Shown here: positions 1 through 64,000 of the stretch, piece after piece
How positions within the stretch are numbered: the stretch's first letter is position 1
Layout of the letters: every line of letters begins with the position of its first letter
DNA from: Candidatus Gastranaerophilales bacterium
GTDB lineage: Bacteria; Cyanobacteriota; Vampirovibrionia; Gastranaerophilales; Gastranaerophilaceae
DNA: 64,000 nt
Reading direction: 5' to 3'
Assembly (NCBI GenBank): GCA_944323285.1
Contig: CALURV010000033.1
Span: forward strand, 1 to 64,000
Translations under genes and position numbers: made by a program
Notes under the pieces: generated by a model
The model's input: only the letters and a program-made list of their open reading frames with translations
Databases searched by the model: none
Told to the model about the DNA's origin: nothing

Positions 1-139
1 TATTTACAATCAGATTTGCTTTGAAAGAGATATTATTCATAATATTTATTCAAAATGTAAACATAAAATGTTTTGCCATTTATATACTTATTACTCTTAA
101 ATTCTTTTATTTATTAGGTTTTTAATACCTGATATCTTA

Positions 140-169
140 TTGATATATTGTGTAAAAGAGTAATATATT
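140..169 (+). promoter_or_regulatory. prs: Possible prs promoter
   Basis: A TTGATA hexamer (140-145) lies 18 bp upstream of TATATT (164-169) in the 229-bp leader of the PRPP synthetase gene. The leader is so AT-rich that chance matches are likely. I see no other feature in 1-229. Confidence 0.3.
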
Positions 170-229
170 ATAAAATAATACTATATTTATTCACTGGCAT
201 GTATTAATAACAAAAGAAAAGGAAGATTT

Positions 230-1276
230 ATGAAAATTACGGCTTTGGGAAAATCATTTTACCATTATCCGAAGAGTAATGCATACATAAGCAATATTTC
301 GATGTCCGCACCAAACTCTAAAGGTGCGGATATTTTTTGCTTTAAAGGTGCATCAAGTCTATCAGATAAGGCAAGTATTGTTCCCTCATCAAATCCAACA
401 GATTTAGAATATCAAATTGAGAAAAATACAGGCATCACCCCTGTAAAAACAGTTGTAAAAAAATTCAAGAATGGTGAAACGTATGTTAATATATCAGGTA
501 ATATTAGGGGTAAAGATGTATATATAATGCCATCATCTGGAGATAATGTTAATGATAGATTAATGGAAACATACTTAAAGGCAGATGCTGCAAAAAGAGC
601 AGGTGCAAACAAAGTTATAGCAGTTATGCCAAGTTTTGATTATGCTCGTCAAGAAAAAAGGACAGAAAAAGGTGAGCCTATAACTGCCAGATTAAATATG
701 GATTTACTAAAGACATCTGGTGTGGACGGAGTTATTACAACTGATTTACATACTCCGGCTATAGAAGGTTTTGCCCCTAATTCTATGCAAGTTATACATT
801 TAGAATCAATGGGAGTAATGAAAGATTACATTCAAGGCAAGCAAATACCTGATTTGGTTATTGTAAGTCCTGATATGGGAGGCATGAAGAGAGTTGACAA
901 GCTTGCAAAAGAATTAGATTGTGATAAAGCAGTTGTGTATAAACATCGTCAAGCACATAACGAAGCAACAGCACAATGTATAATAGGCAATGTAGCAGGA
1001 AAAAATTGTATTTTATATGATGATATAATAGATACAGCAGGAACAATAGCTGCGGCTGCCAAATTATTAAAGAAAAAAGGCGCTAAAGATATATATGTTT
1101 GTGCTTCTCATGGCTTATTCAACGGAGATGCTATGAAAAAACTTCAAGATGCTCCTATTAAAGAAGTTATTGTTACAAATAGTGTAGAGAAGAAACCGAA
1201 TTCTATTGATAAAATTAAGCAGGTTGATATTTCCGTTGAAATAGCAAAAGCTATGATGTCGATATCAAATAAGTAG
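230..1276 (+). CDS. prs: Ribose-phosphate pyrophosphokinase (PRPP synthetase)
   Basis: This cytoplasmic enzyme makes 5-phosphoribosyl-1-pyrophosphate from ribose-5-phosphate and ATP, for nucleotide, His/Trp and NAD synthesis. Visible family signatures are the ATP-loop segment YARQEKRTEKGEPITARL, the VSPDMGGMKR segment, and the PRPP-binding loop ILYDDIIDTAGTI. The 348 residues exceed the usual ~310-320. The excess is about 30 residues at the N terminus, beginning MKITALGKSF and rich in Ser/Asn/Tyr, before the expected first core strand (near DIFCFKGASS). The ATG has a strong AAAAGGAAG ribosome site. A full repeat element follows. Two genes downstream lies a phosphoribosyltransferase-like UbiA enzyme that would consume PRPP, so a functional link is possible. 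The N-terminal extension starts like several lineage-specific small proteins in this window. Confidence 0.93.
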   Translation: MKITALGKSFYHYPKSNAYISNISMSAPNSKGADIFCFKGASSLSDKASIVPSSNPTDLEYQIEKNTGITPVKTVVKKFKNGETYVNISGNIRGKDVYIMPSSGDNVNDRLMETYLKADAAKRAGANKVIAVMPSFDYARQEKRTEKGEPITARLNMDLLKTSGVDGVITTDLHTPAIEGFAPNSMQVIHLESMGVMKDYIQGKQIPDLVIVSPDMGGMKRVDKLAKELDCDKAVVYKHRQAHNEATAQCIIGNVAGKNCILYDDIIDTAGTIAAAAKLLKKKGAKDIYVCASHGLFNGDAMKKLQDAPIKEVIVTNSVEKKPNSIDKIKQVDISVEIAKAMMSISNK

Positions 1277-1641
1277 TCAATTGTATTTTATATTATTTTA
1301 TTAAAATATATTTAATCTAGTATTGTACTTTGTTACTGAGTTATCATCGTAACAAAGTACTTACCTTTTGAAAATATTGATTATCTCTCTTTTACTAAGG
1401 ATACAAGTTCACTCAAAAACAAAAGTTTTTTGGTTCATTGTGTAGAAAAATTCACTTACACTTTCAGTTTATAGTATATTTTTTATCGGACAGATATATA
1501 TTTTTGTTTGATATAGTCCTTCTGAGGCTAGATTTATTGGATAATTTTAGTATTTAATACAATCCATTCATTATGAATGTTTTAAAAAACTTTTATCTTT
1601 TTACTTAAATTTTTTCTTGATATAATATTTTATTATTTATA
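1277..1641. other. Intergenic stretch holding one repeat element
   Basis: This 365-bp gap holds a full-length reverse-oriented copy of the dispersed repeat (1311-1492). Beyond it lies AT-rich sequence with a possible promoter before the next gene: TTTTAC near 1599 and TATAAT at 1621-1626, about 16 bp apart. No coding signal is seen. Confidence 0.6.
1311..1492 (-). repeat. Dispersed hairpin repeat, copy 1 (full length, reverse)
   Basis: On the minus strand this reads from TGTCCGATAAAA through AAACTGAAAGTGTAAGTGAA, a CAAAAAAC/GTTTTTG stem and an ACTTTGTTA/TAACAAAGT stem, to ATACTAGATTAAA. It aligns end to end with copies at 5923, 12193 and 20801 but is the most diverged. It is the only full copy on the minus strand. 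Confidence 0.85.
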
Positions 1642-3489
1642 TTGGTTATGTTTATGTATGAAAAAAATTTAAAAATAATAAATTTTTCTGTCAAAAAATT
1701 TATATTTTCTATAATATTATCTTCAATTTTTACATTTATATTTACTTTTTTTTCTACTAATTTATATACAATGATAAGTGATTTTCACAATAGTGAGATA
1801 CCAAAATCAAGTTATATATATTTTGATTTTGGTTTTGCCAATCAAAAAATGATGATTTTTCATTACAAGGATTTTTATGAAAATCAATATAATTTTAAAT
1901 TTGACAAAGCAGGAACAATGATTTTGTCGAATTTAGAAAATACAAATGTAATTTTTTCAAAAGTAACTATCAATGGACAAATTTATAGAAATAAGAATAC
2001 AGGAATGGCTCCTCTTAAGATTACATATGATTTTGCTCCAAATGAGAATATTAAAATTTCAATAGAAACAAAAAAAATTACAAAAAATATTGAAAAAGAA
2101 GATTGTATAAATAAATGTGCACTAATAATATTATTAATTTTTTATTTTATTATATTTTTTTACTTTTTTAATATAGAAAATTTTATAATTAAATTTAAAA
2201 ATCTGTTAATTAAAAATAAAATTTCAATAATATTATTTTTTATTTTAGCTTTAATATATTTCCTATTGTGTAAGAATTTTTATATAAATACAGATTATTT
2301 TAAAACGTATATGGTTGGTTCTGACGTACCTTGGGTAATTGAGGATATATACTCTCCTACCATAAGAAGGTTCCACCCTTATTTCTTTATTGGTTTATAT
2401 CCTTTCTTAGAAATGATATTATATTTTATAAGTGATAAATTACTTGCTTTAGGTATTTTATATAGCTTTATTGCCGCCGCAACATGTACTTTTATTTATA
2501 AAACATTAATTTTAATTTTAAAAAGATATAAATTCATTGCACTTCTATTAACATTGCTTTATGCGTTTAGTTTTTGTCAACTTATTTTTACTGCGTTTTT
2601 TGAAACATATATCGTTACAAGTTTTTATTTAGCTATAATAACATTTTTAATTGTCAAAGAATCTTTATTTAATAAATCTTCTAAACTCAATTTAATTTTA
2701 ATTACTTTCTTTACAGCTTTGGCTTTCGGTGTTTCTATGAGTAATATTGTTCCTGTTTCTATACTTATTGCAACTTCTCAGTATATAAAACATAAAAACA
2801 AGAAGAAAATTATACTAATTTTCCTTTTTATTATAGTATTCATAATTGGATTTTTGTCATATAAATATCTCACTGCTGAAAATTTAATTGTGTCCTCTAT
2901 ATTTAATAAAGAAGAAATAAATAATTATTTGTATAAAATTCCATTAGCTGAAAGTATCAATAATTTTAATAAAACATCTCTTTCTGAAATTATAATTGCT
3001 CCAAAAATATTCATAGGAAATATGTTTGGACTTTGTGCTGATACTTTTGTTACTATAAATCTTGTTAAACATTCTATTATTCAAAATATTTTTAAAAATC
3101 TATTCTTAGGGTGTTTTTTTGTATTGTGGGCTTTTGCATATATTTATATAATTAAATTCTCTAAATTAAAGGATAAATCTGTTTTTTATTCAATTTCATG
3201 TTCATTATTAGTTAACTTTATATTTGTAATTATATGGAAGCCAGAAGATGGTTTTTTATTTGCATTAAGTCATCTATTATTTTGGTATATTATTATTGCT
3301 TTTTCTATTTATAAGTTATTATGTCTTTCATATAAAGATACAGTTCTTAATAAAAGAATATATATAATAATTATTACTATTATTGTATTATTTTTAATTT
3401 TTGAAATAATAAATAATTATTCAAGTTTAAATTTGATATATGAACAATCATATAAGATTATTGATAAAGGTTTATATTATGGATTTTAA
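1642..3489 (+). CDS. Polytopic membrane protein, GT-C glycosyltransferase-like
   Basis: This is an integral membrane protein with about 12 hydrophobic segments. An N-terminal TM anchor (about 18-42) is followed by a ~100-residue extracytoplasmic domain, then a second TM and a polytopic core from about residue 180. A loop after an early core helix carries the acidic SDVPW and a His-Pro-Tyr segment, as in GT-C enzymes that use polyprenyl-linked donors. The family match is by architecture only. The reading frame opens with TTG at 1642; ATG at 1648 or 1654 may be the true start, and no clear ribosome site is seen. The gene overlaps the next gene by 11 bp. Its base composition is much poorer in G+C than neighbouring genes. 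It could instead be a polymerase or flippase of a surface glycan. Confidence 0.6.
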   Translation: MVMFMYEKNLKIINFSVKKFIFSIILSSIFTFIFTFFSTNLYTMISDFHNSEIPKSSYIYFDFGFANQKMMIFHYKDFYENQYNFKFDKAGTMILSNLENTNVIFSKVTINGQIYRNKNTGMAPLKITYDFAPNENIKISIETKKITKNIEKEDCINKCALIILLIFYFIIFFYFFNIENFIIKFKNLLIKNKISIILFFILALIYFLLCKNFYINTDYFKTYMVGSDVPWVIEDIYSPTIRRFHPYFFIGLYPFLEMILYFISDKLLALGILYSFIAAATCTFIYKTLILILKRYKFIALLLTLLYAFSFCQLIFTAFFETYIVTSFYLAIITFLIVKESLFNKSSKLNLILITFFTALAFGVSMSNIVPVSILIATSQYIKHKNKKKIILIFLFIIVFIIGFLSYKYLTAENLIVSSIFNKEEINNYLYKIPLAESINNFNKTSLSEIIIAPKIFIGNMFGLCADTFVTINLVKHSIIQNIFKNLFLGCFFVLWAFAYIYIIKFSKLKDKSVFYSISCSLLVNFIFVIIWKPEDGFLFALSHLLFWYIIIAFSIYKLLCLSYKDTVLNKRIYIIIITIIVLFLIFEIINNYSSLNLIYEQSYKIIDKGLYYGF

Positions 3490-4402
3490 TATATTATACA
3501 ATATAGAAAAAATATTTAGAATTAACCATTATTTAAAAAATCTTATAATATTTATTCCTATTTTTTTTCTGCCAAATTTTCCTAATTTAGTTTCTATTAA
3601 TAAATTATTGTTAGCTTTTTTGTCTTTTTCATTAATTTCATCTGCGGTATATTTAAGTAATGATATTTATGATATTGAATCTGACAAGAAACATCCAATA
3701 AAAAAATTTCGTCCGCTAGCTAGTGGAATTATTAATAAAACACAATCTTTTTATATTATTTTAATTTTAGTTATAGTTAGTATATTTATTGCAAGGTTGA
3801 TAAATATATATTCAATAATATTGATTATAACATATTTTTTTATGAATATTTTATATTCTTCTTTATTCAAAAAGATTCCTTTTCTGGGTGATGTATGTAT
3901 TGCACTTGGTTTTGTTTTTAGGGTTTTAATTGGTTATTTTATATTTGTTGAAACAGGTTATTATGAAAAAAAACTTCTTTATAATATTGTAATGTTTATC
4001 TTTTTTACTGTTTTATTTTTTACTTTATGTAAAAGAAAACTTGAGATAAAATTTAATAAGAATAATAAGTATCAAGGAAAATTTTTATTATTTTATAATA
4101 ACAATTTATATAATATATTTATTAATATTGCTAGGATATTTTCCTATATTTTTTATTTACTTTTATTGTTAATTGTTTTAAATAAAGATATAGCAAGAAT
4201 AAGTAATATATTATTATTTTTATCTTTTATTGTTTATTTATTAATTTTATCAAGGTTTATGAAAATGGTTGATAAAAATAAAGATGACAATATTACAGCT
4301 ATAATTTATAACGATAAAAAGTTATTATTATATATTTTTTTCAATTTAATTTTATTATTGGGATATTTTTTTATGATATATCTCTTTAAATTTTTTCTAT
4401 AA
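3479..4402 (+). CDS. UbiA-family prenyltransferase, decaprenyl-phosphate phosphoribosyltransferase-like
   Basis: This membrane enzyme of the UbiA superfamily has an Asp-rich motif N61-D62-x2-D65-x3-D69 followed by KHPIKKFRPLASG. That combination resembles polyprenyl-phosphate phosphoribosyltransferase (DPRP synthase, Rv3806c-like) more than quinone or heme prenyltransferases. A second conserved loop reads LGDVCIALGFVFR. About eight TM helices span 307 residues. I chose ATG 3479 over an upstream in-frame ATG at 3440 because AAAGG sits just upstream of 3479 and it leaves only an 11-bp overlap with the preceding gene. The expected reaction transfers phosphoribose from PRPP to a polyprenyl phosphate. 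The prs gene lies two genes upstream, which supports this reading. Base composition is unusually AT-rich. Confidence 0.75.
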   Translation: MDFNILYNIEKIFRINHYLKNLIIFIPIFFLPNFPNLVSINKLLLAFLSFSLISSAVYLSNDIYDIESDKKHPIKKFRPLASGIINKTQSFYIILILVIVSIFIARLINIYSIILIITYFFMNILYSSLFKKIPFLGDVCIALGFVFRVLIGYFIFVETGYYEKKLLYNIVMFIFFTVLFFTLCKRKLEIKFNKNNKYQGKFLLFYNNNLYNIFINIARIFSYIFYLLLLLIVLNKDIARISNILLFLSFIVYLLILSRFMKMVDKNKDDNITAIIYNDKKLLLYIFFNLILLLGYFFMIYLFKFFL

Positions 4403-4460
4403 AATTAATTAAGAAATATATGATACAATATTTAAATGTGATGAATAATAAAGTGCTTTT

Positions 4461-5900
4461 ATGAAAATAACATATATATTGATATATCCACCAATTTCTC
4501 GTTCTGAGCGTTATTCTTCTAAGTTTTTAGGTGCTGCTGGAGGCTCGCAAGTTCCTTTGGGTATGTTATATATTGCAGCTTACTTAGAAAAATATGGTTA
4601 CAATGTTAGATTTATAGATGCAGAGCATCAAAAATTAACTGAAGAAGGAACTCTTGAACAAGTTAGAAAATATGTAAAAGAAGAACATAATTGTTATATT
4701 GGATTAACTTCTACAACTGTTTGTTTTAACAGAACATTATCATTGGCGAAAAGACTAAAAGAAGAATATCCTAGTATTCCTATAGTTATAGGTGGAGCTC
4801 ATATTTCTGCTGTTGCTGAACATGTAATGAATTATGAATGTTTTGATTATGGTGTTATTGGAGAAGGTGAAATTACAACATATGAATTAATTGAATGTTT
4901 GCAACAAGGTGGTAATCTTGAATCGGTTGATGGAATAGTATTCAGAAAAAATAATCAGATAATATATACAAATCCAAGAAAACTTGTAAAAAAACTAGAT
5001 GAACTTCCTTTCCCTGCAAGACATTTAGTAAAAGATATACATAGTTACGTGCCAACATTATGTGATTATAAAACGTTACCTGTAACTAACATTATTACTT
5101 CAAGAGGTTGTCCTGGTTTGTGTACATTTTGTTCTAATGCTGTATTTGGTAGAACATATAGGGAAAGATCTGCTCAGAACATTCTTGAAGAAATAAAAGA
5201 AGTTATTCATAAATATAATATTAGAGAAATACATTTTAATGATGATACATTCTTAATTAATAAAAAAAGGATATATGAATTATTCGAATCATGTAAAAAA
5301 GAAAAATTAAAGTTTAATTGGTCTTGTTTTTCAAGAGTTGATAATGTAACATATGAGTTTCTAAAATTTCTAAAAAAGAATGGATGTTGGCATATTGCTT
5401 TTGGTATAGAATCAGGAGATGAGAATGTTTTAAAAGACATAAAAAAAGAAATTTCATTGGATATGGTTGAACAGGTAATTAGTTGGTGTCATAAAATAGG
5501 TATAAAAACAAAAGGGCATTTTATTTTAGGTCATCCAACTGATACTATTGAATCTATTAATAAAACAATTGATTTTGCTTTAAAAGTTAAATTTTCTGAT
5601 GTGGTAGTTACGATTTCAACTCCAATGCCAGGTTCAGAACAATTTAGAACGCTTATTCCTCATGATAAAATCAAAAATTTAGATTATACAAAATTTAATT
5701 CTTGGTTTTCAGTTGTTGAACCAAAAGGAATATCTTCTAAGAAATTATTAATAAAACAAAAAGAATTTTATAAAAGGTTTTATTTAAGACCATCAGTTAT
5801 ATTTAGATATGGATTGAGTTTAATATCATTTGCTGGGCCAAAAAGATTTATAACATTATTTATGAATTTTATATATATTATTCTTCCTATTAAAAATTAA
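4461..5900 (+). CDS. B12-binding-domain radical SAM protein
   Basis: This is a cobalamin-dependent radical SAM enzyme. Residues 1-150 form a Rossmann-like B12-binding domain without the classic DxHxxG (PLGMLYIAAYLEKYGYNV, then VIGGAHIS and GVIGEGE). Residues 205-400 form the radical SAM barrel, with the [4Fe-4S] cluster cysteines C217, C221 and C224 (GCPGLCTFC), and HFNDDTF and AFGIESGDE segments typical of the family. Length 479 is normal. Such enzymes often methylate or rearrange unactivated carbons of lipids, cell-wall precursors or secondary metabolites. With a UbiA enzyme and a GT-C-like protein just upstream, a role in modifying a polyprenyl lipid or glycan is plausible but unproven. 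A 58-bp gap separates it from the UbiA gene. Full repeat copy 2 follows the stop. Confidence 0.85.
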   Translation: MKITYILIYPPISRSERYSSKFLGAAGGSQVPLGMLYIAAYLEKYGYNVRFIDAEHQKLTEEGTLEQVRKYVKEEHNCYIGLTSTTVCFNRTLSLAKRLKEEYPSIPIVIGGAHISAVAEHVMNYECFDYGVIGEGEITTYELIECLQQGGNLESVDGIVFRKNNQIIYTNPRKLVKKLDELPFPARHLVKDIHSYVPTLCDYKTLPVTNIITSRGCPGLCTFCSNAVFGRTYRERSAQNILEEIKEVIHKYNIREIHFNDDTFLINKKRIYELFESCKKEKLKFNWSCFSRVDNVTYEFLKFLKKNGCWHIAFGIESGDENVLKDIKKEISLDMVEQVISWCHKIGIKTKGHFILGHPTDTIESINKTIDFALKVKFSDVVVTISTPMPGSEQFRTLIPHDKIKNLDYTKFNSWFSVVEPKGISSKKLLIKQKEFYKRFYLRPSVIFRYGLSLISFAGPKRFITLFMNFIYIILPIKN

Positions 5901-5922
5901 TTTATAGTGAAATTCATTAATG

Positions 5923-6105
5923 TGTCCGGGAAAAAATTCACGATAAGATAAAAGTGTGAGTGAATTTTTTTTACAAAACGAACCAAAAACTTTGTTTTTG
6001 AGTAAGCTTGTATCCGTAGTGAAACGAAGATGAGCAGTATTTTCAAAAGTTGAGTACTTTGTTAGCAAGTATGAGACGGTAACAAAGTGCGATACTAGAT
6101 TAAAT
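5923..6105 (+). repeat. Dispersed hairpin repeat, copy 2 (full length)
   Basis: Full-length copy beginning TGTCCGGGAAAAAATTCAC and ending GTGCGATACTAGATTAAAT. It holds stem I (AAAATTCAC/GTGAATTTT, followed by a T-run), stem II (CAAAAAC-TTT-GTTTTTG), a weaker stem III and stem IV (ACTTTGTTA/TAACAAAGT). It starts 22 bp after the radical SAM stop. Together with the fragment at 6115 it fills most of the 335-bp gap before the M16 protease gene. Confidence 0.9.
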
Positions 6106-6114
6106 CAATTATAT

Positions 6115-6143
6115 ACTTTCAGCTTATTGTAAGTTTTTTCGGA
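6115..6143 (-). repeat. Dispersed repeat, inverted 5' fragment
   Basis: On the minus strand this reads TCCGAAAAAACTTACAATAAGCTGAAAGT, which matches the first ~30 nt of the repeat. It lies about 10 bp past copy 2 in opposite orientation, so it is either a truncated second element or a duplicated end. Confidence 0.65.
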
Positions 6144-6235
6144 TAAATTATAATTGTTTTTATTACACAATATAAAATTGTAATAGAAAATTAGTGTATA
6201 ATATTTTATTATAGGGAAATTATTGAGGGTTTATT

Positions 6236-8848
6236 ATGAGAAAAATATTAATTGTGATTGCAATTATTTTTATAGGTTTAGTGTCATATGCTGCTGATTG
6301 TTCAACATTTAAACTGGATAATGGTCAAGGGGTTATAATAAAAGAAGTTCATGATAATCCGATTGTAATAATAGATACTTGGATAAAAACAGGTTCTATA
6401 AATGAAACGGATGAAAATAATGGAGTTGCCCATTTTCTTGAGCATTTATTTTTTAAAGGTACTGCAAAGCATTCAGGTAAGGAGTTTGATCAAATTTTAG
6501 AGTCAAAAGGTGCTATTACAAATGCTGCAACCAGTAAAGATTTTACACATTATTATATTATAATACCTTCACAGTATTTTGAATTAGCTTTAGATTTACA
6601 TTCAGATATGCTTTTAAATCCTTTAATTCCAAGAAAAGAATTAGAAAAGGAAAGAAAAGTTGTAATAGAAGAAATTGCTAAAAATAATGATAAACCAACA
6701 ACTGTTTTATATAGAAATATGATTCAAAGTTTTTATAAAGTACATCCATACAAAAGAGATGTTATAGGAACAAAAGAGGTTATAGAAACTATATCAAGGG
6801 AACAAATACTTGATTTTTATAATAAATGGTATACGCCTGAGAATATGACAACCGTTATTATTGGTGATGTTGATACACAGAATGCTTTTAATTTAGTTAA
6901 AAGTAAATTTAATAAGCCAATGTCGGATAATTTAAAAAATAAAAAAATAGTATATAAGCTTGATAAAAAACCGGAACATCAAATAGAAAATAAAGTTGAA
7001 ATGAAAGTTCAAACCGGATATTTGTTAATAGGCTTTAAAGGTTGTAGCTCTATTAGTGATAAAGATTCATATGCTTTAGATGTTCTTGCTACTATTCTTG
7101 GAGATGGAAAATCTTCAAGATTATATAGAAGTATAAAAGAAGAAAAACAACTTGTACATTCTATATCGGCTTCTCACTCTTCTATGAGAGATGATTCGAT
7201 TTTCTATATTTCAGCCAATTATGTTACTGAAGATATGGAAAAATTAAAAAATTCTATTTTCTACGAAATTGAAAGATTATATAAAAACGAAATAACTAAT
7301 GAAGAAATACAAAAAGCAAAAAATATTATAGAAAGAGATACTTTTTACTCAAGAGAATCAGTATCTAATATAGCAGGTGAAATAGGTTATACAGTAACTT
7401 TAACGAATTCTATAGACTATTATAAAAATTATTTAGATAATATAAATAAAGTTACAGCAGAAGATTTAAAACGAGTGGCTAAGACATATTTAAATCAAGA
7501 TTTAGCTGTTATTTCAATTGTAATGCCGGAGAAAAAAAGCAATTCTAAAGAAAATTTAAAATTGGATAAAAATTACCAAGCAAAAGTAATAAGTCAAGAT
7601 AAAGAAACAACAAAATATGAACTTGAAAATGGTGCAGTATTAGTTATTACTAAAAATACCGCAAATGATATTATTGCAATGGAAATGAGTGTTAGAGGCG
7701 GTAATAACCTTGAAAAAATTAAAGGAACAGCCTATGTTACTGCAGGAGCCATGTTAAAAGGTACAAATAAATATAGAAATCAAGAGTTATCACAACTGTT
7801 AGAAGAAAATGGGATAAGATTAGTACCTACATCAAGAGGGGATTCTTTTAGTGTTATTACTAAGTTTACAAAAAATGAAATAGAAATAGCATTAGATGTA
7901 TTTTCCGAAGTTGTAAAAAATGCGACATTAGATTCTTTTGATATAGAAAGAGTAAAAGCCGATAAACTATATTTAATAAAGAATCAAAAAAATACTCCCG
8001 ATGGTGTTGCGTTTGATGAATTTAAAACCGCAGTTTGGGCAAATACTCCTTTTGGCAATACAGGTAAAGTTTTAGAAAAAACTATTCCTTTAATACAAAG
8101 AGAAGATGTTGTAGAGTATTATAAAAATTTGTTTCCTGCTGAAAATGTTGTTATTACAATTAATGGAAATGTTGATGAGCAACTATTCATTAATTATTTT
8201 TCATCATTATTGGAAAATGATGGTAAGGCTAAAATAAAACTTACTCAGTACAAAGATAAATATAAATCTTTGACTAAAAATAAAATAGTTAAAGTGAGTA
8301 AAGATTCTCAAGCCGCATGGCTTATTTTAGGCTGGCTAACAGATGGAGTTGTTAATGAGAAAGATTGGGCAACACTTCAGGTAATAGATTCAATTTTGGG
8401 TTCTGGTATGAGTTCAAGATTATTTACTCAATTAAGAGATGAACAAAGTCTTGCATATCAAGTAGGATCATCATACTCAGCTAATATGAATCAAGGGGTT
8501 TTTGCTTTATATATTGCAACTAATCCTAATAATATACAAGTAGCCAAAAAAGGTATGTTTAGTGAAATACAAAAGTTGAAGACAGAATTTGTTACTGATA
8601 AAGAACTATCAGAAGCAAAAGATAAACTGCTTGGTAATTTTGTCCTTTCTATGGAAACAAATATGGATAAAGCTTCTGTTATCAATGCTTTAGAAATAAC
8701 AGACAGAGGATATTTGTTTCTAGACAGGTATCCACAATTAATAAATTCAGTTACTTTACAAGATGTTATAAAAGCAGCTAATAAATATTTCACCAAACCA
8801 TATATTTTTACTGTTGTAGGTCCTGATAAAAATATTGAAAAATTATAG
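6236..8848 (+). CDS. M16-family zinc metalloprotease (two-domain, exported)
   Basis: An N-terminal signal peptide (about 1-20, MRKILIVIAIIFIGLVSYAA) precedes two M16 modules. The first carries the inverted zinc motif HFLEH (66-70) with the distal Glu in VVIEEI (145-146), so it is catalytic. The second (from about 450) lacks HxxEH but keeps the DEQSLAYQVGSSYS region that forms the partner half of the active site. This is the usual arrangement for single-chain periplasmic M16B proteases of ~850-900 residues. The role is likely peptide degradation in the periplasm. The ATG start has GAGGG upstream, and a TATAAT sits at 6197-6202. PilZ and kinase genes follow in the same direction, but a functional link is unclear. 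Confidence 0.9.
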   Translation: MRKILIVIAIIFIGLVSYAADCSTFKLDNGQGVIIKEVHDNPIVIIDTWIKTGSINETDENNGVAHFLEHLFFKGTAKHSGKEFDQILESKGAITNAATSKDFTHYYIIIPSQYFELALDLHSDMLLNPLIPRKELEKERKVVIEEIAKNNDKPTTVLYRNMIQSFYKVHPYKRDVIGTKEVIETISREQILDFYNKWYTPENMTTVIIGDVDTQNAFNLVKSKFNKPMSDNLKNKKIVYKLDKKPEHQIENKVEMKVQTGYLLIGFKGCSSISDKDSYALDVLATILGDGKSSRLYRSIKEEKQLVHSISASHSSMRDDSIFYISANYVTEDMEKLKNSIFYEIERLYKNEITNEEIQKAKNIIERDTFYSRESVSNIAGEIGYTVTLTNSIDYYKNYLDNINKVTAEDLKRVAKTYLNQDLAVISIVMPEKKSNSKENLKLDKNYQAKVISQDKETTKYELENGAVLVITKNTANDIIAMEMSVRGGNNLEKIKGTAYVTAGAMLKGTNKYRNQELSQLLEENGIRLVPTSRGDSFSVITKFTKNEIEIALDVFSEVVKNATLDSFDIERVKADKLYLIKNQKNTPDGVAFDEFKTAVWANTPFGNTGKVLEKTIPLIQREDVVEYYKNLFPAENVVITINGNVDEQLFINYFSSLLENDGKAKIKLTQYKDKYKSLTKNKIVKVSKDSQAAWLILGWLTDGVVNEKDWATLQVIDSILGSGMSSRLFTQLRDEQSLAYQVGSSYSANMNQGVFALYIATNPNNIQVAKKGMFSEIQKLKTEFVTDKELSEAKDKLLGNFVLSMETNMDKASVINALEITDRGYLFLDRYPQLINSVTLQDVIKAANKYFTKPYIFTVVGPDKNIEKL

Positions 8849-8879
8849 AATATAAGATAAATTTAAATAAGAAATAATA

Positions 8880-9461
8880 ATGAGAAATGAAATATTAGAA
8901 AATAAAGAGTTCAATATTCTTTCAAGAAGTATAGATAATGCTTCTAAGTGTTGTGTTGTAGAAGTTTGTGAAGATTGTTTTAAAGTAAAGCTTGTAGACA
9001 ACAGTAAATATGAAAAAGATGAATCTGTTGAATTATTTACTATGACTAGAAAAGGTCAATTATATTTTGAAACAATAGTTAAAGAAGTAGATAATGATAT
9101 TCTATCAATTTGGTTTCCTATAGCATATAAATATTTACAGAGAAGAGAATATTCAAGAATACAAACAGATAAAACTTTATTATTGATAAATGGTGATAAA
9201 GAAATTACTGCAAAAGTTATAGATATAAGTGCAGGTGGTTTGAAGGTATCGGTAAAAGAACAATTAAAACTAATTACAGAATATAGTATAGAAATCGAAA
9301 TAGAAAATAGATTAATAAAAAGTATTTTTGAACCGATAAGAATAGAATTTGTAAGAGATGAATTTATAGTGTCAGGTCGTTTTAAAAATATTTCAAATTA
9401 TGATAGAGTTGCATTGGTACAATATTGTTTTAGAATGCAAATAGAAAATAATAATAAATAA
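8880..9461 (+). CDS. PilZ-domain c-di-GMP receptor (YcgR-like)
   Basis: The 193-residue protein has an N-terminal YcgR-like flanking domain (about 20-90) and a C-terminal PilZ domain. The c-di-GMP binding signatures are visible: RREYSR (RxxxR, about 98-103) and DISAGG (DxSxxG). It should act as a c-di-GMP-responsive effector on motility, pili or exopolysaccharide. It starts 31 bp after the M16 gene, with a second in-frame ATG 6 bp on; neither has a strong ribosome site. The genes following it encode a sensor kinase and an HD-GYP phosphodiesterase, so effector and turnover enzyme are clustered. Confidence 0.85.
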   Translation: MRNEILENKEFNILSRSIDNASKCCVVEVCEDCFKVKLVDNSKYEKDESVELFTMTRKGQLYFETIVKEVDNDILSIWFPIAYKYLQRREYSRIQTDKTLLLINGDKEITAKVIDISAGGLKVSVKEQLKLITEYSIEIEIENRLIKSIFEPIRIEFVRDEFIVSGRFKNISNYDRVALVQYCFRMQIENNNK

Positions 9462-9533
9462 CTTGTAAAAGAGTTTAAAATATTGTTAAATAAGTATAGA
9501 TATAAGCAAATAATAATGCAGGATGAGAAATAG

Positions 9534-11186
9534 TTGATTAAGAAAATTGAGAAAAAAAAGAGAAAACAAAGATTTAAAGGTTTTTCTCTTAGATTTAATA
9601 ATACAATTACATTAAGTATCATGTTGGTAATTATAGCGACAGTTAGTATTGTTGAGCTTATAATGTATGTATATTCTCAAGATAGTATAAAAAGCTTACA
9701 GAATGAATTATCAGCAGATTTCATATCAAATATACAAGTATTTAAGCAAGATTTAAATACAAATAAATTGGCTGAAATAAAAACAGATTTAAATAATGTT
9801 TTATCAGGAAGTTATGTAGTAAATTATGTTGTGATATTTGACTCAAATTTAAGAAAAGTATATAGTTCTCTTTCGAATGATTCACAATATATATTTAGAA
9901 ATCCCAATAATCCTGCATCATTTAAATTAAAGTTTGCTCCAGATATAGATATTAAAAATGTCCGTACTATATATATTAAAGAAGCGAATTACAATATATA
10001 TTTAGGGATGACCCAGAGTGATTTTCTTGAGAGATATATTTTAGGTATTGAAAATTTCGTTAGAATATTTTTTAGTATAATATTAATTTCAAGTATAATT
10101 GCATCATTTCTTTTAGCACGAAGTATAGCAAAGCCATTGGCGACTATGGAGGAAACTGTTTCAAAAATAGCAAAAGGTGATTTATCCGGAAGGTTAGAAT
10201 ATACAAAATATTATGAAATAAACAAGCTTGTACAATCATATAATATGATGGCAAATGCTTTGCAAAGATTATATTCAACTTTAGAAACTCAAGTACAAGA
10301 TAGAACAAAAGAATTAAAAAGTGCATATGCGGAACTCCAAAATACGCAAGCAATGATGGTTCACTCAGAGAAGATGAAATCATTAGGTGAGCTTGTTGCA
10401 GGAATAATGCATGAAATAAATAACCCTATTAATTTTATATATGGGAATATGACACATTTAAGTAATTATTCAAAAGATTTAATTGAGATAATAGAGGCGT
10501 ATACAAAATATAATGATAATTTAACGCCGGAACATTTAAAGGAAATAGATGAGTTAAAAGGTAATATAGATTATGAATTTTTAAAATCAGATATGCCTGA
10601 TTTAATAAAGAGTTGTAAAGAAGGTGCAGATAGAGCCAAAAATATAATACAAGATTTAAAGAGTTTTTCAAGAATGGAAGAAGTATCTATTACGGATGTA
10701 GATATTCCTCATGAAATAGATACAACATTAAATATACTTCATAATAAATTAAAGAATAAAGCACAAATACATAAAGAGTATATAGAAAATGTACCGAAGA
10801 TAGAAGCATTTGGCGGACAATTAAATCAAGTATTTATGAATATACTTGATAATGCTGCAGGTGCAATTGAGGATAAAGGTGATATCTGGATACGAATTAA
10901 GAAAGATAAAACAGGAAAGAATCTTATAATAGAAATTGAAGATAATGGTTCAGGTATGGACGAAGAGACAACCAGAAAAGTATTTAATCCATTTTTCACT
11001 ACAAAACCGGTTGGGCAAGGTACTGGTTTAGGTATGTCAATAACATATAAAATAATAAAAAATCATCAAGGTGATATAAAGGTGGAATCAAAAAAAGGAG
11101 TAGGAACGAAATTTATTATAAGACTTCCTATAAATATAGACAGAGAAAATTTAAATGCAGCAATGCTAAGTGAAGGAGAAGCATAA
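9534..11186 (+). CDS. Membrane sensor histidine kinase (HAMP-HisKA-HATPase)
   Basis: The 550 residues read in order: TM1 (about 27-48), an extracytoplasmic sensor (about 50-170), TM2 (about 173-195), HAMP (about 196-248), a short coiled coil, a HisKA-type dimerisation helix with the phospho-acceptor H293 in IMHEINNP, and HATPase. The HATPase shows an N box (NQVFMNILDNAAGAI, about 431), a G1 box (EDNGSGMD), an F box (FFTTKP) and a G2 box (GQGTGLGMS). The insert between H box and N box is long (~130 residues), as in NtrB/ZraS-like kinases. The TTG start is supported by AGGATGAG upstream. The stop overlaps the ATG of the response regulator by one base (TAATG), indicating translational coupling and a cognate pair. 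Confidence 0.9.
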   Translation: MIKKIEKKKRKQRFKGFSLRFNNTITLSIMLVIIATVSIVELIMYVYSQDSIKSLQNELSADFISNIQVFKQDLNTNKLAEIKTDLNNVLSGSYVVNYVVIFDSNLRKVYSSLSNDSQYIFRNPNNPASFKLKFAPDIDIKNVRTIYIKEANYNIYLGMTQSDFLERYILGIENFVRIFFSIILISSIIASFLLARSIAKPLATMEETVSKIAKGDLSGRLEYTKYYEINKLVQSYNMMANALQRLYSTLETQVQDRTKELKSAYAELQNTQAMMVHSEKMKSLGELVAGIMHEINNPINFIYGNMTHLSNYSKDLIEIIEAYTKYNDNLTPEHLKEIDELKGNIDYEFLKSDMPDLIKSCKEGADRAKNIIQDLKSFSRMEEVSITDVDIPHEIDTTLNILHNKLKNKAQIHKEYIENVPKIEAFGGQLNQVFMNILDNAAGAIEDKGDIWIRIKKDKTGKNLIIEIEDNGSGMDEETTRKVFNPFFTTKPVGQGTGLGMSITYKIIKNHQGDIKVESKKGVGTKFIIRLPINIDRENLNAAMLSEGEA

Positions 11187-12190
11187 TGACGGATAAGTAT
11201 AAGGTATTAATAGTAGATGATGAACCTGATAACTTAGCATTATTATATAGGACATTAAGAGGGAAATATGATATAGCAAAGTCAACATCACCTCTTTTGG
11301 CTTTAGAGATGTTAAAACAGGAAACATTTCACTGTATATTATCGGATCATAAAATGCCGGAGATGGATGGCGTTGAGTTTTTAAAAAGAGCAAGTGAAAT
11401 ATCTCCTAATACAATGAGGCTTTTAGTAACAGCATATTCAGATGCCGGAATATTAATAGATGCTATTAACTATGCAAAAATATACAGATACATAAAAAAA
11501 CCATATAATCCCGACGAGCTTTTATTAGTTGTTGAAAATGCTTTAGAGTATTTACAGTTAAAAATAGATAATAGTTCCTTAATAAATGATTTAAAAGAAC
11601 TTTTTGCCGGAACAATCACAGCCATAGTTGAAGCCTTAGATGCAAAAGATTCATATACTTTAGGAAGAAGCAGAAGAGTTACATATTATGCTGTAAAAAT
11701 AGCAAAGTCCTTACATTTAAGTGATATAACAACAGGGAAGATTGAGCTTGCCGGGTTGTTACATGATATAGGCATGATAGGTGTTTCAGATGATATCCTT
11801 ACGAAAGTTGAGAAGTTGTCAATTGATGAATATAATGAAATAAAAAAACATGTACAGCATAGTGTGAAGATATTAGATGATATAAAACAATTAAATGATG
11901 TTGTTGAGATAATAAAATATCATCATGAACATTATGATGGGAATGGATATCCATATGGAATAAAAGGTGATGATATACCAATAGGCTCAAGAATAATAGC
12001 AGTAGCTGATGCTTTTGACAGTATGATAACACCAAAAGTATATAGACAGCACATATCACCTGATGAAGCTTTAAAGTATATAAAAGAACTGGCAGGAAAA
12101 CAATTTGATCCTGTTGTTGTTGAACATTTAGAAATTATAATGCCGTCTGCAGTTAGAGAAATAAGAGAACTTGAATCACAGAGACAATAA
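11186..12190 (+). CDS. Response regulator with REC and HD-GYP domains
   Basis: A receiver domain (1-120) carries D11-D12, phospho-acceptor D54 (SDHKMPEMDG), the TAYSD switch and K105. An HD-GYP domain (about 140-330) carries HD at 193-194 and HHEHYDGNGYP at 246-256, the pattern of c-di-GMP phosphodiesterases. One oddity is the box usually reading GHSxRV at the domain's start. It reads GRSRRV here, so a normally conserved His is Arg161. Activity may therefore be altered. It is coupled to the upstream kinase and two genes downstream of a PilZ receptor. Repeat copy 3 starts only 2 bp after its stop. Confidence 0.88.
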   Translation: MTDKYKVLIVDDEPDNLALLYRTLRGKYDIAKSTSPLLALEMLKQETFHCILSDHKMPEMDGVEFLKRASEISPNTMRLLVTAYSDAGILIDAINYAKIYRYIKKPYNPDELLLVVENALEYLQLKIDNSSLINDLKELFAGTITAIVEALDAKDSYTLGRSRRVTYYAVKIAKSLHLSDITTGKIELAGLLHDIGMIGVSDDILTKVEKLSIDEYNEIKKHVQHSVKILDDIKQLNDVVEIIKYHHEHYDGNGYPYGIKGDDIPIGSRIIAVADAFDSMITPKVYRQHISPDEALKYIKELAGKQFDPVVVEHLEIIMPSAVREIRELESQRQ

Positions 12191-12192
12191 AT

Positions 12193-12374
12193 TGACCGAG
12201 AAAAAATTCACGATAAGCAGAAAGTGTGAGTGAATTTTTTTACAAAACGAACCAAAAGCTTTGTTTTTGAGTGAGCTTGTATCCTTCGTGAAACGAAGGT
12301 GAGCAGCGTTCTTAAAAGGTGAGTACTTTGTTAGCGAGGATGAGACGATAACAAAGTGTGATACTAGATTAAAT
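12193..12374 (+). repeat. Dispersed hairpin repeat, copy 3 (full length)
   Basis: Full copy in which all four stems are well formed. Stem I is AAAATTCAC/GTGAATTTT. Stem II is CAAAAGC-TTT-GTTTTTG, where a G-T wobble replaces A-T in other copies. Stem III is CCTTCGT-GAA-ACGAAGG (perfect only here). Stem IV is ACTTTGTTA/TAACAAAGT. It starts 2 bp after a stop codon. Confidence 0.9.
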
Positions 12375-12448
12375 TTTCTAAATAATAAAATACATAATCT
12401 TTTGTGATAATATGAAATTATTAGAAATAGATTAGAGGTTTTATTTAT

Positions 12449-14176
12449 ATGAGAATGTCAAAACTTTTTGTTCAGACTTTAAGAGAGTTTCCATCTGATG
12501 CTGAGGTAATAAGTCATAAATTACTGGTAAGGGCAGGATATATAAGAAAATTAACAAACGGTATATATAATTATATGCCATTGATGTGGAGAGTTTTAAA
12601 AAAGATAGAATCTATAGTAAGAGAAGAGATGGATAATTCAGGAGCTCAAGAATTATTGATGCCATTTGTGCAGCCTGCAGAATTATGGGAGGAATCTGGC
12701 AGGTGGGACGTATATGGCAAAGAGTTAATGAGATTAAAAGACAGGCACTCAAGAGAAATGTGCCTTGGACCGACTCATGAAGAAGTTATAACTTCAATTG
12801 CAAGAGAGGGGATTCGTTCATATAAACAATTACCAATAAACTTATACCAGATACAATCTAAATTTAGAGATGAAATAAGACCAAGATTCGGATTATTACG
12901 CGGTCGCGAATTTATAATGAAAGATGCATATAGTTTTGATGTAGATGAAGAAGGACTTGATAAATCATATCAAATAATGGCAGATGCATATAGAAGAATA
13001 TTTGAAAGATGCGGTTTAGAAACAAAAATGGTTCAATCTGATTCAGGAGCGATTGGCGGAAGTGTTTCTCATGAATTTATGGTTTTGGTGAATGAAGAAT
13101 CAGAAAATAATGCAGGTGAAAATGATGTATTTTATTGTACAAAATGCGGATATAGTGCTAATTCAAACCACGCTGTTTCTTTATTAAATTCCGTTATAAC
13201 TGTAGGTAAATATACAAAATCTGAGATAATAGATACACCAAATACTCATTCAATTGATGAGTTAGCTAAATTTTTAAATATTCCTGAGAGTATAATATGT
13301 AAATGTTTAATATATGTGGTTGATGGTAAATATGTAGCAGCATTAATTAGAGGTGATAGAGCAGTTGAAGAAACAAAATTAATGAATGTATTTGCGGGTA
13401 ACGATATTAGAATAGCAAGAAATGATGAAATAGAAGAGATAATGCAATTAAGCGGATATAGTGCAATTGCAGGATTTATTGGACCAAAAGGATTAAAGAA
13501 TGTTGAAATAGTAGCAGATGAAACTGTAAAAGACTTAAAGAATTTCGTTATTGGCTGCAATATAAATGATAAACATTTAGTAGGAGCAAACTGGGGTGTA
13601 GATGTTGAGCTTCCTGTAAAAATTGCAGATATTAGATTAGTTGAAGAAAATGATAAATGTATTAACTGTGGAAGTTCTTTAAAGGTTACAAAAGGAATAG
13701 AAGTAGGTAACATTTTTAAACTAGGTACAAAATATTCCAAGAAAATGAATGCAACATTTACAGACAAAGATGGACAAGAAAAGCCTTTTATAATGGGATG
13801 TTATGGCATAGGTATTTCAAGAACTGCAGCAGCTGCGGTAGAAAGACATCATGATGAAAATGGTATAATATGGCCATTAGCCATTGCTCCATATAAAGTG
13901 ATAGTAGTTCCTGTTAGTGATCAGGATGAAATACAAATGAAAGTTGCAGAATATATATATAATAAATTGTTGGAATCAAAGGTAGAAGTATTATTGGATG
14001 ATAGAGCAGAAAGAGCCGGGGTTAAATTAAAAGATGCTGATTTAATCGGAATACCTTATCGTATAACAGTAGGTAAAACAATAAAGGATAATCTTGTTGA
14101 GTTTAAGACGAGAGCCGGAAATATAATTGAGACAATTTCGCCGGATGATGCAATTGCAAAAATTTTATCAATATAA
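12449..14176 (+). CDS. proS: Prolyl-tRNA synthetase (bacterial type with editing domain)
   Basis: This cytoplasmic class II synthetase charges tRNA-Pro. Motif 2 is seen in FRDEIRPRFGLLRGREFIMK and motif 3 in GCYGIGISRTAAAA. The region between them (about 225-400) is the INS editing domain typical of the long bacterial form, and the anticodon-binding domain follows at the C terminus. Length 575 is normal. ATG 12449 or 12455 could start it; GAGG near 12435 favours 12449. A short repeat copy and an intrinsic terminator follow. Confidence 0.96.
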   Translation: MRMSKLFVQTLREFPSDAEVISHKLLVRAGYIRKLTNGIYNYMPLMWRVLKKIESIVREEMDNSGAQELLMPFVQPAELWEESGRWDVYGKELMRLKDRHSREMCLGPTHEEVITSIAREGIRSYKQLPINLYQIQSKFRDEIRPRFGLLRGREFIMKDAYSFDVDEEGLDKSYQIMADAYRRIFERCGLETKMVQSDSGAIGGSVSHEFMVLVNEESENNAGENDVFYCTKCGYSANSNHAVSLLNSVITVGKYTKSEIIDTPNTHSIDELAKFLNIPESIICKCLIYVVDGKYVAALIRGDRAVEETKLMNVFAGNDIRIARNDEIEEIMQLSGYSAIAGFIGPKGLKNVEIVADETVKDLKNFVIGCNINDKHLVGANWGVDVELPVKIADIRLVEENDKCINCGSSLKVTKGIEVGNIFKLGTKYSKKMNATFTDKDGQEKPFIMGCYGIGISRTAAAAVERHHDENGIIWPLAIAPYKVIVVPVSDQDEIQMKVAEYIYNKLLESKVEVLLDDRAERAGVKLKDADLIGIPYRITVGKTIKDNLVEFKTRAGNIIETISPDDAIAKILSI

Positions 14177-14180
14177 AATA

Positions 14181-14303
14181 TGTCCGAGAAAAAATTTACG
14201 ATAAGCTGAAAGTGTGAGTGAATTTTTTCGAGTGGCATTTTTAAAAGGTAAGTACTTTGTTAGCGAGGATGACTCGGTAACAAAGTGCGATACTAGATTA
14301 AAT
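14181..14303 (+). repeat. Dispersed hairpin repeat, copy 4 (short form)
   Basis: This short form keeps stem I and stem IV but lacks ~60 bp holding stems II and III. The junction reads GAATTTTTTCGAGTGGCATT. The 33-nt stem IV (14254-14286) has the loop orientation AGCGAGGATGACTCGGT. It starts 4 bp after the proS stop. Confidence 0.88.
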
Positions 14304-14311
14304 TAAAAAAG

Positions 14312-14349
14312 ACTGTTTGTAAAATATTTCTTAACAAACAGTTTTTTTT
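14312..14349 (+). terminator. Rho-independent terminator after proS
   Basis: ACTGTTTGT (14312-14320) pairs with ACAAACAGT (14334-14342), followed by eight T. An A-run on the left makes it potentially bidirectional. Confidence 0.85.
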
Positions 14350-14409
14350 ATCAATAATTAAAATTCATAATACTTGAGAAATTAAGGTTAAGTAAAAAGG
14401 TAAATTATA

Positions 14410-15435
14410 TTGATTTCTATTTCATCATATTGTGATATAAAAAATAATAATTATATTAGAAGATTTGTACCAAATAAACAAAAGTTAAAAAGTTTTAGTG
14501 GCGCAGAAGTTGCTGATATACTTTCAAAAGGAGATAAAGCAATAAATGAAAATAGGATAGAAGAAGCACTAAAATTTTATCAAGAAGCATTAAGCCAAGC
14601 TCCTGATAATACAGAAATAAATAGGAAATTAGGAAAAACATATCATAAATTAAAAAATTATAATTTGGCTGAAGAGAATTTTAAAGTATATTTAAAATCA
14701 AATGAAAAAGATGCAGAAGCTTGGATAGAATTAGGTGAATCACAAAGACAAAAAGCGTCATATAGGGATGCTAAAAGTAGTTTTGAAACAGCATTAAGTT
14801 TAGAACCAAGTAATGATTTAGCAAGAAGAAGTATACTTGAGACAGAAAATAATATATTAAGTTGTTATTCTCCGCAAAGGGCCTATGAAGAAAAACAAGA
14901 ATATGCTCAAAATAATTTAAGAGAAGCTTTAAGAATGGCAGTAGAGTACATGACCCCGTCTTATATGCAAGATTTAGCGAATGTACAAATAAAATATGGT
15001 GAAACTGCATCAATGGGAGGAACCGCAAATATAGCTCAATATGAAAATTCAATTAAAACAATAACTATATCTAATGCATATAAATATGCATCACCACAAG
15101 TTATTGCTGCATATTTAGTACATGAATCAGTTCATGCAAAAGATGCTGATCCGTATACGTCAGTACGAGAAGAACAAGATGCATATGAAATAGCTACAAA
15201 GTTTTGGATAAAATATTCGAATGGAGTAAATGATCCCGAGATGGATTATGCTGCAGATTTATATAAAAAATCACCAACGCAGCTACGTGAAAGAGTTGAA
15301 GAAATTTATGTGTTAAGAGATCCTTCTATTGCAAAGACCTCACCCAACCATCCACCAGAGAAAAAGAAATTTTTTAAATTTTCAAAACAAAATGCAGCAA
15401 CACAGTCAATAAAACAATATAATATAATAGCTTAA
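14410..15435 (+). CDS. TPR protein with HExxH putative metallopeptidase domain
   Basis: The 341 residues contain about three TPR units (about 33-145: GDKAINENRIEEALKFYQEA, LGKTYHKLKNYNLAEENF, LGESQRQKASYRDAKSSFE). A C-terminal helix follows with HESVH at 238-242 and acidic residues at 254-260 that could supply the third zinc ligand, as in gluzincins. No signal peptide is obvious. The N terminus is short, Ser/Asn-rich and not conserved-looking. The frame starts at TTG 14410 with weak AAAGG upstream; no better start is seen. The family is not recognised; the protease reading rests on the motif and its helical context. It is flanked by repeat copies 4 and 5. Confidence 0.65.
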   Translation: MISISSYCDIKNNNYIRRFVPNKQKLKSFSGAEVADILSKGDKAINENRIEEALKFYQEALSQAPDNTEINRKLGKTYHKLKNYNLAEENFKVYLKSNEKDAEAWIELGESQRQKASYRDAKSSFETALSLEPSNDLARRSILETENNILSCYSPQRAYEEKQEYAQNNLREALRMAVEYMTPSYMQDLANVQIKYGETASMGGTANIAQYENSIKTITISNAYKYASPQVIAAYLVHESVHAKDADPYTSVREEQDAYEIATKFWIKYSNGVNDPEMDYAADLYKKSPTQLRERVEEIYVLRDPSIAKTSPNHPPEKKKFFKFSKQNAATQSIKQYNIIA

Positions 15436-15440
15436 ATTAA

Positions 15441-15556
15441 TAGAGAAAATTCACGATAAGCTGAAAGTGTGAGTGAATTTTTCGAGTGGCGTTTTTAAAA
15501 GGAGAGTACTTTGTTAGCGAGGATGACTCGGTAACAAAGTTCGATACTAGATTAAA
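15441..15556 (+). repeat. Dispersed hairpin repeat, copy 5 (short form)
   Basis: Short form lacking stems II and III, with stem IV at 15508-15540. It starts 5 bp after one stop codon and ends 3 bp before the stop of the convergent gene, so it fills the whole 3'-3' gap. Confidence 0.88.
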
Positions 15557-15559
15557 TAA

Positions 15560-16672
15560 TTAGCTTTCATCGCTAAATAATTTGAGTTGTCCTTTAGAAG
15601 CTTCAAATATAGTTTTTGTTGCATTTGCAACGTAGTTTCTATATTTCTTTTTTTTGAAATTTTTTGATTTAATTAGTGCATCTACTTCACTAAAATATTT
15701 TTGTAAATATTTAATTCTATTATCTTTATCTTCATTCAACCAATGAAGAAAAGATTTATTACTTTTTTGAGAATTGCAGGCCTGATGCATAGAAATATAG
15801 TTAGAAATATCATTATTATTATTGTCTATATCGTAAGCAATAATATGATCAGTATTAGCTACTGAAGATTGAAGGAATCTTAAAGCGATTTCAGCTGAAG
15901 ACCAATCATTATTTTGTTTATTTTTACCGGAATATTTAACAATCCAAGCAGAATTCATGTCTGAAGAGGTAGGGAAACCTTTTGCAAGTATTTGAATTTT
16001 TTCATATTTTTTAGGATTTTGAATTTTAATTTTACTGATTCTATCAATCATAATTTTTCTTCTAACGGGAGCAGAAGGATTCTTTTTGCGAATCATAGAT
16101 TGAAGGCAATCAAGCTTTTGCATTAAACAGCTTTTTTCTGGTTCTGATAATCCTTTAGCTATTGCTCTCATTTTTTTAATTTGTCTCATTTGAGCTTGTT
16201 GTACAATAGGTAATTTTGTCTCTCTTAAATTAACAAGCAGAGTTCTTATATCTTTGGAATTACCATTTTTTTTAGATAGAGCAAGAATTTCATCATAAAC
16301 ACTTTCTTCTACAGGTCTCATATATTCTCTATATTGACCTAAATGTTCAAGATATTGATCAGGTGATAAATTAGTGAATTCTTCAGCAATTTTATTAAAT
16401 TTATTACGAGTAAGCATTTTTTTACCGCAAGCAGGGCATGTAAGATTGTTAATTCTTGCTATTGCAAAATTCCCAGATTTTTCTGCTAATTTTTTTTTGG
16501 TTGTACCGGTTGATCTTTTTGTTGATGTAAAATTTACAGGGTAATAAAAAAAATTACAAATTTTATCGTTTTGACCAGAGGAATTATAATCAACAGTGTT
16601 GAAAGATGTACTTTTAGATGGGTTATAAAAATTATTTATTTTTATTGAGTATGTAATCGGCAGTATTTTCAT
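15560..16672 (-). CDS. HNH-endonuclease-like protein with CxxC motif
   Basis: The 370 residues start MKILPITYSIKINNF followed by a ~55-residue low-complexity Ser/Asn segment. A CPACGKK zinc-knuckle (C79, C82) comes next, then a helical middle, then a C-terminal pattern D275-H276, N291, H296 and C299-N300 with K303. This fits an HNH/McrA-like nuclease core (DHI...N....H..CN..K). No partner methylase, toxin domain or phage gene is adjacent. The N-terminal start resembles other lineage-specific proteins in the window. It could be a structural zinc protein rather than an active nuclease. It is convergent with the TPR-HExxH gene across repeat copy 5. Confidence 0.6.
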   Translation of the reverse strand: MKILPITYSIKINNFYNPSKSTSFNTVDYNSSGQNDKICNFFYYPVNFTSTKRSTGTTKKKLAEKSGNFAIARINNLTCPACGKKMLTRNKFNKIAEEFTNLSPDQYLEHLGQYREYMRPVEESVYDEILALSKKNGNSKDIRTLLVNLRETKLPIVQQAQMRQIKKMRAIAKGLSEPEKSCLMQKLDCLQSMIRKKNPSAPVRRKIMIDRISKIKIQNPKKYEKIQILAKGFPTSSDMNSAWIVKYSGKNKQNNDWSSAEIALRFLQSSVANTDHIIAYDIDNNNNDISNYISMHQACNSQKSNKSFLHWLNEDKDNRIKYLQKYFSEVDALIKSKNFKKKKYRNYVANATKTIFEASKGQLKLFSDES

Positions 16673-16951
16673 TTTTATCTCTTGACGGTGTCAATTATAT
16701 AAAACACTAATTATAAATTTTTTGTCAACAATAGTTAAAAATTGTAAATTTAAATTTTTGTATATATTAATTTTAAAAATTAAAGGAAAAAATGTAATTT
16801 TTGGAAAATTTAATATAAAAAAAATAAAAAATTTAATAAAAAATTAAAAATATGGAAGAAATATAAATTTTTTTTTTAAGAGTAACAAATAAGAAAAAGC
16901 AAAAAAAATTGTTTTTAAATATTAAATTGATATTATTGCAAAGGGTCTATT

Positions 16952-18688
16952 ATGATAGAAGGTAGAAAATTGCAAGTATCAGAAATAGGTATTTATAAAA
17001 CAAGAAAATATAAAGAGATAAAAAAGATTCAAGAAAGCAAAAGTCCCTTATATAAGAATCAAAGTTTTAAAAGAGGGATTTCTGATGCTGCATTTAATAT
17101 CTTAGATAAAGGTTTTAGTGTATTGGATAAAAACGCAATGATACAAGTATCATTTGTAGATACAGTATCAACAAATATACCGAGAACTCTAGTGGATTTA
17201 AAAACGGGATTAGCAGCGGCATTTGAAACATGCAGAAGGGAATTTTCAGGTTTATTTGTAAATTGTTTAATGCCGGGCTTAATAGTTGGAGGTTTAGCTG
17301 GATTAATTCCTAAATCTAAAGAATTAAAAGGTACAAATGTTGTGAATTCTTGGGCAAATGGTGATTCTATTAATAAATTGCAAGAAGTTTATAAAAAAGC
17401 TCAAGAATCAGGTGCTGTTGATAAAACAAAAGAATATGTAGAAATGGCACTTGCTTCAATTGAAGGTTTGGATGGTAGGACTTGGGTAAAATATTCAGAT
17501 AAAGCAACAATGCCAAAGTATCAAGAAGCAGTGGTTGACATAGTAAAAGCTATATCAAAGAATGGTGCTGAAAGAAAGAAATTATTAAAGTCTGCGCAAG
17601 GTAAGTTAGCAAGTATAACAAAAGCAGAAAGTGTATTAAGATTTAATGGTAGTGCGAATGCTAATTTAGAAGATACATTACGAGATGTTGTAGATTTAGG
17701 TTCGAAATTTAATATAGTCAAAAACAAAGTTATAGATAATATGGGTAAAACTTCTGCTGATATTACTGAAACACAAGTAACATCAAAAGTAAAAGAGGCA
17801 ATTAATAATTACAGTTCAAAATTAAAAGATTTTGTTAATAAGAAAAGTTTAATTGGAATGGGTATAGTTATTGCAATAGCAGTAAGTATACAAACTATAA
17901 ATAGAGCTATAACAAGAAAACAGTTTAAAGCAGAAGGAGCTCCAATATATAAAGATTTTGGCAAAAAAGATACAACACAGAAAATGGATGAAAAGCAAAA
18001 GAAACAGTTTTTCATTAAAAAATTAGCAGCTGCAACAGGCATGTATGGGTTAGCTGCATTATCAATGATGAAAAAACCGACACTTGGTATGTTCCAGTTC
18101 TCAAGTATATTTCCGACAATGGACCAATGCAGATGGATAGCTTCTTCAACATTTGCAAGTAGAATGATTGGGGCTGAGGACGAAAATGAACTTAGAGAAA
18201 CAACTGTAAGAGATATAGCATCTTTTGCCGGATTATATTTTCTTGGCGACTATGTTAAAAAAGGAGTTGCCTCTGCTATAGAAGCATTTTCTAAAACAAA
18301 GACAGGTTCAAATATTTTAAAAGAAGAAGTTACTTTATTAAATAGAAGAAAAGAAATATCAAAACCTATTATAGATGCCGGTGCTTCATTAGGTGAAAAA
18401 GTAGTTTCTCAAGTTGGATATAGAGCAAAACAATTTGGTAATTGGATTAAAAATACTGATTTAAAAAAAGCAAGTGAAGTTTCAAATATAAAGGTAAGAA
18501 ATCTTAGAAATATATGTAGAGTTGCCGATATTGCATTTTCTGTTGTAATGCTTGGAATATTACTTCCAAAATACAATAGAAAAGTAACAGAAAAAAAAGT
18601 AGAAGAAGCTAAAAAACGAGAGCAGCTTCAGAATGCTAATAATATACCATTTCAAGAAGTTCCAAAAATATTTAGAGAGTTAACATAA
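16952..18688 (+). CDS. Lineage-specific membrane protein, unknown function
   Basis: A 578-residue protein of no family I recognise. It has a hydrophobic Gly-rich segment at about 100-120 (LMPGLIVGGLAGLIP), a helical hydrophilic region, a TM at about 300-318, more hydrophobic stretches near 355-420, and a TM near 530-548, with Lys-rich ends. The ATG start has AAAGGG 7 bp upstream. The 279-bp divergent gap upstream (16673-16951) is extremely AT-rich and shows no other feature. It resembles in style, though not clearly in sequence, the two small membrane proteins at 44.5-45.5 kb. Confidence 0.6.
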   Translation: MIEGRKLQVSEIGIYKTRKYKEIKKIQESKSPLYKNQSFKRGISDAAFNILDKGFSVLDKNAMIQVSFVDTVSTNIPRTLVDLKTGLAAAFETCRREFSGLFVNCLMPGLIVGGLAGLIPKSKELKGTNVVNSWANGDSINKLQEVYKKAQESGAVDKTKEYVEMALASIEGLDGRTWVKYSDKATMPKYQEAVVDIVKAISKNGAERKKLLKSAQGKLASITKAESVLRFNGSANANLEDTLRDVVDLGSKFNIVKNKVIDNMGKTSADITETQVTSKVKEAINNYSSKLKDFVNKKSLIGMGIVIAIAVSIQTINRAITRKQFKAEGAPIYKDFGKKDTTQKMDEKQKKQFFIKKLAAATGMYGLAALSMMKKPTLGMFQFSSIFPTMDQCRWIASSTFASRMIGAEDENELRETTVRDIASFAGLYFLGDYVKKGVASAIEAFSKTKTGSNILKEEVTLLNRRKEISKPIIDAGASLGEKVVSQVGYRAKQFGNWIKNTDLKKASEVSNIKVRNLRNICRVADIAFSVVMLGILLPKYNRKVTEKKVEEAKKREQLQNANNIPFQEVPKIFRELT

Positions 18689-18750
18689 TTTACAATTTAA
18701 AAATAAAAGTCGCAAAATTTTTTTAGTTTAAGTTTTGTACTAATGTTGAG

Positions 18751-18779
18751 TTGTTAAAAACTATAAAATAGTATATAAT
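18751..18779 (+). promoter_or_regulatory. Sigma-70-type promoter
   Basis: TTGTTA (18751-18756), a 17-bp spacer and TATAAT (18774-18779) lie 35 bp upstream of the GTG start at 18814. Confidence 0.6.
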
Positions 18780-18813
18780 AATTCACGCTGATATAAAGTA
18801 AGGAGAGAAGTAA

Positions 18814-19173
18814 GTGGTTGACAATAGGTCGGCTGGAGTCCTTGGAATTGGCGGAGGTATAAACTTTAAAAGTGGAGATATATCCGGTACCGCTGCTAAA
18901 ACTTCGGATGACAGGGCAAGTCAAGGAACTGAATATTTTCTGCAAGAAGGTGAAGAAGAACAAAATTCTAAAAATCAACCTTTCGAAGATAGAAGTATGG
19001 AGTTAAGGGCTTCTTTAAATTCTCTTGCTCTTCTTAATGTTGTTTCTGTACTTCGTAATAAACGAAAAACTATGATTTTAGACGAAGAAGAAATTGTTGA
19101 AAAAATCAAATCAAAAAAAGTTCAGAAAGTGGATAATAAGGGAAAAGAAGAAGATAAAAAAGGTAATAAATAA
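18814..19173 (+). CDS. Small hydrophilic protein, unknown function
   Basis: A 119-residue protein beginning with a Gly-rich segment (GVLGIGGGINFKSG), then an acidic middle and a Lys/Glu-rich tail. It has no TM and no recognisable domain. The GTG start is supported by a strong AAGGAGAG 6 bp upstream and a good promoter, so it is probably real. Its own bidirectional terminator follows at once. Confidence 0.6.
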   Translation: MVDNRSAGVLGIGGGINFKSGDISGTAAKTSDDRASQGTEYFLQEGEEEQNSKNQPFEDRSMELRASLNSLALLNVVSVLRNKRKTMILDEEEIVEKIKSKKVQKVDNKGKEEDKKGNK

Positions 19174-19203
19174 AAAAACCGATAAATTATTATCGGTTTT
19201 TTT
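19172..19203. terminator. Bidirectional intrinsic terminator
   Basis: AACCGATAA pairs with TTATCGGTT around an ATTA loop, with A-run left and T-run right, between two convergent small genes. Confidence 0.85.
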
Positions 19204-19220
19204 ATTTATTATAATTAAAT

Positions 19221-19508
19221 TTACATTGTAAATTCTATACTATTTATTTTTCTTTGCAAAAATTCCTCTGGAGTTTCTCTTTTTTTGTCTTTTGTATCTG
19301 TTAATATAGGTTGTGATTCAAGTGGTACTTGCTTTGGTCTTTTTGGTACACGATAGGTATAATTTGGACCCCAAGTTGCGATTTCATATTCTTGCTCGGG
19401 GGTATCTGTATCATAGTAAATTTTAGATTCTGAAGTTTCAGATTTGGCTTTAAAGTTTATTGAATTTTTTTTGTAAAGTGATGTCATTAAAATAGGTGTA
19501 ACTTTCAT
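19221..19508 (-). CDS. Small lineage-specific protein (MKVTPI start)
   Basis: A 95-residue hydrophilic protein beginning MKVTPILMTSLYKKNSINFKAKS, followed by Pro/Glu/Thr-rich sequence. AAAGGAG on the minus strand precedes the ATG, which supports translation. No domain is recognised. The start (MK-hydrophobic-x-Pro, then INFKA about 18 residues on) resembles N termini elsewhere in the window (see findings). Confidence 0.55.
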   Translation of the reverse strand: MKVTPILMTSLYKKNSINFKAKSETSESKIYYDTDTPEQEYEIATWGPNYTYRVPKRPKQVPLESQPILTDTKDKKRETPEEFLQRKINSIEFTM

Positions 19509-19646
19509 TTTTTCTCCTTTGTATTTGTAAAAATAATATACACAACTTGTAAAATTTAAAAAAAAAAAAATTGCTATTTAAAAAAGAAAAATTTAAATTT
19601 TCTAAAATAAGATATTCTGGTAAAATATAAACAAGGAAGAGGGAAA

Positions 19647-20798
19647 ATGAAAAAAATATTAATAAAAATAATTTTAATATTATTTTTCTCAACAAATTGT
19701 TTAAAAGTATATTCTTCAGAATATAACGATATACCACATGGTTTTTGGGCTTATAAAGAAATAGATGCATTAACAAATAAAAATATAATAACTGGGTATC
19801 CTGATAATAAGTATTTGCCGCAAAAGTATATAACAAGAGCAGAATACGCGGCAATGGTTATAAAAGCGTTGGGATTAGAAAATGTAGAAATAGAAAAAAT
19901 GTATACATTTGAAGATGTTGGACCCTCAGATTGGGCTTGGAGATATATTTTAATTGCATTAAATTATGATATATTAAAACCTGCTTCGGATAGTTATTTT
20001 TATCCAAATGATTATGTAACAAGAAGTGAAGTAATAACATTTTTGGTAAATTTGCTAAAAACGGAAGATATTACAAAGAAAGATGCAATAATAGCTCTTC
20101 AAAATGCGTATTTTGATTTTGATGATGTTCCGGATTGGTTTAAAGTTACGGCAGGAAAAGCAGAAGTTTTAAATGTTATAGCAAAAGAACCGCCAAGACA
20201 AAATTATCTGGATTATGATAAATATGTTACAAGAGCTCAGATTGCAGTATTTTTGGCAAATATGAAAAGAGAAACTGATTCATATATAGAAGAAAAAAAG
20301 AAAGCTGAAAAAACTCCAAAAATAGCAGAAGGGATAATAATAGAAAATGTATTGCAAGATGGAGATGTAGTAACTATACCTGCAAAAACAGTTCTTCCAA
20401 TAACAATAATAGGTCAAATAAGTACAAAAGATGTAAAACCGGGACAAATGTTTCAAGCGAGATTTGCAAGTAATATAATTGACTATGAACACCATCTTTT
20501 ATTGTCAAAAGACATGATATTAATAGGTAAAATTCTCGATGCTGCAGATGGAAAATATTTAATAAGAAATGGAAAATTTATGTTTGAACTATCTGCTGTC
20601 AATAATGAAGATAATTTAACAAAAATTCTTGGCGCAGCTGAATGTGAGGTTCCGTCTATTGAAGCAAATAAAGTTAAGAAAACATTTAAAACAGTAATAA
20701 AAGGAAGAAATTTAACTGTTAAAGACGGACAAATTTTATATATCAAACTTTTTAGACAAATGAGGGTAAATATTGTTACAGGAGAAGTTTTAGATTAA
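19647..20798 (+). CDS. SLH-domain surface protein
   Basis: An exported 383-residue protein. A signal peptide (about 1-24) precedes three S-layer homology repeats (about 27-80, 92-140 and 155-208; FWAYKEIDALTNKNIITGYPD and ITRAEYAAMVIKAL are typical). A Lys/Glu linker leads to a C-terminal beta-rich domain of unknown type (about 230-383). SLH domains bind peptidoglycan-linked polymer, so the protein should be held at the cell wall; in cyanobacterial relatives SLH proteins also tie the outer membrane to the wall. The ATG has AAGGAAGAGG upstream. Repeat copy 6 begins 2 bp after its stop. Confidence 0.88.
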   Translation: MKKILIKIILILFFSTNCLKVYSSEYNDIPHGFWAYKEIDALTNKNIITGYPDNKYLPQKYITRAEYAAMVIKALGLENVEIEKMYTFEDVGPSDWAWRYILIALNYDILKPASDSYFYPNDYVTRSEVITFLVNLLKTEDITKKDAIIALQNAYFDFDDVPDWFKVTAGKAEVLNVIAKEPPRQNYLDYDKYVTRAQIAVFLANMKRETDSYIEEKKKAEKTPKIAEGIIIENVLQDGDVVTIPAKTVLPITIIGQISTKDVKPGQMFQARFASNIIDYEHHLLLSKDMILIGKILDAADGKYLIRNGKFMFELSAVNNEDNLTKILGAAECEVPSIEANKVKKTFKTVIKGRNLTVKDGQILYIKLFRQMRVNIVTGEVLD

Positions 20799-20800
20799 TT

Positions 20801-20980
20801 TGTCCGAGAAAAATTTACGATAAGCTGAAAGTGTGAGTGAATTTTTTTTACAAAACGAACCAAAAACTTTGTTTTTGAGTGAGCTTGTATCCGTAGTGAA
20901 ACGAAGGTAATTGGCATTTGTAAAAGGTGAGAACTTTGTTAGCGAGGATGAGAAGGTAACAAAGTGCGATACTAGATTAA
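20801..20980 (+). repeat. Dispersed hairpin repeat, copy 6 (full length)
   Basis: Full copy from TGTCCGAGAAAAATTTACG to GCGATACTAGATTAA. It begins 2 bp after one stop and abuts the stop of the convergent 106-residue gene at 20981, filling the gap exactly. Confidence 0.9.
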
Positions 20981-21301
20981 TTAAACTTTTTTATAAATAC
21001 CCATTTCTTCAAGCGCTTTTAAGAAACTTTGAGCAGTGGCTTTTTGAACATCAGGAGGAACAACTCTTAAAAGTTCAACTGTTCTTGATATAACGGGGTC
21101 TTTATCATACCAGCGGTTACAAACTTTAGGTCTGACCATTTCATAAAATTTATCAATAGCTTCTTTTGAAACTTTCTTTTCAATTTCTTGCAGAAAAATT
21201 TCAGCTTGAGATTTTAATTCATTTTGATAGTTTTGAAGAAGGTTAATAACTTCAAGCAAAACAGGATCATGATCGTACCATCTTTTATAATTGTGACTCA
21301 C
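20981..21301 (-). CDS. Small protein with internal duplication, downstream of murA
   Basis: A 106-residue protein containing two copies of a ~18-residue unit: RWYDHDPVLLEVINLL (7-22) and RWYDKDPVISRTVELL (63-78), joined by a helical linker. No known function is recognised, but the duplication and the intact frame argue it is real. Its start overlaps the end of murA by 17 bp, so it is likely translated with murA. A helical protein-protein interaction role is a guess. Confidence 0.7.
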   Translation of the reverse strand: MSHNYKRWYDHDPVLLEVINLLQNYQNELKSQAEIFLQEIEKKVSKEAIDKFYEMVRPKVCNRWYDKDPVISRTVELLRVVPPDVQKATAQSFLKALEEMGIYKKV

Positions 21302-22610
21302 TTAAATTTCCTTTACCTTGTGAAATAATAGAGTTATCATCTTCAGAATATCTAATAATATCTGCACCTAACATTTTAAACTTATTTTCAAGAAGTTCGT
21401 AACCTCTATCTATATGAAATATGTTATCAATGATGCTTTCACCCTCAGCCATTAAAGCAGCTACAACTAAAGAGGCACCGGCTCTTAAGTCACTTGCTCT
21501 AAGATTAGCCCCTGTTAAATTTTTAACACCTTTTACCAACGCGTGATTTCTTTCCTGATGAATATCAGCTCCCATCTTTCTTAATTCAGGAACTTGCATA
21601 AAACGGTTTTCATAAAGGCTTTCTGTTATGATGCTAACACCATCAGCAACTGTTGCCAATGACATAGCCATTGACTGTAAATCAGTTGGGAATCCGGGAT
21701 ATGGTTGTGTAATGATATTTATAGCTTCAAGTCTTTTTTTGCAAGAAACTTCTATTGAAGTTGGGTCAATAAGTTTAATATCAGCACCCATTTTCGTTAA
21801 TTTAGAAGTATAGAAAGTTAAATGATTCGGGAAAATATTTTTAATAATGCCTTTACCTTTTGTGGCAATGAAGGCTGCCATATAAGTGCCTGCTTCAATT
21901 CTATCAGGAATAGTAGTGTATTCTATAGGTCTTAAATTTTCTTGTTTAACCCCGTTAATAACAATTTCAGATGTTCCAGCTCCTATAATATCAGCTCCCA
22001 TAGCATTTAAGAAATTAGCTAAATCAATGATTTCAGGTTCTTGGGCTGCATTTTGTATCCTTGTAGCGCCTTCAGCAAGAACAGAAGCTAACATAATATT
22101 TTCAGTTGCACCAACAGAAGGAATATCAAGATATATATCGGTACCAATTAATTTTTTAGCTTTAGCATGTACATAACCATTCTCAATTTTAATATTAGTG
22201 CCAAGAGCTTCAAGTCCTCTTATATGAAAATCAACTTTTCTTTCACCTATAGCGCATCCACCGGGAAGAGCAACAACAGCTTCTCTACATCTTCCAACAA
22301 GTGCGCCTAAAACAACAAAAGAGGCTCTCATTCTACTAACAAGTTCATAACTGGCTGTAACGCTTGTCAGATTGGTTGCATCAATTGTAATTGATTTTTC
22401 CTTTTTATCATAATAAGTTTTAGCGCCAAGTTGTTCTATAACATTGAGCATTATAATAACATCAGTAAGTTCCGGAACGTTATAAATTTTACTTTCACCT
22501 TTAACCAAAAGAGCGGCAGCCATAAGCTTTAGTACAGCATTTTTAGCTCCGCTTATGGAAACTTCACCTTTAAGCTGTTTTCCCCCTATTATTCTAATCT
22601 TTTGTACCAA
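21285..22610 (-). CDS. murA: UDP-N-acetylglucosamine 1-carboxyvinyltransferase
   Basis: This enzyme catalyses the first committed step of peptidoglycan synthesis, adding enolpyruvate from PEP to UDP-GlcNAc. The 441 residues show the catalytic Lys in SGAKNAVLK and the PEP-reactive Cys (C119) in PGGCAIGERKVD, the fosfomycin target. They also show the C-terminal SDLRAGASLV segment. The TTG start at 22610 is supported by GGAGGG 3 bp upstream. It is followed by the overlapping 106-residue gene. Confidence 0.95.
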   Translation of the reverse strand: MVQKIRIIGGKQLKGEVSISGAKNAVLKLMAAALLVKGESKIYNVPELTDVIIMLNVIEQLGAKTYYDKKEKSITIDATNLTSVTASYELVSRMRASFVVLGALVGRCREAVVALPGGCAIGERKVDFHIRGLEALGTNIKIENGYVHAKAKKLIGTDIYLDIPSVGATENIMLASVLAEGATRIQNAAQEPEIIDLANFLNAMGADIIGAGTSEIVINGVKQENLRPIEYTTIPDRIEAGTYMAAFIATKGKGIIKNIFPNHLTFYTSKLTKMGADIKLIDPTSIEVSCKKRLEAINIITQPYPGFPTDLQSMAMSLATVADGVSIITESLYENRFMQVPELRKMGADIHQERNHALVKGVKNLTGANLRASDLRAGASLVVAALMAEGESIIDNIFHIDRGYELLENKFKMLGADIIRYSEDDNSIISQGKGNLSESQL

Positions 22611-22789
22611 TTTCCCTCCGAAATCTACAAGATTAATACATTATAATATCCATTATAATATAATAATATAACTTATATATTTAATGGTAAATAGATTAAC
22701 TATTGTAAACACGAAATATTATATCATTCAAATATTGTATATTCTAAGCATTGCTTTGAATGTAAAATAATATAAGGAAAAGGTATAAT

Positions 22790-23188
22790 ATGAAATCAAA
22801 TGAAGAACTTTTAGAATTAGCAAAAGAAGTATCCCTAAGGGCATATTGTAATTATTCAAAATTCCCAGTAGGTGCTTGTGTATTATATTCTAACGGGAAT
22901 TATTATCAAGGATGCAATGTGGAGAATTCAAGTTATGGTTTGTCATTATGTGCAGAGAGAAATGCTATTTCAACAGCCATTGCAGCAGGAGAAAAAGATA
23001 ATATACTAAAAATAGCAATATATTCTCCAAAATCAAAGAAGTGTTTTCCTTGTGGAGCTTGTCGACAATGGCTTCAAGAATTTGAATATGGTCAAAATAT
23101 AGAAATTATACTGGAAGATGATGATTATAAATGTTGTATTTATAGACTTAATGATATTTTCCCATATTCATTTGGTTTTAATATGTGA
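22790..23188 (+). CDS. cdd: Cytidine deaminase
   Basis: A 132-residue enzyme that deaminates (deoxy)cytidine to (deoxy)uridine in pyrimidine salvage. The zinc site is complete: C54-A-E56 (CAERNA) with catalytic Glu, and P-C88-G-A-C91. The ATG start follows AAGGAAAAGG. Length is that of the small tetrameric class. A sigma-factor gene follows after 36 bp. Confidence 0.93.
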   Translation: MKSNEELLELAKEVSLRAYCNYSKFPVGACVLYSNGNYYQGCNVENSSYGLSLCAERNAISTAIAAGEKDNILKIAIYSPKSKKCFPCGACRQWLQEFEYGQNIEIILEDDDYKCCIYRLNDIFPYSFGFNM

Positions 23189-23224
23189 TATAATAATTGG
23201 AATGAGAGAGAAGAGGATTATATA

Positions 23225-24013
23225 ATGGCTGATTATACCATTAATTATGAAGAAATAGGAGAATGGTTAAAATTATATAAATCTGCAGAAGATGAAAAGC
23301 AGAAAAAACATTTGCAAAATATAATTGCACTTGCAGCCATGCCACTTGTCAAAAAAATAGCAAGAGGACTTGCACGAAGAAATACAGACCCTGTAGAAGA
23401 TATAATCCAAGTTGGAAGTGTTGGTTTAGTTAAGGCTATACAGCTTTATAACCCTAAAGTTAGTGAAAATTTTAAAACATACGCAACTTATTTAATAACG
23501 GGAGAAATAAGGCATTACCTGCGTGATAAAGTTTCAATGATTAAAGCCCCGAGAGAAATTTATGAACTTTCTTATCGTGTAAATAAATTAATGCAAAAAT
23601 TAAAAGATGAACAGGGTAATGAGCCATCGGAAGCTGTTTTAGCTGAAGAACTCGGTACTTCTGTCGGAAAAATAAAAGAAGTTATTGATGTTGAAAGAAG
23701 AAAGCAAACAATTTCCTTAGATCAATTTATAACTACAGGGAATGACGAATCTTTATCTTTATTTGATAAAATTGCAGATGATAATCATTATAATCTTGAA
23801 TCTTTTCAAGAGGATAAAATATTAATTTCAGGAGCAATTAAAAAGCTTGATATTAAACTTCAAGAAGTTGTGGTAATGAATTATTTTGAGGATATGAGTC
23901 AGACACAAATAGCTAATAAGCTTGGAATTTCTCAAATGCAGGTTTCTAGAAGATTAAAAAAAGCATTAAATATGTTGTTAAATATTTTATCAGAAAAAGA
24001 GAATGTTAATTAG
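23225..24013 (+). CDS. RNA polymerase sigma factor, SigB/SigF/FliA-like (group 3)
   Basis: A 262-residue sigma-70 family member. Region 2 is seen in EDIIQVGSVGLVKAIQLYNP and FKTYATYLITGEIRHYLRDK, region 3 follows, and region 4 carries a helix-turn-helix (MSQTQIANKLGISQMQVSRRLKKAL). The lack of region 1 and the APREIYELS segment place it with alternative sigmas such as cyanobacterial SigF or Bacillus SigB. No anti-sigma gene is adjacent. The next gene (prepilin peptidase) is close, and in cyanobacteria SigF controls type IV pili, so a link is possible. Confidence 0.88.
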   Translation: MADYTINYEEIGEWLKLYKSAEDEKQKKHLQNIIALAAMPLVKKIARGLARRNTDPVEDIIQVGSVGLVKAIQLYNPKVSENFKTYATYLITGEIRHYLRDKVSMIKAPREIYELSYRVNKLMQKLKDEQGNEPSEAVLAEELGTSVGKIKEVIDVERRKQTISLDQFITTGNDESLSLFDKIADDNHYNLESFQEDKILISGAIKKLDIKLQEVVVMNYFEDMSQTQIANKLGISQMQVSRRLKKALNMLLNILSEKENVN

Positions 24014-24027
24014 AATTGGTGGATTTT

Positions 24028-25098
24028 ATGAGTGATTATATAATAATTAGTATTTTTATACTGGCAGTGGGGGCTTGTATAGGTAGTTTTTTAAATGTTG
24101 TAGCATTAAGAGCTTTATCTAAAGAATCTATAATTTTCCCTTCTTCAAAGTGTCCGAAATGTTCAAGTCCTATAAAGTGGTACGATAATATTCCTGTTTT
24201 GTCGTATTTTTTAACTTTTAAAGGCAAATGCAGAAGCTGCGGCGAGAAAGTAAGTATTCAATATCCTATAGTGGAGGCTTTAACCTCAATACTTTTTTTA
24301 GTAGTATATTTAACATTTGGTTTAACCTTAAAGACATTGTTGTTGTTAATATTACTTTGTACTGCAATAGTAATAACAATTACAGATATTAGAAAAGAGT
24401 ATGTCTTTGATGTACATAGCTGGATATTTATAATAACGGCTTTGGTATATTCCGTATATTATCATGATGTATATTTTGCTTTTATAGGTTTTATTGGTGC
24501 TGCTATACTTATGGAATTTATCGCAAGAGTTTCTTATTATTTGGTAAGAAAAAATAATGAAGAAAGAGATGAAGACGATAAAGACAAAAAAGAAATAACT
24601 CAAACAGAAGAAAATGAAGAAAATATTGATATTAATGATTATGTAAAGAAGTATAAGAGAGCATTTGGTGAAGGCGATACATATCTGGCTGCAGGTGTAG
24701 GTGCGCTTTTAGGTATAAAATATTTTATTGCAGCAGTTGCTTGTGCAATTATATTTCAAGCAATTTGTGTTTTGCCTCAATTTATAATGAACTTATACAG
24801 AAAAAAGGAAATAAGGCTCCTAATTTCACTTGGCGGATTTATAATTCTGGCAATTTTATATTTCTTATTATCAAATATTTTTAAATTAAACATATTTGTT
24901 ATATTTGGATTTGTTATTGCTTTAATTTTCTTTGCAATAGATACAATCATAAGATTAAAGAATATTGTTAATAATGAAGGATATAAAGCAATACCTTTTG
25001 GTCCTGCATTATTATTTTCAGGATTTATGATTTTATTTTACGGCAGTTATATTGTATATTTTATAAAAAAATACATCTTCTTAATGGTTAATTTATAG
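24028..25098 (+). CDS. Prepilin peptidase / N-methyltransferase (type IV)
   Basis: This integral membrane aspartic peptidase cleaves and methylates type IV prepilins. The N-terminal methylase-type region carries two CxxC pairs (C42/C45, C68/C71). TM helices and the two catalytic-Asp regions follow: TDIRKEYVFD and GEGDTYL (GxGD type). A charged insert of ~45 residues (DEDDKDKKEITQTEENEEN...) sits between them, and the C-terminal region is longer than usual, giving 356 residues. I chose ATG 24028 because GGTGG sits 6 bp upstream; an in-frame TTG at 24016 lacks one. It may work with the PilMN/PilO proteins at 29-31 kb. Confidence 0.88.
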   Translation: MSDYIIISIFILAVGACIGSFLNVVALRALSKESIIFPSSKCPKCSSPIKWYDNIPVLSYFLTFKGKCRSCGEKVSIQYPIVEALTSILFLVVYLTFGLTLKTLLLLILLCTAIVITITDIRKEYVFDVHSWIFIITALVYSVYYHDVYFAFIGFIGAAILMEFIARVSYYLVRKNNEERDEDDKDKKEITQTEENEENIDINDYVKKYKRAFGEGDTYLAAGVGALLGIKYFIAAVACAIIFQAICVLPQFIMNLYRKKEIRLLISLGGFIILAILYFLLSNIFKLNIFVIFGFVIALIFFAIDTIIRLKNIVNNEGYKAIPFGPALLFSGFMILFYGSYIVYFIKKYIFLMVNL

Positions 25099-25099
25099 T

Positions 25100-25221
25100 T
25101 CGAACTAGAAAATTCAATATAAGCTGAAAATGTGAGTGAATTTTTTTGAGTGGTGTTTTTAAAAGGTGAGTACTTTGTTACCGAGTCATCCTCGCTAACA
25201 AAGTGCGATACTAGATTAAAT
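25100..25221 (+). repeat. Dispersed hairpin repeat, copy 7 (short form, inverted stem-loop)
   Basis: Short form lacking stems II and III. Its 5' end is diverged (CGAACTAGAAAATTCAATAT). The 33-nt stem IV (25172-25204) reads the exact reverse complement of the stem IV in copies 4 and 5, while flanks keep normal orientation. It starts 1 bp after the prepilin peptidase stop. Confidence 0.88.
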
Positions 25222-25226
25222 ATATT

Positions 25227-25259
25227 AAAAAAGAGAACTTCTAAAAGTTCTCTTTTTTT
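25227..25259. terminator. Bidirectional intrinsic terminator
   Basis: AAAAAAGAGAACTT pairs with AAGTTCTCTTTTTTT around a CTAA loop, between the prepilin peptidase and recA 3' ends. Confidence 0.88.
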
Positions 25260-25276
25260 ATTAAATATTTTTTTAT

Positions 25277-26308
25277 TTATTCTTTATTTGCTAAAGCTTC
25301 TCTGACTTTTTGTTCGATTTCAGCTTCTAAAGCAGGATTTTCAGCAAAGATTTCTTTTACTTTATCTCTGCCTTGACCGAGTTTCTCATCATTATAACTA
25401 AACCAAGCACCTGCTTTTTTAATGATATCAAGACTAACAGCCATATCTAATATGCAGCCTGATTTGCTTATTCCTTTGCCGTAAATTATGTCAAATTCAG
25501 CTACTCTAAAAGGCGGGGCAACTTTATTTTTAACAACTTTAACTTTAACTCTGTTACCTATTTCTTTATCATCTTTCTTAAGAGTTTCCGTTTTTCTGAT
25601 ATCAAGTCTGATGCTTGCATAATATTTTAAAGCATTTCCCCCTGTTGTAGTTTCGGGGCTACCGTACATAACACCTATTTTTTGTCTTAATTGGTTAATG
25701 AATATAACGGTAGTGCTTGTTTTACTTACAATACCTGTTAATTTTCTTAAAGCTTTAGACATTAATCTTGCTTGAAGCCCCATTTGTTTATCTTCCATAG
25801 CACCTTCAATTTCATCTTTAGGTACCAGTGCAGCAACTGAGTCCACAACAACAACATCAACAGCAGCAGACCGAACAAGTTCTTCTGTTAGTTCTAAAGC
25901 TTGCTCTCCTGTACCCGGTTGTGAAATCAATATTTCATCACCCTTAACTCCCAGATTTCTTGCATATTCAGGGTCAAGAGCATGCTCTGCATCTACGAAA
26001 GCTGCAATGCCTCCTTTTTTTTGACATTCTGCAACAATATGTTGTGCTAATGTTGTTTTACCGCTGGCTTCAGGTCCATACACTTCAATAATTCTTCCTC
26101 TTGGAACTCCGCCTATACCAAGTGCTACATCTAATGATAAAGCACCTGTTGGAATTGTTTCAACGGCAACAGCTGGTTTATCTCCTAAACGCATGATTGA
26201 GCCTTTACCAAAGTCTTTTTCTATCTTATCTATAGCAACTTTTAATGCCTTTTGTCTTTCTTCTGAAATATTTGTTGTTTTTTCAATTTCTTTTTCTTTT
26301 GTAACCAT
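25277..26308 (-). CDS. recA: Recombinase A
   Basis: A 343-residue ATP-dependent strand-exchange and SOS coprotease. The Walker A loop GPEASGKTT, the Walker B strand ([12 protein letters not shown]), the NQLRQKIG loop L2 region and the [13 protein letters not shown] segment are all intact. The ATG follows AAAGGG on the minus strand, with TATAAT at 26335-26340. I see no LexA box. Confidence 0.97.
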
Positions 26309-26417
26309 TTTTTATTCCCTTTATTTACTAGAACATTATAGCATCACATATTAGATAAAAGTATTATTTTACTTTTTGCAACATTATGTATTATTTTATG
26401 TTAGTTGTTAATTTTTT

Positions 26418-26446
26418 TGTTAAAATTTAAATAGTATTTGTATTAT
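26418..26446 (+). promoter_or_regulatory. secD: Sigma-70-type promoter for secDF
   Basis: TTGTTA (26418-26423), a 17-bp spacer and TATTAT (26441-26446) lie 14 bp upstream of the secD start. The GGGG ribosome site lies at 26450-26453. Confidence 0.55.
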
Positions 26447-26459
26447 ACAGGGGATATAT

Positions 26460-27761
26460 ATGAAAAATAAGATAATAATGTTTTGGGCAATAGTAATTTT
26501 AACTATTATTTCTATTGCAATAATAAAAATAAAACCAATTCCTTTGGGTTTAGATTTAGTTGGCGGGTCAAGAATTGTACTTGAAGCACAAACAACAGAA
26601 AACATTTCAAAAATTACTCAAGATATGATGGATGGGTTGAAAACAGCACTTGAAAATAGAGTAAATGCTTTAGGTGTATCAGAAACTATGGTTCAACAAA
26701 TGGGTGACAGAAGACTTTTAATCGAGATACCAAATGTTTCTGATCCTAAGCTTGCAAGAGAGTTCTTAGGTGAAACTGCTGAGTTGGAATTTAAAAAACC
26801 TATATTAGATGAAAATGGAAATACAGTAGGCTGGGAATCTTCAGGTTTATCAGGTGAAGATTTGAGTAAAGCTGCTGTCGGTACTGACAGTGCTGGTCGG
26901 TGGTTAATTACTCTTGAATTTAATAATAAAGGTGCAGCTAAATTTGCTAAATTAACAAGAGAGTTTAAAGGTTATCCAATTGCAATATATTTTAATGGTG
27001 AAAGTATTTCTGAACCTGTTGTACAACAAGAAATTACGGCAGGTCATGCTCAGATAACAGGTGATTTTACACATGACGGTGCAAAGAAGATAGTGGATTT
27101 CTTGAATGCAGGGGCTCTTCCTGTTCCGGCTAAAATTATTGAAGAAAATACAGTAGGTCCTACTCTTGGTGCTGATAGCCTTGACAAAAGTAAATTTGCA
27201 GGTATTGTAGGTCTTGGGGCTGTTATGTTATTTATGGTGTTCTGGTATCGAGTCCCAGGATTAATTGCTGATATTGCTTTAATAATATATTCTTTAATTG
27301 TATTTGCAATATTTAAAATGATTCCTGTTACATTGACATTAGCAGGTATTGCAGGTTTTATTCTTAGTATTGGTATGGCTGTTGATGCTAATATACTTAT
27401 CTTTGAAAGAACAAAAGAAGAGTTGAAATCAGGCAGAACATTGTTTACAGCTATAAATGCAGGTTTTGATAGAGCTTTTACAAGTATTTTTGATTCTAAT
27501 ATGTCAACTATAATTACTTGCGCTATTCTTTATTTCTTAGGTTCAAATATAGTTAAAGGTTTTGCTTTAACATTAGCAATTGGTGTTATGGTAAGTATGT
27601 TTTCTGCTATTACTGTTACTAAAAACTTTATGCATTTAATGTTTGGTACAGGTCAGCTTAAACATCCTGCTTTATTCGGATTAAAAGAATCTGATATTAA
27701 TGAAGCATATGAGGCAACAGAAACAAAACGTGAAAAAGCTAAGTTTGGTGTTTTAGATTAA
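26460..27761 (+). CDS. secD: Protein translocase subunit SecD
   Basis: This RND-type membrane subunit works with SecF to pull exported proteins through SecYEG using the proton gradient. The 433 residues show TM1, the GLDLVGGSRIV motif, a P1 periplasmic domain smaller than the E. coli form, and five C-terminal TM helices with GMAVDANILIFERTKEE. The first gene of a secD-secF-regulator operon. Confidence 0.95.
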   Translation: MKNKIIMFWAIVILTIISIAIIKIKPIPLGLDLVGGSRIVLEAQTTENISKITQDMMDGLKTALENRVNALGVSETMVQQMGDRRLLIEIPNVSDPKLAREFLGETAELEFKKPILDENGNTVGWESSGLSGEDLSKAAVGTDSAGRWLITLEFNNKGAAKFAKLTREFKGYPIAIYFNGESISEPVVQQEITAGHAQITGDFTHDGAKKIVDFLNAGALPVPAKIIEENTVGPTLGADSLDKSKFAGIVGLGAVMLFMVFWYRVPGLIADIALIIYSLIVFAIFKMIPVTLTLAGIAGFILSIGMAVDANILIFERTKEELKSGRTLFTAINAGFDRAFTSIFDSNMSTIITCAILYFLGSNIVKGFALTLAIGVMVSMFSAITVTKNFMHLMFGTGQLKHPALFGLKESDINEAYEATETKREKAKFGVLD

Positions 27762-27785
27762 TAAATTTTTAAGGAGAGTATAAAA

Positions 27786-28775
27786 ATGTCATACAGTGTT
27801 TTAAACACAAAGAAAATAATAGATGTAGTTAAGTATAGATGGGTTTGGTTGACTTTATCATTTATCCTTTTACTTCCCGGTTTTATTGCTATGATTTGGT
27901 CAATGAAAGTGTATCCTACTCATTCCCCACTTTTAGTAGGTATAGATTTTACAGGTGGTACTATAATTCAGTACTCTTTAAATGAAGATGTTTCTACTCA
28001 AAAAATTGGAGAAATAAGGACAAAACTTTTAGCAAAAGATATTGAAAATCCTGTTATTCAAGTTTTAAAACCGGTTGCTTCTGATTCTGAGTCTGCTATA
28101 AAAAATATTCTTTCTATTAGAACTCAGTTTTCTGAAACAGGTCAAAATGAAAGTATAGATAAAGTTTCAGAAATAATTACAGCAGATTATCCGGATGCTC
28201 AAATTGTTCAGGTAAGTTCAGTCGGTCCTGTTCTTGGCAAACAATTATTTGTTAATTCGATGATAGCAGTTGCTCTTGCACTCCTTGGTATTGTTATATA
28301 TCTTACATTGAGATTTCATCTTGAATTTGCTTTGGTTGCTTTCTTTGCTTTGTTCCATGATGTCCTTTTTGTAATAGGTGTTTTTTCTATTTTGGGATTG
28401 TTATATGGTGTTCACATTGACAGTCTATTTGTAACAGCGATTTTAACGGTACTCGGGTTCAGCGTTCATGATACGATTGTTGTTTTTGACAGAATAAGAG
28501 AAAATTTAAAATTCTATTCTAAAAAAGCTTCTTATGATGATATTGTTAATGCTTCTGTAAATCAGACACTTGCAAGAAGTATAAATACATCATTAACAAC
28601 ATTAATAACTTTGGGCGCTTTATATTTCTTTGGCGGTGTTACAACAAAAGATTTTGTATTAGTTATGATTCTTGGTATTGCAATTGGTACATATTCAAGT
28701 ATTTTCTTTGCTAGTACATTAGTTGCTCTTTGGAATGATATATCTATTGCTAAAAAAGCGAAAGCAGTTAATTAA
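27786..28775 (+). CDS. secF: Protein translocase subunit SecF
   Basis: The 329-residue partner of SecD. It shows TM1, the GIDFTGGTIIQYS motif, a short periplasmic domain, and C-terminal helices with LGFSVHDTIVVFDRIREN, which is diagnostic for SecF. It lies 24 bp downstream of secD behind AAGGAGAG. Its stop overlaps the next start by one base (TAATG). Confidence 0.95.
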   Translation: MSYSVLNTKKIIDVVKYRWVWLTLSFILLLPGFIAMIWSMKVYPTHSPLLVGIDFTGGTIIQYSLNEDVSTQKIGEIRTKLLAKDIENPVIQVLKPVASDSESAIKNILSIRTQFSETGQNESIDKVSEIITADYPDAQIVQVSSVGPVLGKQLFVNSMIAVALALLGIVIYLTLRFHLEFALVAFFALFHDVLFVIGVFSILGLLYGVHIDSLFVTAILTVLGFSVHDTIVVFDRIRENLKFYSKKASYDDIVNASVNQTLARSINTSLTTLITLGALYFFGGVTTKDFVLVMILGIAIGTYSSIFFASTLVALWNDISIAKKAKAVN

Positions 28776-29194
28776 TGACATATAATAAATCTTTATCTGA
28801 ATTTATTAGGGAATCAAGAGAAAAAGCCGGTCTTTCAATAATAGGTCTTTCTAAAAAATCTGGACTTACTATTGAGCAGCTTGAAGATATTGAAGCCGGT
28901 AAGGATTTATTTTTACCTGCTACTATTCGACAAAAACTTGCTAAAGGTTTAAAGTTAAATCCTGTGGATATAAAGCAATATGAAAGAATTTTACTTGTTT
29001 CTTATGATAATATTGACGAAAATTATATTAATACTGTTAAAAAAGCTATTCTTAATGGAGAAACTGAAAATCTAAGATGTCCTATTTGTTCTTCTAAATT
29101 AAATACTAAAATAGTCAGATTGATTGATTTAGAAGACAAAATAGCACTGCACCCGAAAGCACAATGCTCTAAATGTTCTTTTCAAATAAAATAA
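28775..29194 (+). CDS. HTH protein with C-terminal zinc ribbon
   Basis: A 139-residue protein. An XRE-like helix-turn-helix (about 6-60, FIRESREKAGLSIIGLSKKS) is joined to a C-terminal zinc ribbon with C102/C105 and C131/C134. It may be a DNA-binding regulator. The TAATG overlap with secF implies translational coupling, unusual for a regulator and worth noting. No TM or known family is recognised. Confidence 0.7.
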   Translation: MTYNKSLSEFIRESREKAGLSIIGLSKKSGLTIEQLEDIEAGKDLFLPATIRQKLAKGLKLNPVDIKQYERILLVSYDNIDENYINTVKKAILNGETENLRCPICSSKLNTKIVRLIDLEDKIALHPKAQCSKCSFQIK

Positions 29195-29196
29195 AT

Positions 29197-29784
29197 TTAT
29201 TTTTTTGTTGGTTTTTTTGAATATAAAGTTATAGACATATTTATAAGTAAATAATCAGTATTGCCTGTAAATGATGTAATATTTAATCTTGAAATAGAAA
29301 TAAGATATTTGAAATTATTAAGTAATTCATTCATAAATGTTTTAAGCTGCGCATATGTTCCAACAAAGAAAAATTTTAATTCACATACATTATAGCTATC
29401 TGAGAAATTTAAGAAAATCTGATCATCAGCAGGTCTCATATCATATTCAATAGAACGAATTAATAATCCGTTATATTGTGCTTTTTTAATGATATCTTCA
29501 AACATTGTTCCAAAAACACCAAGATTTTCATTCTCTGAGTTTTCAGTTGATTCGTAAACCGGTTTTATTGTTTGTAGTTGTTGTTCATCTTTTGCTTTTT
29601 GTTCTTTTGATTGATTGTACTTTGTTTGATAATTTTCAAATTCTGCTTTTACCGCAGTTTGAGAATCATTTGCATTTTTGTATTCTTCAACGCTTGAGCT
29701 AACCATAATATAAGTAATGGCAAAAAATACAATTACAGCTATTAAAAAACATAACGGAACAATTTGTTTATTTTTCTTATTCAT
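29197..29784 (-). CDS. PilO-like type IV pilus alignment protein
   Basis: A 195-residue bitopic membrane protein. One TM (about 8-29) is followed by a coiled coil (about 30-75), and a ferredoxin-like C-terminal domain with the pattern LKFFFVGTYAQLKTFMNEL typical of PilO. It lies 15 bp downstream of the PilM-PilN fusion gene, the normal PilM-N-O order. It should help align inner-membrane and outer parts of the pilus machine. Confidence 0.8.
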   Translation of the reverse strand: MNKKNKQIVPLCFLIAVIVFFAITYIMVSSSVEEYKNANDSQTAVKAEFENYQTKYNQSKEQKAKDEQQLQTIKPVYESTENSENENLGVFGTMFEDIIKKAQYNGLLIRSIEYDMRPADDQIFLNFSDSYNVCELKFFFVGTYAQLKTFMNELLNNFKYLISISRLNITSFTGNTDYLLINMSITLYSKKPTKK

Positions 29785-29799
29785 AATTTCCTCTACTTT

Positions 29800-31488
29800 T
29801 TATATTACAGGAGGGGGAGGTGTTAAGTTTGATGAAGGTGCTTTTTTTACCTTATTTATTTGTCCCCTTCTTTCTCTTAATGGCATATTATTTATATTGG
29901 ATATAGCACTTTCAATATTATCTTTAATTAGATCTTCTTGTTCATTTAAAGAAACATCTATGCTGGATGTTTTTATTTCAAATGTAAACCCGTTTTCTAT
30001 TTTGCTTGGAAGCATATTTTCACTTGAATTTATTGATAATTTAGATACCATTAAATCAGGGTTCTTTTCTCTTAGTCCCTTAACAAAAACATCTACAAGT
30101 TCACTTGTTTTAGCTTCTCCAAGTATTCCTATTCCTCCTTGAGGGTTTGTTACAAATTTCTTTATATATACATTATCTGGAATTTCTGTAGAAAGCAACA
30201 TATATGCTGTAAGAATAGTTGTATTATTATCAACAATATTTTTCAATGTGGGGAATACATTTTTCCTTCCATTTTCAGAATTGTCATCTATACGTTTTTT
30301 AAATACTTGTATTTGATCTTGTGTTCCTCTATTAGAATTCTGAATACTATCTATCTGTCCTTGCAGAACTAACTTAACTCCGAATCCTATAAATAATGCA
30401 ATAATAACAGCAGATAATAATAAAACAATAATAAATCTGTATAAATCTACTTCATATCCGCCAACTTCAATTATATTAGGATTAATCCTTTCAGCAGGCA
30501 TGAAATTAATGTTTAAAGGATAATCATCATAATCCGCAACAGCAGCACCTACAGCTTCTATTGTTAAATATGAAATCATATTTGCATCTATTTCGCCGCC
30601 TACTCCTGTTACTTCTATAAATTGTTCGTTTGTATTAATACTTTTATTTATACAATCCACTTCACCTTTAAATTCTAATTTTGAAGCAAGGAATTCTGAA
30701 TTTACTTCATCTGTTTCACTTATTATTAATAATGATTGTGGATTATTTTTTGAAATAGTATTTGCTGCAATTTTAGAAATTGTAGAATATACTTCTTCTG
30801 TTGAAAAAGATTTAACAGCAATTGGTTCTTCAAAACAATCAACAATGTTGTTTCCATTCATATAGAATGTACAACAGCTATTTGGTGTTATTAATAAAAT
30901 TGCTGTTTTCTCTTCTTTTTGAACATATTTATTGAATCTGTCACAAAATTGAATTGCTTTTAATAGTGAAGAATATGAATTATCTATTCTTACAAGATCA
31001 ACTTGCATTGTGTCAAATATTTCAATTAATCTTCCAATAACTTTTGTTTGAATCGCACTATATACAATATTTTGCTGACTTCTACCTAGAATTGGAGGAA
31101 GTATTGAATATGAAATCGCAGGTTCATTTCTTTTAAATATGTATAAATCTTCTATTTCACCTTGAAGATTTTCTATAATATATGGGGTTTCTGATGTATT
31201 TTCAAGAGATGTAATACCAAAGTGTACATTTGGAAGATTTAAAGTAACACTGCATTCTTCAGGACTAAGTCCTGCTTCTTCAAACAAACCCTCAACAACT
31301 TCTGTAAATTCATCAAAGTCAATAATTTCTCTTATTGCATTATTATATTTTATGTTTCCGGATGCATATCTTACAACACTTCTTGTAGTTTTATCAACAC
31401 ATACAAGTTCTATAAAATTATTTGCAGATAAAGAAATACCAACATGTATTCTTTTTTTAAATCCCAATTTTTCTAAAAAATCACTCAT
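29800..31488 (-). CDS. PilM-PilN fusion protein (type IV pilus)
   Basis: A single 562-residue chain combining two usually separate proteins. Residues about 1-330 form a PilM/FtsA-like actin-fold ATPase domain (HVGISLSANNFIELVCVD at the start). A TM at about 355-378 (IIVLLLSAVIIALFIGFGVK) is followed by a PilN-like coiled coil and ferredoxin-like fold. The tail is Pro-rich. Normally PilM binds the cytoplasmic tail of PilN; here the two are covalently joined. PilO follows. No secretin or pilus motor gene is in the window. Confidence 0.78.
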   Translation of the reverse strand: MSDFLEKLGFKKRIHVGISLSANNFIELVCVDKTTRSVVRYASGNIKYNNAIREIIDFDEFTEVVEGLFEEAGLSPEECSVTLNLPNVHFGITSLENTSETPYIIENLQGEIEDLYIFKRNEPAISYSILPPILGRSQQNIVYSAIQTKVIGRLIEIFDTMQVDLVRIDNSYSSLLKAIQFCDRFNKYVQKEEKTAILLITPNSCCTFYMNGNNIVDCFEEPIAVKSFSTEEVYSTISKIAANTISKNNPQSLLIISETDEVNSEFLASKLEFKGEVDCINKSINTNEQFIEVTGVGGEIDANMISYLTIEAVGAAVADYDDYPLNINFMPAERINPNIIEVGGYEVDLYRFIIVLLLSAVIIALFIGFGVKLVLQGQIDSIQNSNRGTQDQIQVFKKRIDDNSENGRKNVFPTLKNIVDNNTTILTAYMLLSTEIPDNVYIKKFVTNPQGGIGILGEAKTSELVDVFVKGLREKNPDLMVSKLSINSSENMLPSKIENGFTFEIKTSSIDVSLNEQEDLIKDNIESAISNINNMPLRERRGQINKVKKAPSSNLTPPPPVI

Positions 31489-31638
31489 AATTAACCTATT
31501 TCATACCTTAATTATATTATAATTATAATATTTTATAATTGCATTTTTGACAAGAAACTTAATGAATTAATTTTTATTTTATAACTACATCATTTAATGT
31601 ATAATAATGTGGATTAATAATGTATTCAAGGTAAAATT

Positions 31639-32388
31639 ATGGGAAATTATATTTATGGCAGAAATAATGTTTTCGAACTTTTAAGTGAAGGAAATAGAGA
31701 AGTAAATAAAATAATTTTAATGAAGGGAATGAAAGAAAATACAAAAATCTCTCAAATTATTGAAATGGCTAAAAAAAGGGGAATAATTTTTCAATTTTTA
31801 CCGAAAGAAAAATTTATACAATTTAAAGAATTTTCACATCAAGGGGTAATAGCTTATGTATCACCTGTTAAATATGTTGATATAAATGATTTTTTAGAGA
31901 GAAAAAAACAATATAAAAAAGTTATTATAACAGATGGAGTTGAAGATCCGCATAATTTTGGTTCAATAATAAGAACAGCGGTATGTGCCGGATTTGATGC
32001 TGTAATATTCCCTTCAAGAAGAAATGCTACAGTAAATTCTACTGTTGAAAAATCTTCAGCAGGTGCCATTAATCATATTGATATAATTATGGTTAATAGT
32101 CTGTCGTCTATTATAGATAAGCTTAAAGATAACGACTTTTGGATAATTGCAACGGATATAAATGCTAAAGATAATTATTATAACATTGATTATTGTAATA
32201 TGAATTTTGCAATAATAATGGGCTCCGAAAAAGAAGGAATTTCAAGCACTATCTTAAAAAAATCAGATTACATAATAAAAATTCCAATTTTAAATAAATT
32301 TGATTCATTAAATGTCGCAAATGCTGCAAGTATTATTATGTATGAATCTGTTAAGCAGACGGTGCAAAAATCGGGGATTAGTGTATAA
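31639..32388 (+). CDS. rlmB: TrmH/SpoU-family rRNA 2'-O-methyltransferase (RlmB-like)
   Basis: A 249-residue SPOUT methyltransferase. An N-terminal substrate-binding domain (IYGRNNVFELL) leads to the knotted SAM-binding domain with DPHNFGSIIRTA, IMGSEKEGIS and the LNVANAASIIMYE motif. It likely methylates 23S rRNA G2251. The ATG lies after CAAGG. rpoD-type sigma and rsfS follow closely. Confidence 0.9.
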   Translation: MGNYIYGRNNVFELLSEGNREVNKIILMKGMKENTKISQIIEMAKKRGIIFQFLPKEKFIQFKEFSHQGVIAYVSPVKYVDINDFLERKKQYKKVIITDGVEDPHNFGSIIRTAVCAGFDAVIFPSRRNATVNSTVEKSSAGAINHIDIIMVNSLSSIIDKLKDNDFWIIATDINAKDNYYNIDYCNMNFAIIMGSEKEGISSTILKKSDYIIKIPILNKFDSLNVANAASIIMYESVKQTVQKSGISV

Positions 32389-32409
32389 TATTTTTTATTG
32401 GAGGATTAA

Positions 32410-33393
32410 ATGACCGAAAGGCAAGATAACTTTTCCATAAATGAAGATGAAAACTCTCAACAAGATGAACTATCTGTTGATTTAGATGATGAAGATATTT
32501 TTAGCGCTGTTGAAGAACCCAAAATTCCTGAAACACAAAACAGTGCTATTGCTGATGATTCTGTTAAAATATATTTACAACAAATTGGTAAAATTAAATT
32601 ATTAAGTAATGATGAAGAATTAGAAATTGCAAAAAAAATAAAAGAGGAAAACTCTGAAAAAGCTAAAAAAATCTTAGTTAATGCCAATTTAAGATTAGTT
32701 GTAAGTATTGCTAAAAAATATATAGGCAGAGGTCTTTCTTTTCTTGATTTAATACAGGAAGGTAATATGGGATTGATGCGTGCTGCTGAAAAGTTTGATT
32801 ATTCTAAAGGATATAAATTTTCTACTTATGCAACTTGGTGGATTCAGCAGGCTATAACAAGAGCTATTGCTGATAAATCAAGACTTATAAGACTTCCTGT
32901 TCATATGATTGAAACTTTAAGTAAGATAAAAAAAATATCTATGGATTTGACTATAGAAAATGGCACTGCTCCCACAAAGGAAGAAATTGCTTATAAGATT
33001 GGTATGCCTGTTCAAAAGTTGTCTGCTTTGATTGAGTCAGCTCAAGGTACAATTAGTATTGAATCTCCTGCTAATCAAAAGGATGAAAATACTAAGTTAT
33101 CTGATTTTATTGTTGATGAAACAACACTTTCACCAGATACCAAAGTTACTCAAGATAATCTATTTTGCGATATTAAAAAAATGCTTAATCATTTAAGTGA
33201 AAAAGAACGTAATGTTCTTATTATGCGTTATGGTCTTGATGATAATGGTGAAAAGAAGACTCTTGAAGAAATTGGTACTTATTATGGTGTTTCACGAGAA
33301 AGAATAAGACAAATTGAAAATAGAGCTATGAGTAAATTAAAGAAGTTATGCCGCAATAATAATATTACTACCAGTTTGAAGAACTATATTTAA
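32410..33393 (+). CDS. rpoD: RNA polymerase sigma factor, RpoD/SigA-like
   Basis: A 327-residue sigma-70. It shows region 1.2 ([16 protein letters not shown]), region 2 with the [31 protein letters not shown] and [13 protein letters not shown] signatures, region 3, and region 4 with [17 protein letters not shown]. Lack of region 1.1 matches cyanobacterial primary (SigA) and group 2 sigmas, so primary status is probable but not certain. The acidic N terminus (DLDDEDIFS) is usual. GGAGG precedes the ATG. Confidence 0.9.
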
Positions 33394-33406
33394 TTTTTCT
33401 CGGACA
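33394..33406 (-). repeat. Possible dispersed-repeat end fragment
   Basis: The 13 bases directly after the rpoD stop read TTTTTCTCGGACA, the reverse complement of the first 13 nt of the repeat (TGTCCGAGAAAAA). It is short enough to be chance, but its placement flush to a stop is like the full copies. Confidence 0.4.
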
Positions 33407-33456
33407 ATATTTTCAAATATATGATATAATTCTTTCATAGATAAGGAGAAGTTAAC

Positions 33457-33849
33457 TTGAAAGAAGTATCATCTGATAAGTTTGCATGTGTTATAGCCCG
33501 TATTCTTGATGATAGGCAAGGTAAGGATATAAAGATTCTTAATATTTCAAATATTTCTGTTCTTGCTGATTATTTTGTTATTTGTTCATCAGATACAAGC
33601 ACTCATGTTAAAGCTCTTACAGGTTATGTAAGAGAAAAAATAAAAGATTTCTTTAATAGAATTCCTATTGGAGAAGAAAATGATGCTAAAAATAGATGGA
33701 ATCTTCTTGATTACGGGGATGTTATAGTTCATATTCTTCATAAAGAAGAGCGTGAAACTTATGCAATAGAGCGTTTTTGGAATCATGCTTTTTGTGTTAA
33801 TGAAGAAGAATGGATGGAAAAATCTAAAGAATATTCAGAATATAAATAG
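33457..33849 (+). CDS. rsfS: Ribosomal silencing factor RsfS
   Basis: A 130-residue protein that binds L14 (uL14) to block subunit joining under starvation. The core (DIKILNISNISVLADYFVICSS, then HVKALTGYVREKI, WNLLDYGDVIVHIL and YAIERFW) is complete. The TTG start at 33457 is supported by AAGGAG 9 bp upstream. Confidence 0.92.
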   Translation: MKEVSSDKFACVIARILDDRQGKDIKILNISNISVLADYFVICSSDTSTHVKALTGYVREKIKDFFNRIPIGEENDAKNRWNLLDYGDVIVHILHKEERETYAIERFWNHAFCVNEEEWMEKSKEYSEYK

Positions 33850-33857
33850 GAGGAATT

Positions 33858-34265
33858 ATGAAAAAATTTTTATTAATTACCTTAGTTGTTTTATTTTTAT
33901 CTTCAAATTATGTATTTGCAGGTAATTTTGATAATTTAAACGGTATTACACCTGTTCAGAAACAAAAACTTTCTCAAATTCAGTTTAGATATAAAAATGA
34001 TTATAATGCAATAGAACAAAGTCTTATTGATTATAATTCTAAATTAAGTAAATTAGAACAAGAAACAGATAAATCTCCTTCTGATATTGCTATGTTGAAA
34101 GCAGCTTATGAAAGAAATATTAAGACTTTAAAAGCGCAGCAATTAAAACTAGAATCTGATACAGATGAATTATATAAGTCTGTATTAACAGAAGAACAAT
34201 ATAAACAATATCAAACTCAAAAAATTCAAACACAGGAAGCTTTTAATAATTTCTTACAGAAATAA
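33858..34265 (+). CDS. Exported Spy/CpxP-like helical protein
   Basis: A 135-residue protein. A signal peptide (about 1-21) precedes an all-helical mature part. Two LTxxQ-type motifs are visible, ITPVQKQKL and LTEEQYKQY, as in Spy/CpxP/ZraP periplasmic chaperones. A strong AGGAGG precedes the ATG, 9 bp after rsfS. It is one of several exported proteins around an ECF sigma/anti-sigma pair. Confidence 0.7.
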   Translation: MKKFLLITLVVLFLSSNYVFAGNFDNLNGITPVQKQKLSQIQFRYKNDYNAIEQSLIDYNSKLSKLEQETDKSPSDIAMLKAAYERNIKTLKAQQLKLESDTDELYKSVLTEEQYKQYQTQKIQTQEAFNNFLQK

Positions 34266-34284
34266 AAAATAAAGGAGTAATATT

Positions 34285-34791
34285 TTGAAAAAACTAATTA
34301 AATTATTTATAATTCCAATACTTATGGTAGTAATGTCTTTTAGTTTTGCTTTAAATGCTAAAGCTGTTATAAATTCTGAATATGATATTCAATATAAACT
34401 TGAGAAATTAACAACACTTAAGAATTTTGATTTTTTCTCAATAATTAACAAAAATGAATTAATAGGATATAGGCTTGAAAATTTTAATATGAGTAGTACT
34501 TATTATGTTAATAATGTTATTTCTGTAATGGATAGTTTAAGGAATATTCTTAATCAAATAGAAATTGTTAAAAACTCTGCAGATTATTCAGATACAGAAA
34601 AAAATATGCAATTAAATAAACTTTATCAAGATGCAAATACAGCTTTAAACGATTTAGATATTAAGACTATGAATTTTATAATAGAAGCAAGAAATTATAT
34701 GCCTTCAATGACATATCAAAAGTATGCAAAAAAATTTAGAGAATATTATAATAGTCTAGAGATAAGCGGATCTATAGTAGAAGTTAAATAA
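34285..34791 (+). CDS. Exported helical protein, unknown function
   Basis: A 168-residue protein with a signal peptide (about 1-27), helical mature part and no known domain. The TTG start has AAAGGAG 7 bp upstream. It is 19 bp after the Spy-like gene and likely co-transcribed. It is probably periplasmic. Confidence 0.65.
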   Translation: MKKLIKLFIIPILMVVMSFSFALNAKAVINSEYDIQYKLEKLTTLKNFDFFSIINKNELIGYRLENFNMSSTYYVNNVISVMDSLRNILNQIEIVKNSADYSDTEKNMQLNKLYQDANTALNDLDIKTMNFIIEARNYMPSMTYQKYAKKFREYYNSLEISGSIVEVK

Positions 34792-34857
34792 GTTATAAAT
34801 AAAAAATGAACTTTTTAAAATTATTCCTCGTTATAGAATATGAAAGAGGAAATAAAG

Positions 34858-35211
34858 ATGAAAAACTCAGACAAATGCAATAAATATGAAGCAATATTCG
34901 TTTTTGGCGGTGAGGATGCTATAAAAGCACATATTGAAGAGTGTCCTGACTGCAGGGAGGAATATGAAAAATATTTAAAAGTTTCGTCTTTGGTGAAGGA
35001 AGTTGCGCCTGTTTATTTAAAAAAACAGAAGCAAAAAAGATTATCGGCAATTAAAAAACTTGCTTGTTGTTTTATTTTGTTAGTAGGACTTACAGGTTTT
35101 ACCGGTTATAAAATTTATGATGATAATTCTTTTCAGGTAAATACTGTTGATGAATCTTATATTGGGACTTTGGGATTGCCAACAGATGAGTACGGATTTT
35201 TAGAGATTTAG
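34858..35211 (+). CDS. Zinc-finger anti-sigma factor
   Basis: A 117-residue single-pass membrane protein. The cytoplasmic part carries the ZAS zinc motif H25-x3-C29-x2-C32 with upstream C7. A TM follows at about 65-85, then a short extracytoplasmic tail. I chose ATG 34858 over the upstream ATG 34840 because AAAGAGG precedes it. It should hold the ECF sigma encoded 14 bp downstream; anti-sigma-first order is less usual. Release probably follows a periplasmic signal. Confidence 0.8.
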   Translation: MKNSDKCNKYEAIFVFGGEDAIKAHIEECPDCREEYEKYLKVSSLVKEVAPVYLKKQKQKRLSAIKKLACCFILLVGLTGFTGYKIYDDNSFQVNTVDESYIGTLGLPTDEYGFLEI

Positions 35212-35225
35212 TAAAAGGTATAAAA

Positions 35226-35714
35226 TTGAAAGAAATATTGGCTCAATATAGAAATAATATAAGAAAGATTATTTCTAATATGACAGGTTCAAATAATGAG
35301 GATATAGAACAGGAAGTTTATATAAGAACATTTAAGAACCTTGATAAATATAAAGAAGAAGGTAAATTTAAAAGCTGGATTAGTACAATTACGGCTAATT
35401 TATGCAGAGATTATATGAAATCGTCTTATTTTAGGCATTCTCAAGACTCTTTAACAGAAGAAGATATGATACAGATAAAAGATGAGAGAGAAAGTATAGA
35501 AGATGCTTTTATAAGAAAACAAAGACAGAAACAAATAATGGATGCAATAGATAACTTAAAACCAAAATTTAGAGAAGTAATAATAATGTATGAAATGCAA
35601 GATATGGATTATGAGCAAATAGCAAAAAAAATAAATTGTCCTATAGGGACAGTCAGATCAAGATTATTTAATGCGCGCAAGGAACTTAGTGTAACTTTAA
35701 AAGATTTAATCTGA
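35226..35714 (+). CDS. ECF-family RNA polymerase sigma factor
   Basis: A 162-residue group 4 sigma. Region 2 is seen in NEDIEQEVYIRTFKNLDKYK and FKSWISTITANLCRDYMK. Region 4 is seen in LKPKFREVIIMYEMQDMDYE and the HTH GTVRSRLFNARKEL. The TTG start is supported by AAAAGG. It lies just downstream of a ZAS anti-sigma gene and upstream of an LTxxQ protein, which suggests an envelope-stress regulon. Confidence 0.9.
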   Translation: MKEILAQYRNNIRKIISNMTGSNNEDIEQEVYIRTFKNLDKYKEEGKFKSWISTITANLCRDYMKSSYFRHSQDSLTEEDMIQIKDERESIEDAFIRKQRQKQIMDAIDNLKPKFREVIIMYEMQDMDYEQIAKKINCPIGTVRSRLFNARKELSVTLKDLI

Positions 35715-35726
35715 AAGGAGATTAAA

Positions 35727-36458
35727 ATGAAAAGAAAAATTTTTATTTTATCAACAGCGGCATTAGTTGCTATCTCCGGTTTAAATATATGTTATGCAGT
35801 AGATAAAGTAACAACAGATGATATAAAATTACCGGACAAAGAAGCTGCTAAATTGCCTCCAGTTTCACCAATAGCAGATAAACCATTTGTGAATGATGAT
35901 ATACAAGGACATACTCCAGATGGGGTTCAGCCACCGCCACCTCCATTTGGACATATACAAGGCCCGCCACCTGCTTTAGATAAAGAAGGTTTACCTCCTC
36001 CTCTTTTTGAGGGTAAACAACCTTCTAAAGCCGAAATGGAAGCTAAAAAGATTGAATTCGAAAAGCGTTTAAAGCTTACAGATAAACAAAAAAAGCAAAT
36101 TGAGCTTCAAAAGCAGCAAGATAGAGAGAAAATTAAACCTATTATTGATCAAATTCATGTTAAGAAACAAGAATTTAGAACAATTAAAGAAGATACTACA
36201 TTATCTCCTTCCGATAAAGATAAAAAACTCAAGGAAGTAAAGGACGATTTAAGAAACTTAAAAATACAGGCTGATTCTTTAAGAAAAGAAAATATGCAAA
36301 ATTTTGAAAATGTTTTAACTGAAAAACAGAAGAAAGAATTTTCAAAAATAAAGGAAGAACAAAGAAAAAATATGGAACAAAGAAGAAAAGCTTTTAAAGA
36401 ACGTCATAAAAATAAACAATTTGCTCCTGGTGAAAAACCGCCTGTAGATAAAAAATAA
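35727..36458 (+). CDS. Exported Spy/ZraP-like LTxxQ protein with Pro-rich segment
   Basis: A 243-residue protein. A signal peptide (about 1-24) precedes a Pro-rich region (about 70-100, PPPPPFGHI), then a highly charged helical part with two LTxxQ motifs (LTDKQKKQIEL and LTEKQKKEFSK), the signature of CpxP/Spy/ZraP chaperones. GGAG precedes the ATG, 12 bp after the ECF sigma. A perfect terminator follows. Confidence 0.78.
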   Translation: MKRKIFILSTAALVAISGLNICYAVDKVTTDDIKLPDKEAAKLPPVSPIADKPFVNDDIQGHTPDGVQPPPPPFGHIQGPPPALDKEGLPPPLFEGKQPSKAEMEAKKIEFEKRLKLTDKQKKQIELQKQQDREKIKPIIDQIHVKKQEFRTIKEDTTLSPSDKDKKLKEVKDDLRNLKIQADSLRKENMQNFENVLTEKQKKEFSKIKEEQRKNMEQRRKAFKERHKNKQFAPGEKPPVDKK

Positions 36459-36472
36459 TAAATATTTCAAAT

Positions 36473-36499
36473 AAAAAGGAAGTTTTAAACTTCCTTTTT
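36473..36499 (+). terminator. Intrinsic terminator
   Basis: A 27-nt near-perfect palindrome: AAAAAGGAAGTTT pairs with AAACTTCCTTTTT. It ends the ECF module. Confidence 0.85.
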
Positions 36500-36501
36500 A
36501 T

Positions 36502-36548
36502 TTGTCAAAAAAAATTTACGATAAGCTGAAAGTGTGATAATAGATTAA
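36502..36548 (+). repeat. Dispersed repeat, copy 8 (minimal)
   Basis: Only the first ~33 nt (GTCAAAAAAAATTTACGATAAGCTGAAAGTGTG in outline) joined directly to the last ~12 nt (ATAATAGATTAA). All of stems II-IV are lost. It ends just before the stop of the convergent AsmA-like gene. Confidence 0.75.
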
Positions 36549-36555
36549 TTTAAAT

Positions 36556-39500
36556 TTATTGAACCCATTTAAAACTTTGAACGTAATCTGAATCATTTAT
36601 ATTGCCGTCGATAATAGCCTGGAATATTCTTGATTCATATTCTCCATTTGTAAATGAAGGAATTTTTTCAACATCCTGAATAAAATCTTTTCTACTGAAA
36701 TCAAATAATGAAATACCTGGAATTAATTTAAAAAATGTATTTAAAGAAGTATTTCCGATTGTTCCGAAAATAGTAGATATTCTTTTTGAGAGTTTACCCA
36801 GTATTTCTAAATTTGCATGAGTTTGTGTAATATCATATGTACCGTGAATATATAAACTTAAATTTTCTCCTTTTGAGAATATTTCTATATCATTAGCTTG
36901 TCCGTTTTCAATGATACAATTGCCATTAATATTTGAGAAATATCCTGTTTTAACAAGATTAAGCAGTTCTAAAATACTGTTAATTGTAAAACCGGTTATA
37001 CCGCTTTTTATTATATTACTTGCTCTTAATAAGTATTCAAGTGAACCGAGTTTGGGCATTCTTCCGTCTGAAATATCAAAGTATATATAGCCGGAAAGAT
37101 TCTTTATTTTTTCTTCATCTGTTATACCTTTTGTTTTAAGGTATAATTTCCCGTTAGCATTTCCATAAATTTGATTTTTGCCGTCAAATAGAGTTTCTGC
37201 TATATAGTTTGAGTCTACATCATTTAATTCAAAATCGCCTATAAGTGTAGTGTCGTTAAGGTTATATGATATGGTTCCGAGCATATTCCCTTCACCAATA
37301 TTTATTGTCATATTGTTTGCTGTAAAAATACCGTCTTTATCAATATAAAAGTCAGTTAAAAAGTTTTTAGCAGCCATTGATTTAACCAAAAGTTCTTCTA
37401 TTTCAAGATGACCATTTGAAATTGTAAGCCCTGCTAAATCTATATTTTTTATTTTATTATTAGTATTCATAGCTTTATGGGTTTTTGATAAGTTATCAAA
37501 TAATTTATTTATATCTATTTGATCGGCATATATATCTAAAGACTCGATTTCAGGTTTTGCGGCAAAATTATTTTTTATTGATGATTTTACATTTACCTTT
37601 GCATCTGACATAAAACCAAATAATGCAATATCAATTTTTTCTTTATCTGCGTTAATCCTTATATTTTTTATTAGCGTATCAAATAAAGGAATATCAATAT
37701 TTCTGCAATCGGCTTTACCTAATAATTTTGCTGTTTTATTAGTTTTATTATATTCATATTTTAAATCACAATTAAATGTACCTTGCTTTAATACAGGTGT
37801 TTTTAGTAATAAGTTTAATATTCTGGCTTGAAGATTTTTATTTGTTTTAATTTCAAGTTCTGTTGGTATTATTTCTTTGTTAATTTTTTCTAATATACCT
37901 GATGCATTTAAAAATACAATTGGGTAAACTTTATTATTTTGCGATGAAACATATTTTATGTATTCAACATTTTTTAAAAAGATTTTATCTTGTGTTAGAT
38001 TTATATTTCCGTTCAATTCTCTTTTATCATAAATATCGCCTAAATTAATACCATCGTAACTTAAATCCGAATACTGATTTAATGTTAATTTAGGTATTAA
38101 TATTAAATTATCTGTATTTCCTCTTATTTTTGCAGAAAAACTTATATCCCCTTCAAGTTTTATTTTCTTCGATATATCTTCAGCAAAGAATGTTTGTATG
38201 AATTCATTTGTTGGTTTTGATGTAAAATAGCCGTTAATATGCGGGTTTAAATAATCTGAAATGGTCAAATTGCCATATAATGGCATATTACCTATGTTAG
38301 CAGTTATATTATTTAATATAATTTTGTTGTTTTTTAAAAGGATATAAAAATTATCAAAAGCTATTGGTTGTTTTGTCTTAAAATGCTGTAATTGTAATTT
38401 TTTTAAATAAATTTTTCCGTTAAATATATTTTTATTTATAGAAATATCAATATCAGCGAAACCATTATAATTTATAAATTGTTTAAATATATTTTGCATT
38501 TCAGAGGTTATTATATTTATTTTAGAAGTATCATTAAGATTTTTAATATTAAAATTATCAGCTTTAATCTTAAGATTATATATAGGATTTATAGTATCTA
38601 TATTAGTTACGTTACCTGTAACTGTTGCATTTGAATCATATAAAGAAACATTTACATCTTCAACTTTGACACAGGCTTTATCCATAATTATTTTACCGGA
38701 TTTTGCTTTTATTGGAGTATCTTCAGCATCAGGTATAAATTCCATAAGCGCATATGCTTTATCTGTTTCAAAGTCTTTAGATTTTGCTTTATATTTAAAT
38801 AGTAAATTATGCTTTGATGTTAGATTATAAAATATTGATAAATCAGGATAATTTTCAGGATATAAATAAGATTCTGTTAAAAATTTTATAGTATCTTTTA
38901 ACTTAACATTATCACTTGTAACAGTTAAATCAACATCCGGTATTTTCTCTTTTATATCTGTTATTATTTTACCGTTTATATTTATCGAAGAAGAACCCGA
39001 AACTCCGTTTATGGAATTGATATTAACAATTGATTCAGTGAAATCAACAATACCTTTGAGCTTTTCAATAGGTGTTCTGAAACCTTGAATATAACAAGAA
39101 TTTCCCAAAAGGTATAAAGAACCTTTTACTCTCATATCTTCAAATGCTTCATCAGGCGGAAGTGGAGGGTGTCCAAATGGAACAGGTACAATTTTAGCTT
39201 TTAAATTAATGAATATTCTTAAAAGTCCTTTTGCATCTGTTATTACTTGGATACCGTCTTTTACATCTTTTAGTAAACTGCTTTTATTTATTATTTCTAA
39301 TATGTCTTCTGCTTCTGCCTGATTTGATGATATATTAAAATCTAAATTATCATTAATTTTAACTTTTCCTTCAACGTTTATTGGATTTGATTTTACATAT
39401 GCATCATTTGATTTAAATGTTATTACATCTTCTTTGAAATCAAGTCTTCCGCTTCCTTTATGAACTTCACCATATAGTCCGTTATAAGATAGGTTTGCCT

Positions 39501-41058
39501 GTTTAAATTCTGAGTATCCGTTTATATTTATTAAATCAAGAGAACCTTGTATGTTAATATCAATAACTCCTTTACCTGATTTTATATCCATATCAGGAAT
39601 TGGTCCGAGTTGAAAGTTAAATACTTTACTTATTGGAACAATAATTTTTTGTGCGAGCGGAAAATCTAAATTATTGCTTGTTTTTACGGTTACATTGTTT
39701 ATTCCGTCTCTATACATATATACATAACCGTTAACTTTTGCCCATTGATTTTCAATTAGATTAACAAGGATATCCATATTTAATATTCTTTTGTTAAACG
39801 TTATATCAACAGTCCCTGTATGAAGCTTATGTATAGATTTATCTAATATATGTACATTTCTTCCCTTTACGTAACCTGTAATATCCGGTTGTGGAATAGT
39901 CCCTTTGATATTTATTTTTCCTTCTACATCTCCAAATACACCATATCTTTTGATTTTTTCAATAGTTCCCAGTTCTTTTGTAAGATTTTCCGGCAATAAT
40001 GGGGTAATATTTTCAGCTTTTGAATTTATTACTTTCACATTAACATCTAATTGTGGTTTTTCCTTTTCTAAATTTACTCTTCCATCTGCTTTTATATTTA
40101 CATTATCTGATTTTAAACTTAACGATTTTATGTCTATTATATTTTTTAATAATTTGATATTTGTATTGAAAATATTTTTTCCTAAGAAACTAACTCCATT
40201 AGTCCATTCTTTTTTATCAACAATTATATTTTCAAATGCAGTATTTAAAATTAAATTGTTTTCTTTAGATGTAGATAGTTGAATATATTCTATATTTCCA
40301 GATAAGTTTGTTAAATCATTGCTAATATATTTTTTTATATAAGGGAAAAGCATATCAAGATTTACATTAAAGATAGTGCAATTTCCTGATATTGTTTCAG
40401 GAGTTATTTTAGATGATATTGGCAGGGATGAAAAAATATTTATATCGAAGTCACTTTTTTCAGTTTCTGTTGAAATATAACCTTTTGTAATTAAAGTTAT
40501 ATTTTCTTTATTTATAATATTTAGTTTTAAAGGCGTTCCATTTATTGATGTTTTCTTATTTAATATTTTATCCTCAAAAGTTGCATTATAATTTTTTATT
40601 GAAAGATTATTATTTTTTACAAATAAATGAAATGCATTTTTCCATTTTTGAGGAAATAATTCTTCAAAATTGAATTTTCCGTTTTTATTTTGAAATACAT
40701 ATAAAATTGAGTTTTCTATTTCCAGATTTTTGATATTTATTCTTTTTCTTAATAAATCAGTCAAAGAAATTTTAATAATAAGATTATCTGCATCTATAAA
40801 ACAATAAGATTTATCTTTATCTTGAATTTTGAGTTTATCCAGATATAAAGTTAAATTTGGAGTTACACTTGTTTTAAATTTTGCATTTTGATATTCGATA
40901 TTAGCATTTGTTAATTTATTTATAAGATTATGAATTTTATTTTTTGCCGCAAGATGATTTAATATAGGGGGAATGGCAAATAAATAAATTATTTCGATAA
41001 TTATAAGTAGAATTAAAATTAATAATATTTTTTTATTAAATATATTTTTTATGTGCAT
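36556..41058 (-). CDS. AsmA-like/bridge-type lipid-transport protein, 1500 residues
   Basis: A very long protein with a single N-terminal TM (about 9-30), then an AsmA-type N-terminal domain and a repeated pattern of short beta strands across the whole chain. The C terminus has an AsmA-C-like segment (GNANGKLYLKTKG, then LSGYIYFDISDGRM and IHGTYDITQTHANLEILGKL). Its size and beta-rich pattern fit the AsmA/TamB/YhdP superfamily, thought to form a groove spanning the periplasm that carries phospholipids to the outer membrane. This is consistent with an outer-membrane organism. It is convergent with the ECF module. The gene shares a divergent gap (41059-41276) with a 7TM-HD gene. Confidence 0.8.
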   Translation of the reverse strand: MHIKNIFNKKILLILILLIIIEIIYLFAIPPILNHLAAKNKIHNLINKLTNANIEYQNAKFKTSVTPNLTLYLDKLKIQDKDKSYCFIDADNLIIKISLTDLLRKRINIKNLEIENSILYVFQNKNGKFNFEELFPQKWKNAFHLFVKNNNLSIKNYNATFEDKILNKKTSINGTPLKLNIINKENITLITKGYISTETEKSDFDINIFSSLPISSKITPETISGNCTIFNVNLDMLFPYIKKYISNDLTNLSGNIEYIQLSTSKENNLILNTAFENIIVDKKEWTNGVSFLGKNIFNTNIKLLKNIIDIKSLSLKSDNVNIKADGRVNLEKEKPQLDVNVKVINSKAENITPLLPENLTKELGTIEKIKRYGVFGDVEGKINIKGTIPQPDITGYVKGRNVHILDKSIHKLHTGTVDITFNKRILNMDILVNLIENQWAKVNGYVYMYRDGINNVTVKTSNNLDFPLAQKIIVPISKVFNFQLGPIPDMDIKSGKGVIDINIQGSLDLININGYSEFKQANLSYNGLYGEVHKGSGRLDFKEDVITFKSNDAYVKSNPINVEGKVKINDNLDFNISSNQAEAEDILEIINKSSLLKDVKDGIQVITDAKGLLRIFINLKAKIVPVPFGHPPLPPDEAFEDMRVKGSLYLLGNSCYIQGFRTPIEKLKGIVDFTESIVNINSINGVSGSSSININGKIITDIKEKIPDVDLTVTSDNVKLKDTIKFLTESYLYPENYPDLSIFYNLTSKHNLLFKYKAKSKDFETDKAYALMEFIPDAEDTPIKAKSGKIIMDKACVKVEDVNVSLYDSNATVTGNVTNIDTINPIYNLKIKADNFNIKNLNDTSKINIITSEMQNIFKQFINYNGFADIDISINKNIFNGKIYLKKLQLQHFKTKQPIAFDNFYILLKNNKIILNNITANIGNMPLYGNLTISDYLNPHINGYFTSKPTNEFIQTFFAEDISKKIKLEGDISFSAKIRGNTDNLILIPKLTLNQYSDLSYDGINLGDIYDKRELNGNINLTQDKIFLKNVEYIKYVSSQNNKVYPIVFLNASGILEKINKEIIPTELEIKTNKNLQARILNLLLKTPVLKQGTFNCDLKYEYNKTNKTAKLLGKADCRNIDIPLFDTLIKNIRINADKEKIDIALFGFMSDAKVNVKSSIKNNFAAKPEIESLDIYADQIDINKLFDNLSKTHKAMNTNNKIKNIDLAGLTISNGHLEIEELLVKSMAAKNFLTDFYIDKDGIFTANNMTINIGEGNMLGTISYNLNDTTLIGDFELNDVDSNYIAETLFDGKNQIYGNANGKLYLKTKGITDEEKIKNLSGYIYFDISDGRMPKLGSLEYLLRASNIIKSGITGFTINSILELLNLVKTGYFSNINGNCIIENGQANDIEIFSKGENLSLYIHGTYDITQTHANLEILGKLSKRISTIFGTIGNTSLNTFFKLIPGISLFDFSRKDFIQDVEKIPSFTNGEYESRIFQAIIDGNINDSDYVQSFKWVQ

Positions 41059-41276
41059 AATTGTTTATCTGCCAAAGTCTAGTATATTTTTAGTTCAAAT
41101 TGCTGAAGCATTTATTACAATAATTATATAATTGACATATAAAAAGTTCAAACGGTTAACAGCATCAATGTATGATTAGAAAGATTTAATAAAAACCATT
41201 AACATTAACGAGATTTGCAAAAAGTATCAATTGTTGTAAAATTAAGGGGATAAAGTATAAAAATAAGTGGTTAGTT

Positions 41277-43373
41277 ATGAGAAAAATTAATATAAAAAAA
41301 TATATAGAAACATTAAAATCACCCAAATTAATTACGGATTGTTTTTTAATTATTACATTTATACTCATTTTTACAGGAGTAATTGTATCAAAATACTTTT
41401 TTTTACAAACAATAGTTGGCTCAGACAATATAAGTAAAGTAATGGTAATTGCCCCAAGAGATATTGAGGTAGTTGATAGTATAAAAACGGAGAAAAGAAG
41501 AAAAGAAATTGCCCAAAAAGTAAATCTTGTCTATTCTCCTGCTGATGATGGATATATAAAAAATAATTTAAATGAAATTATTAATGAAATATTATTGATA
41601 AGACATAAACACATTGATGATAATCAAAAGCAAAAGGAACTTGATGTAATTTTTGATATTTCAGATACAAGTGTTAAGTCTTTTGTTATTTCATATTTTC
41701 TTAATGCTAATGAGGATTTGTTAAATAAAGTTTTTTCTTCTTCTGAAAAAGCTTTAAGTGCAGTATTAAATGAAGGTATTACAGAAAAAGACTTTGAAGA
41801 AAATACTTTAGCAAAAATAATAAGAAGAAATATTGAAGCAAATACAACAAATAACCAAATAAAAGTAATAACAGCATTATTGGAACAAGTAATTGTTCCA
41901 AATATGATAGTAGATGAAGAAGCAACTGCATTAGCCAGAAAAAATGCCAGAGATATGATTTCTCCGATAAGAGTAAAATTTAATAAAGGTGATACAATAG
42001 TAAAAGTTGGTGAACCCATTACTCAGGTTAAGAAAGAAGCTTTAAGTAAAGCGGGATACAATATTTTAAGAATTAATTTTAAAGGAATTCTTGGTATTTT
42101 ATGTATAGTATGTATAGGTGTTTCTTCTGTATATTTTTATTTAAAATTCTTCGAGCCCAAATTTATTAATAGACGATATTTATCTATAATTGCAGTATTG
42201 TCTTTATTTATGGCGTTATTATCAATATTTTTACCTGTAACCTGGTCAGTATTTATGCTGCCGTTCCCGTTTTTTGCAATACTGCTTTCAGTATTTTTAA
42301 ATGCAAGAACATCATTTTTTACAACAGTTACTTTATTGACGATAATAACTTTATCATTGCAGTTTTCAGCTTTAGCTATGTCAGTATTTATATTATCAAT
42401 AATGGTTTCTACAATAGGAACAACAACAATAAAGTATTCAAGAAGGTTTGATTTAATAAAAGTGGGAGTATGCACTGCCTTAGCAATGGCCGTAATAATT
42501 ACTTGTGTATATTATGATTTAGGAATAGAAAAATTATCCCAAGATGTATCAGCTGGTATTTTAAATGGATTTGTATCAGGAATATTTGCTCTTGGTATGA
42601 TTCCTATATTTGAAAATTGGTTTAAAGTAATAACACCATTCGGATTAGCAGAATTGGGTGATTATAATCAGCCGTTGTTAAAGAAATTACATGAAGTAGC
42701 TCCGGGAACTTTTGAACATAGTTTAAGGGTTTCAAATTTAGCAGAATCTGCAGCAGAAGCAATAGGTGCAGATCCGATATTAGCCAGAGTCGGCGCTTTA
42801 TATCATGATGTAGGAAAAATTGTAAGGCCATTATTTTTTGTAGAAAATCAAACATATAGCGGTATAGAAAATCCTCATGAAAAGATAAATCCGCGTTCAA
42901 GTAAGATGATAATAACGTCTCATACTAAAGACGGTATTACTCTTGCAAAAGAGTATCATATACCCGATGTTATTCAAGATTTTATTATTCAGCATCATGG
43001 TGATTCATTAGCAAGTTATTTTTATAATCAGGCTGTTCAGCAAGAAGGTATAGAAAATGTAAAAGAAGAGCAATTCAGATATACAGGTCCAAAACCAAAT
43101 ACTAAAGAAACCGCAATACTTATGATTGCAGATGCTGTTGAATCTGCTTCAAGAACGCTAAAAGATCATTCCCAGGAAGAACTTGATACCCTTATTAATA
43201 AGATTATAAAAGACAGACTTAATGATAATCAGCTTTCAGATAGTCCTTTAACTCTTAAAGATATTAAAGTCATTGCTGCAACATTATCAAGAGTTCTACG
43301 CTCAGTATTTCATAAAAGAATTAAATACCAAGAACCAATTGATGATATTCCCGAAAAAGAAAAAAATAATTAG
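41277..43373 (+). CDS. 7TM-HD phosphodiesterase (PgpH-type c-di-AMP hydrolase)
   Basis: A 698-residue membrane protein. TM1 (about 20-40) leads to an extracytoplasmic 7TMR-HDED region (about 45-255), then seven TM helices (about 265-460), then a cytoplasmic HD domain with FEHSLRVSNLAE, YHDVGKI and QHHGDS. This is the PgpH architecture, which degrades c-di-AMP. The start has only a weak ribosome site. ybeY and dgkA follow closely, an order common in many bacteria. Confidence 0.9.
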   Translation: MRKINIKKYIETLKSPKLITDCFLIITFILIFTGVIVSKYFFLQTIVGSDNISKVMVIAPRDIEVVDSIKTEKRRKEIAQKVNLVYSPADDGYIKNNLNEIINEILLIRHKHIDDNQKQKELDVIFDISDTSVKSFVISYFLNANEDLLNKVFSSSEKALSAVLNEGITEKDFEENTLAKIIRRNIEANTTNNQIKVITALLEQVIVPNMIVDEEATALARKNARDMISPIRVKFNKGDTIVKVGEPITQVKKEALSKAGYNILRINFKGILGILCIVCIGVSSVYFYLKFFEPKFINRRYLSIIAVLSLFMALLSIFLPVTWSVFMLPFPFFAILLSVFLNARTSFFTTVTLLTIITLSLQFSALAMSVFILSIMVSTIGTTTIKYSRRFDLIKVGVCTALAMAVIITCVYYDLGIEKLSQDVSAGILNGFVSGIFALGMIPIFENWFKVITPFGLAELGDYNQPLLKKLHEVAPGTFEHSLRVSNLAESAAEAIGADPILARVGALYHDVGKIVRPLFFVENQTYSGIENPHEKINPRSSKMIITSHTKDGITLAKEYHIPDVIQDFIIQHHGDSLASYFYNQAVQQEGIENVKEEQFRYTGPKPNTKETAILMIADAVESASRTLKDHSQEELDTLINKIIKDRLNDNQLSDSPLTLKDIKVIAATLSRVLRSVFHKRIKYQEPIDDIPEKEKNN

Positions 43374-43382
43374 AGATTTTCT

Positions 43383-43883
43383 ATGGCAATAATTAATGTT
43401 TTTATTGAGAATATTTATGAAGATTTTAAAATAGATGATGTAAAAATTTTAAATAATGTTAAAAAAATTACAGATTTTATTTTGAAGGATGATGAAGTTT
43501 ATAAAAATTCGTGTCTTAAAGATTATGATTTCGATACTATCTCTTTTGATATTGTCCTTTGTAATAATGATTATATTCATGGAATTAATAAAGAATATAG
43601 AAAAAAAGATAAAGAAACAGATGTAATAACTTTTGCAATTTTTGCAGATTCTCCTGTTAATGAAAGATTTGTTTTTGATAATGAAATAAATCTTGGTGAA
43701 ATAATTATTTCCTTAGACAAAATAGAAGAACAATCAAATGAAAATAATGTTTCATTTGATTCGGAATTATATTATTTAATAAGTCATGGAATACTTCATT
43801 TACTGGGGTATGATCATCAAAGTCAGGAAGAATATGATTTTATGGTATTAAATCAGAATAAAGCAAAGGCTATAGTATTATGA
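43383..43883 (+). CDS. ybeY: Endoribonuclease YbeY
   Basis: A 166-residue zinc-dependent RNase for 16S rRNA maturation and ribosome quality control. The active-site pattern H-x3-H-x5-H is intact (SHGILHLLGYDH). EYRKKDKETDVITF is the other conserved block. It lies 9 bp after pgpH-like gene, and its stop overlaps dgkA by 4 bp. Confidence 0.93.
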   Translation: MAIINVFIENIYEDFKIDDVKILNNVKKITDFILKDDEVYKNSCLKDYDFDTISFDIVLCNNDYIHGINKEYRKKDKETDVITFAIFADSPVNERFVFDNEINLGEIIISLDKIEEQSNENNVSFDSELYYLISHGILHLLGYDHQSQEEYDFMVLNQNKAKAIVL

Positions 43884-44254
43884 CAAAATTTAAGTCAGCA
43901 AGTATAGCGGAAAGTATATCTAATGCTATAAGAGGAATAAAACTTGCAATAAGTTCTCAAAGAAATTTCAGAATAGAACTATTTATAGCTGTAATTGTTG
44001 TTCTAATTGCTTTATTTTTAAAGTTTTCAATTACTGATTTAAGTCTTTTAATTCTTATGATAACAATAGTTTTAGTGTGTGAAATTATAAATTCTGTTAT
44101 AGAATTTACCCTTGATGCAGTATATAAGAATAACTATTCTAAGTTAGTAGAAATGGCTAAAGATATGTCTGCCGGTATGGTCTTGATTGTTGCTATTATT
44201 AGTTGTTTATTTGGTATTTTATTATTTGGTAAGTACGTTATCAATTTATTTTAA
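43880..44254 (+). CDS. dgkA: Diacylglycerol/undecaprenol kinase (DgkA family)
   Basis: A 124-residue three-TM kinase. The family signature CEIINSVIEFTLDAV is intact, and the N-terminal amphipathic helix precedes TM1. The family phosphorylates diacylglycerol or undecaprenol. The ATGA overlap with ybeY indicates coupling. Confidence 0.9.
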   Translation: MTKFKSASIAESISNAIRGIKLAISSQRNFRIELFIAVIVVLIALFLKFSITDLSLLILMITIVLVCEIINSVIEFTLDAVYKNNYSKLVEMAKDMSAGMVLIVAIISCLFGILLFGKYVINLF

Positions 44255-44265
44255 ATTTTTTTTGA

Positions 44266-44297
44266 TAATGACTTGTTAACAAAGTGTGATACTAGAT
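44266..44297 (+). repeat. Dispersed repeat, copy 9 (3' end only)
   Basis: Last ~32 nt of the repeat (half of stem IV: TGTTAACAAAGTGTGATACTAGAT), 11 bp downstream of the dgkA stop. Confidence 0.7.
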
Positions 44298-44311
44298 AAA
44301 AAAATTAATAT

Positions 44312-44336
44312 AAAAAAAAGACCGAAAAATTCGGTC
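44312..44336 (-). terminator. Minus-strand intrinsic terminator
   Basis: GACCGAA pairs with TTCGGTC around AAA, with an A-run (44312-44319) that becomes a T-run on the minus strand. It lies 146 bp downstream of the minus-strand gene that ends at 44483. Confidence 0.75.
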
Positions 44337-44482
44337 AAACAGTTTACGAGTGAGAGTGGAATATGTATAGAATTATAATACTTGTTTGAAAACAAATATT
44401 ATATTAACCGCCTGTATATTTTTTAGCAGTATATTATGTAGCTTTTATGGTAATTAATAAAAATGAAATGGCTTATAAAAGA

Positions 44483-45022
44483 TTATTTTGAATAATCCTT
44501 TATATCTTTATTAAATTCTTCAATACTTATAAAATGTGAGTAATTTATGTTCTCTTTATTTTTATGGGGAAAGAATTTTTTTCCAAATTTTTCAGCGAAA
44601 GGAGTAGCAATTAAAGGAACAAGAATTCTTTCAGCAAGAATAGTAGATCCTATAAGAGCCATTATCTGGCTAAATCCTTTTTTAGCAGCAACTATATCTT
44701 TAAAATTACAATTTTTAAAAAATTTATCCCAAATTATATCTTGTATTTTATGGTGTGCCAAACTAAAACCGACGCCAATTTGCATTATTGCGGTTACAAC
44801 ACCTGACATTAAATCCATAGAAGCTACAAATGGTCTTTTTTCTTCCGGTATTTTTTCATTTTGCATAGTTGTTTTAAATCTTATAGCATAAGCAAATACA
44901 TCTTTTGTTACATTTAGTGCAACAAGCGTTTTAGCACCAAACATATCATCTTTTATTACTTTGTTGATATGCTTGTTTAACATTTCTGATTGAGCTAGTT
45001 TATTGAGCGGATTTATTTTCAT
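44483..45022 (-). CDS. Lineage-specific membrane protein, second of an overlapping pair
   Basis: A 179-residue protein starting MKINPLNKLAQSEM. It has hydrophobic helices near 75-95 (MSGVVTAIMQIGVGFSLAH) and 125-145, and a basic C terminus. No family is recognised. It overlaps the upstream gene by 23 bp. Confidence 0.6.
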   Translation of the reverse strand: MKINPLNKLAQSEMLNKHINKVIKDDMFGAKTLVALNVTKDVFAYAIRFKTTMQNEKIPEEKRPFVASMDLMSGVVTAIMQIGVGFSLAHHKIQDIIWDKFFKNCNFKDIVAAKKGFSQIMALIGSTILAERILVPLIATPFAEKFGKKFFPHKNKENINYSHFISIEEFNKDIKDYSK

Positions 45023-45551
45023 TTTTCTTTTTATTTACTATTTTTTCTGCTATTTTAGGGTATATTTTATTTGATACTGCAAGTACAGGCAGATAAGTGA
45101 TAGTTGTGACTATTGCACCAAGTCTGTCTTTAAATATTTCATTATATTGTTTTTTATACATAGATAAAGCTTTTTCATAATCATAGTTACAAGCTTTTAG
45201 AATTTTTTCAGGGATTTTAGAAATATCTTTAGATGCGTTTTCGACATATTTAAAATTTATTTTCCCCTTTTTTATAAGGCTGTCAATGCCTTTATATAAA
45301 AGACCAAGCGATACAAGCTGCATTGCAAGTGTAATAACAGCTTCAACAGGTTGTTTTATACTTGCCCATTTTCTGTTATCTTCATCTTCTTTTGTAAATG
45401 GGTTATGCATAATAACTAAAGGAGCAATAACAGCTTTACCTGCAGCATTAACATAATTCGAAACTTTCTCTCCTCCATTTTGTGAAAATTTCTCTATTGA
45501 TGTAGCTATGTGTTGGTTTAAATTGATTTTTCCTATTCGCATAACGTTCAT
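45000..45551 (-). CDS. Lineage-specific membrane protein, first of an overlapping pair
   Basis: A 183-residue protein. It has hydrophobic segments at about 35-50 and 70-95 (EAVITLAMQLVSLGLLYKGI) and 145-160, with a Lys-rich tail. Starts at 45551 or 45542 are possible, neither with a good ribosome site. Function unknown. Confidence 0.6.
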   Translation of the reverse strand: MNVMRIGKINLNQHIATSIEKFSQNGGEKVSNYVNAAGKAVIAPLVIMHNPFTKEDEDNRKWASIKQPVEAVITLAMQLVSLGLLYKGIDSLIKKGKINFKYVENASKDISKIPEKILKACNYDYEKALSMYKKQYNEIFKDRLGAIVTTITYLPVLAVSNKIYPKIAEKIVNKKKNENKSAQ

Positions 45552-45633
45552 ACAAAATTTGAAAACACTTTTATTTGCTTTTTATAATTACAGAAATAAT
45601 ATTTTTTTACAATAGTTATTATTAATTAGGCTA

Positions 45634-46326
45634 TTAGTCAATAAAACGATATTTAATAAGAGTTAAAATAGCGTGAATCCCATCTTTCCAATTGATTTTT
45701 TTACCTTCTTCATGTCCTCTTCCTGCATATGAAATAGGCACTTCTTTCAATCTTACTTTCTGTTTTAATATTTTTGCAGTTATTTCAGGCTCAAAGTCAA
45801 ATCTGTTTGCTTTGATTTTTATATTTTTTATAAAACTACTTTTAAATGCTTTATAGCATGTTTCCATATCAGTGATTTCAGCGCCGTAAAGAATATTTGT
45901 AAGAATGGTTAAAAATTTATTTGCGATTTTATTTTTTAAAATAAAATTTTTAGAATTTTCTTTATTTTTAAATCTTGAACCATATACAACATCTGCTTCA
46001 TCATTAATTAAAAGAGGAAGCAATTTATTATAATCGTCAGGTAAGTATTCTAAATCAGCATCCTGAATAACTATATAGTCTCCAGTTGCTTCTTTTATGG
46101 CTGTTCTTATTGCAGCACCTTTTCCTTGATTTTTCTCATGGAAAAGAATAGTATATTTTGATTTTAAGTTTTCCAAAATTTTAGTTGTACCATCTGTCGA
46201 ACAATCATCAACCAATATGATTTCTTTTTCAAGTCCTGAGAAGTTGGCTTCAATAACTTTTTCCAGCAATAAAAGAATAGTATCTTTTTCATTAAAAACA
46301 GGAATAATTATACTTACTTTTTTCAT
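45634..46326 (-). CDS. Family 2 glycosyltransferase (polyprenyl-phosphate mannosyl/glucosyltransferase-like)
   Basis: A 230-residue GT-A enzyme. The VSIIIPVFNEKDTI start, VDDCSTDGT, the GKGAAIRTAI segment and the DADLEY metal-binding motif are those of DPM1-like synthases. These put a sugar from a nucleotide donor onto a polyprenyl phosphate. No C-terminal TM is seen. It could feed GT-C enzymes such as the one at 1642. Confidence 0.85.
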   Translation of the reverse strand: MKKVSIIIPVFNEKDTILLLLEKVIEANFSGLEKEIILVDDCSTDGTTKILENLKSKYTILFHEKNQGKGAAIRTAIKEATGDYIVIQDADLEYLPDDYNKLLPLLINDEADVVYGSRFKNKENSKNFILKNKIANKFLTILTNILYGAEITDMETCYKAFKSSFIKNIKIKANRFDFEPEITAKILKQKVRLKEVPISYAGRGHEEGKKINWKDGIHAILTLIKYRFID

Positions 46327-46365
46327 ATTCTCTCTTTATTTATATTAAAACTTTAAAATATATTG

Positions 46366-46371
46366 TATAAT
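46366..46371 (+). promoter_or_regulatory. -10 element upstream of GAF/HD-GYP gene
   Basis: TATAAT 28 bp upstream of the ATG at 46399; no convincing -35. Confidence 0.4.
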
Positions 46372-46398
46372 GAAATAGTTAGTTTGTTAAGGGAAAAT

Positions 46399-48291
46399 AT
46401 GTCCAAGAAACAAAACGAAAGTTTGTTTAGTGAATCTTTGGAATATGCTGATACTCTTTTAAATAATGCGTTTACTAGTTATTTAAAAGAACAATGGCAA
46501 AAAGCCATAATAGATTTATCTGCTGCTCATAAAATTTTTTTAGCACATAAAAATATTTCGAAAGTATCTATATGTTTATCTTTAACCGGGTTAATAAAAT
46601 ATATAAATAAATCAGAAAGTTATTATAAATCTTTATTGTTATTAGAGGATTCTAAATTCTTAACTGAAAGCACACATAATAAATTAGATATTGCTGTAAA
46701 TAAATTTGCTTTTGGTGAAATTTATTTTCGTGAAAATAAATATAATGAGGCATTATTCTACTTAATAAATGCGTTAGATTCGCTTAATGAAATATCAATA
46801 TTAAAGGTAAAAGCTTGTGAATTTATTGCTTTAATTTATATTAAACTTCAAAATACGAAATTGGCATATGAATATTTATCGCAAGCAATTGAAATTTCCA
46901 AAATATATGACCTAAAAAATATTTATAACAGATTACAGGAACTTTCTGAAAATTTTATTAATACAAATTCAGGAGTAAATTTTCAGGTAAAAAATCAAGA
47001 AAAAGAAAAAAAAGATATACAGCAAAATACAACCTTATTATTGGCTCTTTCTAAAATAGCAAGAACGGTAAATGCAGAAGCGAATCTTGATAAACTCTTA
47101 ATGACAATAGCAGAACAAACAAAATTAGTCTTAAACGCAGATAGATGTACGGTTTTTTTATATGATAAAGATAAAAATGAACTATGGTCAAAAGTTGCAT
47201 TAGGAATGGAAAGTGAAGAAATACGTTTTGCTGCTGATAAGGGATTTGCCGGTGCTGTATTAAAAACAGGAGAAACCATTCGTATTAAAGATGCTTATAG
47301 TGATAAGAGATTTAATAAAGATATTGATAAAAAAACAGGATATAAAACATATAATTTACTATGTATGCCAATGAGAAATATTAAGTTTGAGATAATTGGT
47401 GTATTTCAAGTTTTAAATAAGAAAGATGGTGATTTTACAGATTCTGATGAAGATATCTTACTTGCAATAGGTACAAATGCTGGTATTGCTATTGAAAATA
47501 ATCTTTTATTTAATATTCAGCAAAAAATGCTTGAAGAACAACAAAAACTTTTTGAAGGTTTTATTAATACACTTGCAGCTTCAATTGATGCAAGAGATAA
47601 AATTACTCTTGGTCATTCAAACAGGGTGAGGTTATATTCAGAATTAATTGCTAAAAAATTAGGATTAAATAAAGATGTTATAGGTATTATTTCTAAAGCT
47701 GCTATGCTTCATGATATTGGCAAAATTGGTATCAGAGATTCTGTTTTGCAAAAGAAAGGTACATTAACAAAAGAAGAATATGAACATATTAAAGAACATG
47801 TAAAAATTACTTATGATATTTTATGTAAAACAAATATAAATTCATCGTTTAATGAAATAACGGAAATAGCAGCATCACATCATGAAAAATATGACGGAAC
47901 AGGTTATTTTAGAAGATTAAAAGGTGAAAATATTCCGCTTGGAGGAAGAATACTTGCTGTTAGCGATGTTTTTGATGCTATTACTTCTGTTCGTCATTAT
48001 CGTGACAGAATGCCTATAAAAGATGCTCTTAACATTATTTTAGATGGTGTAAATAAACACTTTGATATAAAAGTTACTGATGCTTTTTTGAGTTTATCTT
48101 GCGATATAATTGTTGATATCCTTATAGGTGAATATAAAATTCAATTTATGGCTAAAGATAGAAAATTATTATCAGGTTTAACTTTAAGGCAATTTGCAGA
48201 TATATTAAATAAAAAATCGCCTGATAAAAAAGAAGATGAAATTATAAATATATTTAATAAATATTACATTCGAAAGAAAGATTTTGTTTAA
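46399..48291 (+). CDS. TPR-GAF-HD-GYP signalling protein
   Basis: A 630-residue cytoplasmic protein. A TPR-like helical N-terminal part (about 1-190) precedes a GAF domain (about 225-375) and an HD-GYP domain (about 385-565) with GHSNRV, LHDIGKIG and HHEKYDGTGY. The residue after GY is Phe, not the usual Pro, so the GYP signature is GYF. It likely degrades c-di-GMP in response to a ligand of the GAF domain. I chose ATG 46399 because AAGGG precedes it and the in-frame TTG at 46363 overlaps the -10 element. The following gene is a LuxR-type response regulator. Confidence 0.85.
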   Translation: MSKKQNESLFSESLEYADTLLNNAFTSYLKEQWQKAIIDLSAAHKIFLAHKNISKVSICLSLTGLIKYINKSESYYKSLLLLEDSKFLTESTHNKLDIAVNKFAFGEIYFRENKYNEALFYLINALDSLNEISILKVKACEFIALIYIKLQNTKLAYEYLSQAIEISKIYDLKNIYNRLQELSENFINTNSGVNFQVKNQEKEKKDIQQNTTLLLALSKIARTVNAEANLDKLLMTIAEQTKLVLNADRCTVFLYDKDKNELWSKVALGMESEEIRFAADKGFAGAVLKTGETIRIKDAYSDKRFNKDIDKKTGYKTYNLLCMPMRNIKFEIIGVFQVLNKKDGDFTDSDEDILLAIGTNAGIAIENNLLFNIQQKMLEEQQKLFEGFINTLAASIDARDKITLGHSNRVRLYSELIAKKLGLNKDVIGIISKAAMLHDIGKIGIRDSVLQKKGTLTKEEYEHIKEHVKITYDILCKTNINSSFNEITEIAASHHEKYDGTGYFRRLKGENIPLGGRILAVSDVFDAITSVRHYRDRMPIKDALNIILDGVNKHFDIKVTDAFLSLSCDIIVDILIGEYKIQFMAKDRKLLSGLTLRQFADILNKKSPDKKEDEIINIFNKYYIRKKDFV

Positions 48292-48305
48292 TAACAGGAG
48301 TTTTA

Positions 48306-48950
48306 ATGTACAATATTTTAATTGTAGAAGATCACGCTTTAATAAGATTTGGACTGAAAACAGCATTTGAGTCTAAGACTTTCATTAATAAAATATTTGA
48401 AGTATCAAATGCGGAAGATGGTATTACTATTATCAGAGAAAATGATATAGATGCCGTGATTATGGACTTAGGGCTTCCAGGTATAAATGGGATTGAAGCA
48501 ACCAAATTAATAAAATCAATGAGGAAAGATATTAAAATTATAATACTTACATCTCACAGCTCGGAAGAAGAAGTTATAAATTCAGTAAAAGCAGGGGCAA
48601 GAGCATATTGCTCAAAAGATATTAATCCTGAGATACTTTCTGACATTGTTCTTTCTGTTATTAATGGTGCTCTTTGGTTTGATTCTAAAATAGCAGATAT
48701 TGTTATACAAGCTTTATCTGATGATAAAAAACTTTTAAATACTGATATTATGGATGGGTATAATCTTACAGATCGAGAAAAAGATGTAATTGAATATATT
48801 TGTGAAGGACTTACAAACAGTGAAATATCTAATATTCTTGATGTAAGTATTAATACAGTAAAGGTACATGTGAGCAGTATTATACAAAAACTTGGTGTTG
48901 AAGACAGAACTCAAGTTGTTGTTAAGGCTTTTAAACATTTTAAGAAATAA
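48306..48950 (+). CDS. NarL/LuxR-family response regulator
   Basis: A 214-residue two-domain regulator. The receiver carries the acidic pocket (VEDH) and phospho-acceptor Asp in VIMDLGLPG. A C-terminal LuxR-type HTH follows (LTDREKDVIEYI, NTVKVHVSSII). No kinase is adjacent. AGGAG precedes the ATG, 14 bp after the GAF-HD-GYP gene. Confidence 0.9.
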   Translation: MYNILIVEDHALIRFGLKTAFESKTFINKIFEVSNAEDGITIIRENDIDAVIMDLGLPGINGIEATKLIKSMRKDIKIIILTSHSSEEEVINSVKAGARAYCSKDINPEILSDIVLSVINGALWFDSKIADIVIQALSDDKKLLNTDIMDGYNLTDREKDVIEYICEGLTNSEISNILDVSINTVKVHVSSIIQKLGVEDRTQVVVKAFKHFKK

Positions 48951-49030
48951 GTCTTTAATAATTTTAGATGACTTAATTGTTTGAGAAGTTTATAATGCTG
49001 TTATAAATAATATTTTAAAGGGATTTTTTA

Positions 49031-49606
49031 ATGAAAGAAAAAGAAACTATTTGTGTTTATTGTTCATCAAGTAATCATTTGCCTGAAAAATTTTATAAAT
49101 TTGCTCAAGAGTTTGGTGAGAGTTTAGGTAAAAACAATTATAATATGGTATATGGCGGAACAACTGTAGGAATGATGGGGGTTATTGCAAATAATGCATT
49201 AAATAATGGTGCTGAAGTAATAGGTGTAATACCTCAGAAAATAGAACAGTTTGGATTAAAACATCCTGATTTAGCCAGAGTTATTATTACTAAAGATATG
49301 AGAGAAAGAAAAGCAACAATGGAAAAGTATGCTGATATTTTTGTTGCTCTTCCGGGCGGTTTCGGCACTTTTGAAGAAGTATTTGAAATCCTTGTTGCAA
49401 AGCAGCTTAGCTATCATAATAAACCTATTATATTTTTTAATTTTGACGAATATTATGATAATATGCTCAAAATGTTTGATACTGTTTATGAAAATAACTT
49501 TGCTAAACAAGAAATGAAATCACTCTATTTCATTGCTAATAGTATTGAAGAAATGTATAACTATTTAGATAACTATAAGCCTTGTGAATTTGTACTTAAA
49601 TGGTAG
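49031..49606 (+). CDS. LOG-family protein (TIGR00730, putative lysine-decarboxylase-like/phosphoribohydrolase)
   Basis: A 191-residue Rossmann-fold protein. The YGGTTVGMMGVIANNALNNG strand-loop-helix, MRERK and PGGFGTFEEVFE motifs are diagnostic. The family hydrolyses nucleotide 5'-monophosphates of cytokinin type and related purine nucleotides. AAAGGG precedes the ATG. Confidence 0.9.
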   Translation: MKEKETICVYCSSSNHLPEKFYKFAQEFGESLGKNNYNMVYGGTTVGMMGVIANNALNNGAEVIGVIPQKIEQFGLKHPDLARVIITKDMRERKATMEKYADIFVALPGGFGTFEEVFEILVAKQLSYHNKPIIFFNFDEYYDNMLKMFDTVYENNFAKQEMKSLYFIANSIEEMYNYLDNYKPCEFVLKW

Positions 49607-49617
49607 TTACTCATAAA

Positions 49618-52600
49618 CTAAATTACATTAGTAAAAATATCTTTAATTCTTTCAATGCAGCCTTGTTTCGTATTATACCATTCTCTATATGAAATTCTTT
49701 CAACTTGAATACCGCTTCTTTCTATTAGAGTTTGTTTTTTCATTTGAGATTTATTAGATTTTACATTATCTTCAACCCCGTCACATTCAATAACAATAGT
49801 TTTACCTGTAGGTGAAGTTACTGTTAAATCAGCACTTAAACCTGCTATTGTTTTTCCTGCCATAACTTCAAACCCTTCTTCACGAAGCGAATTCGCTATT
49901 TCTTTTTCAAAAGAATTTTTATATATATTCTCATCAATTTTTAATTCATCACTTAACTTATTTCTTGCTATATAAGCTTGAACAAACTCAATATAATCTT
50001 TTAATAAGCCTGCCGGTAATGATTTAGGGTCTTTAGATAAAAAGATTATTTGTTTTTTTCTTGCTCTTGTAATTGCTACGTTAAATAAATTCGGTATTTG
50101 CAAGAATGTTAAACTTTGATTGAAACTATTATTTGCAACCGCCCAAGATAACATTATTATATCTCTTTCATCACCTTGGAAGGTGTGAGCTGTTCCTACT
50201 TCTATTTTATGTTTTCTAATTGTAGATTCTGAAAATATTTGATTAATTGCTTTTTTTATTAATTCAACCTGCCCTCTAAATGGAGATATAATACCAACCG
50301 TTACCGGTTCTTTATTTTCGTCTTTATTTCTCTCATCATCTTGAATGATTTCTTGTAATCTTTGCATTATAGCTTCAGTTTCAGGCATGTTTCTGGTTAC
50401 ATCAAAATCAACTTTACCATCAGGAACCTGAACCAGTTCTAAAACATCTTTATTGTTACATTGAGACATTATTCTTATTCTGTCTCCGTAAAATTCTTTA
50501 TTACTAAAATCAATAATTGGACCATAGCTTCTGAAATGTTCATCAAGTAAAACAGGTTTTGTAGAATAATAATTAGCTAAGTCAAACATTGAATTGGTTC
50601 TGAATCGCCACATTAATTGGTATTTATCAGGTATTTCATATTGACTCATAAAAGATTGTTCTTTAGATTTTTCAAGGAATGAAAGATGCGGAAGTTGTTT
50701 ATCATCACCTACAATAACAGCTTTTTTACTTCTGAATAATATAGGCATACAGCTTGCAATATCACATTGAGAAGCTTCATCTATAATAGCTACATCAAAT
50801 AATGCAGGTTTTAACGGTAGTGAATTAGATACTGCATAAGTTGTAACACACCAGCAAGGGAATGCTTCAAGAAGCGGTTTAAAATCTTCATCTTCGAGCA
50901 GTCTGTTCTGTAAGTTCTTTTTTCTTGTTATTAATGCTTTTGTATGAACAATTAAACGCTGACGTTTTATTTGATCTCTTAGTAATCCTTTTAAAGATTC
51001 TCTTCTTTTTCCTTTTAAGATTTCTACGGCAAGTGTTTTCTGTTTATTTTTAAGCATTTTTATTTCTTCAAGTAATAAGTGAATATTACCTGTTTTTATA
51101 ATTTGCATTTCAATATGTCTTGCTTTTGCTGCAAGTCTTGCTGTTATAAGTTCTATTTTTAATCTTTCAAGATTTTCTGTATCAGGAGTAAAGGTTTTAT
51201 TTTTTATTATTTGTCTTAATTTATAATTTGCATATTTTGTTGTTATATTAGAAATAAAGCTGTTTTTCTCCATATTCTTTTCTAAGTTATTAACAGCATT
51301 TTCAATGTCATCAACTTCTTGAAGAGTTAATTTGCCAGAAAGAAAATCAAGACGGCCAAGTTGTTTTTCTTTTTCACTGTATTCTTTTATAGTATTATGC
51401 CAATCTTGTTCTAATTTTATTATTTGTTCACACTTATCTTCTTTTTCTCTTATTGTATTTACGAGTTTTTGCATATCTTCAACATCAACAAAAAGAGAAT
51501 TTTCAAAATCGGTATCTAAATCCACTTTATTTGATATTAAATCTTGCAGGTCAAAAGATAACTGTTTTTGATAATTAGGTCTGCCTGCTCTTAGCGCAAG
51601 ATATGGAGCCCCAAATTCATTCAATCTGTTTGCAACAACATCGGTTGCTTTATCCATTCTGGATGCAACTAAAACCGTTTTTCCGTTGGAAATTAAATGG
51701 CAGATTAAATTTACAATAGTTTGTGATTTACCGGTTCCCGGCGGGCCATATACTGATAATATAGTATTGTCTTCAAGATTTTTTATTACATCTTCTTGTG
51801 AATCACTTAGGGATAAAGGAGTTACAGCAACAAAATCTTTTAGATTATTTTCTTTAATAGGTTTTACTGCCATTTTCCCTTTACCTTGTAAATATTCATC
51901 ATTTACAACGCTTAAAGCAGTTTCTCTTATAATACCTGATGGTTTTTCTGCAATTTGAGTTAATTCATATAATACGCCGGCAGTTACCAGTGGTCTTTTG
52001 GTTAAAATAATTGCACTTTTATTTGTTAATACAACTTTATCCGCTTTTAATTTTGGTTTTTGTTTTTCTGTTTCTTGTATTTCTTCTATTGTTTCTTCCA
52101 GATTTTCATAATTAATTTGTTTTTCTTCATAGAAATCAGATGCATCTTCTTTTAGGTTATTTTCTAAGTTTTCTTCTTCATTTAATTCAAATTCTAAATC
52201 CGGAATTAATGATTTTAATGTTGTTAAAAATATATTTAAATCTTCTTCTTTTAAAGGAAGTTTTGGAACAACATCTAATAATCCATCAAGCATGTTATCT
52301 ATTTCGTCTTCTTCGCCTGAAAGATTCATTAAACTTGTAAGAGCTGCAGTATTTAATGATAAACCTTCTTCTTGAATTGAGCATTCTATATTCATGCCAA
52401 TTCTTTCCAATTTACAGCTTGAATATAATAGTGGTGTTAAAAACTCATTCTTTCTTTTTGTTTTTGCATTTTTCCCTACTAAAAATAAGTATCCGTATAT
52501 GAGATATTTATCCTTTTGGCTGTTTTCACTCAGAAGCATTAGTTCTGTTAAATATGCATCAGAACCGTCTAATTTTAATGCTTGAGGGTATTGGGTAAAT

Positions 52601-52812
52601 AATTTTTCATTATCTAATATAGAAGGATTTTCATTCTTTGTATTATTTTGTGTATCAAGAAAAATCCATTTATTTTCTTTATCTTGTTTTAAGTTTCTAA
52701 AAGTAGAACTTTGCACTTCTTCTCTTACACAGTCATGCAAATATAAACTTAATTTTTTTATAAAACTGTTATGAAACGCAGAATTTAATATTTTTGTTGC
52801 TTCTTGAAGCAT
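49618..52812 (-). CDS. SF1 (Upf1-like) helicase fused to PD-(D/E)xK nuclease domain
   Basis: A 1064-residue protein. The N-terminal 330 residues are a unique acidic region. The helicase core has Walker A (GPPGTGKSQT), the DEAS box (IIDEASQCDIA), QLPHLSFLEK, and motifs V-VI (GTAHTFQGDERD, NVAITRARKK). The C-terminal ~100 residues carry the nuclease signature of the MTES_1575/Vsr-like family: SADLTV then IVIECDG. This class of large helicase-nuclease proteins occurs both in housekeeping and in anti-phage systems. It has no clear defence partner here. AGGGGAG precedes the ATG. Confidence 0.82.
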   Translation of the reverse strand: MLQEATKILNSAFHNSFIKKLSLYLHDCVREEVQSSTFRNLKQDKENKWIFLDTQNNTKNENPSILDNEKLFTQYPQALKLDGSDAYLTELMLLSENSQKDKYLIYGYLFLVGKNAKTKRKNEFLTPLLYSSCKLERIGMNIECSIQEEGLSLNTAALTSLMNLSGEEDEIDNMLDGLLDVVPKLPLKEEDLNIFLTTLKSLIPDLEFELNEEENLENNLKEDASDFYEEKQINYENLEETIEEIQETEKQKPKLKADKVVLTNKSAIILTKRPLVTAGVLYELTQIAEKPSGIIRETALSVVNDEYLQGKGKMAVKPIKENNLKDFVAVTPLSLSDSQEDVIKNLEDNTILSVYGPPGTGKSQTIVNLICHLISNGKTVLVASRMDKATDVVANRLNEFGAPYLALRAGRPNYQKQLSFDLQDLISNKVDLDTDFENSLFVDVEDMQKLVNTIREKEDKCEQIIKLEQDWHNTIKEYSEKEKQLGRLDFLSGKLTLQEVDDIENAVNNLEKNMEKNSFISNITTKYANYKLRQIIKNKTFTPDTENLERLKIELITARLAAKARHIEMQIIKTGNIHLLLEEIKMLKNKQKTLAVEILKGKRRESLKGLLRDQIKRQRLIVHTKALITRKKNLQNRLLEDEDFKPLLEAFPCWCVTTYAVSNSLPLKPALFDVAIIDEASQCDIASCMPILFRSKKAVIVGDDKQLPHLSFLEKSKEQSFMSQYEIPDKYQLMWRFRTNSMFDLANYYSTKPVLLDEHFRSYGPIIDFSNKEFYGDRIRIMSQCNNKDVLELVQVPDGKVDFDVTRNMPETEAIMQRLQEIIQDDERNKDENKEPVTVGIISPFRGQVELIKKAINQIFSESTIRKHKIEVGTAHTFQGDERDIIMLSWAVANNSFNQSLTFLQIPNLFNVAITRARKKQIIFLSKDPKSLPAGLLKDYIEFVQAYIARNKLSDELKIDENIYKNSFEKEIANSLREEGFEVMAGKTIAGLSADLTVTSPTGKTIVIECDGVEDNVKSNKSQMKKQTLIERSGIQVERISYREWYNTKQGCIERIKDIFTNVI

Positions 52813-52924
52813 ATTCTCCCCTAAAGTTTAGATATAATAAGAAATTATAGCATTTTTATTTATAATATACAAAAAAAATAGCATTATTCATCTAAAAAAT
52901 GGAGTTTTTTATTTTTTATGAGGA

Positions 52925-53917
52925 TTATATGAAAAACGATTTTATTAATCCTTTAAAAAATCTTTTATCAAAAGAAAAAATAATTCTTTTATAAATCATA
53001 AGAAGATTAGTTTTATTAAATCTTTCTTTAAAAATATCTTCGTTAGCTTTAATAAATTTAAACATTTTGCTTCTTATTTTTCTGTTATTTCTAAAATAAT
53101 TACTTTGCGTTTTTGTTTTTAGATATTTTTTATTGCCCAAAACAGGATTTGCCATAGAATAATTAGAATCATGTCTTCTATAAGCATAAAGAGTTTTATA
53201 TATTATGGCACTTGACCCGATTAAATGGCAGAAAGAAAATAAAAATTTATCTGCGGTTATTTTTATATGGTGTTTTGCTTCAATATTTAAAAGCAGGTCG
53301 CAAACAGATTTCCTCATCATAGCTGATGTTGTAGGACCCCAATGCCAGGTTGCAAAGCTATATTTGTCATTATCAAGAACTTTTACTTCGCATCCTTGTT
53401 TATCAATATTATTTGCAATTCTGTATTGGTTAAATTCTTCAAAAGTTTTATTTTCAATATTAAATGTTCCTTGATTTTTAATCGGGCTGTCTATTGATGT
53501 AAGAGTTTGAATAATATTATCTTTATCAATTTCTGCTTGCAGGCATGTTGTAAGTGCAACAGGTGTTTTTAAATGTGTTTCAACATGAATTGATGCATAT
53601 TCCGGAAATAAAATATCGTCACCATCTATTGAACAGACAAATTGTCCCGTTGCTTTTTCTAATCCTCTTAAGAATGAGGATAATTGTCCTATATTTTCTT
53701 CATTTTTTATAAAATTTATACTTAAAGATTCATTTTCATTAATAAATTTTTCAATAATATCTTTTGTATTATCTTCTGATTTATCATCCACTATAATAAT
53801 TTCAAAATTTTTGTATGTTTGATTTTTAATACTGTTTAAACAATCAAATATAAAATTTGAAAAATTATGAGTAATTACAATAAATGAAACTTTAGGTAAA
53901 TTAAGAAATTCTTCCAT
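52925..53917 (-). CDS. Family 2 glycosyltransferase
   Basis: A 330-residue GT-A enzyme (PKVSFIVITHNFSNFIFDCL start, IIVDDKSEDN, then DGDD metal motif). The C-terminal part is Lys/Phe-rich and amphipathic, so it may attach to the membrane. It starts 5 bp after the gltX stop and is probably co-transcribed with it. Confidence 0.85.
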   Translation of the reverse strand: MEEFLNLPKVSFIVITHNFSNFIFDCLNSIKNQTYKNFEIIIVDDKSEDNTKDIIEKFINENESLSINFIKNEENIGQLSSFLRGLEKATGQFVCSIDGDDILFPEYASIHVETHLKTPVALTTCLQAEIDKDNIIQTLTSIDSPIKNQGTFNIENKTFEEFNQYRIANNIDKQGCEVKVLDNDKYSFATWHWGPTTSAMMRKSVCDLLLNIEAKHHIKITADKFLFSFCHLIGSSAIIYKTLYAYRRHDSNYSMANPVLGNKKYLKTKTQSNYFRNNRKIRSKMFKFIKANEDIFKERFNKTNLLMIYKRIIFSFDKRFFKGLIKSFFI

Positions 53918-53922
53918 AATTT

Positions 53923-55392
53923 TTATTTTATCGCTTTTTCTATACGATATTTTACCTTATCTTTGCCTAAAACTTCAAGAATTACCCCCATATCAGCGCC
54001 ATGAGTTCTGCCTGTTAGTGCTGCTCTTATGGTCCACATTGTTACTTTTGGTTTTATTCCGAATTGTTCTTTAAAGTATGTTCTAAATTCAGCTAATTGT
54101 TCATGAAGTTTTTCTTCATTATCAAAATCATATTCATCAAGTTTTGAATCAAAATATTTTAATATATTTTGAGCTTGTTCTGTATCTATATTAGTTTCTT
54201 TTACACCTTCTTCATATTCAATATCTTTACCGAAGAAATAAGCAACATCATTAGTTAAATCTGAAAGAATAGTAATTGGTTCTCTTGTTGCCGAAATAAC
54301 TTTTTCAAGTTGTTCTTCTGTTAATTCGGATAAATCATATTTAGTTAAATAAGGCTTTGCTTTTTGTGTTAATTCTTTTATATCCATTTTCTTTATATAT
54401 TGCCCGTTCATCCAGTTTAATTTGTCGTATTCGAAAATAGAATTAGAAGAAGAAACATCATTAATTCTAAAATCTTGAGCTATTTCATCAAGAGTTTTTA
54501 TTTCAACTCCGTCAGAAGGCGACCAGCCTAAAAGTGCAACAAAATTCAATAAAGCTTCAGTTAAATAACCCTTTTCAACGAACTCAGAAACGGCAGTCGC
54601 ACCGTGTCTTTTTGAAAGTTTACTTCTATCCGGTGCAAGAATCATTCCTAAATGTCCGAATTTTGGAACTTCAGCACCCAATGCTTCATATATCAATATT
54701 TGTTTAAATGTATTTGATATGTGATCTTCTCCTCGTATAATGTGAGATATTTTCATTAACATATCGTCAATTACTACAGCGAAATTGTATGTAGGTGCGC
54801 CATTTGACTTCATAATTACAAAATCACCGATTAAACTTGTATCTTGATGCAAATCTCCTTTTACTAAATCTTCGAAGTGAATAATAGGAGAGTCGTGGAA
54901 AGCTTTTTGAGCTTTTTCAACAGAAAAACGAATTGCAGGTTTTCTGCCTTCGGCTCTTAATTTTTCTTTTTCTGCTTCTGTTAATTTTTCACATTTTTTA
55001 GAATAAACATAAGCTTGTTTATTTTTAGTAGCTTCTTCTTTTTCTGCTTCTAATTCTTAAGGAGTGCAGAAACATTCATAAGCAAAGCCTTTATCTAAAA
55101 GTTCTTGAACATATTTAGGGTAAATATCAAATCTTTCAGATTGAGTATAAGGACCATAACTACCGCCAACATCAGGCCCTTCATCCCAATTTAAACCAAG
55201 AGCTTTTAAACTGTCGAAAATATTATCTATATAAGCCTGACTGGTTCTTTCTGCATCTGTATCTTCTATTCTTAAGACATATTTCCCATTATTCTTTTTT
55301 GCAAATAAATAGTTAAATAAAGCAGTTCTGGCTGTTCCTATATGTAAATTACCGCTTGGTGAAGGTGCTATTCTTACCCTAATTTCGTCCAT
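53923..55392 (-). pseudogene. gltX: Glutamyl-tRNA synthetase interrupted by one in-frame TAA
   Basis: The minus-strand frame from ATG 55392 (GGAG upstream) to the stop at 53923 is 490 codons and has the sequence of a full-length GltX, apart from TAA at 55059-55057. The N-terminal part (1-111) holds the HIGH motif ([16 protein letters not shown]) and ends CFCTP. After the stop the frame continues ELEAEKEEATKNK, the RKPAIRF segment, HIIRGEDHIS and the KMSKS motif SKLSKRHG. The stop replaces the first Glu of the usual CTPEEL, which one GAA-to-TAA base change explains. No frameshift is seen. Either the copy is dead and another glutamylation route exists, or the TAA is suppressed, or it is a sequencing error. 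Confidence 0.75.
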
Positions 55393-55469
55393 TTTACTCT
55401 CCAATTTTTCTTTAATACTTTAATTTTATAACAAACAAAAATTTTGGTCAGAGTAATAAAAAATTAAAT

Positions 55470-55970
55470 TTATTTAGAATTATCATAATGCAGAACAACT
55501 TTGCCTTCCTGCAGAGTTTTTTGAACATCAATAATTCTTTGGTTAGAGCTTCCGCACCAGCATAAGTTATCATCTTTTAAAGATTTAACAAACCTTCCGT
55601 CAACCAAAACATCAATATATTTCATTTTTGGATTATCTTTAAATTCTTCCCATAAAAACCCTGTATAAACCCAAACCGTTTTTTCGGGGAATAATTCTTT
55701 GCATTTTCTCATTAACTTGAAAGTAGTACCTCTGTTAAACGGATGCAACGGGTCGCCTCCGGAGAAGGTAATACCCGAGATGTGCGGTTTTGCTAATGCT
55801 TCAAACAATTCATTTTCAGCAGCTTCATCAAAAGGAAGCCCTCCTGTTATATCCCAAGTGATAGGATTTTGGCAGTCTTCACACTGGTGGTTGCAGCCTG
55901 CAACCCACAATACTACTCTTAATCCGTCTCCATTGAGCATGTCATCTTTTGTTATATTGTGATAATTCAT
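55470..55970 (-). CDS. nrdG: Anaerobic ribonucleotide reductase activating protein
   Basis: A 166-residue radical SAM activase. The [4Fe-4S] cluster cysteines lie in AGCNHQCEDCQNP (C-x3-C-x2-C), followed by FSGGDPLHP. It generates the glycyl radical on NrdD. It starts 2 bp after the nrdD stop. Confidence 0.95.
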   Translation of the reverse strand: MNYHNITKDDMLNGDGLRVVLWVAGCNHQCEDCQNPITWDITGGLPFDEAAENELFEALAKPHISGITFSGGDPLHPFNRGTTFKLMRKCKELFPEKTVWVYTGFLWEEFKDNPKMKYIDVLVDGRFVKSLKDDNLCWCGSSNQRIIDVQKTLQEGKVVLHYDNSK

Positions 55971-55972
55971 GT

Positions 55973-58114
55973 CTACATACTAACTCTGTCTTTAATTTCT
56001 TCCATTTTTGCTTCGTTAAGACGGGTATCACCTTTTACTCTGGAGTAAGAAAGGTAACCATTCATCCTGTCTATTTTTGTTAAATTTCGGCTTCCGCATT
56101 TAGGGCAAACATCCATATTTAATTCCTGATGTCCGCAGTCATCACAATATGATAGAGACAAATTAACTCCTTCATAAAATCCCATTTTCATGGCTCTGTG
56201 AATAAGTGTTTTTATTGCTTCTTTATTGTATGAAATAGGATATTTAACATACTGAATTTTACCGCCGTTCATAAGATTCCAGAATCTGTTTTCCAAATCT
56301 TGTTTTTCTATAGGGCTTATATCTTCGCTAACGTGGCAGTGGAAGCTGTTTGATACATAGCCTCTATCTGAAACATTAGCAACAACCCCATATTTTTCGC
56401 GGAATTGTTTTACTTGTAATCCGCATAAATTTTCAGCAGGTGTGCCGTATAGGGCATATAAATTGCCGTCTTCTTCTTTGAATTCATTTACACGTTTGTT
56501 AATGTATTCCATAACTTCAATAGCGAATTGACCGTCTTCAACAAGTGATTTACCGTTGTAAAGTTGTTGTAATTCGTTTAGAGCGGTAATGCCGAATGAA
56601 GCAGTTGCAGCTTTTAATAAAGGTTTAATTTTATCGTGGAAACCTAAATGACCGCCGTAAAATCCGCCTTCACAATATGCTAACGGGTTTGTTGAAGCTT
56701 TCATTTCTCCTAAGTAATCATAAGTTCTTATATGAATTTTTCTGATTAACTGCAGATAATAATCTAAAACTTCATAAAAATCTTTGCTTTCTTTTTGAGA
56801 TTTTGCATAAATCATAGGCAAATGTAAGCTTATAGCACCTATGTTGAATCTTCCTACAAAAACAGGCACATCATTTTCATCGGCAGGGTACATACCGCCT
56901 CTTTCAAACCAAGGTGATAAGAAAGCTCTGCAGCCCATAGGAGAAATAACTTTTTTGTATTTCTTATAAATACCTGCAACGTAGCCTTCACCTGTTAGTG
57001 ATAACCAATCGGGATACATAGATTTTTGAGAGCATTCAACGCCCACTTCAAATACATCTTCAAGTATACCGCCTTCGCCGTGAAGCGATTCATCGTATAA
57101 AAATACAATTTTAGGGAATAAAACAGGTTTTTTGCAAGTTTTCTTGCCCTGACCGCCTTTTCTTGTATTCAAAGCGGAGATTGAAGCCATTTTTTCATAC
57201 TCGCCTGTACCAAGTCCAAGAGTAATTGTTATGAAAGGATAATCACCTCTTGATGAAGCAACTGTATTAAATTTATATTCCCAGCCTTGGAAACCTTGGT
57301 CAAAATCTGTTTGAACATCTTTTAGGGCTTCTTGTCTTGCTTGTTCAAAAGATAACCCCATAGAAATATAACGTTCATATTGCTTGTTGTAGGTTTTTTC
57401 GGCATAAGGCGCAAGAAGTTTATCTACTTCCGGTACTGTGAAACCGCCGTATTGCTGGCTTGCCGCAGCCATAACAATATCGCCTATTACGTCAAAGGCT
57501 ACTGCCAATGATTTTGGTTCATTATACCAGAGATTGCCCATTTCAAACCCGTCTTTAAGAACAGATGCAACATCAAATAAACAGCAATTCATTGTATCTC
57601 TTCTTGCAGACATGTCATGTATGTAAATATAACCGTCACGAATTGCTTGAAGGTCATCTACTGTTAAGAAAAACTTTTTGTATAATTCTTTATTTAACTG
57701 ATTGAAGATTAAAGAACGTTTTGTTGAAACCAATGCAGAATCGGAGTTTGAGTTTTCTTTATCTCCGATATACATAATTTTTTGGCTTTCTTGATAAACT
57801 TTATCAAGCATTCTAACGAAGTCTTGTTTGTAATTTCTGTAATTTCTATAACTTTGACATACTTTAGGATTTACATTTTCAAGAGCTTCTTCAACAATGT
57901 TATGCATTTCTTGAATGTAAATTTCCGATTTGCCTGTATTTCTAACTTCTTTTTCAACAATAGAACAAATTTCATTCAATTGTTCATCAGAAAAATTGAT
58001 TAAAACACGCATGGCAGATTTTTTAACCGCGTTAACAACCTTAGTTAAATCAAAAGCCTCTTTAGTGCCGTCTTTTTTAATTACATAAAGATTACTCAAT
58101 TCTTCACTGCTCAT
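55973..58114 (-). CDS. nrdD: Anaerobic ribonucleoside-triphosphate reductase (class III)
   Basis: A 713-residue oxygen-sensitive enzyme that makes dNTPs from NTPs. An N-terminal ATP-cone (about 10-100) precedes the alpha/beta barrel. The C-terminal zinc site (CDDCG, CPKCG) and the glycyl-radical segment RMNGYLSY are visible. I chose ATG 58114 because AAAGGG lies upstream; an in-frame upstream start at 58147 has none. Presence with nrdG points to an anaerobic lifestyle. A Fur-type box lies upstream. Confidence 0.95.
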   Translation of the reverse strand: MSSEELSNLYVIKKDGTKEAFDLTKVVNAVKKSAMRVLINFSDEQLNEICSIVEKEVRNTGKSEIYIQEMHNIVEEALENVNPKVCQSYRNYRNYKQDFVRMLDKVYQESQKIMYIGDKENSNSDSALVSTKRSLIFNQLNKELYKKFFLTVDDLQAIRDGYIYIHDMSARRDTMNCCLFDVASVLKDGFEMGNLWYNEPKSLAVAFDVIGDIVMAAASQQYGGFTVPEVDKLLAPYAEKTYNKQYERYISMGLSFEQARQEALKDVQTDFDQGFQGWEYKFNTVASSRGDYPFITITLGLGTGEYEKMASISALNTRKGGQGKKTCKKPVLFPKIVFLYDESLHGEGGILEDVFEVGVECSQKSMYPDWLSLTGEGYVAGIYKKYKKVISPMGCRAFLSPWFERGGMYPADENDVPVFVGRFNIGAISLHLPMIYAKSQKESKDFYEVLDYYLQLIRKIHIRTYDYLGEMKASTNPLAYCEGGFYGGHLGFHDKIKPLLKAATASFGITALNELQQLYNGKSLVEDGQFAIEVMEYINKRVNEFKEEDGNLYALYGTPAENLCGLQVKQFREKYGVVANVSDRGYVSNSFHCHVSEDISPIEKQDLENRFWNLMNGGKIQYVKYPISYNKEAIKTLIHRAMKMGFYEGVNLSLSYCDDCGHQELNMDVCPKCGSRNLTKIDRMNGYLSYSRVKGDTRLNEAKMEEIKDRVSM

Positions 58115-58144
58115 AGTATATCCCTTTATATTAGGCGAAACAAC

Positions 58145-58169
58145 CAAAAAGACGTAAAAACGCTTTTTG
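58145..58169 (-). promoter_or_regulatory. nrdD: Leader hairpin upstream of nrdD
   Basis: On the minus strand, CAAAAAGCGT pairs with ACG(T)CTTTTTG around a four-base loop (10 bp with one bulge), about 30 nt upstream of the nrdD start. Could be a regulatory stem or chance. Confidence 0.35.
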
Positions 58170-58251
58170 ATGAACTACCTTCCCAAATCTCCAAATGTTA
58201 CTTTATTATTTTACAACAAATTTTCATGCCTGTAAATATATAAAATAAAAT

Positions 58252-58266
58252 TGATAATTATTATCA
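58252..58266. promoter_or_regulatory. Fur-type 7-1-7 operator upstream of nrdDG
   Basis: TGATAATTATTATCA is a perfect 7-1-7 inverted repeat equal to the textbook Fur-box core (TGATAATNATTATCA). It lies 138 bp upstream of the nrdD start. Confidence 0.6.
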
Positions 58267-58392
58267 CTTTAAAAAGAGTTACTTAATGCAGAGTTTTTTA
58301 GGTGATTAGTAAGAATAAAATTGATTAATATTTTTACTTTTTTAAATAAGTTTTTAGTGTTGCGTTAAATCTCATGGTAAATATTTAATATG

Positions 58393-58432
58393 TACTTTTC
58401 TCATTGCAGAAAAGTACCAAAAGGCTAGCAAC
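58393..58432 (+). repeat. Repeat B, copy 1
   Basis: TACTTTTCT pairs with AGAAAAGTA around CATTGC, followed by CCAAAAGGCTAGCAAC. A second copy lies at 59456-59495 in the same orientation. Confidence 0.75.
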
Positions 58433-58610
58433 AGGATATTACGTTTCTATTTTGTTAATTTCAACCGGAAGCTTTGTAACTCGGACATTGTCCTCAAGCA
58501 GACAAAGCTTTGATATTGTTTCAATAAACAAAATAACGAAACTCCATATATAGTTGCATTTTTTCTTAACATCAGCTTCATTATGTGTTAGTTTGTGTGA
58601 GAAGTTGTAA

Positions 58611-58829
58611 CTAGCTTTCTTCAAAATTTTTTTCTAATTCGGTAAATTGAATTTGTAGATTATTGAAGTTTTCTTTTAATATATCAATAATATTTTCAAT
58701 ATCAGATTTATAGTATGTATCTTTTTCATATATGAATTCATCAAGAACTTTCATAATGGTATTCATTTTACTTAATATAAACATTATGTCACTTATTTTA
58801 TCTTTTGTTTGGTTTGTTAGATATTCCAT
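58611..58829 (-). CDS. Small helical protein, unknown function
   Basis: A 72-residue, strongly helical, charged protein (likely coiled coil) with AAGGAG 7 bp before the ATG. It is divergent from the XRE gene at 58894. The shared 64-bp gap holds the TCCAGT operator sites, so one regulator may control both. Function is unknown; it could be a partner or target of the regulator. Confidence 0.55.
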   Translation of the reverse strand: MEYLTNQTKDKISDIMFILSKMNTIMKVLDEFIYEKDTYYKSDIENIIDILKENFNNLQIQFTELEKNFEES

Positions 58830-58842
58830 TATTTTCTCCTTA

Positions 58843-58887
58843 ACTGGAAATTATCCAGTAACTTTATGTTAACATATCCAGTAAGAT
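58843..58887 (+). promoter_or_regulatory. Operator and leaderless promoter of first XRE gene
   Basis: An ACTGGA-N5-TCCAGT palindrome (58843-58859) precedes two TATCCAGTAA direct repeats (58852-58861, 58875-58884), 23 bp apart. A -10-like TAAGAT (58882-58887) ends 6 bp before the ATG, so the transcript is probably leaderless. No ribosome site is seen. Confidence 0.55.
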
Positions 58888-58893
58888 AAGTAA

Positions 58894-59112
58894 ATGAATC
58901 TTCAACAATTTTATGTAAAGCTTGGGAAAAGAATAAAAGAACTGCGAGAAGAAAAAGGATATAGCCAACAAATTTTGGCTGAAAAAGCAGATATTAGTAT
59001 AGATTATTTGGGAAAAATTGAAGTAAATATAAATAATCCTGGTCTTAAAAGTGTATTTAAGATAGTAAGAGCATTAGATATTTCTTTTGAGGAATTTTTT
59101 AAAAGTATTTAA
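58894..59112 (+). CDS. XRE-family regulator (HTH), first of tandem pair
   Basis: A 72-residue single-domain HTH_3 repressor (LGKRIKELREEKGYSQQILA core). It is about 57% identical by eye and equal in length, without gaps, to the protein encoded at 59195. It shares with it an operator arrangement and promoter spacing. Probably self-regulating. Confidence 0.85.
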   Translation: MNLQQFYVKLGKRIKELREEKGYSQQILAEKADISIDYLGKIEVNINNPGLKSVFKIVRALDISFEEFFKSI

Positions 59113-59152
59113 AAATGAAAAAAAATAAATACTTAAATAAAACACGGTAATA

Positions 59153-59188
59153 TATCCAGTAAAAATATGTTAATATATCCCATAAAAT
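59153..59188 (+). promoter_or_regulatory. Operator and leaderless promoter of second XRE gene
   Basis: TATCCAGTAA (59153-59162) and TATCCCATAA (59176-59185), again 23 bp apart with TATGTTAA between. TAAAAT (59183-59188) sits 12 bp before the ATG, the same spacing as for the first gene. Confidence 0.55.
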
Positions 59189-59194
59189 TTTTAA

Positions 59195-59413
59195 ATGAGT
59201 TTTGAAAATTTTTATAAAAATTTAGGGAAAAGAATAAAACAGCTAAGAGAGGAAAGGCATCTTACGCAAGAGAAACTTGCAGAATTAGCAGGCATAAGTT
59301 TAGATTATTTAGGCAAGATAGAAATAAGCCTAAATAGACCCGGGTTAATTACATTATTGAAAATATCAAAAGCCCTTGATATCTCTATGGAAGAATTATT
59401 TGAAACATTGTAA
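59195..59413 (+). CDS. XRE-family regulator (HTH), second of tandem pair
   Basis: A 72-residue HTH_3 repressor (LGKRIKQLREERHLTQEKLA) paralogous to the previous gene. Both the coding region and the upstream operator block look duplicated together. No ribosome site is seen before the ATG. Confidence 0.85.
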   Translation: MSFENFYKNLGKRIKQLREERHLTQEKLAELAGISLDYLGKIEISLNRPGLITLLKISKALDISMEELFETL

Positions 59414-59455
59414 TTTGTATTATATATTGGATTTTAACCAAACAATTTTTAATAT

Positions 59456-59495
59456 ATATTTTTTCATTGCAGAAAAGTAGCCAAAGGCTAGCAAC
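59456..59495 (+). repeat. Repeat B, copy 2
   Basis: CATTGCAGAAAAGTA then CCAAAGGCTAGCAAC matches copy 1 at 58393; the left stem arm is degenerate. The two copies bracket the 72-residue gene and both XRE genes. Confidence 0.7.
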
Positions 59496-59528
59496 TTTAT
59501 ATTCTGTTTATATATTTTTATGCATCAC

Positions 59529-59879
59529 TTAATTTTCAATTTTATTTTTCCAATAAGGATTAAAATTATATATTTCATCAAGAGTATTATTAAAATTACC
59601 TTTAAAACAAATAGTTCTGTCATCAATGTAAAGGAAAGAAGGGATTTTAATATTGGTTACATCTTTAAAATATTTATCTAAATCATTTTTAATTAGCCAT
59701 TTTGAAGCTAGTAAAAGATTTCTGCTGGTAAAAAGATATAGTTCAAAATCAACAGAAAGAGATTTAACAAACTCTTTAGCTCCAAGTTTTAAGTCAGGAA
59801 TGTAATTTTCATCAAAGTTGTCATTGCCGTATTGGTTTAATACTCCGTCTAAATCAATAAGAATTTTTCTCCTGCTCAT
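59529..59879 (-). CDS. Small HAD-superfamily hydrolase-like protein
   Basis: A 116-residue protein. Motif I is DLDGVL (nucleophile D9 and acid D11), motif II is TSR, and IDDR near residue 85 may be motif IV. It lacks a large cap domain and is shorter than typical HAD phosphatases. Substrate unknown. It is divergent from the third XRE gene. Confidence 0.65.
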   Translation of the reverse strand: MSRRKILIDLDGVLNQYGNDNFDENYIPDLKLGAKEFVKSLSVDFELYLFTSRNLLLASKWLIKNDLDKYFKDVTNIKIPSFLYIDDRTICFKGNFNNTLDEIYNFNPYWKNKIEN

Positions 59880-59901
59880 AAAAAATTACACCTATTTATT
59901 G

Positions 59902-59936
59902 CTAGTGTCACTAGTTGTAGATAATGCTAGTATAGC
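59902..59936. promoter_or_regulatory. Palindromes upstream of third XRE gene
   Basis: CTAGTG-T-CACTAG (59902-59914) and GCTA-GTA-TAGC (59926-59936) lie in the 70-bp divergent gap. They are likely operator sites; they differ from the TCCAGT sites of the tandem pair. Confidence 0.5.
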
Positions 59937-59949
59937 TAACAATTAAAAA

Positions 59950-60165
59950 ATGAACAAGCCTTTTTTAGAGAAATTAGCGAAGAGATTAAAGACGATTAGA
60001 AAAGAGAAAAAATTAACTCAAGATGATATAGGGGTTAATGGTGTTTCAAGAGCTATGATAAGTTTAATAGAGCTTGCAAAAACAGATGTAACTGTATCAA
60101 AATTAAAAATTATTGCAGATAACTTAGGTGTTGAAGTTAAAGACTTGTTTGATTTTAAAGACTGA
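59950..60165 (+). CDS. XRE-family regulator (HTH), third
   Basis: A 71-residue HTH_3 protein (LAKRLKTIRKEKKLTQDDIG). It is less like the tandem pair, and resembles restriction-modification controller proteins in size only; no such system is adjacent. The start lacks a ribosome site. Confidence 0.82.
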   Translation: MNKPFLEKLAKRLKTIRKEKKLTQDDIGVNGVSRAMISLIELAKTDVTVSKLKIIADNLGVEVKDLFDFKD

Positions 60166-60171
60166 ATTTAA

Positions 60172-60255
60172 TTGATTATTATTACTAGAATTAAACTAAC
60201 CCAAATTGCAGATTACTTTGAAATATCTATAAAAGATTTATTTAAAATATTATAA
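60172..60255 (+). pseudogene. C-terminal remnant of an XRE regulator
   Basis: The frame from 60172 gives 27 codons ending IKLTQIADYFEISIKDLFKIL. This aligns with the last ~20 residues of the neighbouring regulators (KLKIIADNLGVEVKDLF, KISKALDISMEELF). The HTH is missing. It lies 6 bp after the third XRE stop. Confidence 0.55.
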
Positions 60256-60299
60256 TTTATATTCAAGTATCTTTAAAATTAACAACTCTACACGACTAA

Positions 60300-60328
60300 T
60301 TGCCAAAAATGTACATATATTCTAAAAT
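60300..60328 (+). promoter_or_regulatory. Promoter for leaderless oppB-type gene
   Basis: TTGCCA (60300-60305), a 17-bp spacer and TAAAAT (60323-60328) place the start of transcription at or near the ATG (60335). No ribosome site lies between. Confidence 0.6.
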
Positions 60329-60334
60329 TAGCGT

Positions 60335-61303
60335 ATGAATTTAATTGGATATGTTATAAAAAGAATTTTTCAAACAATACCTTTGTTATTTTTAGTATCA
60401 ATAATCAGCTTCTTTTTAATTAGGTTAGCGCCGGTTGATCCTTTAGCAGAGCTAAAATTGAACCCTTCTATTACTCAAGAAACTTTAGATTATGAAGTGC
60501 AAAGGTTAGGGCTTGATAAGCCTATTATTGTTCAATATGGTTTATGGCTAAAAAGCTTTATTAAAGGAGATATGGGCTATTGCACTACAGGAGAAAAGGT
60601 TGCCGATAAATTAATGGAGCGAATTCCAAACACTCTTTTATTAACAGGTTTTGTTATTTTCTTTACCTGGATGGTGGGAATACCGCTTGGTATTGTTGCG
60701 GCTTTGCATTGGCGAAAGCCTATAGACAGGTTATTAACTATATTTTCCAGTATAGGTATGGCTATACCTTCGTTCTTTTTCGCTTTATTGTTATTAATCT
60801 TTGCGGTAAAAACAGGCTGGTTTCCTACAGGCGGGCTTACAAGCTACAATTATTCAGAGATGAATGCTTTTCAGAAAATCATTGATATTTTGCATCATCT
60901 TGTATTACCAGTTGTTGTTTTATTTACTATTTCTCTATCCGGTTTACAAAGGCAGATGAGGGGTAATCTGCTTGATGTTTTGCAGTCTGATTATGTTAAA
61001 TTCGCCAGAGCAAAAGGCTTAAGCGAAACAAAAGTTATATATAAACACGCACTTCGTAATGCAATAAACCCTATGGTTACATTACTTGGCTTTGAATTTG
61101 CCTCGTTATTAAGCGGTGCGGCTTTAACAGAGTACGTTTTTCAATACCCCGGGCTGGGGCGTTTAATTCTTGAAGCTGTTATGAAATCTGATATAAACCT
61201 TGTTATGGCTTCATTAATGATTGGTACTATAATGCTTGTTATTGGCAATCTTCTTGCAGATATTCTCTTAAAGCTTGTTGATCCGAGAGTGGAGGTTGCT
61301 TAA
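60335..61303 (+). CDS. ABC transporter permease, DppB/OppB type
   Basis: A 322-residue inner-membrane permease with six TM helices. The N-terminal segment and the EAA-like loop (VKFARAKGLSETKVIYKHAL) are typical. It should form the channel of a peptide/nickel importer with the next gene. The stop overlaps the next ATG by one base (TAATG). Confidence 0.9.
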   Translation: MNLIGYVIKRIFQTIPLLFLVSIISFFLIRLAPVDPLAELKLNPSITQETLDYEVQRLGLDKPIIVQYGLWLKSFIKGDMGYCTTGEKVADKLMERIPNTLLLTGFVIFFTWMVGIPLGIVAALHWRKPIDRLLTIFSSIGMAIPSFFFALLLLIFAVKTGWFPTGGLTSYNYSEMNAFQKIIDILHHLVLPVVVLFTISLSGLQRQMRGNLLDVLQSDYVKFARAKGLSETKVIYKHALRNAINPMVTLLGFEFASLLSGAALTEYVFQYPGLGRLILEAVMKSDINLVMASLMIGTIMLVIGNLLADILLKLVDPRVEVA

Positions 61304-62400
61304 TGGCTAAAATTCAGGATATCAATTTTGTACATAAAGAAAATTTGCTAAAGCTTGTTTTAAAAGATAAATTTGCAAGGTGTGCGTTTTTTGTTCTTGT
61401 TTTTCTTTATTTAGCGGTGTTTCTTGCTTCGTTTATAAGCCCTTATTCAAAGGATTATTCAAACAGAGATAAAGCATATTGTCCGCCTTCTAAAATTTAT
61501 ATTATTAATGAAAAAGGAAAATTATCATTTCCCTATACTTACAATTACATAAGATTCTTTGATAAAGAAAATTTTCAAACAAAATATATTGAAGACAGAA
61601 CTCATAAGTATAAAGTAAGTTATTTCACAAAAGGTGAAAAATATAAGTTATTCGGATTTATTCCTTTTGACAGGCATTTTTATAATGTTGAAAAGGGTGG
61701 AGAATTATATCTTTTAGGTACTGATATTAACGGAAGAGATAATTTTTCACGCTTGTTATATGGTGGTCAAATATCGCTTACTATAGGATTTCTTGCTCTG
61801 CTTGTTTCGTTTCCGCTGGGTATGATATATGGCGGAATATCGGGCTATTTGGGCGGTAAAACAGATTTTATTATGATGCGTATTGCAGAAGCTATAATGT
61901 CTATTCCCAGTTTTTATCTGCTTATTATATTAGCCTCAATTTTGCCTGCTAATATGACCAGTGTTCAGCGTTTTACATTAATTGTGCTTATACTTGCATT
62001 AATCGGCTGGGCCGGCTTTTCAAGAGTTGTTAGAGGTATGGTGCTTTCAATAAAGAAAAAAGAATTTGTTATTGCTTCTGAAGCACTTGGGGCTTCTAAT
62101 TTAAGAACAATTGTACGTCATATTCTGCCTCAGACTTTAAGTTATGTTATTGTAGCTATGACTTTAAGCGTTCCTTCGTTTATTCTTTCAGAATCAGGTT
62201 TAAGTTTCCTCGGGCTCGGTATTCAACAGCCTGATGCAAGCTGGGGAAATATGCTTAAAGAAGCGCAGGAGTTCATTAATATTGTTTCGCGTCCTTGGTT
62301 ATTAACTCCCGGTTTCTTAATTTTTGTTGCAGTTTTATCTTTTAACCTGATTGGTGATACAATTAGAGATGCAGTGGATCCTAATAGTAAGGAAAGATAA
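61303..62400 (+). CDS. ABC transporter permease, DppC/OppC type
   Basis: A 365-residue permease. The DINGRDNFSRLLYGGQISL segment and EAA loop (IASEALGASNLRTIVRHILP) are diagnostic. The periplasmic part after TM1 (about 45-140) is longer than in most DppC proteins. No binding protein or ATPase gene follows in the window. Confidence 0.9.
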   Translation: MAKIQDINFVHKENLLKLVLKDKFARCAFFVLVFLYLAVFLASFISPYSKDYSNRDKAYCPPSKIYIINEKGKLSFPYTYNYIRFFDKENFQTKYIEDRTHKYKVSYFTKGEKYKLFGFIPFDRHFYNVEKGGELYLLGTDINGRDNFSRLLYGGQISLTIGFLALLVSFPLGMIYGGISGYLGGKTDFIMMRIAEAIMSIPSFYLLIILASILPANMTSVQRFTLIVLILALIGWAGFSRVVRGMVLSIKKKEFVIASEALGASNLRTIVRHILPQTLSYVIVAMTLSVPSFILSESGLSFLGLGIQQPDASWGNMLKEAQEFINIVSRPWLLTPGFLIFVAVLSFNLIGDTIRDAVDPNSKER

Positions 62401-62403
62401 TAC

Positions 62404-63117
62404 ATGAGTGATATTTTAAGCTATTTGTTTATTAATGATGCTAATATTTTAATGAGAATAATTTTCGCTATTATTTTAGGTTCTATAATAGGCTTGGAAC
62501 GTGAATTGACAAATAAAGCGGCAGGGCTTAGAACTCAAATATTAGTTTGTTTGGGCTCTTGCTTGTTTACTATTCTTTCCATATATGGGTTTTCAACAGC
62601 AGTAACTTTATATCCGATAGGTGACCCATCTAGAGTTGCCGCTCAAATAATTACAGGTATTGGTTTTATTGGTGCAGGTACTGTTTTAAGACAAGGGCTT
62701 ACTGTTACAGGGCTCACTACAGCTTCTACTTTATGGATTGTAGCTGCTATTGGTATGGCTTGCGGCTGCGGTAAGTTTAGTCTTGCTTTTGTTTCTACTA
62801 TTCTTGCTGTTGCTGTTCTTGTTCTTATTAGAACTTTTGAAGTTAAAATTATGCCGCGTAACCTTAAACATCTTAGAAAAATTAAAATATCTTTTGTTTG
62901 CAAATATGATGATTACGAAGAAATCTATAAAAAATTAAATGAAATGTTTCCTGATGTACTTGATTATAACCATAAAACCGTTGACGAAGAAGCAGATAAA
63001 CTTAAAGTTAATGCTAAAATTTTCTCAAGTGAGAAAAATCCTGTTCTTCAAATATATAAACAGCTTGATAATATGAATAATATACAATCGGTTAGTGTAA
63101 AAGAAATCTTTGATTAA
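62404..63117 (+). CDS. MgtC/SapB-family membrane protein
   Basis: A 237-residue protein. Hydrophobic helices with GSIIGLERELTNKAAGLRTQ and GIGFIGAGTVLRQG are family hallmarks, followed by an ACT-like C-terminal domain. Roles include Mg homeostasis and acid tolerance. It starts 3 bp after oppC. Confidence 0.88.
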   Translation: MSDILSYLFINDANILMRIIFAIILGSIIGLERELTNKAAGLRTQILVCLGSCLFTILSIYGFSTAVTLYPIGDPSRVAAQIITGIGFIGAGTVLRQGLTVTGLTTASTLWIVAAIGMACGCGKFSLAFVSTILAVAVLVLIRTFEVKIMPRNLKHLRKIKISFVCKYDDYEEIYKKLNEMFPDVLDYNHKTVDEEADKLKVNAKIFSSEKNPVLQIYKQLDNMNNIQSVSVKEIFD

Positions 63118-63139
63118 TTATTCAAAAAAATGTTATAAT
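63110..63139 (+). promoter_or_regulatory. Possible promoter for PlsC-like gene
   Basis: TTGATT (63110-63115) and TATAAT (63134-63139) with an 18-bp spacer, before the ATG at 63161. Confidence 0.45.
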
Positions 63140-63160
63140 CAAATTGGATTAAGGATTAGT

Positions 63161-63994
63161 ATGCAAAAGACAGAAAGATTATATTCAGATATTCCGCCAA
63201 CAAGACTCAGAAATAGGAGAGAAAAATTTAGAAAAGCTCAAAACCTGCCTTTCTGGACTTGGCTTGCTGATAGAGTATTTTTTAGAATGTTGAGCCATAG
63301 ATTTTATGCGCTTCGTATAAAAAATCTGGAAGCTTTTAATGAAAAAAGAAATAAAAATTTTCCTTGTATAATTTATGCTCCGCATAATAATTGGTGGGAC
63401 GGTATTGTCGGCTATAATCTTATGAGACGTGCTTTCCATGTTCGGCCAAGAATGATGATTGAAGAAATGAACAGATTCCCGCTTTTTGCTTTAATCGGTG
63501 CTTTCCCTGTTAATAAAGCATCGGCACAGGAAGCTATGATTTCTTTAAAATATATTGTTGATGATTTAAAAGAACCTGATATGGGGTTCTGGATTTTCCC
63601 GCAAGGAATTGTCAGACCGCCAAATTTTAGACCTATTGAATTTCAAACAGGACTTGCTTATGTTGCTCAAAATGTTGCTAAAAAACACGGCGGAGTTAAC
63701 TTAATTCCTCTTGCTGTTAATTATACTTTCTTGCGAGAAGATAGACCTGAATGTCTTGCTCAGGTAGGTGAACCTATTATTATTACTGCTGAAAACTGCA
63801 AGTTTGACAGGCATGAGTTTACTAATAAAATTCAAAAAGAATTTGAAGAATTATGCGATGAACAGCTCCATTCTTTCTCTAAAGGTGAAGTAACAGGTTA
63901 TGAATATGTATTCAGACAAGATCTTCCTTGGAATAGAAAACTGGAGAAAAAACTTAAAAAAATCGCACTTGAAAATGTTGATGAACCTGTTTAG
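63161..63994 (+). CDS. 1-acyl-glycerol-3-phosphate acyltransferase-like (PlsC family)
   Basis: A 277-residue protein. The catalytic H-x4-D motif is APHNNWWDG, and FPQGIVRPP matches the third acyltransferase block (Glu of FPEG is Gln). No TM is obvious. I chose ATG 63161 (AAGGA 6 bp upstream) over an in-frame ATG at 63110 that overlaps the previous gene. It would add an acyl chain in phospholipid or glycolipid synthesis. The window ends 6 bp after the stop. Confidence 0.82.
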   Translation: MQKTERLYSDIPPTRLRNRREKFRKAQNLPFWTWLADRVFFRMLSHRFYALRIKNLEAFNEKRNKNFPCIIYAPHNNWWDGIVGYNLMRRAFHVRPRMMIEEMNRFPLFALIGAFPVNKASAQEAMISLKYIVDDLKEPDMGFWIFPQGIVRPPNFRPIEFQTGLAYVAQNVAKKHGGVNLIPLAVNYTFLREDRPECLAQVGEPIIITAENCKFDRHEFTNKIQKEFEELCDEQLHSFSKGEVTGYEYVFRQDLPWNRKLEKKLKKIALENVDEPV

Positions 63995-64000
63995 TTTGTT

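Follow-up and report, generated by a model that had tools for sequence, protein, structure and literature searches.

Known Pentofuranosylation Systems and the Gene Locus

The arabinan pathway of mycobacteria comprises Rv3806c, Rv3807c, DprE1/E2 and AftA/Emb, and TfpW is the GT-C enzyme of pilin arabinofuranosylation in Pseudomonas aeruginosa. As cited in PMC11127046, the latter modification of type IV pilin uses a polyprenyl-phosphate phosphoribosyltransferase (PPPRS). A three-component pentofuranose system has been reported for Citrobacter youngae O1/O2, combining the PPPRS ORF15, the small transporter ORF14 and the GT-C enzyme ORF12/GT136 (PMC11127046, PNAS 2024), and this is the only paper bearing on the present genes among the matches listed for the GT136/pentofuranose literature from 2024. 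Genes annotated as the DPRP-type enzyme also lie on plasmids of Legionella, Flammeovirgaceae and Haloterrigena. We found no report of a lipid-pentofuranose pathway in Gastranaerophilales in the glycosyltransferase literature searched (titles and abstract starts), and no literature on ribofuranose in Melainabacteria.

The window considered here is a stretch of 64,000 nucleotides from a Gastranaerophilales genome (hereafter G000), that of a gut bacterium with cyanobacterial relatives. The four genes that a first-pass annotation had placed near its start are all present as ORFs on the + strand, in the following arrangement:

230..1276, + strand: second (paralogous) PRPP synthetase gene prs, 348 aa; a neighbour judged to lie outside the pair
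1302..1495, - strand: copy of a dispersed repeat of ~190 bp; left boundary of the block that genome G105 lacks
1642..3489, + strand: candidate GT-C-type membrane glycosyltransferase, 615 aa, TTG start, from a predicted model and fold comparison
3440..4402, + strand: predicted UbiA-family polyprenyl-phosphate phosphoribosyltransferase (PPPRS/DPRP-synthase type), 320 aa
4461..5900, + strand: B12-binding radical SAM protein; a neighbour judged to lie outside the pair
5916..6110, + strand: the same ~190-bp dispersed repeat in opposite orientation, 3' of the radical SAM gene; right edge of that block

Pfam and NCBIfam searches assign prs to TIGR01251 (311.5 bits) and the UbiA protein to PF01040 (85.3 bits), and find B12-binding and Radical_SAM domains in the fourth protein. 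Alignment favours the ATG at 3479 over the start at 3440 for the UbiA gene, which would then probably overlap the GT-C gene by 11 bases.

Positions 1642-4402 probably constitute an accessory two-gene cassette for pentofuranosylation, by which polyprenyl-phosphate-ribose would be made and a pentofuranose added to a glycan or protein of the cell surface. The best reading of this cassette is that of a reduced variant of the C. youngae-type three-component system (PNAS 2024), with which it shares a putative PRPP-using lipid phosphoribosyltransferase of the UbiA family encoded near a GT-C glycosyltransferase candidate, as well as the character of an accessory modification. This linkage of PPPRS and GT-C is present in the window and in L062, the closest named relative. 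However, the window cassette has only two genes, lacks the fused HAD phosphatase domain and has no linked transporter; moreover, ORF12 carries a C-terminal CBM whereas the GT-C protein of the window has an N-terminal beta domain. The pilin system of P. aeruginosa similarly combines a PPPRS with a GT-C enzyme outside actinobacteria, but no pilin gene or epimerase is recognised beside the window pair. The first-pass annotation had suggested a polyprenyl-phosphoribose route outside actinobacteria that embraced all four genes; the idea is sustained for the UbiA/GT-C pair, although it is not new since such a route has been published (PMC11127046), and it finds no support for prs and the radical SAM gene. 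If our interpretation is true, the lipid-pentofuranose pathway of 2024 extends to a gut bacterial lineage.

The 615-Residue Membrane Protein

The product of the upstream gene has no Pfam or NCBIfam family at E 0.1, and its sequence retrieves nothing from the PDB at E 10. Structure prediction produced a model with mean pLDDT of 65.2, falling below 50 in the first outer loop. When this model was compared with known structures, rows 1-41 read as GT-C type with Z values of 10.8-21.4, the next row having 6.3, and the fold matches span model residues about 188-606. The GT-C fold is recognised by 7-13 TM helices plus an outer domain (PMC11127046), features which the model displays at its modest confidence. 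Foldseek alone gives no match at E 0.001, its top matches being AftA chains with E 0.004-0.006. The earlier label of GT-C-like is thus borne out with modest confidence, and the protein may consist of an N-terminal TM segment with a beta-rich domain, anchored in the membrane, followed by a GT-C core (ORF residues about 191-609). Within the first outer loop, the low-confidence part of the model (pLDDT < 50), D228 and H245 (ORF numbering) are invariant, D228 being invariant in A2 and A3; these are putative active-site residues. The finding draws attention to enzymes of GT-C-like character left unnamed by Pfam and NCBIfam.

Predicted Pathway and Nature of the Sugar

In the proposed pathway, the UbiA protein would move 5-phosphoribose from PRPP onto a polyprenyl phosphate, presumed to be undecaprenyl phosphate, the PRPP being that of the ordinary cellular supply and the prs paralogue an accidental neighbour. 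The 5'-phosphate would then be removed by a phosphatase encoded elsewhere, the lipid sugar would be flipped by an unlinked transporter, and the GT-C protein, in line with its predicted fold, may move the furanose to a surface glycan or protein. The concrete prediction that follows is that these bacteria carry a pentofuranose on their surface. Among the window ORFs searched with Pfam and NCBIfam, neither a phosphatase nor a flippase or epimerase gene is recognised beside the pair, and ribofuranose is taken as the default sugar because no epimerase is linked. GtrA is absent from G000 at E 0.001; among relatives, a GtrA gene lies directly downstream of UbiA in L047 and a MATE gene between the two tandem membrane-protein/UbiA pairs of L062.

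The donor might instead be converted by DprE1/DprE2-like epimerases encoded elsewhere, with the GT-C protein acting as an arabinosyltransferase, a route that we regard as unlikely even if AftA chains come first in Foldseek and a DPRP synthase is found with DprE1/E2-like genes on one plasmid. Neither the 103-kb contig of the window nor the fetched stretches encode a homologue of the Flammeovirgaceae DprE1-like protein; the sole DprE2-like match is one SDR in L050 (24.5%). PF04030 has no match in G000 or in any of the 24 genomes tested, but this is a weak test that we do not count as evidence because the marker also misses the Flammeovirgaceae DprE1-like protein. With neither DprE1/DprE2 nor a flippase or phosphatase connected with the window pair, there is no support for preferring arabinose to ribose.

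Transfer of 5-phosphoribose itself, which would dispense with the phosphatase step and yield phosphoribosylated glycans, would fit the lack of a recognised phosphatase gene next to the window pair. Yet a HAD-type hydrolase gene lies directly upstream of UbiA in L046, a convergent PAP2-type gene adjoins UbiA in L039 and G000 has one PAP2 gene elsewhere in its genome, so that we judge this variant quite improbable.

Phosphoribosyltransferase Signatures of the UbiA Protein

The UbiA protein looks like a polyprenyl-phosphate phosphoribosyltransferase of the DPRP-synthase type. The first-pass annotation had called it DPRP-like and proposed an HMM search as a check; the top NCBIfam model is indeed that of DPRP transferase, NF008977, best among the 18 families listed with 146.4 bits, although this lies below the curated cut-off of 234 bits. 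Relatives also remain under this cut-off (L062, 146.0; L042, 205.6; L055, 225.1 bits), while the three plasmid proteins of Legionella, Flammeovirgaceae and Haloterrigena exceed it with 241.9-290.8 bits. Two further DPRP models score 97.6 and 73.4 bits, followed by PRK12884 prenyltransferase (62.3), UbiA (45.3) and geranylgeranylglycerol-phosphate type (43.8 bits), with heme O and MenA models at 32.9 and 12.4 bits. A profile of 19 UbiA members matches the Mycobacterium tuberculosis DPRP synthase 8j8j over almost its full length with 170.6 bits, the next enzyme reaching 47.7. The same structure is the best fold match (TM 0.78) to the AF2 model of the window protein (pLDDT 82.4), other listed UbiA enzymes lying at 0.58-0.68. 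In the phylogenetic tree, the Gastranaerophilales proteins join Rv3806c with moderate support (0.849). By model and profile scores, fold and tree, the window protein falls in with the DPRP synthases; it does not side with any of the heme, quinone or geranylgeranyl enzymes used for comparison, an outcome that had been set beforehand as grounds for refutation.

This assignment can be correlated with the residues of Rv3806c that contact PRPP, Mg or lipid-phosphate (PMC10994848), which we used as the reference set. K28, Y70, N73, D77, K87, R90, Y138, K143 and K191 (Rv3806c numbering) are identical in 19/19 members, and the position of R22 is occupied by R in nine, including the window protein, and by K in ten; K208 was left out of the count, its position being variable in the family by eye. 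The window protein therefore retains the pyrophosphate K/R cluster (R22, K87, R90, K143) and the Mg ligands N73 and D77. Of the NDxxDxxxD plus KHPxKxFRP pattern described earlier, NDxxDxxxD and HPxKxxRP are real and kept in relatives. Fold, nearly all substrate residues and a GT-C end enzyme, in the window a candidate, are common to the mycobacterial pathway and the window, but the latter has Q135 replaced by N and Y157 by F, does not show DprE1/E2 and is not a cell-wall arabinan locus. Both replacements occur in all 19 members and in the proteins annotated as DPRP-type enzyme from Legionella, Flammeovirgaceae and Haloterrigena; the Flammeovirgaceae enzyme, whose gene stands in line with those of an FAD oxidoreductase and an SDR, matches the residue pattern of the window protein exactly.

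That the protein could be an ordinary prenyltransferase whose acceptor is heme, a quinone or some other lipid or aromatic compound, with the GT-C gene nearby by coincidence, is very improbable. The UbiA fold and the Asp motif, both present here, are common to the superfamily, the second NCBIfam match is the generic 'UbiA family prenyltransferase' model NF006088 (126.7 bits), and the little-known EboC/UbiA-297 group of UbiA-like proteins farnesylates quinolines, as indicated in PMC9235831. However, the EboC model gives only 33.4 bits, the genome has another, different UbiA (C10) that lacks the residue pattern, and a large membrane protein gene accompanies the window type of UbiA in most loci (see below). 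Furthermore, K28, Y70, H84-P85 and K191 are missing from E. coli UbiA, CyoE, MenA and a DGGGP synthase, so that the signature of K28, Y70 and K191 with HPxKxxRP distinguishes UbiA proteins that use PRPP from this set of four prenyltransferases. The reading as an ordinary prenyltransferase is disfavoured by residues, profile scores and fold alike.

Neighbouring Genes and Mobility of the Cassette

A unit of four genes, one polyprenyl-phosphoribose locus in which prs would provide PRPP specifically for the pathway and lipid or sugar would be modified by the B12 radical SAM protein, is almost certainly wrong. The genes do share the same strand, the gap between UbiA and the radical SAM gene is only 58 bp and prs is a paralogue additional to a canonical copy, but this paralogue (9/192 genomes) and UbiA (22/192 genomes of the order) overlap solely in the window genome. 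In G105, prs is followed directly by an M16 peptidase gene; in G123, where UbiA finds no match, the radical SAM gene (81% identical) adjoins an M16 gene. Neither protein has homologues in L062 or among those encoded by the 20 fetched stretches. On the evidence of co-occurrence, the empty site and the neighbouring genes, we reject the pathway of four genes; instead of the single cluster annotated earlier, only the membrane-protein gene and UbiA stay linked in other fetched genomes, and prs and the radical SAM gene are most likely chance neighbours of this pair.

G105 represents an empty site, without the block that holds the pair between prs and the M16 peptidase gene. The G+C content of the cassette is 18.9%, a value as low in only 2 of 610 sliding windows of the same size. 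Given the empty site, this low G+C and the presence of UbiA in a minority of genomes of the order, the two-gene cassette appears to be movable. An Rfam scan of positions 1-26000 found no family, and when three copies of the dispersed repeat were folded as RNA, the z values (-0.56 to -2.03) were unconvincing.

Exchange of the Partner Gene among Relatives

At E 1e-35, matches to the UbiA profile occur in 40/292 genomes of the phylum. In 16 of the 19 loci of relatives, UbiA is immediately preceded on the same strand by a gene for a large membrane protein, which the remaining three lack in this position; nine of these 16 partners belong to families related to the GT-C protein of the window and seven to two unclassified families. 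L062 carries the membrane-protein/UbiA pair twice in tandem, and GT-C proteins of the window family also occur without adjoining UbiA (G174:C61, and a second copy in G120). Profile comparison with hhalign relates fam1 to fam5 (probability 99.2) but finds no match between fam5 and fam6 (probability 0.2). Two such partner proteins weakly match DUF6080 (PF19558), below its curated cut-off (L042, E 1.1e-5; L063, E 1.6e-5), while the 615-residue protein itself does not; we found no literature on this domain.

The partner family varies even inside genera: fam1 in the window genome and fam6 in G109 within g1, fam5 and fam6 within g5, and fam1 and fam6 within g18. We tentatively propose, as a possibility that we do not yet favour, that the Gastranaerophilales cassette recombines at scattered sites, keeping its lipid-ribose synthase and borrowing phosphatase and flippase from the host while exchanging the adjacent putative glycosyltransferase among at least three sequence classes (fam1 with fam5, fam6 and fam44). 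Since the partner differs between genomes in three of the genera sampled, exchange of the acceptor enzyme may allow related gut bacteria to alter their pentofuranose decorations.

The Genes and Their Genome

Gastranaerophilales gut bacteria are relatives of cyanobacteria. The genome of the window (1.86 Mb in 36 contigs, 97% complete, the window being C33:1-64000) does contain the four genes that the first-pass annotation had reported at 230-5900:

230-1276, plus strand, prs
1642-3489, plus strand, 615-residue protein, probably GT-C type
3440-4402, plus strand, UbiA protein
4461-5900, plus strand, B12-binding radical SAM protein

The prs product scores 311.5 bits against TIGR01251 and carries an odd N-terminal extension of about 45 residues; since a canonical prs is also present (contig C4, 421.5 bits), that of the window is a paralogue. 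The B12-binding radical SAM protein has HpnJ as its top NCBIfam model, far below the HpnJ cut-off, and a second, divergent UbiA protein is encoded on contig C10.

Relationships of the UbiA Protein

The proposed likeness of the UbiA protein to decaprenyl-phosphate phosphoribosyltransferase (DPRP synthase) withstood comparison with heme, quinone and geranylgeranyl transferases, with which it does not group, on the basis of profile scores, fold, substrate residues and phylogeny. Its top NCBIfam model is NF008977, decaprenyl-phosphate phosphoribosyltransferase (146.4 bits, below the cut-off of 234), followed by the generic UbiA prenyltransferase NF006088 (126.7 bits), two more DPRP models (97.6 and 73.4 bits), PRK12884 (62.3 bits) and the UbiA, GGGP, heme O, chlorophyll and menaquinone models (45.3 bits or less). 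NF006088 has 482 positions and is matched from position 195, a layout suggestive of ORF15, the phosphatase-fused enzyme of PMC11127046. The DPRP synthase of Mycobacterium tuberculosis (Rv3806c, 8j8j) is the first phmmer match (2.1e-18), and the profile of 19 UbiA members covers residues 16-296 of its 302 with a score of 170.6 bits, compared with 47.7 for the enzyme ranked next. The AF2 model (pLDDT 82.4) has a TM score of 0.78 to 8j8j and of 0.58-0.68 to other UbiA enzymes. In a tree rooted on MenA, all DPRP-synthase-like proteins form one group (support 0.849), with UbiA, CyoE, MenA and DGGGP synthase outside; branching within the group is largely unresolved, one key node having a support of 0.085.

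Residues binding Mg-PRPP and decaprenyl phosphate were taken from PMC10994848. K28, Y70, N73, D77, K87, R90, Y138, K143 and K191 (Rv3806c numbering) are identical in all 19 members, the R22 position holds Arg in nine and Lys in ten, and K208, outside this count, appears variable by eye. Q135 is replaced by Asn and Y157 by Phe throughout (19/19). The former change might look like a departure from the DPRP synthase pattern; the latter occurs in some mycobacteria, according to PMC10994848, and both are found in proteins of Legionella, Flammeovirgaceae and Haloterrigena that carry the DPRP synthase annotation. K28, Y70, H84-P85 and K191 are all missing from E. coli UbiA, CyoE, MenA and DGGGP synthase.

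The Flammeovirgaceae gene is followed by genes for two proteins of the DprE1 and DprE2 kinds, an FAD oxidoreductase and an SDR; this row of three (L088:4851-7874), carried on a plasmid of the Bacteroidota, is probably an operon for an arabinofuranose donor.

The 615-Residue Protein

This protein has no match in Pfam, NCBIfam or by PDB sequence search. Its AF2 model, built from the window sequence plus seven proteins of six named loci, is modest (pLDDT 65.2, pTM 0.67) and shows, in order, a transmembrane helix, a beta-rich domain (roughly residues 52-142 of the model, whose numbering runs 3 below that of the ORF), another transmembrane helix and a helical core. Foldseek gave nothing at E 0.001, its top matches being AftA, OST, EmbB and AglB (E 0.004-0.03). 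VIA-align returned 41 rows with Z of 10.8-21.4 over up to 376 residues, followed by a fall to 6.3; judged by title, these rows are GT-C enzymes or complexes that include one (Pmt, ALG, ArnT, OST, Emb, AftA/B, PimE and GPI-transamidase). Because of these rows and the subsequent drop, the core is most likely GT-C, as had been claimed, within the modest confidence of the model. Asp228 and His245 (ORF numbering), in a poorly modelled first outer loop, are invariant among aligned relatives and may be catalytic.

Distribution of the GT-C-UbiA Pair

Among 192 genomes of the order, 22 have UbiA matches and seven have matches to the 615-residue protein. In 16 of 19 loci, which cover all but two of the other 21 genomes with UbiA, a gene for a large hydrophobic protein lies directly upstream of UbiA on the same strand; by ORF limits, 11 overlap it, four lie within two bases and one (L039) is 27 bases away. 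Single-linkage BLAST sorts the upstream proteins into fam1, the class of the window (four), fam5 (five), fam6 (five) and fam44 (two). Profile comparison relates fam1 to fam5 (99.2%) and detects no relation between fam5 and fam6. The partner family varies between genomes within genera g1, g5 and g18; UbiA lacks such an upstream gene in L041, L044 and L046, and fam1 proteins occur without adjoining UbiA in G174 (contig C61) and in G120, there as an additional copy. In L062, the closest named relative, two tandem pairs (L062:6989-14080) flank an opposite-strand MATE gene, a single case, with 61% identity to the window for GT-C in each pair and 62 and 54% for UbiA; this 14.8-kb stretch contains no prs or radical SAM homologue. 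A broken UbiA (L054:10177-10830, G109) and a split GT-C copy (L057:2387-4173, G174) indicate that the cassette decays in places.

A Putative Pentofuranose Pathway

Judging from its residues, the UbiA protein would combine PRPP and polyprenyl phosphate into polyprenyl-phosphate-phosphoribose; a phosphatase and a flippase would then be required, after which the GT-C protein would add the sugar outside the membrane. No phosphatase or flippase is linked to the pair in the window. Hints of such partners come from single cases in relatives: a HAD hydrolase gene immediately preceding UbiA (L046), a PAP2 gene beside it in convergent orientation (L039), GtrA and acyltransferase-3 genes directly downstream (L047:2072-3494, G098), and the MATE gene of L062. 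The window genome has one PAP2 gene, away from the pair, and no GtrA at E 0.001. The sugar would by default be ribofuranose, as no epimerase is in sight; arabinose is possible, because PF04030 is unfit as a DprE1 marker. Compared with the published three-component pentofuranose system (PMC11127046), the pair is a reduced variant, its GT-C protein being unnamed in the family libraries searched, and our literature search found no report of such a system in the Gastranaerophilales lineage.

The Neighbouring Genes and the Repeats

The suggestion that prs and the radical SAM gene form one locus with the pair was not sustained. A close prs paralogue (E 1.1e-108 or better) occurs in nine of the 192 genomes, and only the window genome combines it with UbiA. 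In G105, 180 bp separate prs (82%) from the M16 peptidase (93%), beyond which the genes match those of the window; by blastn, window positions 1-1255 and 6177-8989 align to sequence just 144 bp apart, so that approximately 4.9 kb, including the radical SAM gene, is missing there. Other genes occupy the prs-M16 place in G158 and G190. G123, without UbiA match, has the radical SAM gene (81%) directly before an M16 gene (identified from its sequence) and carries prs on a different contig. Thus, prs and the radical SAM gene are either part of the host backbone or came in separately. The G+C content is 18.9% for the pair, 33.9% for prs and 27.1% for the radical SAM gene; values as low as the pair's occur in two of 610 same-sized sliding windows, a set including those over the pair itself.

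In G084, a UbiA gene without upstream GT-C gene directly follows a window-related M16 peptidase (L041:8731-12774). The surroundings of the M16 gene may be a site of repeated insertion.

A dispersed repeat of about 190 bp, with at least about 40 copies in the window genome (40 of 169 candidates scored), has the following copies in the window:

1302-1495, minus strand, block edge, reversed after prs
5916-6110, plus strand, block edge, inverted relative to 1302-1495
12185-12374, repeat copy
14177-14306, repeat copy
15443-15562, repeat copy
20794-20980, repeat copy
25109-25227, repeat copy

The repeat has no Rfam match and its RNA folding is weak. The inverted copies at both block edges may have helped recombination. 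Six of the seven begin at or just after the stop codon of a gene, in its direction; the one behind prs runs the other way.

Follow-up and report, generated by a model that had tools for sequence, protein, structure and literature searches.

The window analysed here, a stretch of 64,000 nucleotides from a Candidatus Gastranaerophilales bacterium (contig CALURV010000033.1, positions 1 to 64,000), contains copies 1 to 8 of a small repeat, and in copy 7 the terminal stem-loop is turned around within its own flanks. This raises the question of how so short a segment can be inverted exactly and in place. Our data favour replication template switching at the hairpin, by which the spacer would be inverted where it stands, and we consider this explanation likely.

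This repeat, a small dispersed element lying between genes and rich in hairpins, has apparently been undescribed until now. It extends from TGTCCGAGAAAAAATTCAC to GATACTAGATTAAAT and is found in a short form of about 122 nt and a long form of about 183 nt. As single-stranded DNA it has two clear hairpins: stem I, composed of AAAAAATTCAC, an 18-nt loop and GTGAATTTTTT with about 12 pairs including poly-A/T, and the terminal stem (stem IV), which has perfect 9-bp arms and four inner pairs. The 3' end of the element is present in at least 112 copies in the source genome (G000, 1.86 Mb), the congener G035 has about 76 copies of the element, and five further congeners have one copy each. No copy was found in other genera of the family among 191 sampled genomes, nor in the phage, plasmid and viral collections searched, and an Rfam search of the window gave no family match at gathering score. 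The overlap with a gene-size open reading frame is not above 60 nt in 81 of the 84 copies checked. Orientation to the neighbouring genes is random, for which reason a transcript role as terminator or UTR was rejected; an attC-like site was also rejected, the core motifs, as judged by eye, being in reverse order. At the 5' ends of the element across the genome, the base four positions before TGTCCGAG is A in 92% of the copies and no target-site duplication was detected above shuffles, a hint that the target is fixed or that the 5' end extends further.

Long forms lie in the window at 1310-1492 on the reverse strand (copy 1, in which the stem IV interior is one base shorter) and on the forward strand at 5923-6105 (copy 2), 12193-12374 (copy 3) and 20801-20982 (copy 6), the latter three with a forward stem IV in the variants GAGACGG, GAGACGA and GAGAAGG, respectively. 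The short forms, all on the forward strand, are found at 14181-14303 (copy 4), 15436-15557 (copy 5) and 25098-25221 (copy 7, which has a divergent 5' end), and copy 8 (44263-44300, forward strand) is a 3'-end remnant alone. Since the proteins of G000 and G035 are mostly about 90% identical or more, and gene order is common to both, these sites can be compared between the two species. In G035, copy 3 is represented by a deletion remnant only and copy 6 by an internally deleted remnant, and the site orthologous to the short copy 5 has the long form, which suggests that short and long forms may interconvert. The site of copy 7 is empty in G035 (21 nt where G000 has 147) and in several other congeners.

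Stem IV of copy 7 (25172-25204, forward strand) reads ACTTTGTTACCGAGTCATCCTCGCTAACAAAGT, composed of ACTTTGTTA CCGAGTCATCCTCGC TAACAAAGT with the inverted 15-nt interior at 25181-25195, and stem IV of copy 4 (14254-14286) and copy 5 (15508-15540) reads ACTTTGTTA GCGAGGATGACTCGG TAACAAAGT in the forward orientation. Direct comparison confirmed that over all 33 nt the former corresponds exactly to the latter two in reverse complement, and that the flanks of copy 7 are normally oriented, as the original prediction had held, GAGT preceding the stem-loop and the GATACTAGATTAAAT end following it. Given the palindromic arms and the self-complementarity of CGAG/CTCG, just seven of the 33 positions (two outer G's and five loop bases) are informative on orientation, and all seven are switched in copy 7. 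Forward copies deviate from the consensus at about 9% of the orientation-informative positions (93/1043), and by our own arithmetic from this rate the probability of the seven specific point mutations is about 2e-11 per copy. Forward and inverted single strands fold into the same 13-pair hairpin.

The flip is not unique to copy 7, a point missed in the original prediction, but affects about 20 copies altogether, and the second hairpin as well. Of the scored copies in which the interior measures 15 nt, 8/94 in G000 and 12/71 in G035 have an inverted stem IV, and a fully palindromic junction (L023) was excluded from these counts; at about 1500-1563 of this locus two element 3' ends meet head to head, giving a long palindrome with only one stem IV interior at its centre. 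The distribution of orientation over 169 copies is bimodal, with 21 rows inverted (0-1 of the 7 forward letters) and 148 not inverted (at least two forward letters and at most two inverted letters). Intermediates explained by point mutation, named beforehand as the observation that would speak against a flip, were sought across these 169 scored copies, and there was no intermediate class. Stem I is inverted in 7/87 copies in G000 and 11/70 in G035, and its arms (TTCAC/GTGAA) have no sequence in common with those of stem IV. In the G030 subfamily a stem I inversion is indistinguishable from an opposite-strand reading of the palindrome. GAnG-type interiors are rarer among inverted than among forward copies (1/20 versus 43/143; Fisher p 0.02 for CTCG-like versus GAnG interiors, with relatedness of the copies ignored). 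The predicted hairpin energy does not differ between forward and inverted copies, and thus gives no indication that flipping depends on stem stability.

Such numbers could also arise if one or a few flips had occurred and the inverted copies had then been propagated as a subfamily by transposition or gene conversion. For stem I there is a sign of this, as some of the inverted copies (two at L002 together with L143, L148 and L152) are near neighbours forming a small cluster, and their close relationship indicates that part of the stem I inversions is inherited. For stem IV, however, a weakly resolved tree of the copies, built without the terminal stem, requires 16 changes for the 17 inverted copies, as against 16.3 with shuffled labels, and for 16 of the 17 a forward copy is nearest, joint-nearest or second to one. 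The stem IV flips moreover occur in both forms of the element, short as well as long, and with many different interiors. An inverted stem IV subfamily is thus not supported by this tree, and propagation is in our estimation quite unlikely to explain the pattern; the scatter of the inverted copies on the tree makes most stem IV flips look like independent events.

One probable site has different orientations in the two species. At L094 (G000) both stems are forward and at L135 (G035) both are inverted, with both flanks in common, which makes a flip in place probable, the copies being diverged and their orthology itself only probable. The other clear orthologous pairs of copies agree in orientation. 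One of these pairs, L107/L159, has an inverted stem I in both species beside a 249-nt flank of 100% identity, and thereby also bears on whether the flips are errors of assembly or consensus. The relatives are metagenome assemblies, the source genome (36 contigs) is probably one too, and the genomes are rich in repeats, all of which would invite such errors. Against this, inverted stems carry private substitutions and are found in two separately assembled species, and they should be short enough for ordinary reads to span. Assembly error is therefore extremely unlikely.

The position of the endpoints can be read from three inverted copies in G035 (L134, L135 and L138), whose right arm carries AAAC, mirroring the TTTG on the left of forward copies. 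That this arm mismatch moves with the flip places the switch points within the outer eight arm bases, and upholds the proposal that flipping takes place between the ACTTTGTTA and TAACAAAGT arms. As regards polarity, the related subfamilies in G030 and G013 have a terminal stem of different sequence, in which the changes are compensatory (20 double-changed cells versus 7.4 in shuffles), and retain the G.G mismatch and the loop (GATGA, GGTGA or GAGGA). The hairpin itself is kept across subfamilies, and since they keep the forward loop polarity, the forward state is taken as ancestral and the inverted one as derived. The loci L195-L199 (G030, G013 and G009) have the 5' part in common with the element, and also the 3' CTAGATTA where this was read, and their terminal stem is equally long, differs in sequence with changes that compensate each other, and conserves the G.G mismatch.

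These features are in line with replication template switching. The element, whose hairpins constitute inverted repeats separated by short spacers, would at some time in the past have spread in two related Gastranaerophilales species. In the course of replication or repair, the nascent strand would switch within one of the arms to the complementary strand, copy the spacer together with the inner stem in the reverse sense, and switch back in the other arm, which would leave an exact, same-length inversion in place. We infer the template-switch step itself, and also that the flips are largely neutral. As would be expected from such a process, the flips are exact and of the same length within unchanged flanks, the arms of both hairpins pair perfectly over some 9 bp or more (9 bp in stem IV and about 12 pairs in stem I), and the inversion of both stems shows independence from any one arm sequence. 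Outside the element, 289 informative inverted repeats common to G000 and G035 gave no clear inversion and one weak candidate, a comparison which hardly discriminates, with only 23 of them having arms of at least 9 bp.

The mutation class is known, and what we describe is a new instance of it in a multi-copy bacterial repeat. In yeast (Saccharomyces), a switch of template from one arm of an inverted repeat to the other leads to spacer inversions, which have been attributed to intermolecular template switching and reported only for arms >9 bp (PMC8604942), so that stem IV, with its perfect 9-bp arms, lies at the low end of these cases. The yeast inversions are likewise exact and of the same length, lie between short perfect arms, and are recurrent and parallel, but they concern single-copy protein genes and 2-5 substitutions (PMC8604942), whereas here a multi-copy intergenic repeat with two hairpins acquires at least seven diagnostic changes per flip. 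Loop inversions in rRNA hairpins, bacterial examples included, have also been ascribed to template switching, and are similar in that only the loop of a perfect hairpin is inverted; those are rare events in functional RNA genes, in contrast to about one copy in ten here (PMC8794818). The small inversions of plastids, one of which has a 9-bp stem and a 5-bp loop, are also recurrent and mostly intergenic flips of hairpin loops, but were found by comparing single-copy organelle loci across species and not among dispersed copies of a repeat (PMC6824564).

As to cause, the original prediction had left the choice between strand exchange at a cruciform and a site-specific recombinase acting on the repeat; our data support a strand switch at a hairpin and do not support the recombinase. 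A recombinase inverting the segment between the arms, as in phase-variable invertible DNA, would account for exact inversion bounded by exact inverted arms. However, a segment of 33 bp is too short for ordinary synapsis in cis, and flips are about as frequent at one as at the other of two hairpins whose arms are unrelated, which is not the behaviour of one recombinase with one site; on these two grounds such an enzyme is very improbable. Nor does a gene for one adjoin copy 7, the neighbours of which are a prepilin peptidase gene and recA, and since the copies lie between genes and at random orientation to them, there is no sign of a promoter or gene being switched.

A different enzymatic origin of the flip would be the activity that mobilises the element, for instance one that handles folded single-stranded ends and that, at a cruciform or in the course of insertion, would occasionally join a hairpin back onto the wrong strand. 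REP/BIME and the palindrome-associated elements derived from IS200/IS605 are short, dispersed, intergenic and hairpin-bearing, and keep a stem mismatch. Our element is similar in all these respects and in that target-site duplication was not detected, and it has a hairpin with a conserved mismatch near its end, as do the IS200/IS605-derived REP-RAYT and PATE elements. It differs from them in being longer, in having a long and a short form, and in the absence of a Y1 transposase, as a search of G000 (about 97% complete) gave no match to PF01797. Mobilisation as such is suggested by the difference in element sites between species, and covariation of the terminal hairpins across subfamilies with the G.G mismatch and loop kept is what one would expect if the end is recognised in hairpin form. 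On the other hand, the Y1 (IS200/IS605-type) transposase is absent, a mobilising gene was not found, the stem-IV-inverted copies do not form a separate spreading group, and the L094/L135 pair suggests a flip at a fixed site. Inversion by the mobilising enzyme therefore appears rather unlikely. It is tempting to speculate that the flips are the work of an element-specific enzyme that handles hairpins and recognises the hairpin ends, with their conserved G.G mismatch and loop, on one strand, so that inversion, by moving the hairpin to the other strand, would switch a copy between mobile and immobile states, but we hold this to be improbable.

Hairpin spacer inversions are usually found singly. 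With more than 100 copies and two hairpins each in related genomes, the element amounts to a natural replicate experiment, which yields the per-copy frequency of flipping (about 11-12% at each hairpin), shows arm sequence to be irrelevant, and offers sites for a population test. One flip introduces seven or more apparent substitutions at once, and this misleads trees and covariation analysis.

Some observations concern the surroundings of the copies. At L064:1610-2920 and at L131, element copies adjoin the gene for a phage terminase large subunit (PF04466), in DNA that hardly differs between both species, and some copies may travel with prophage. At L083 and L128, the DNA beside an element copy shows 100% identity over about 1.27 kb between two species which elsewhere are about 90% identical, suggesting recent transfer. 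Further along the window, at 58843-59409, two small genes for helix-turn-helix-like regulators lie adjacent to each other and have duplicated upstream sequence.
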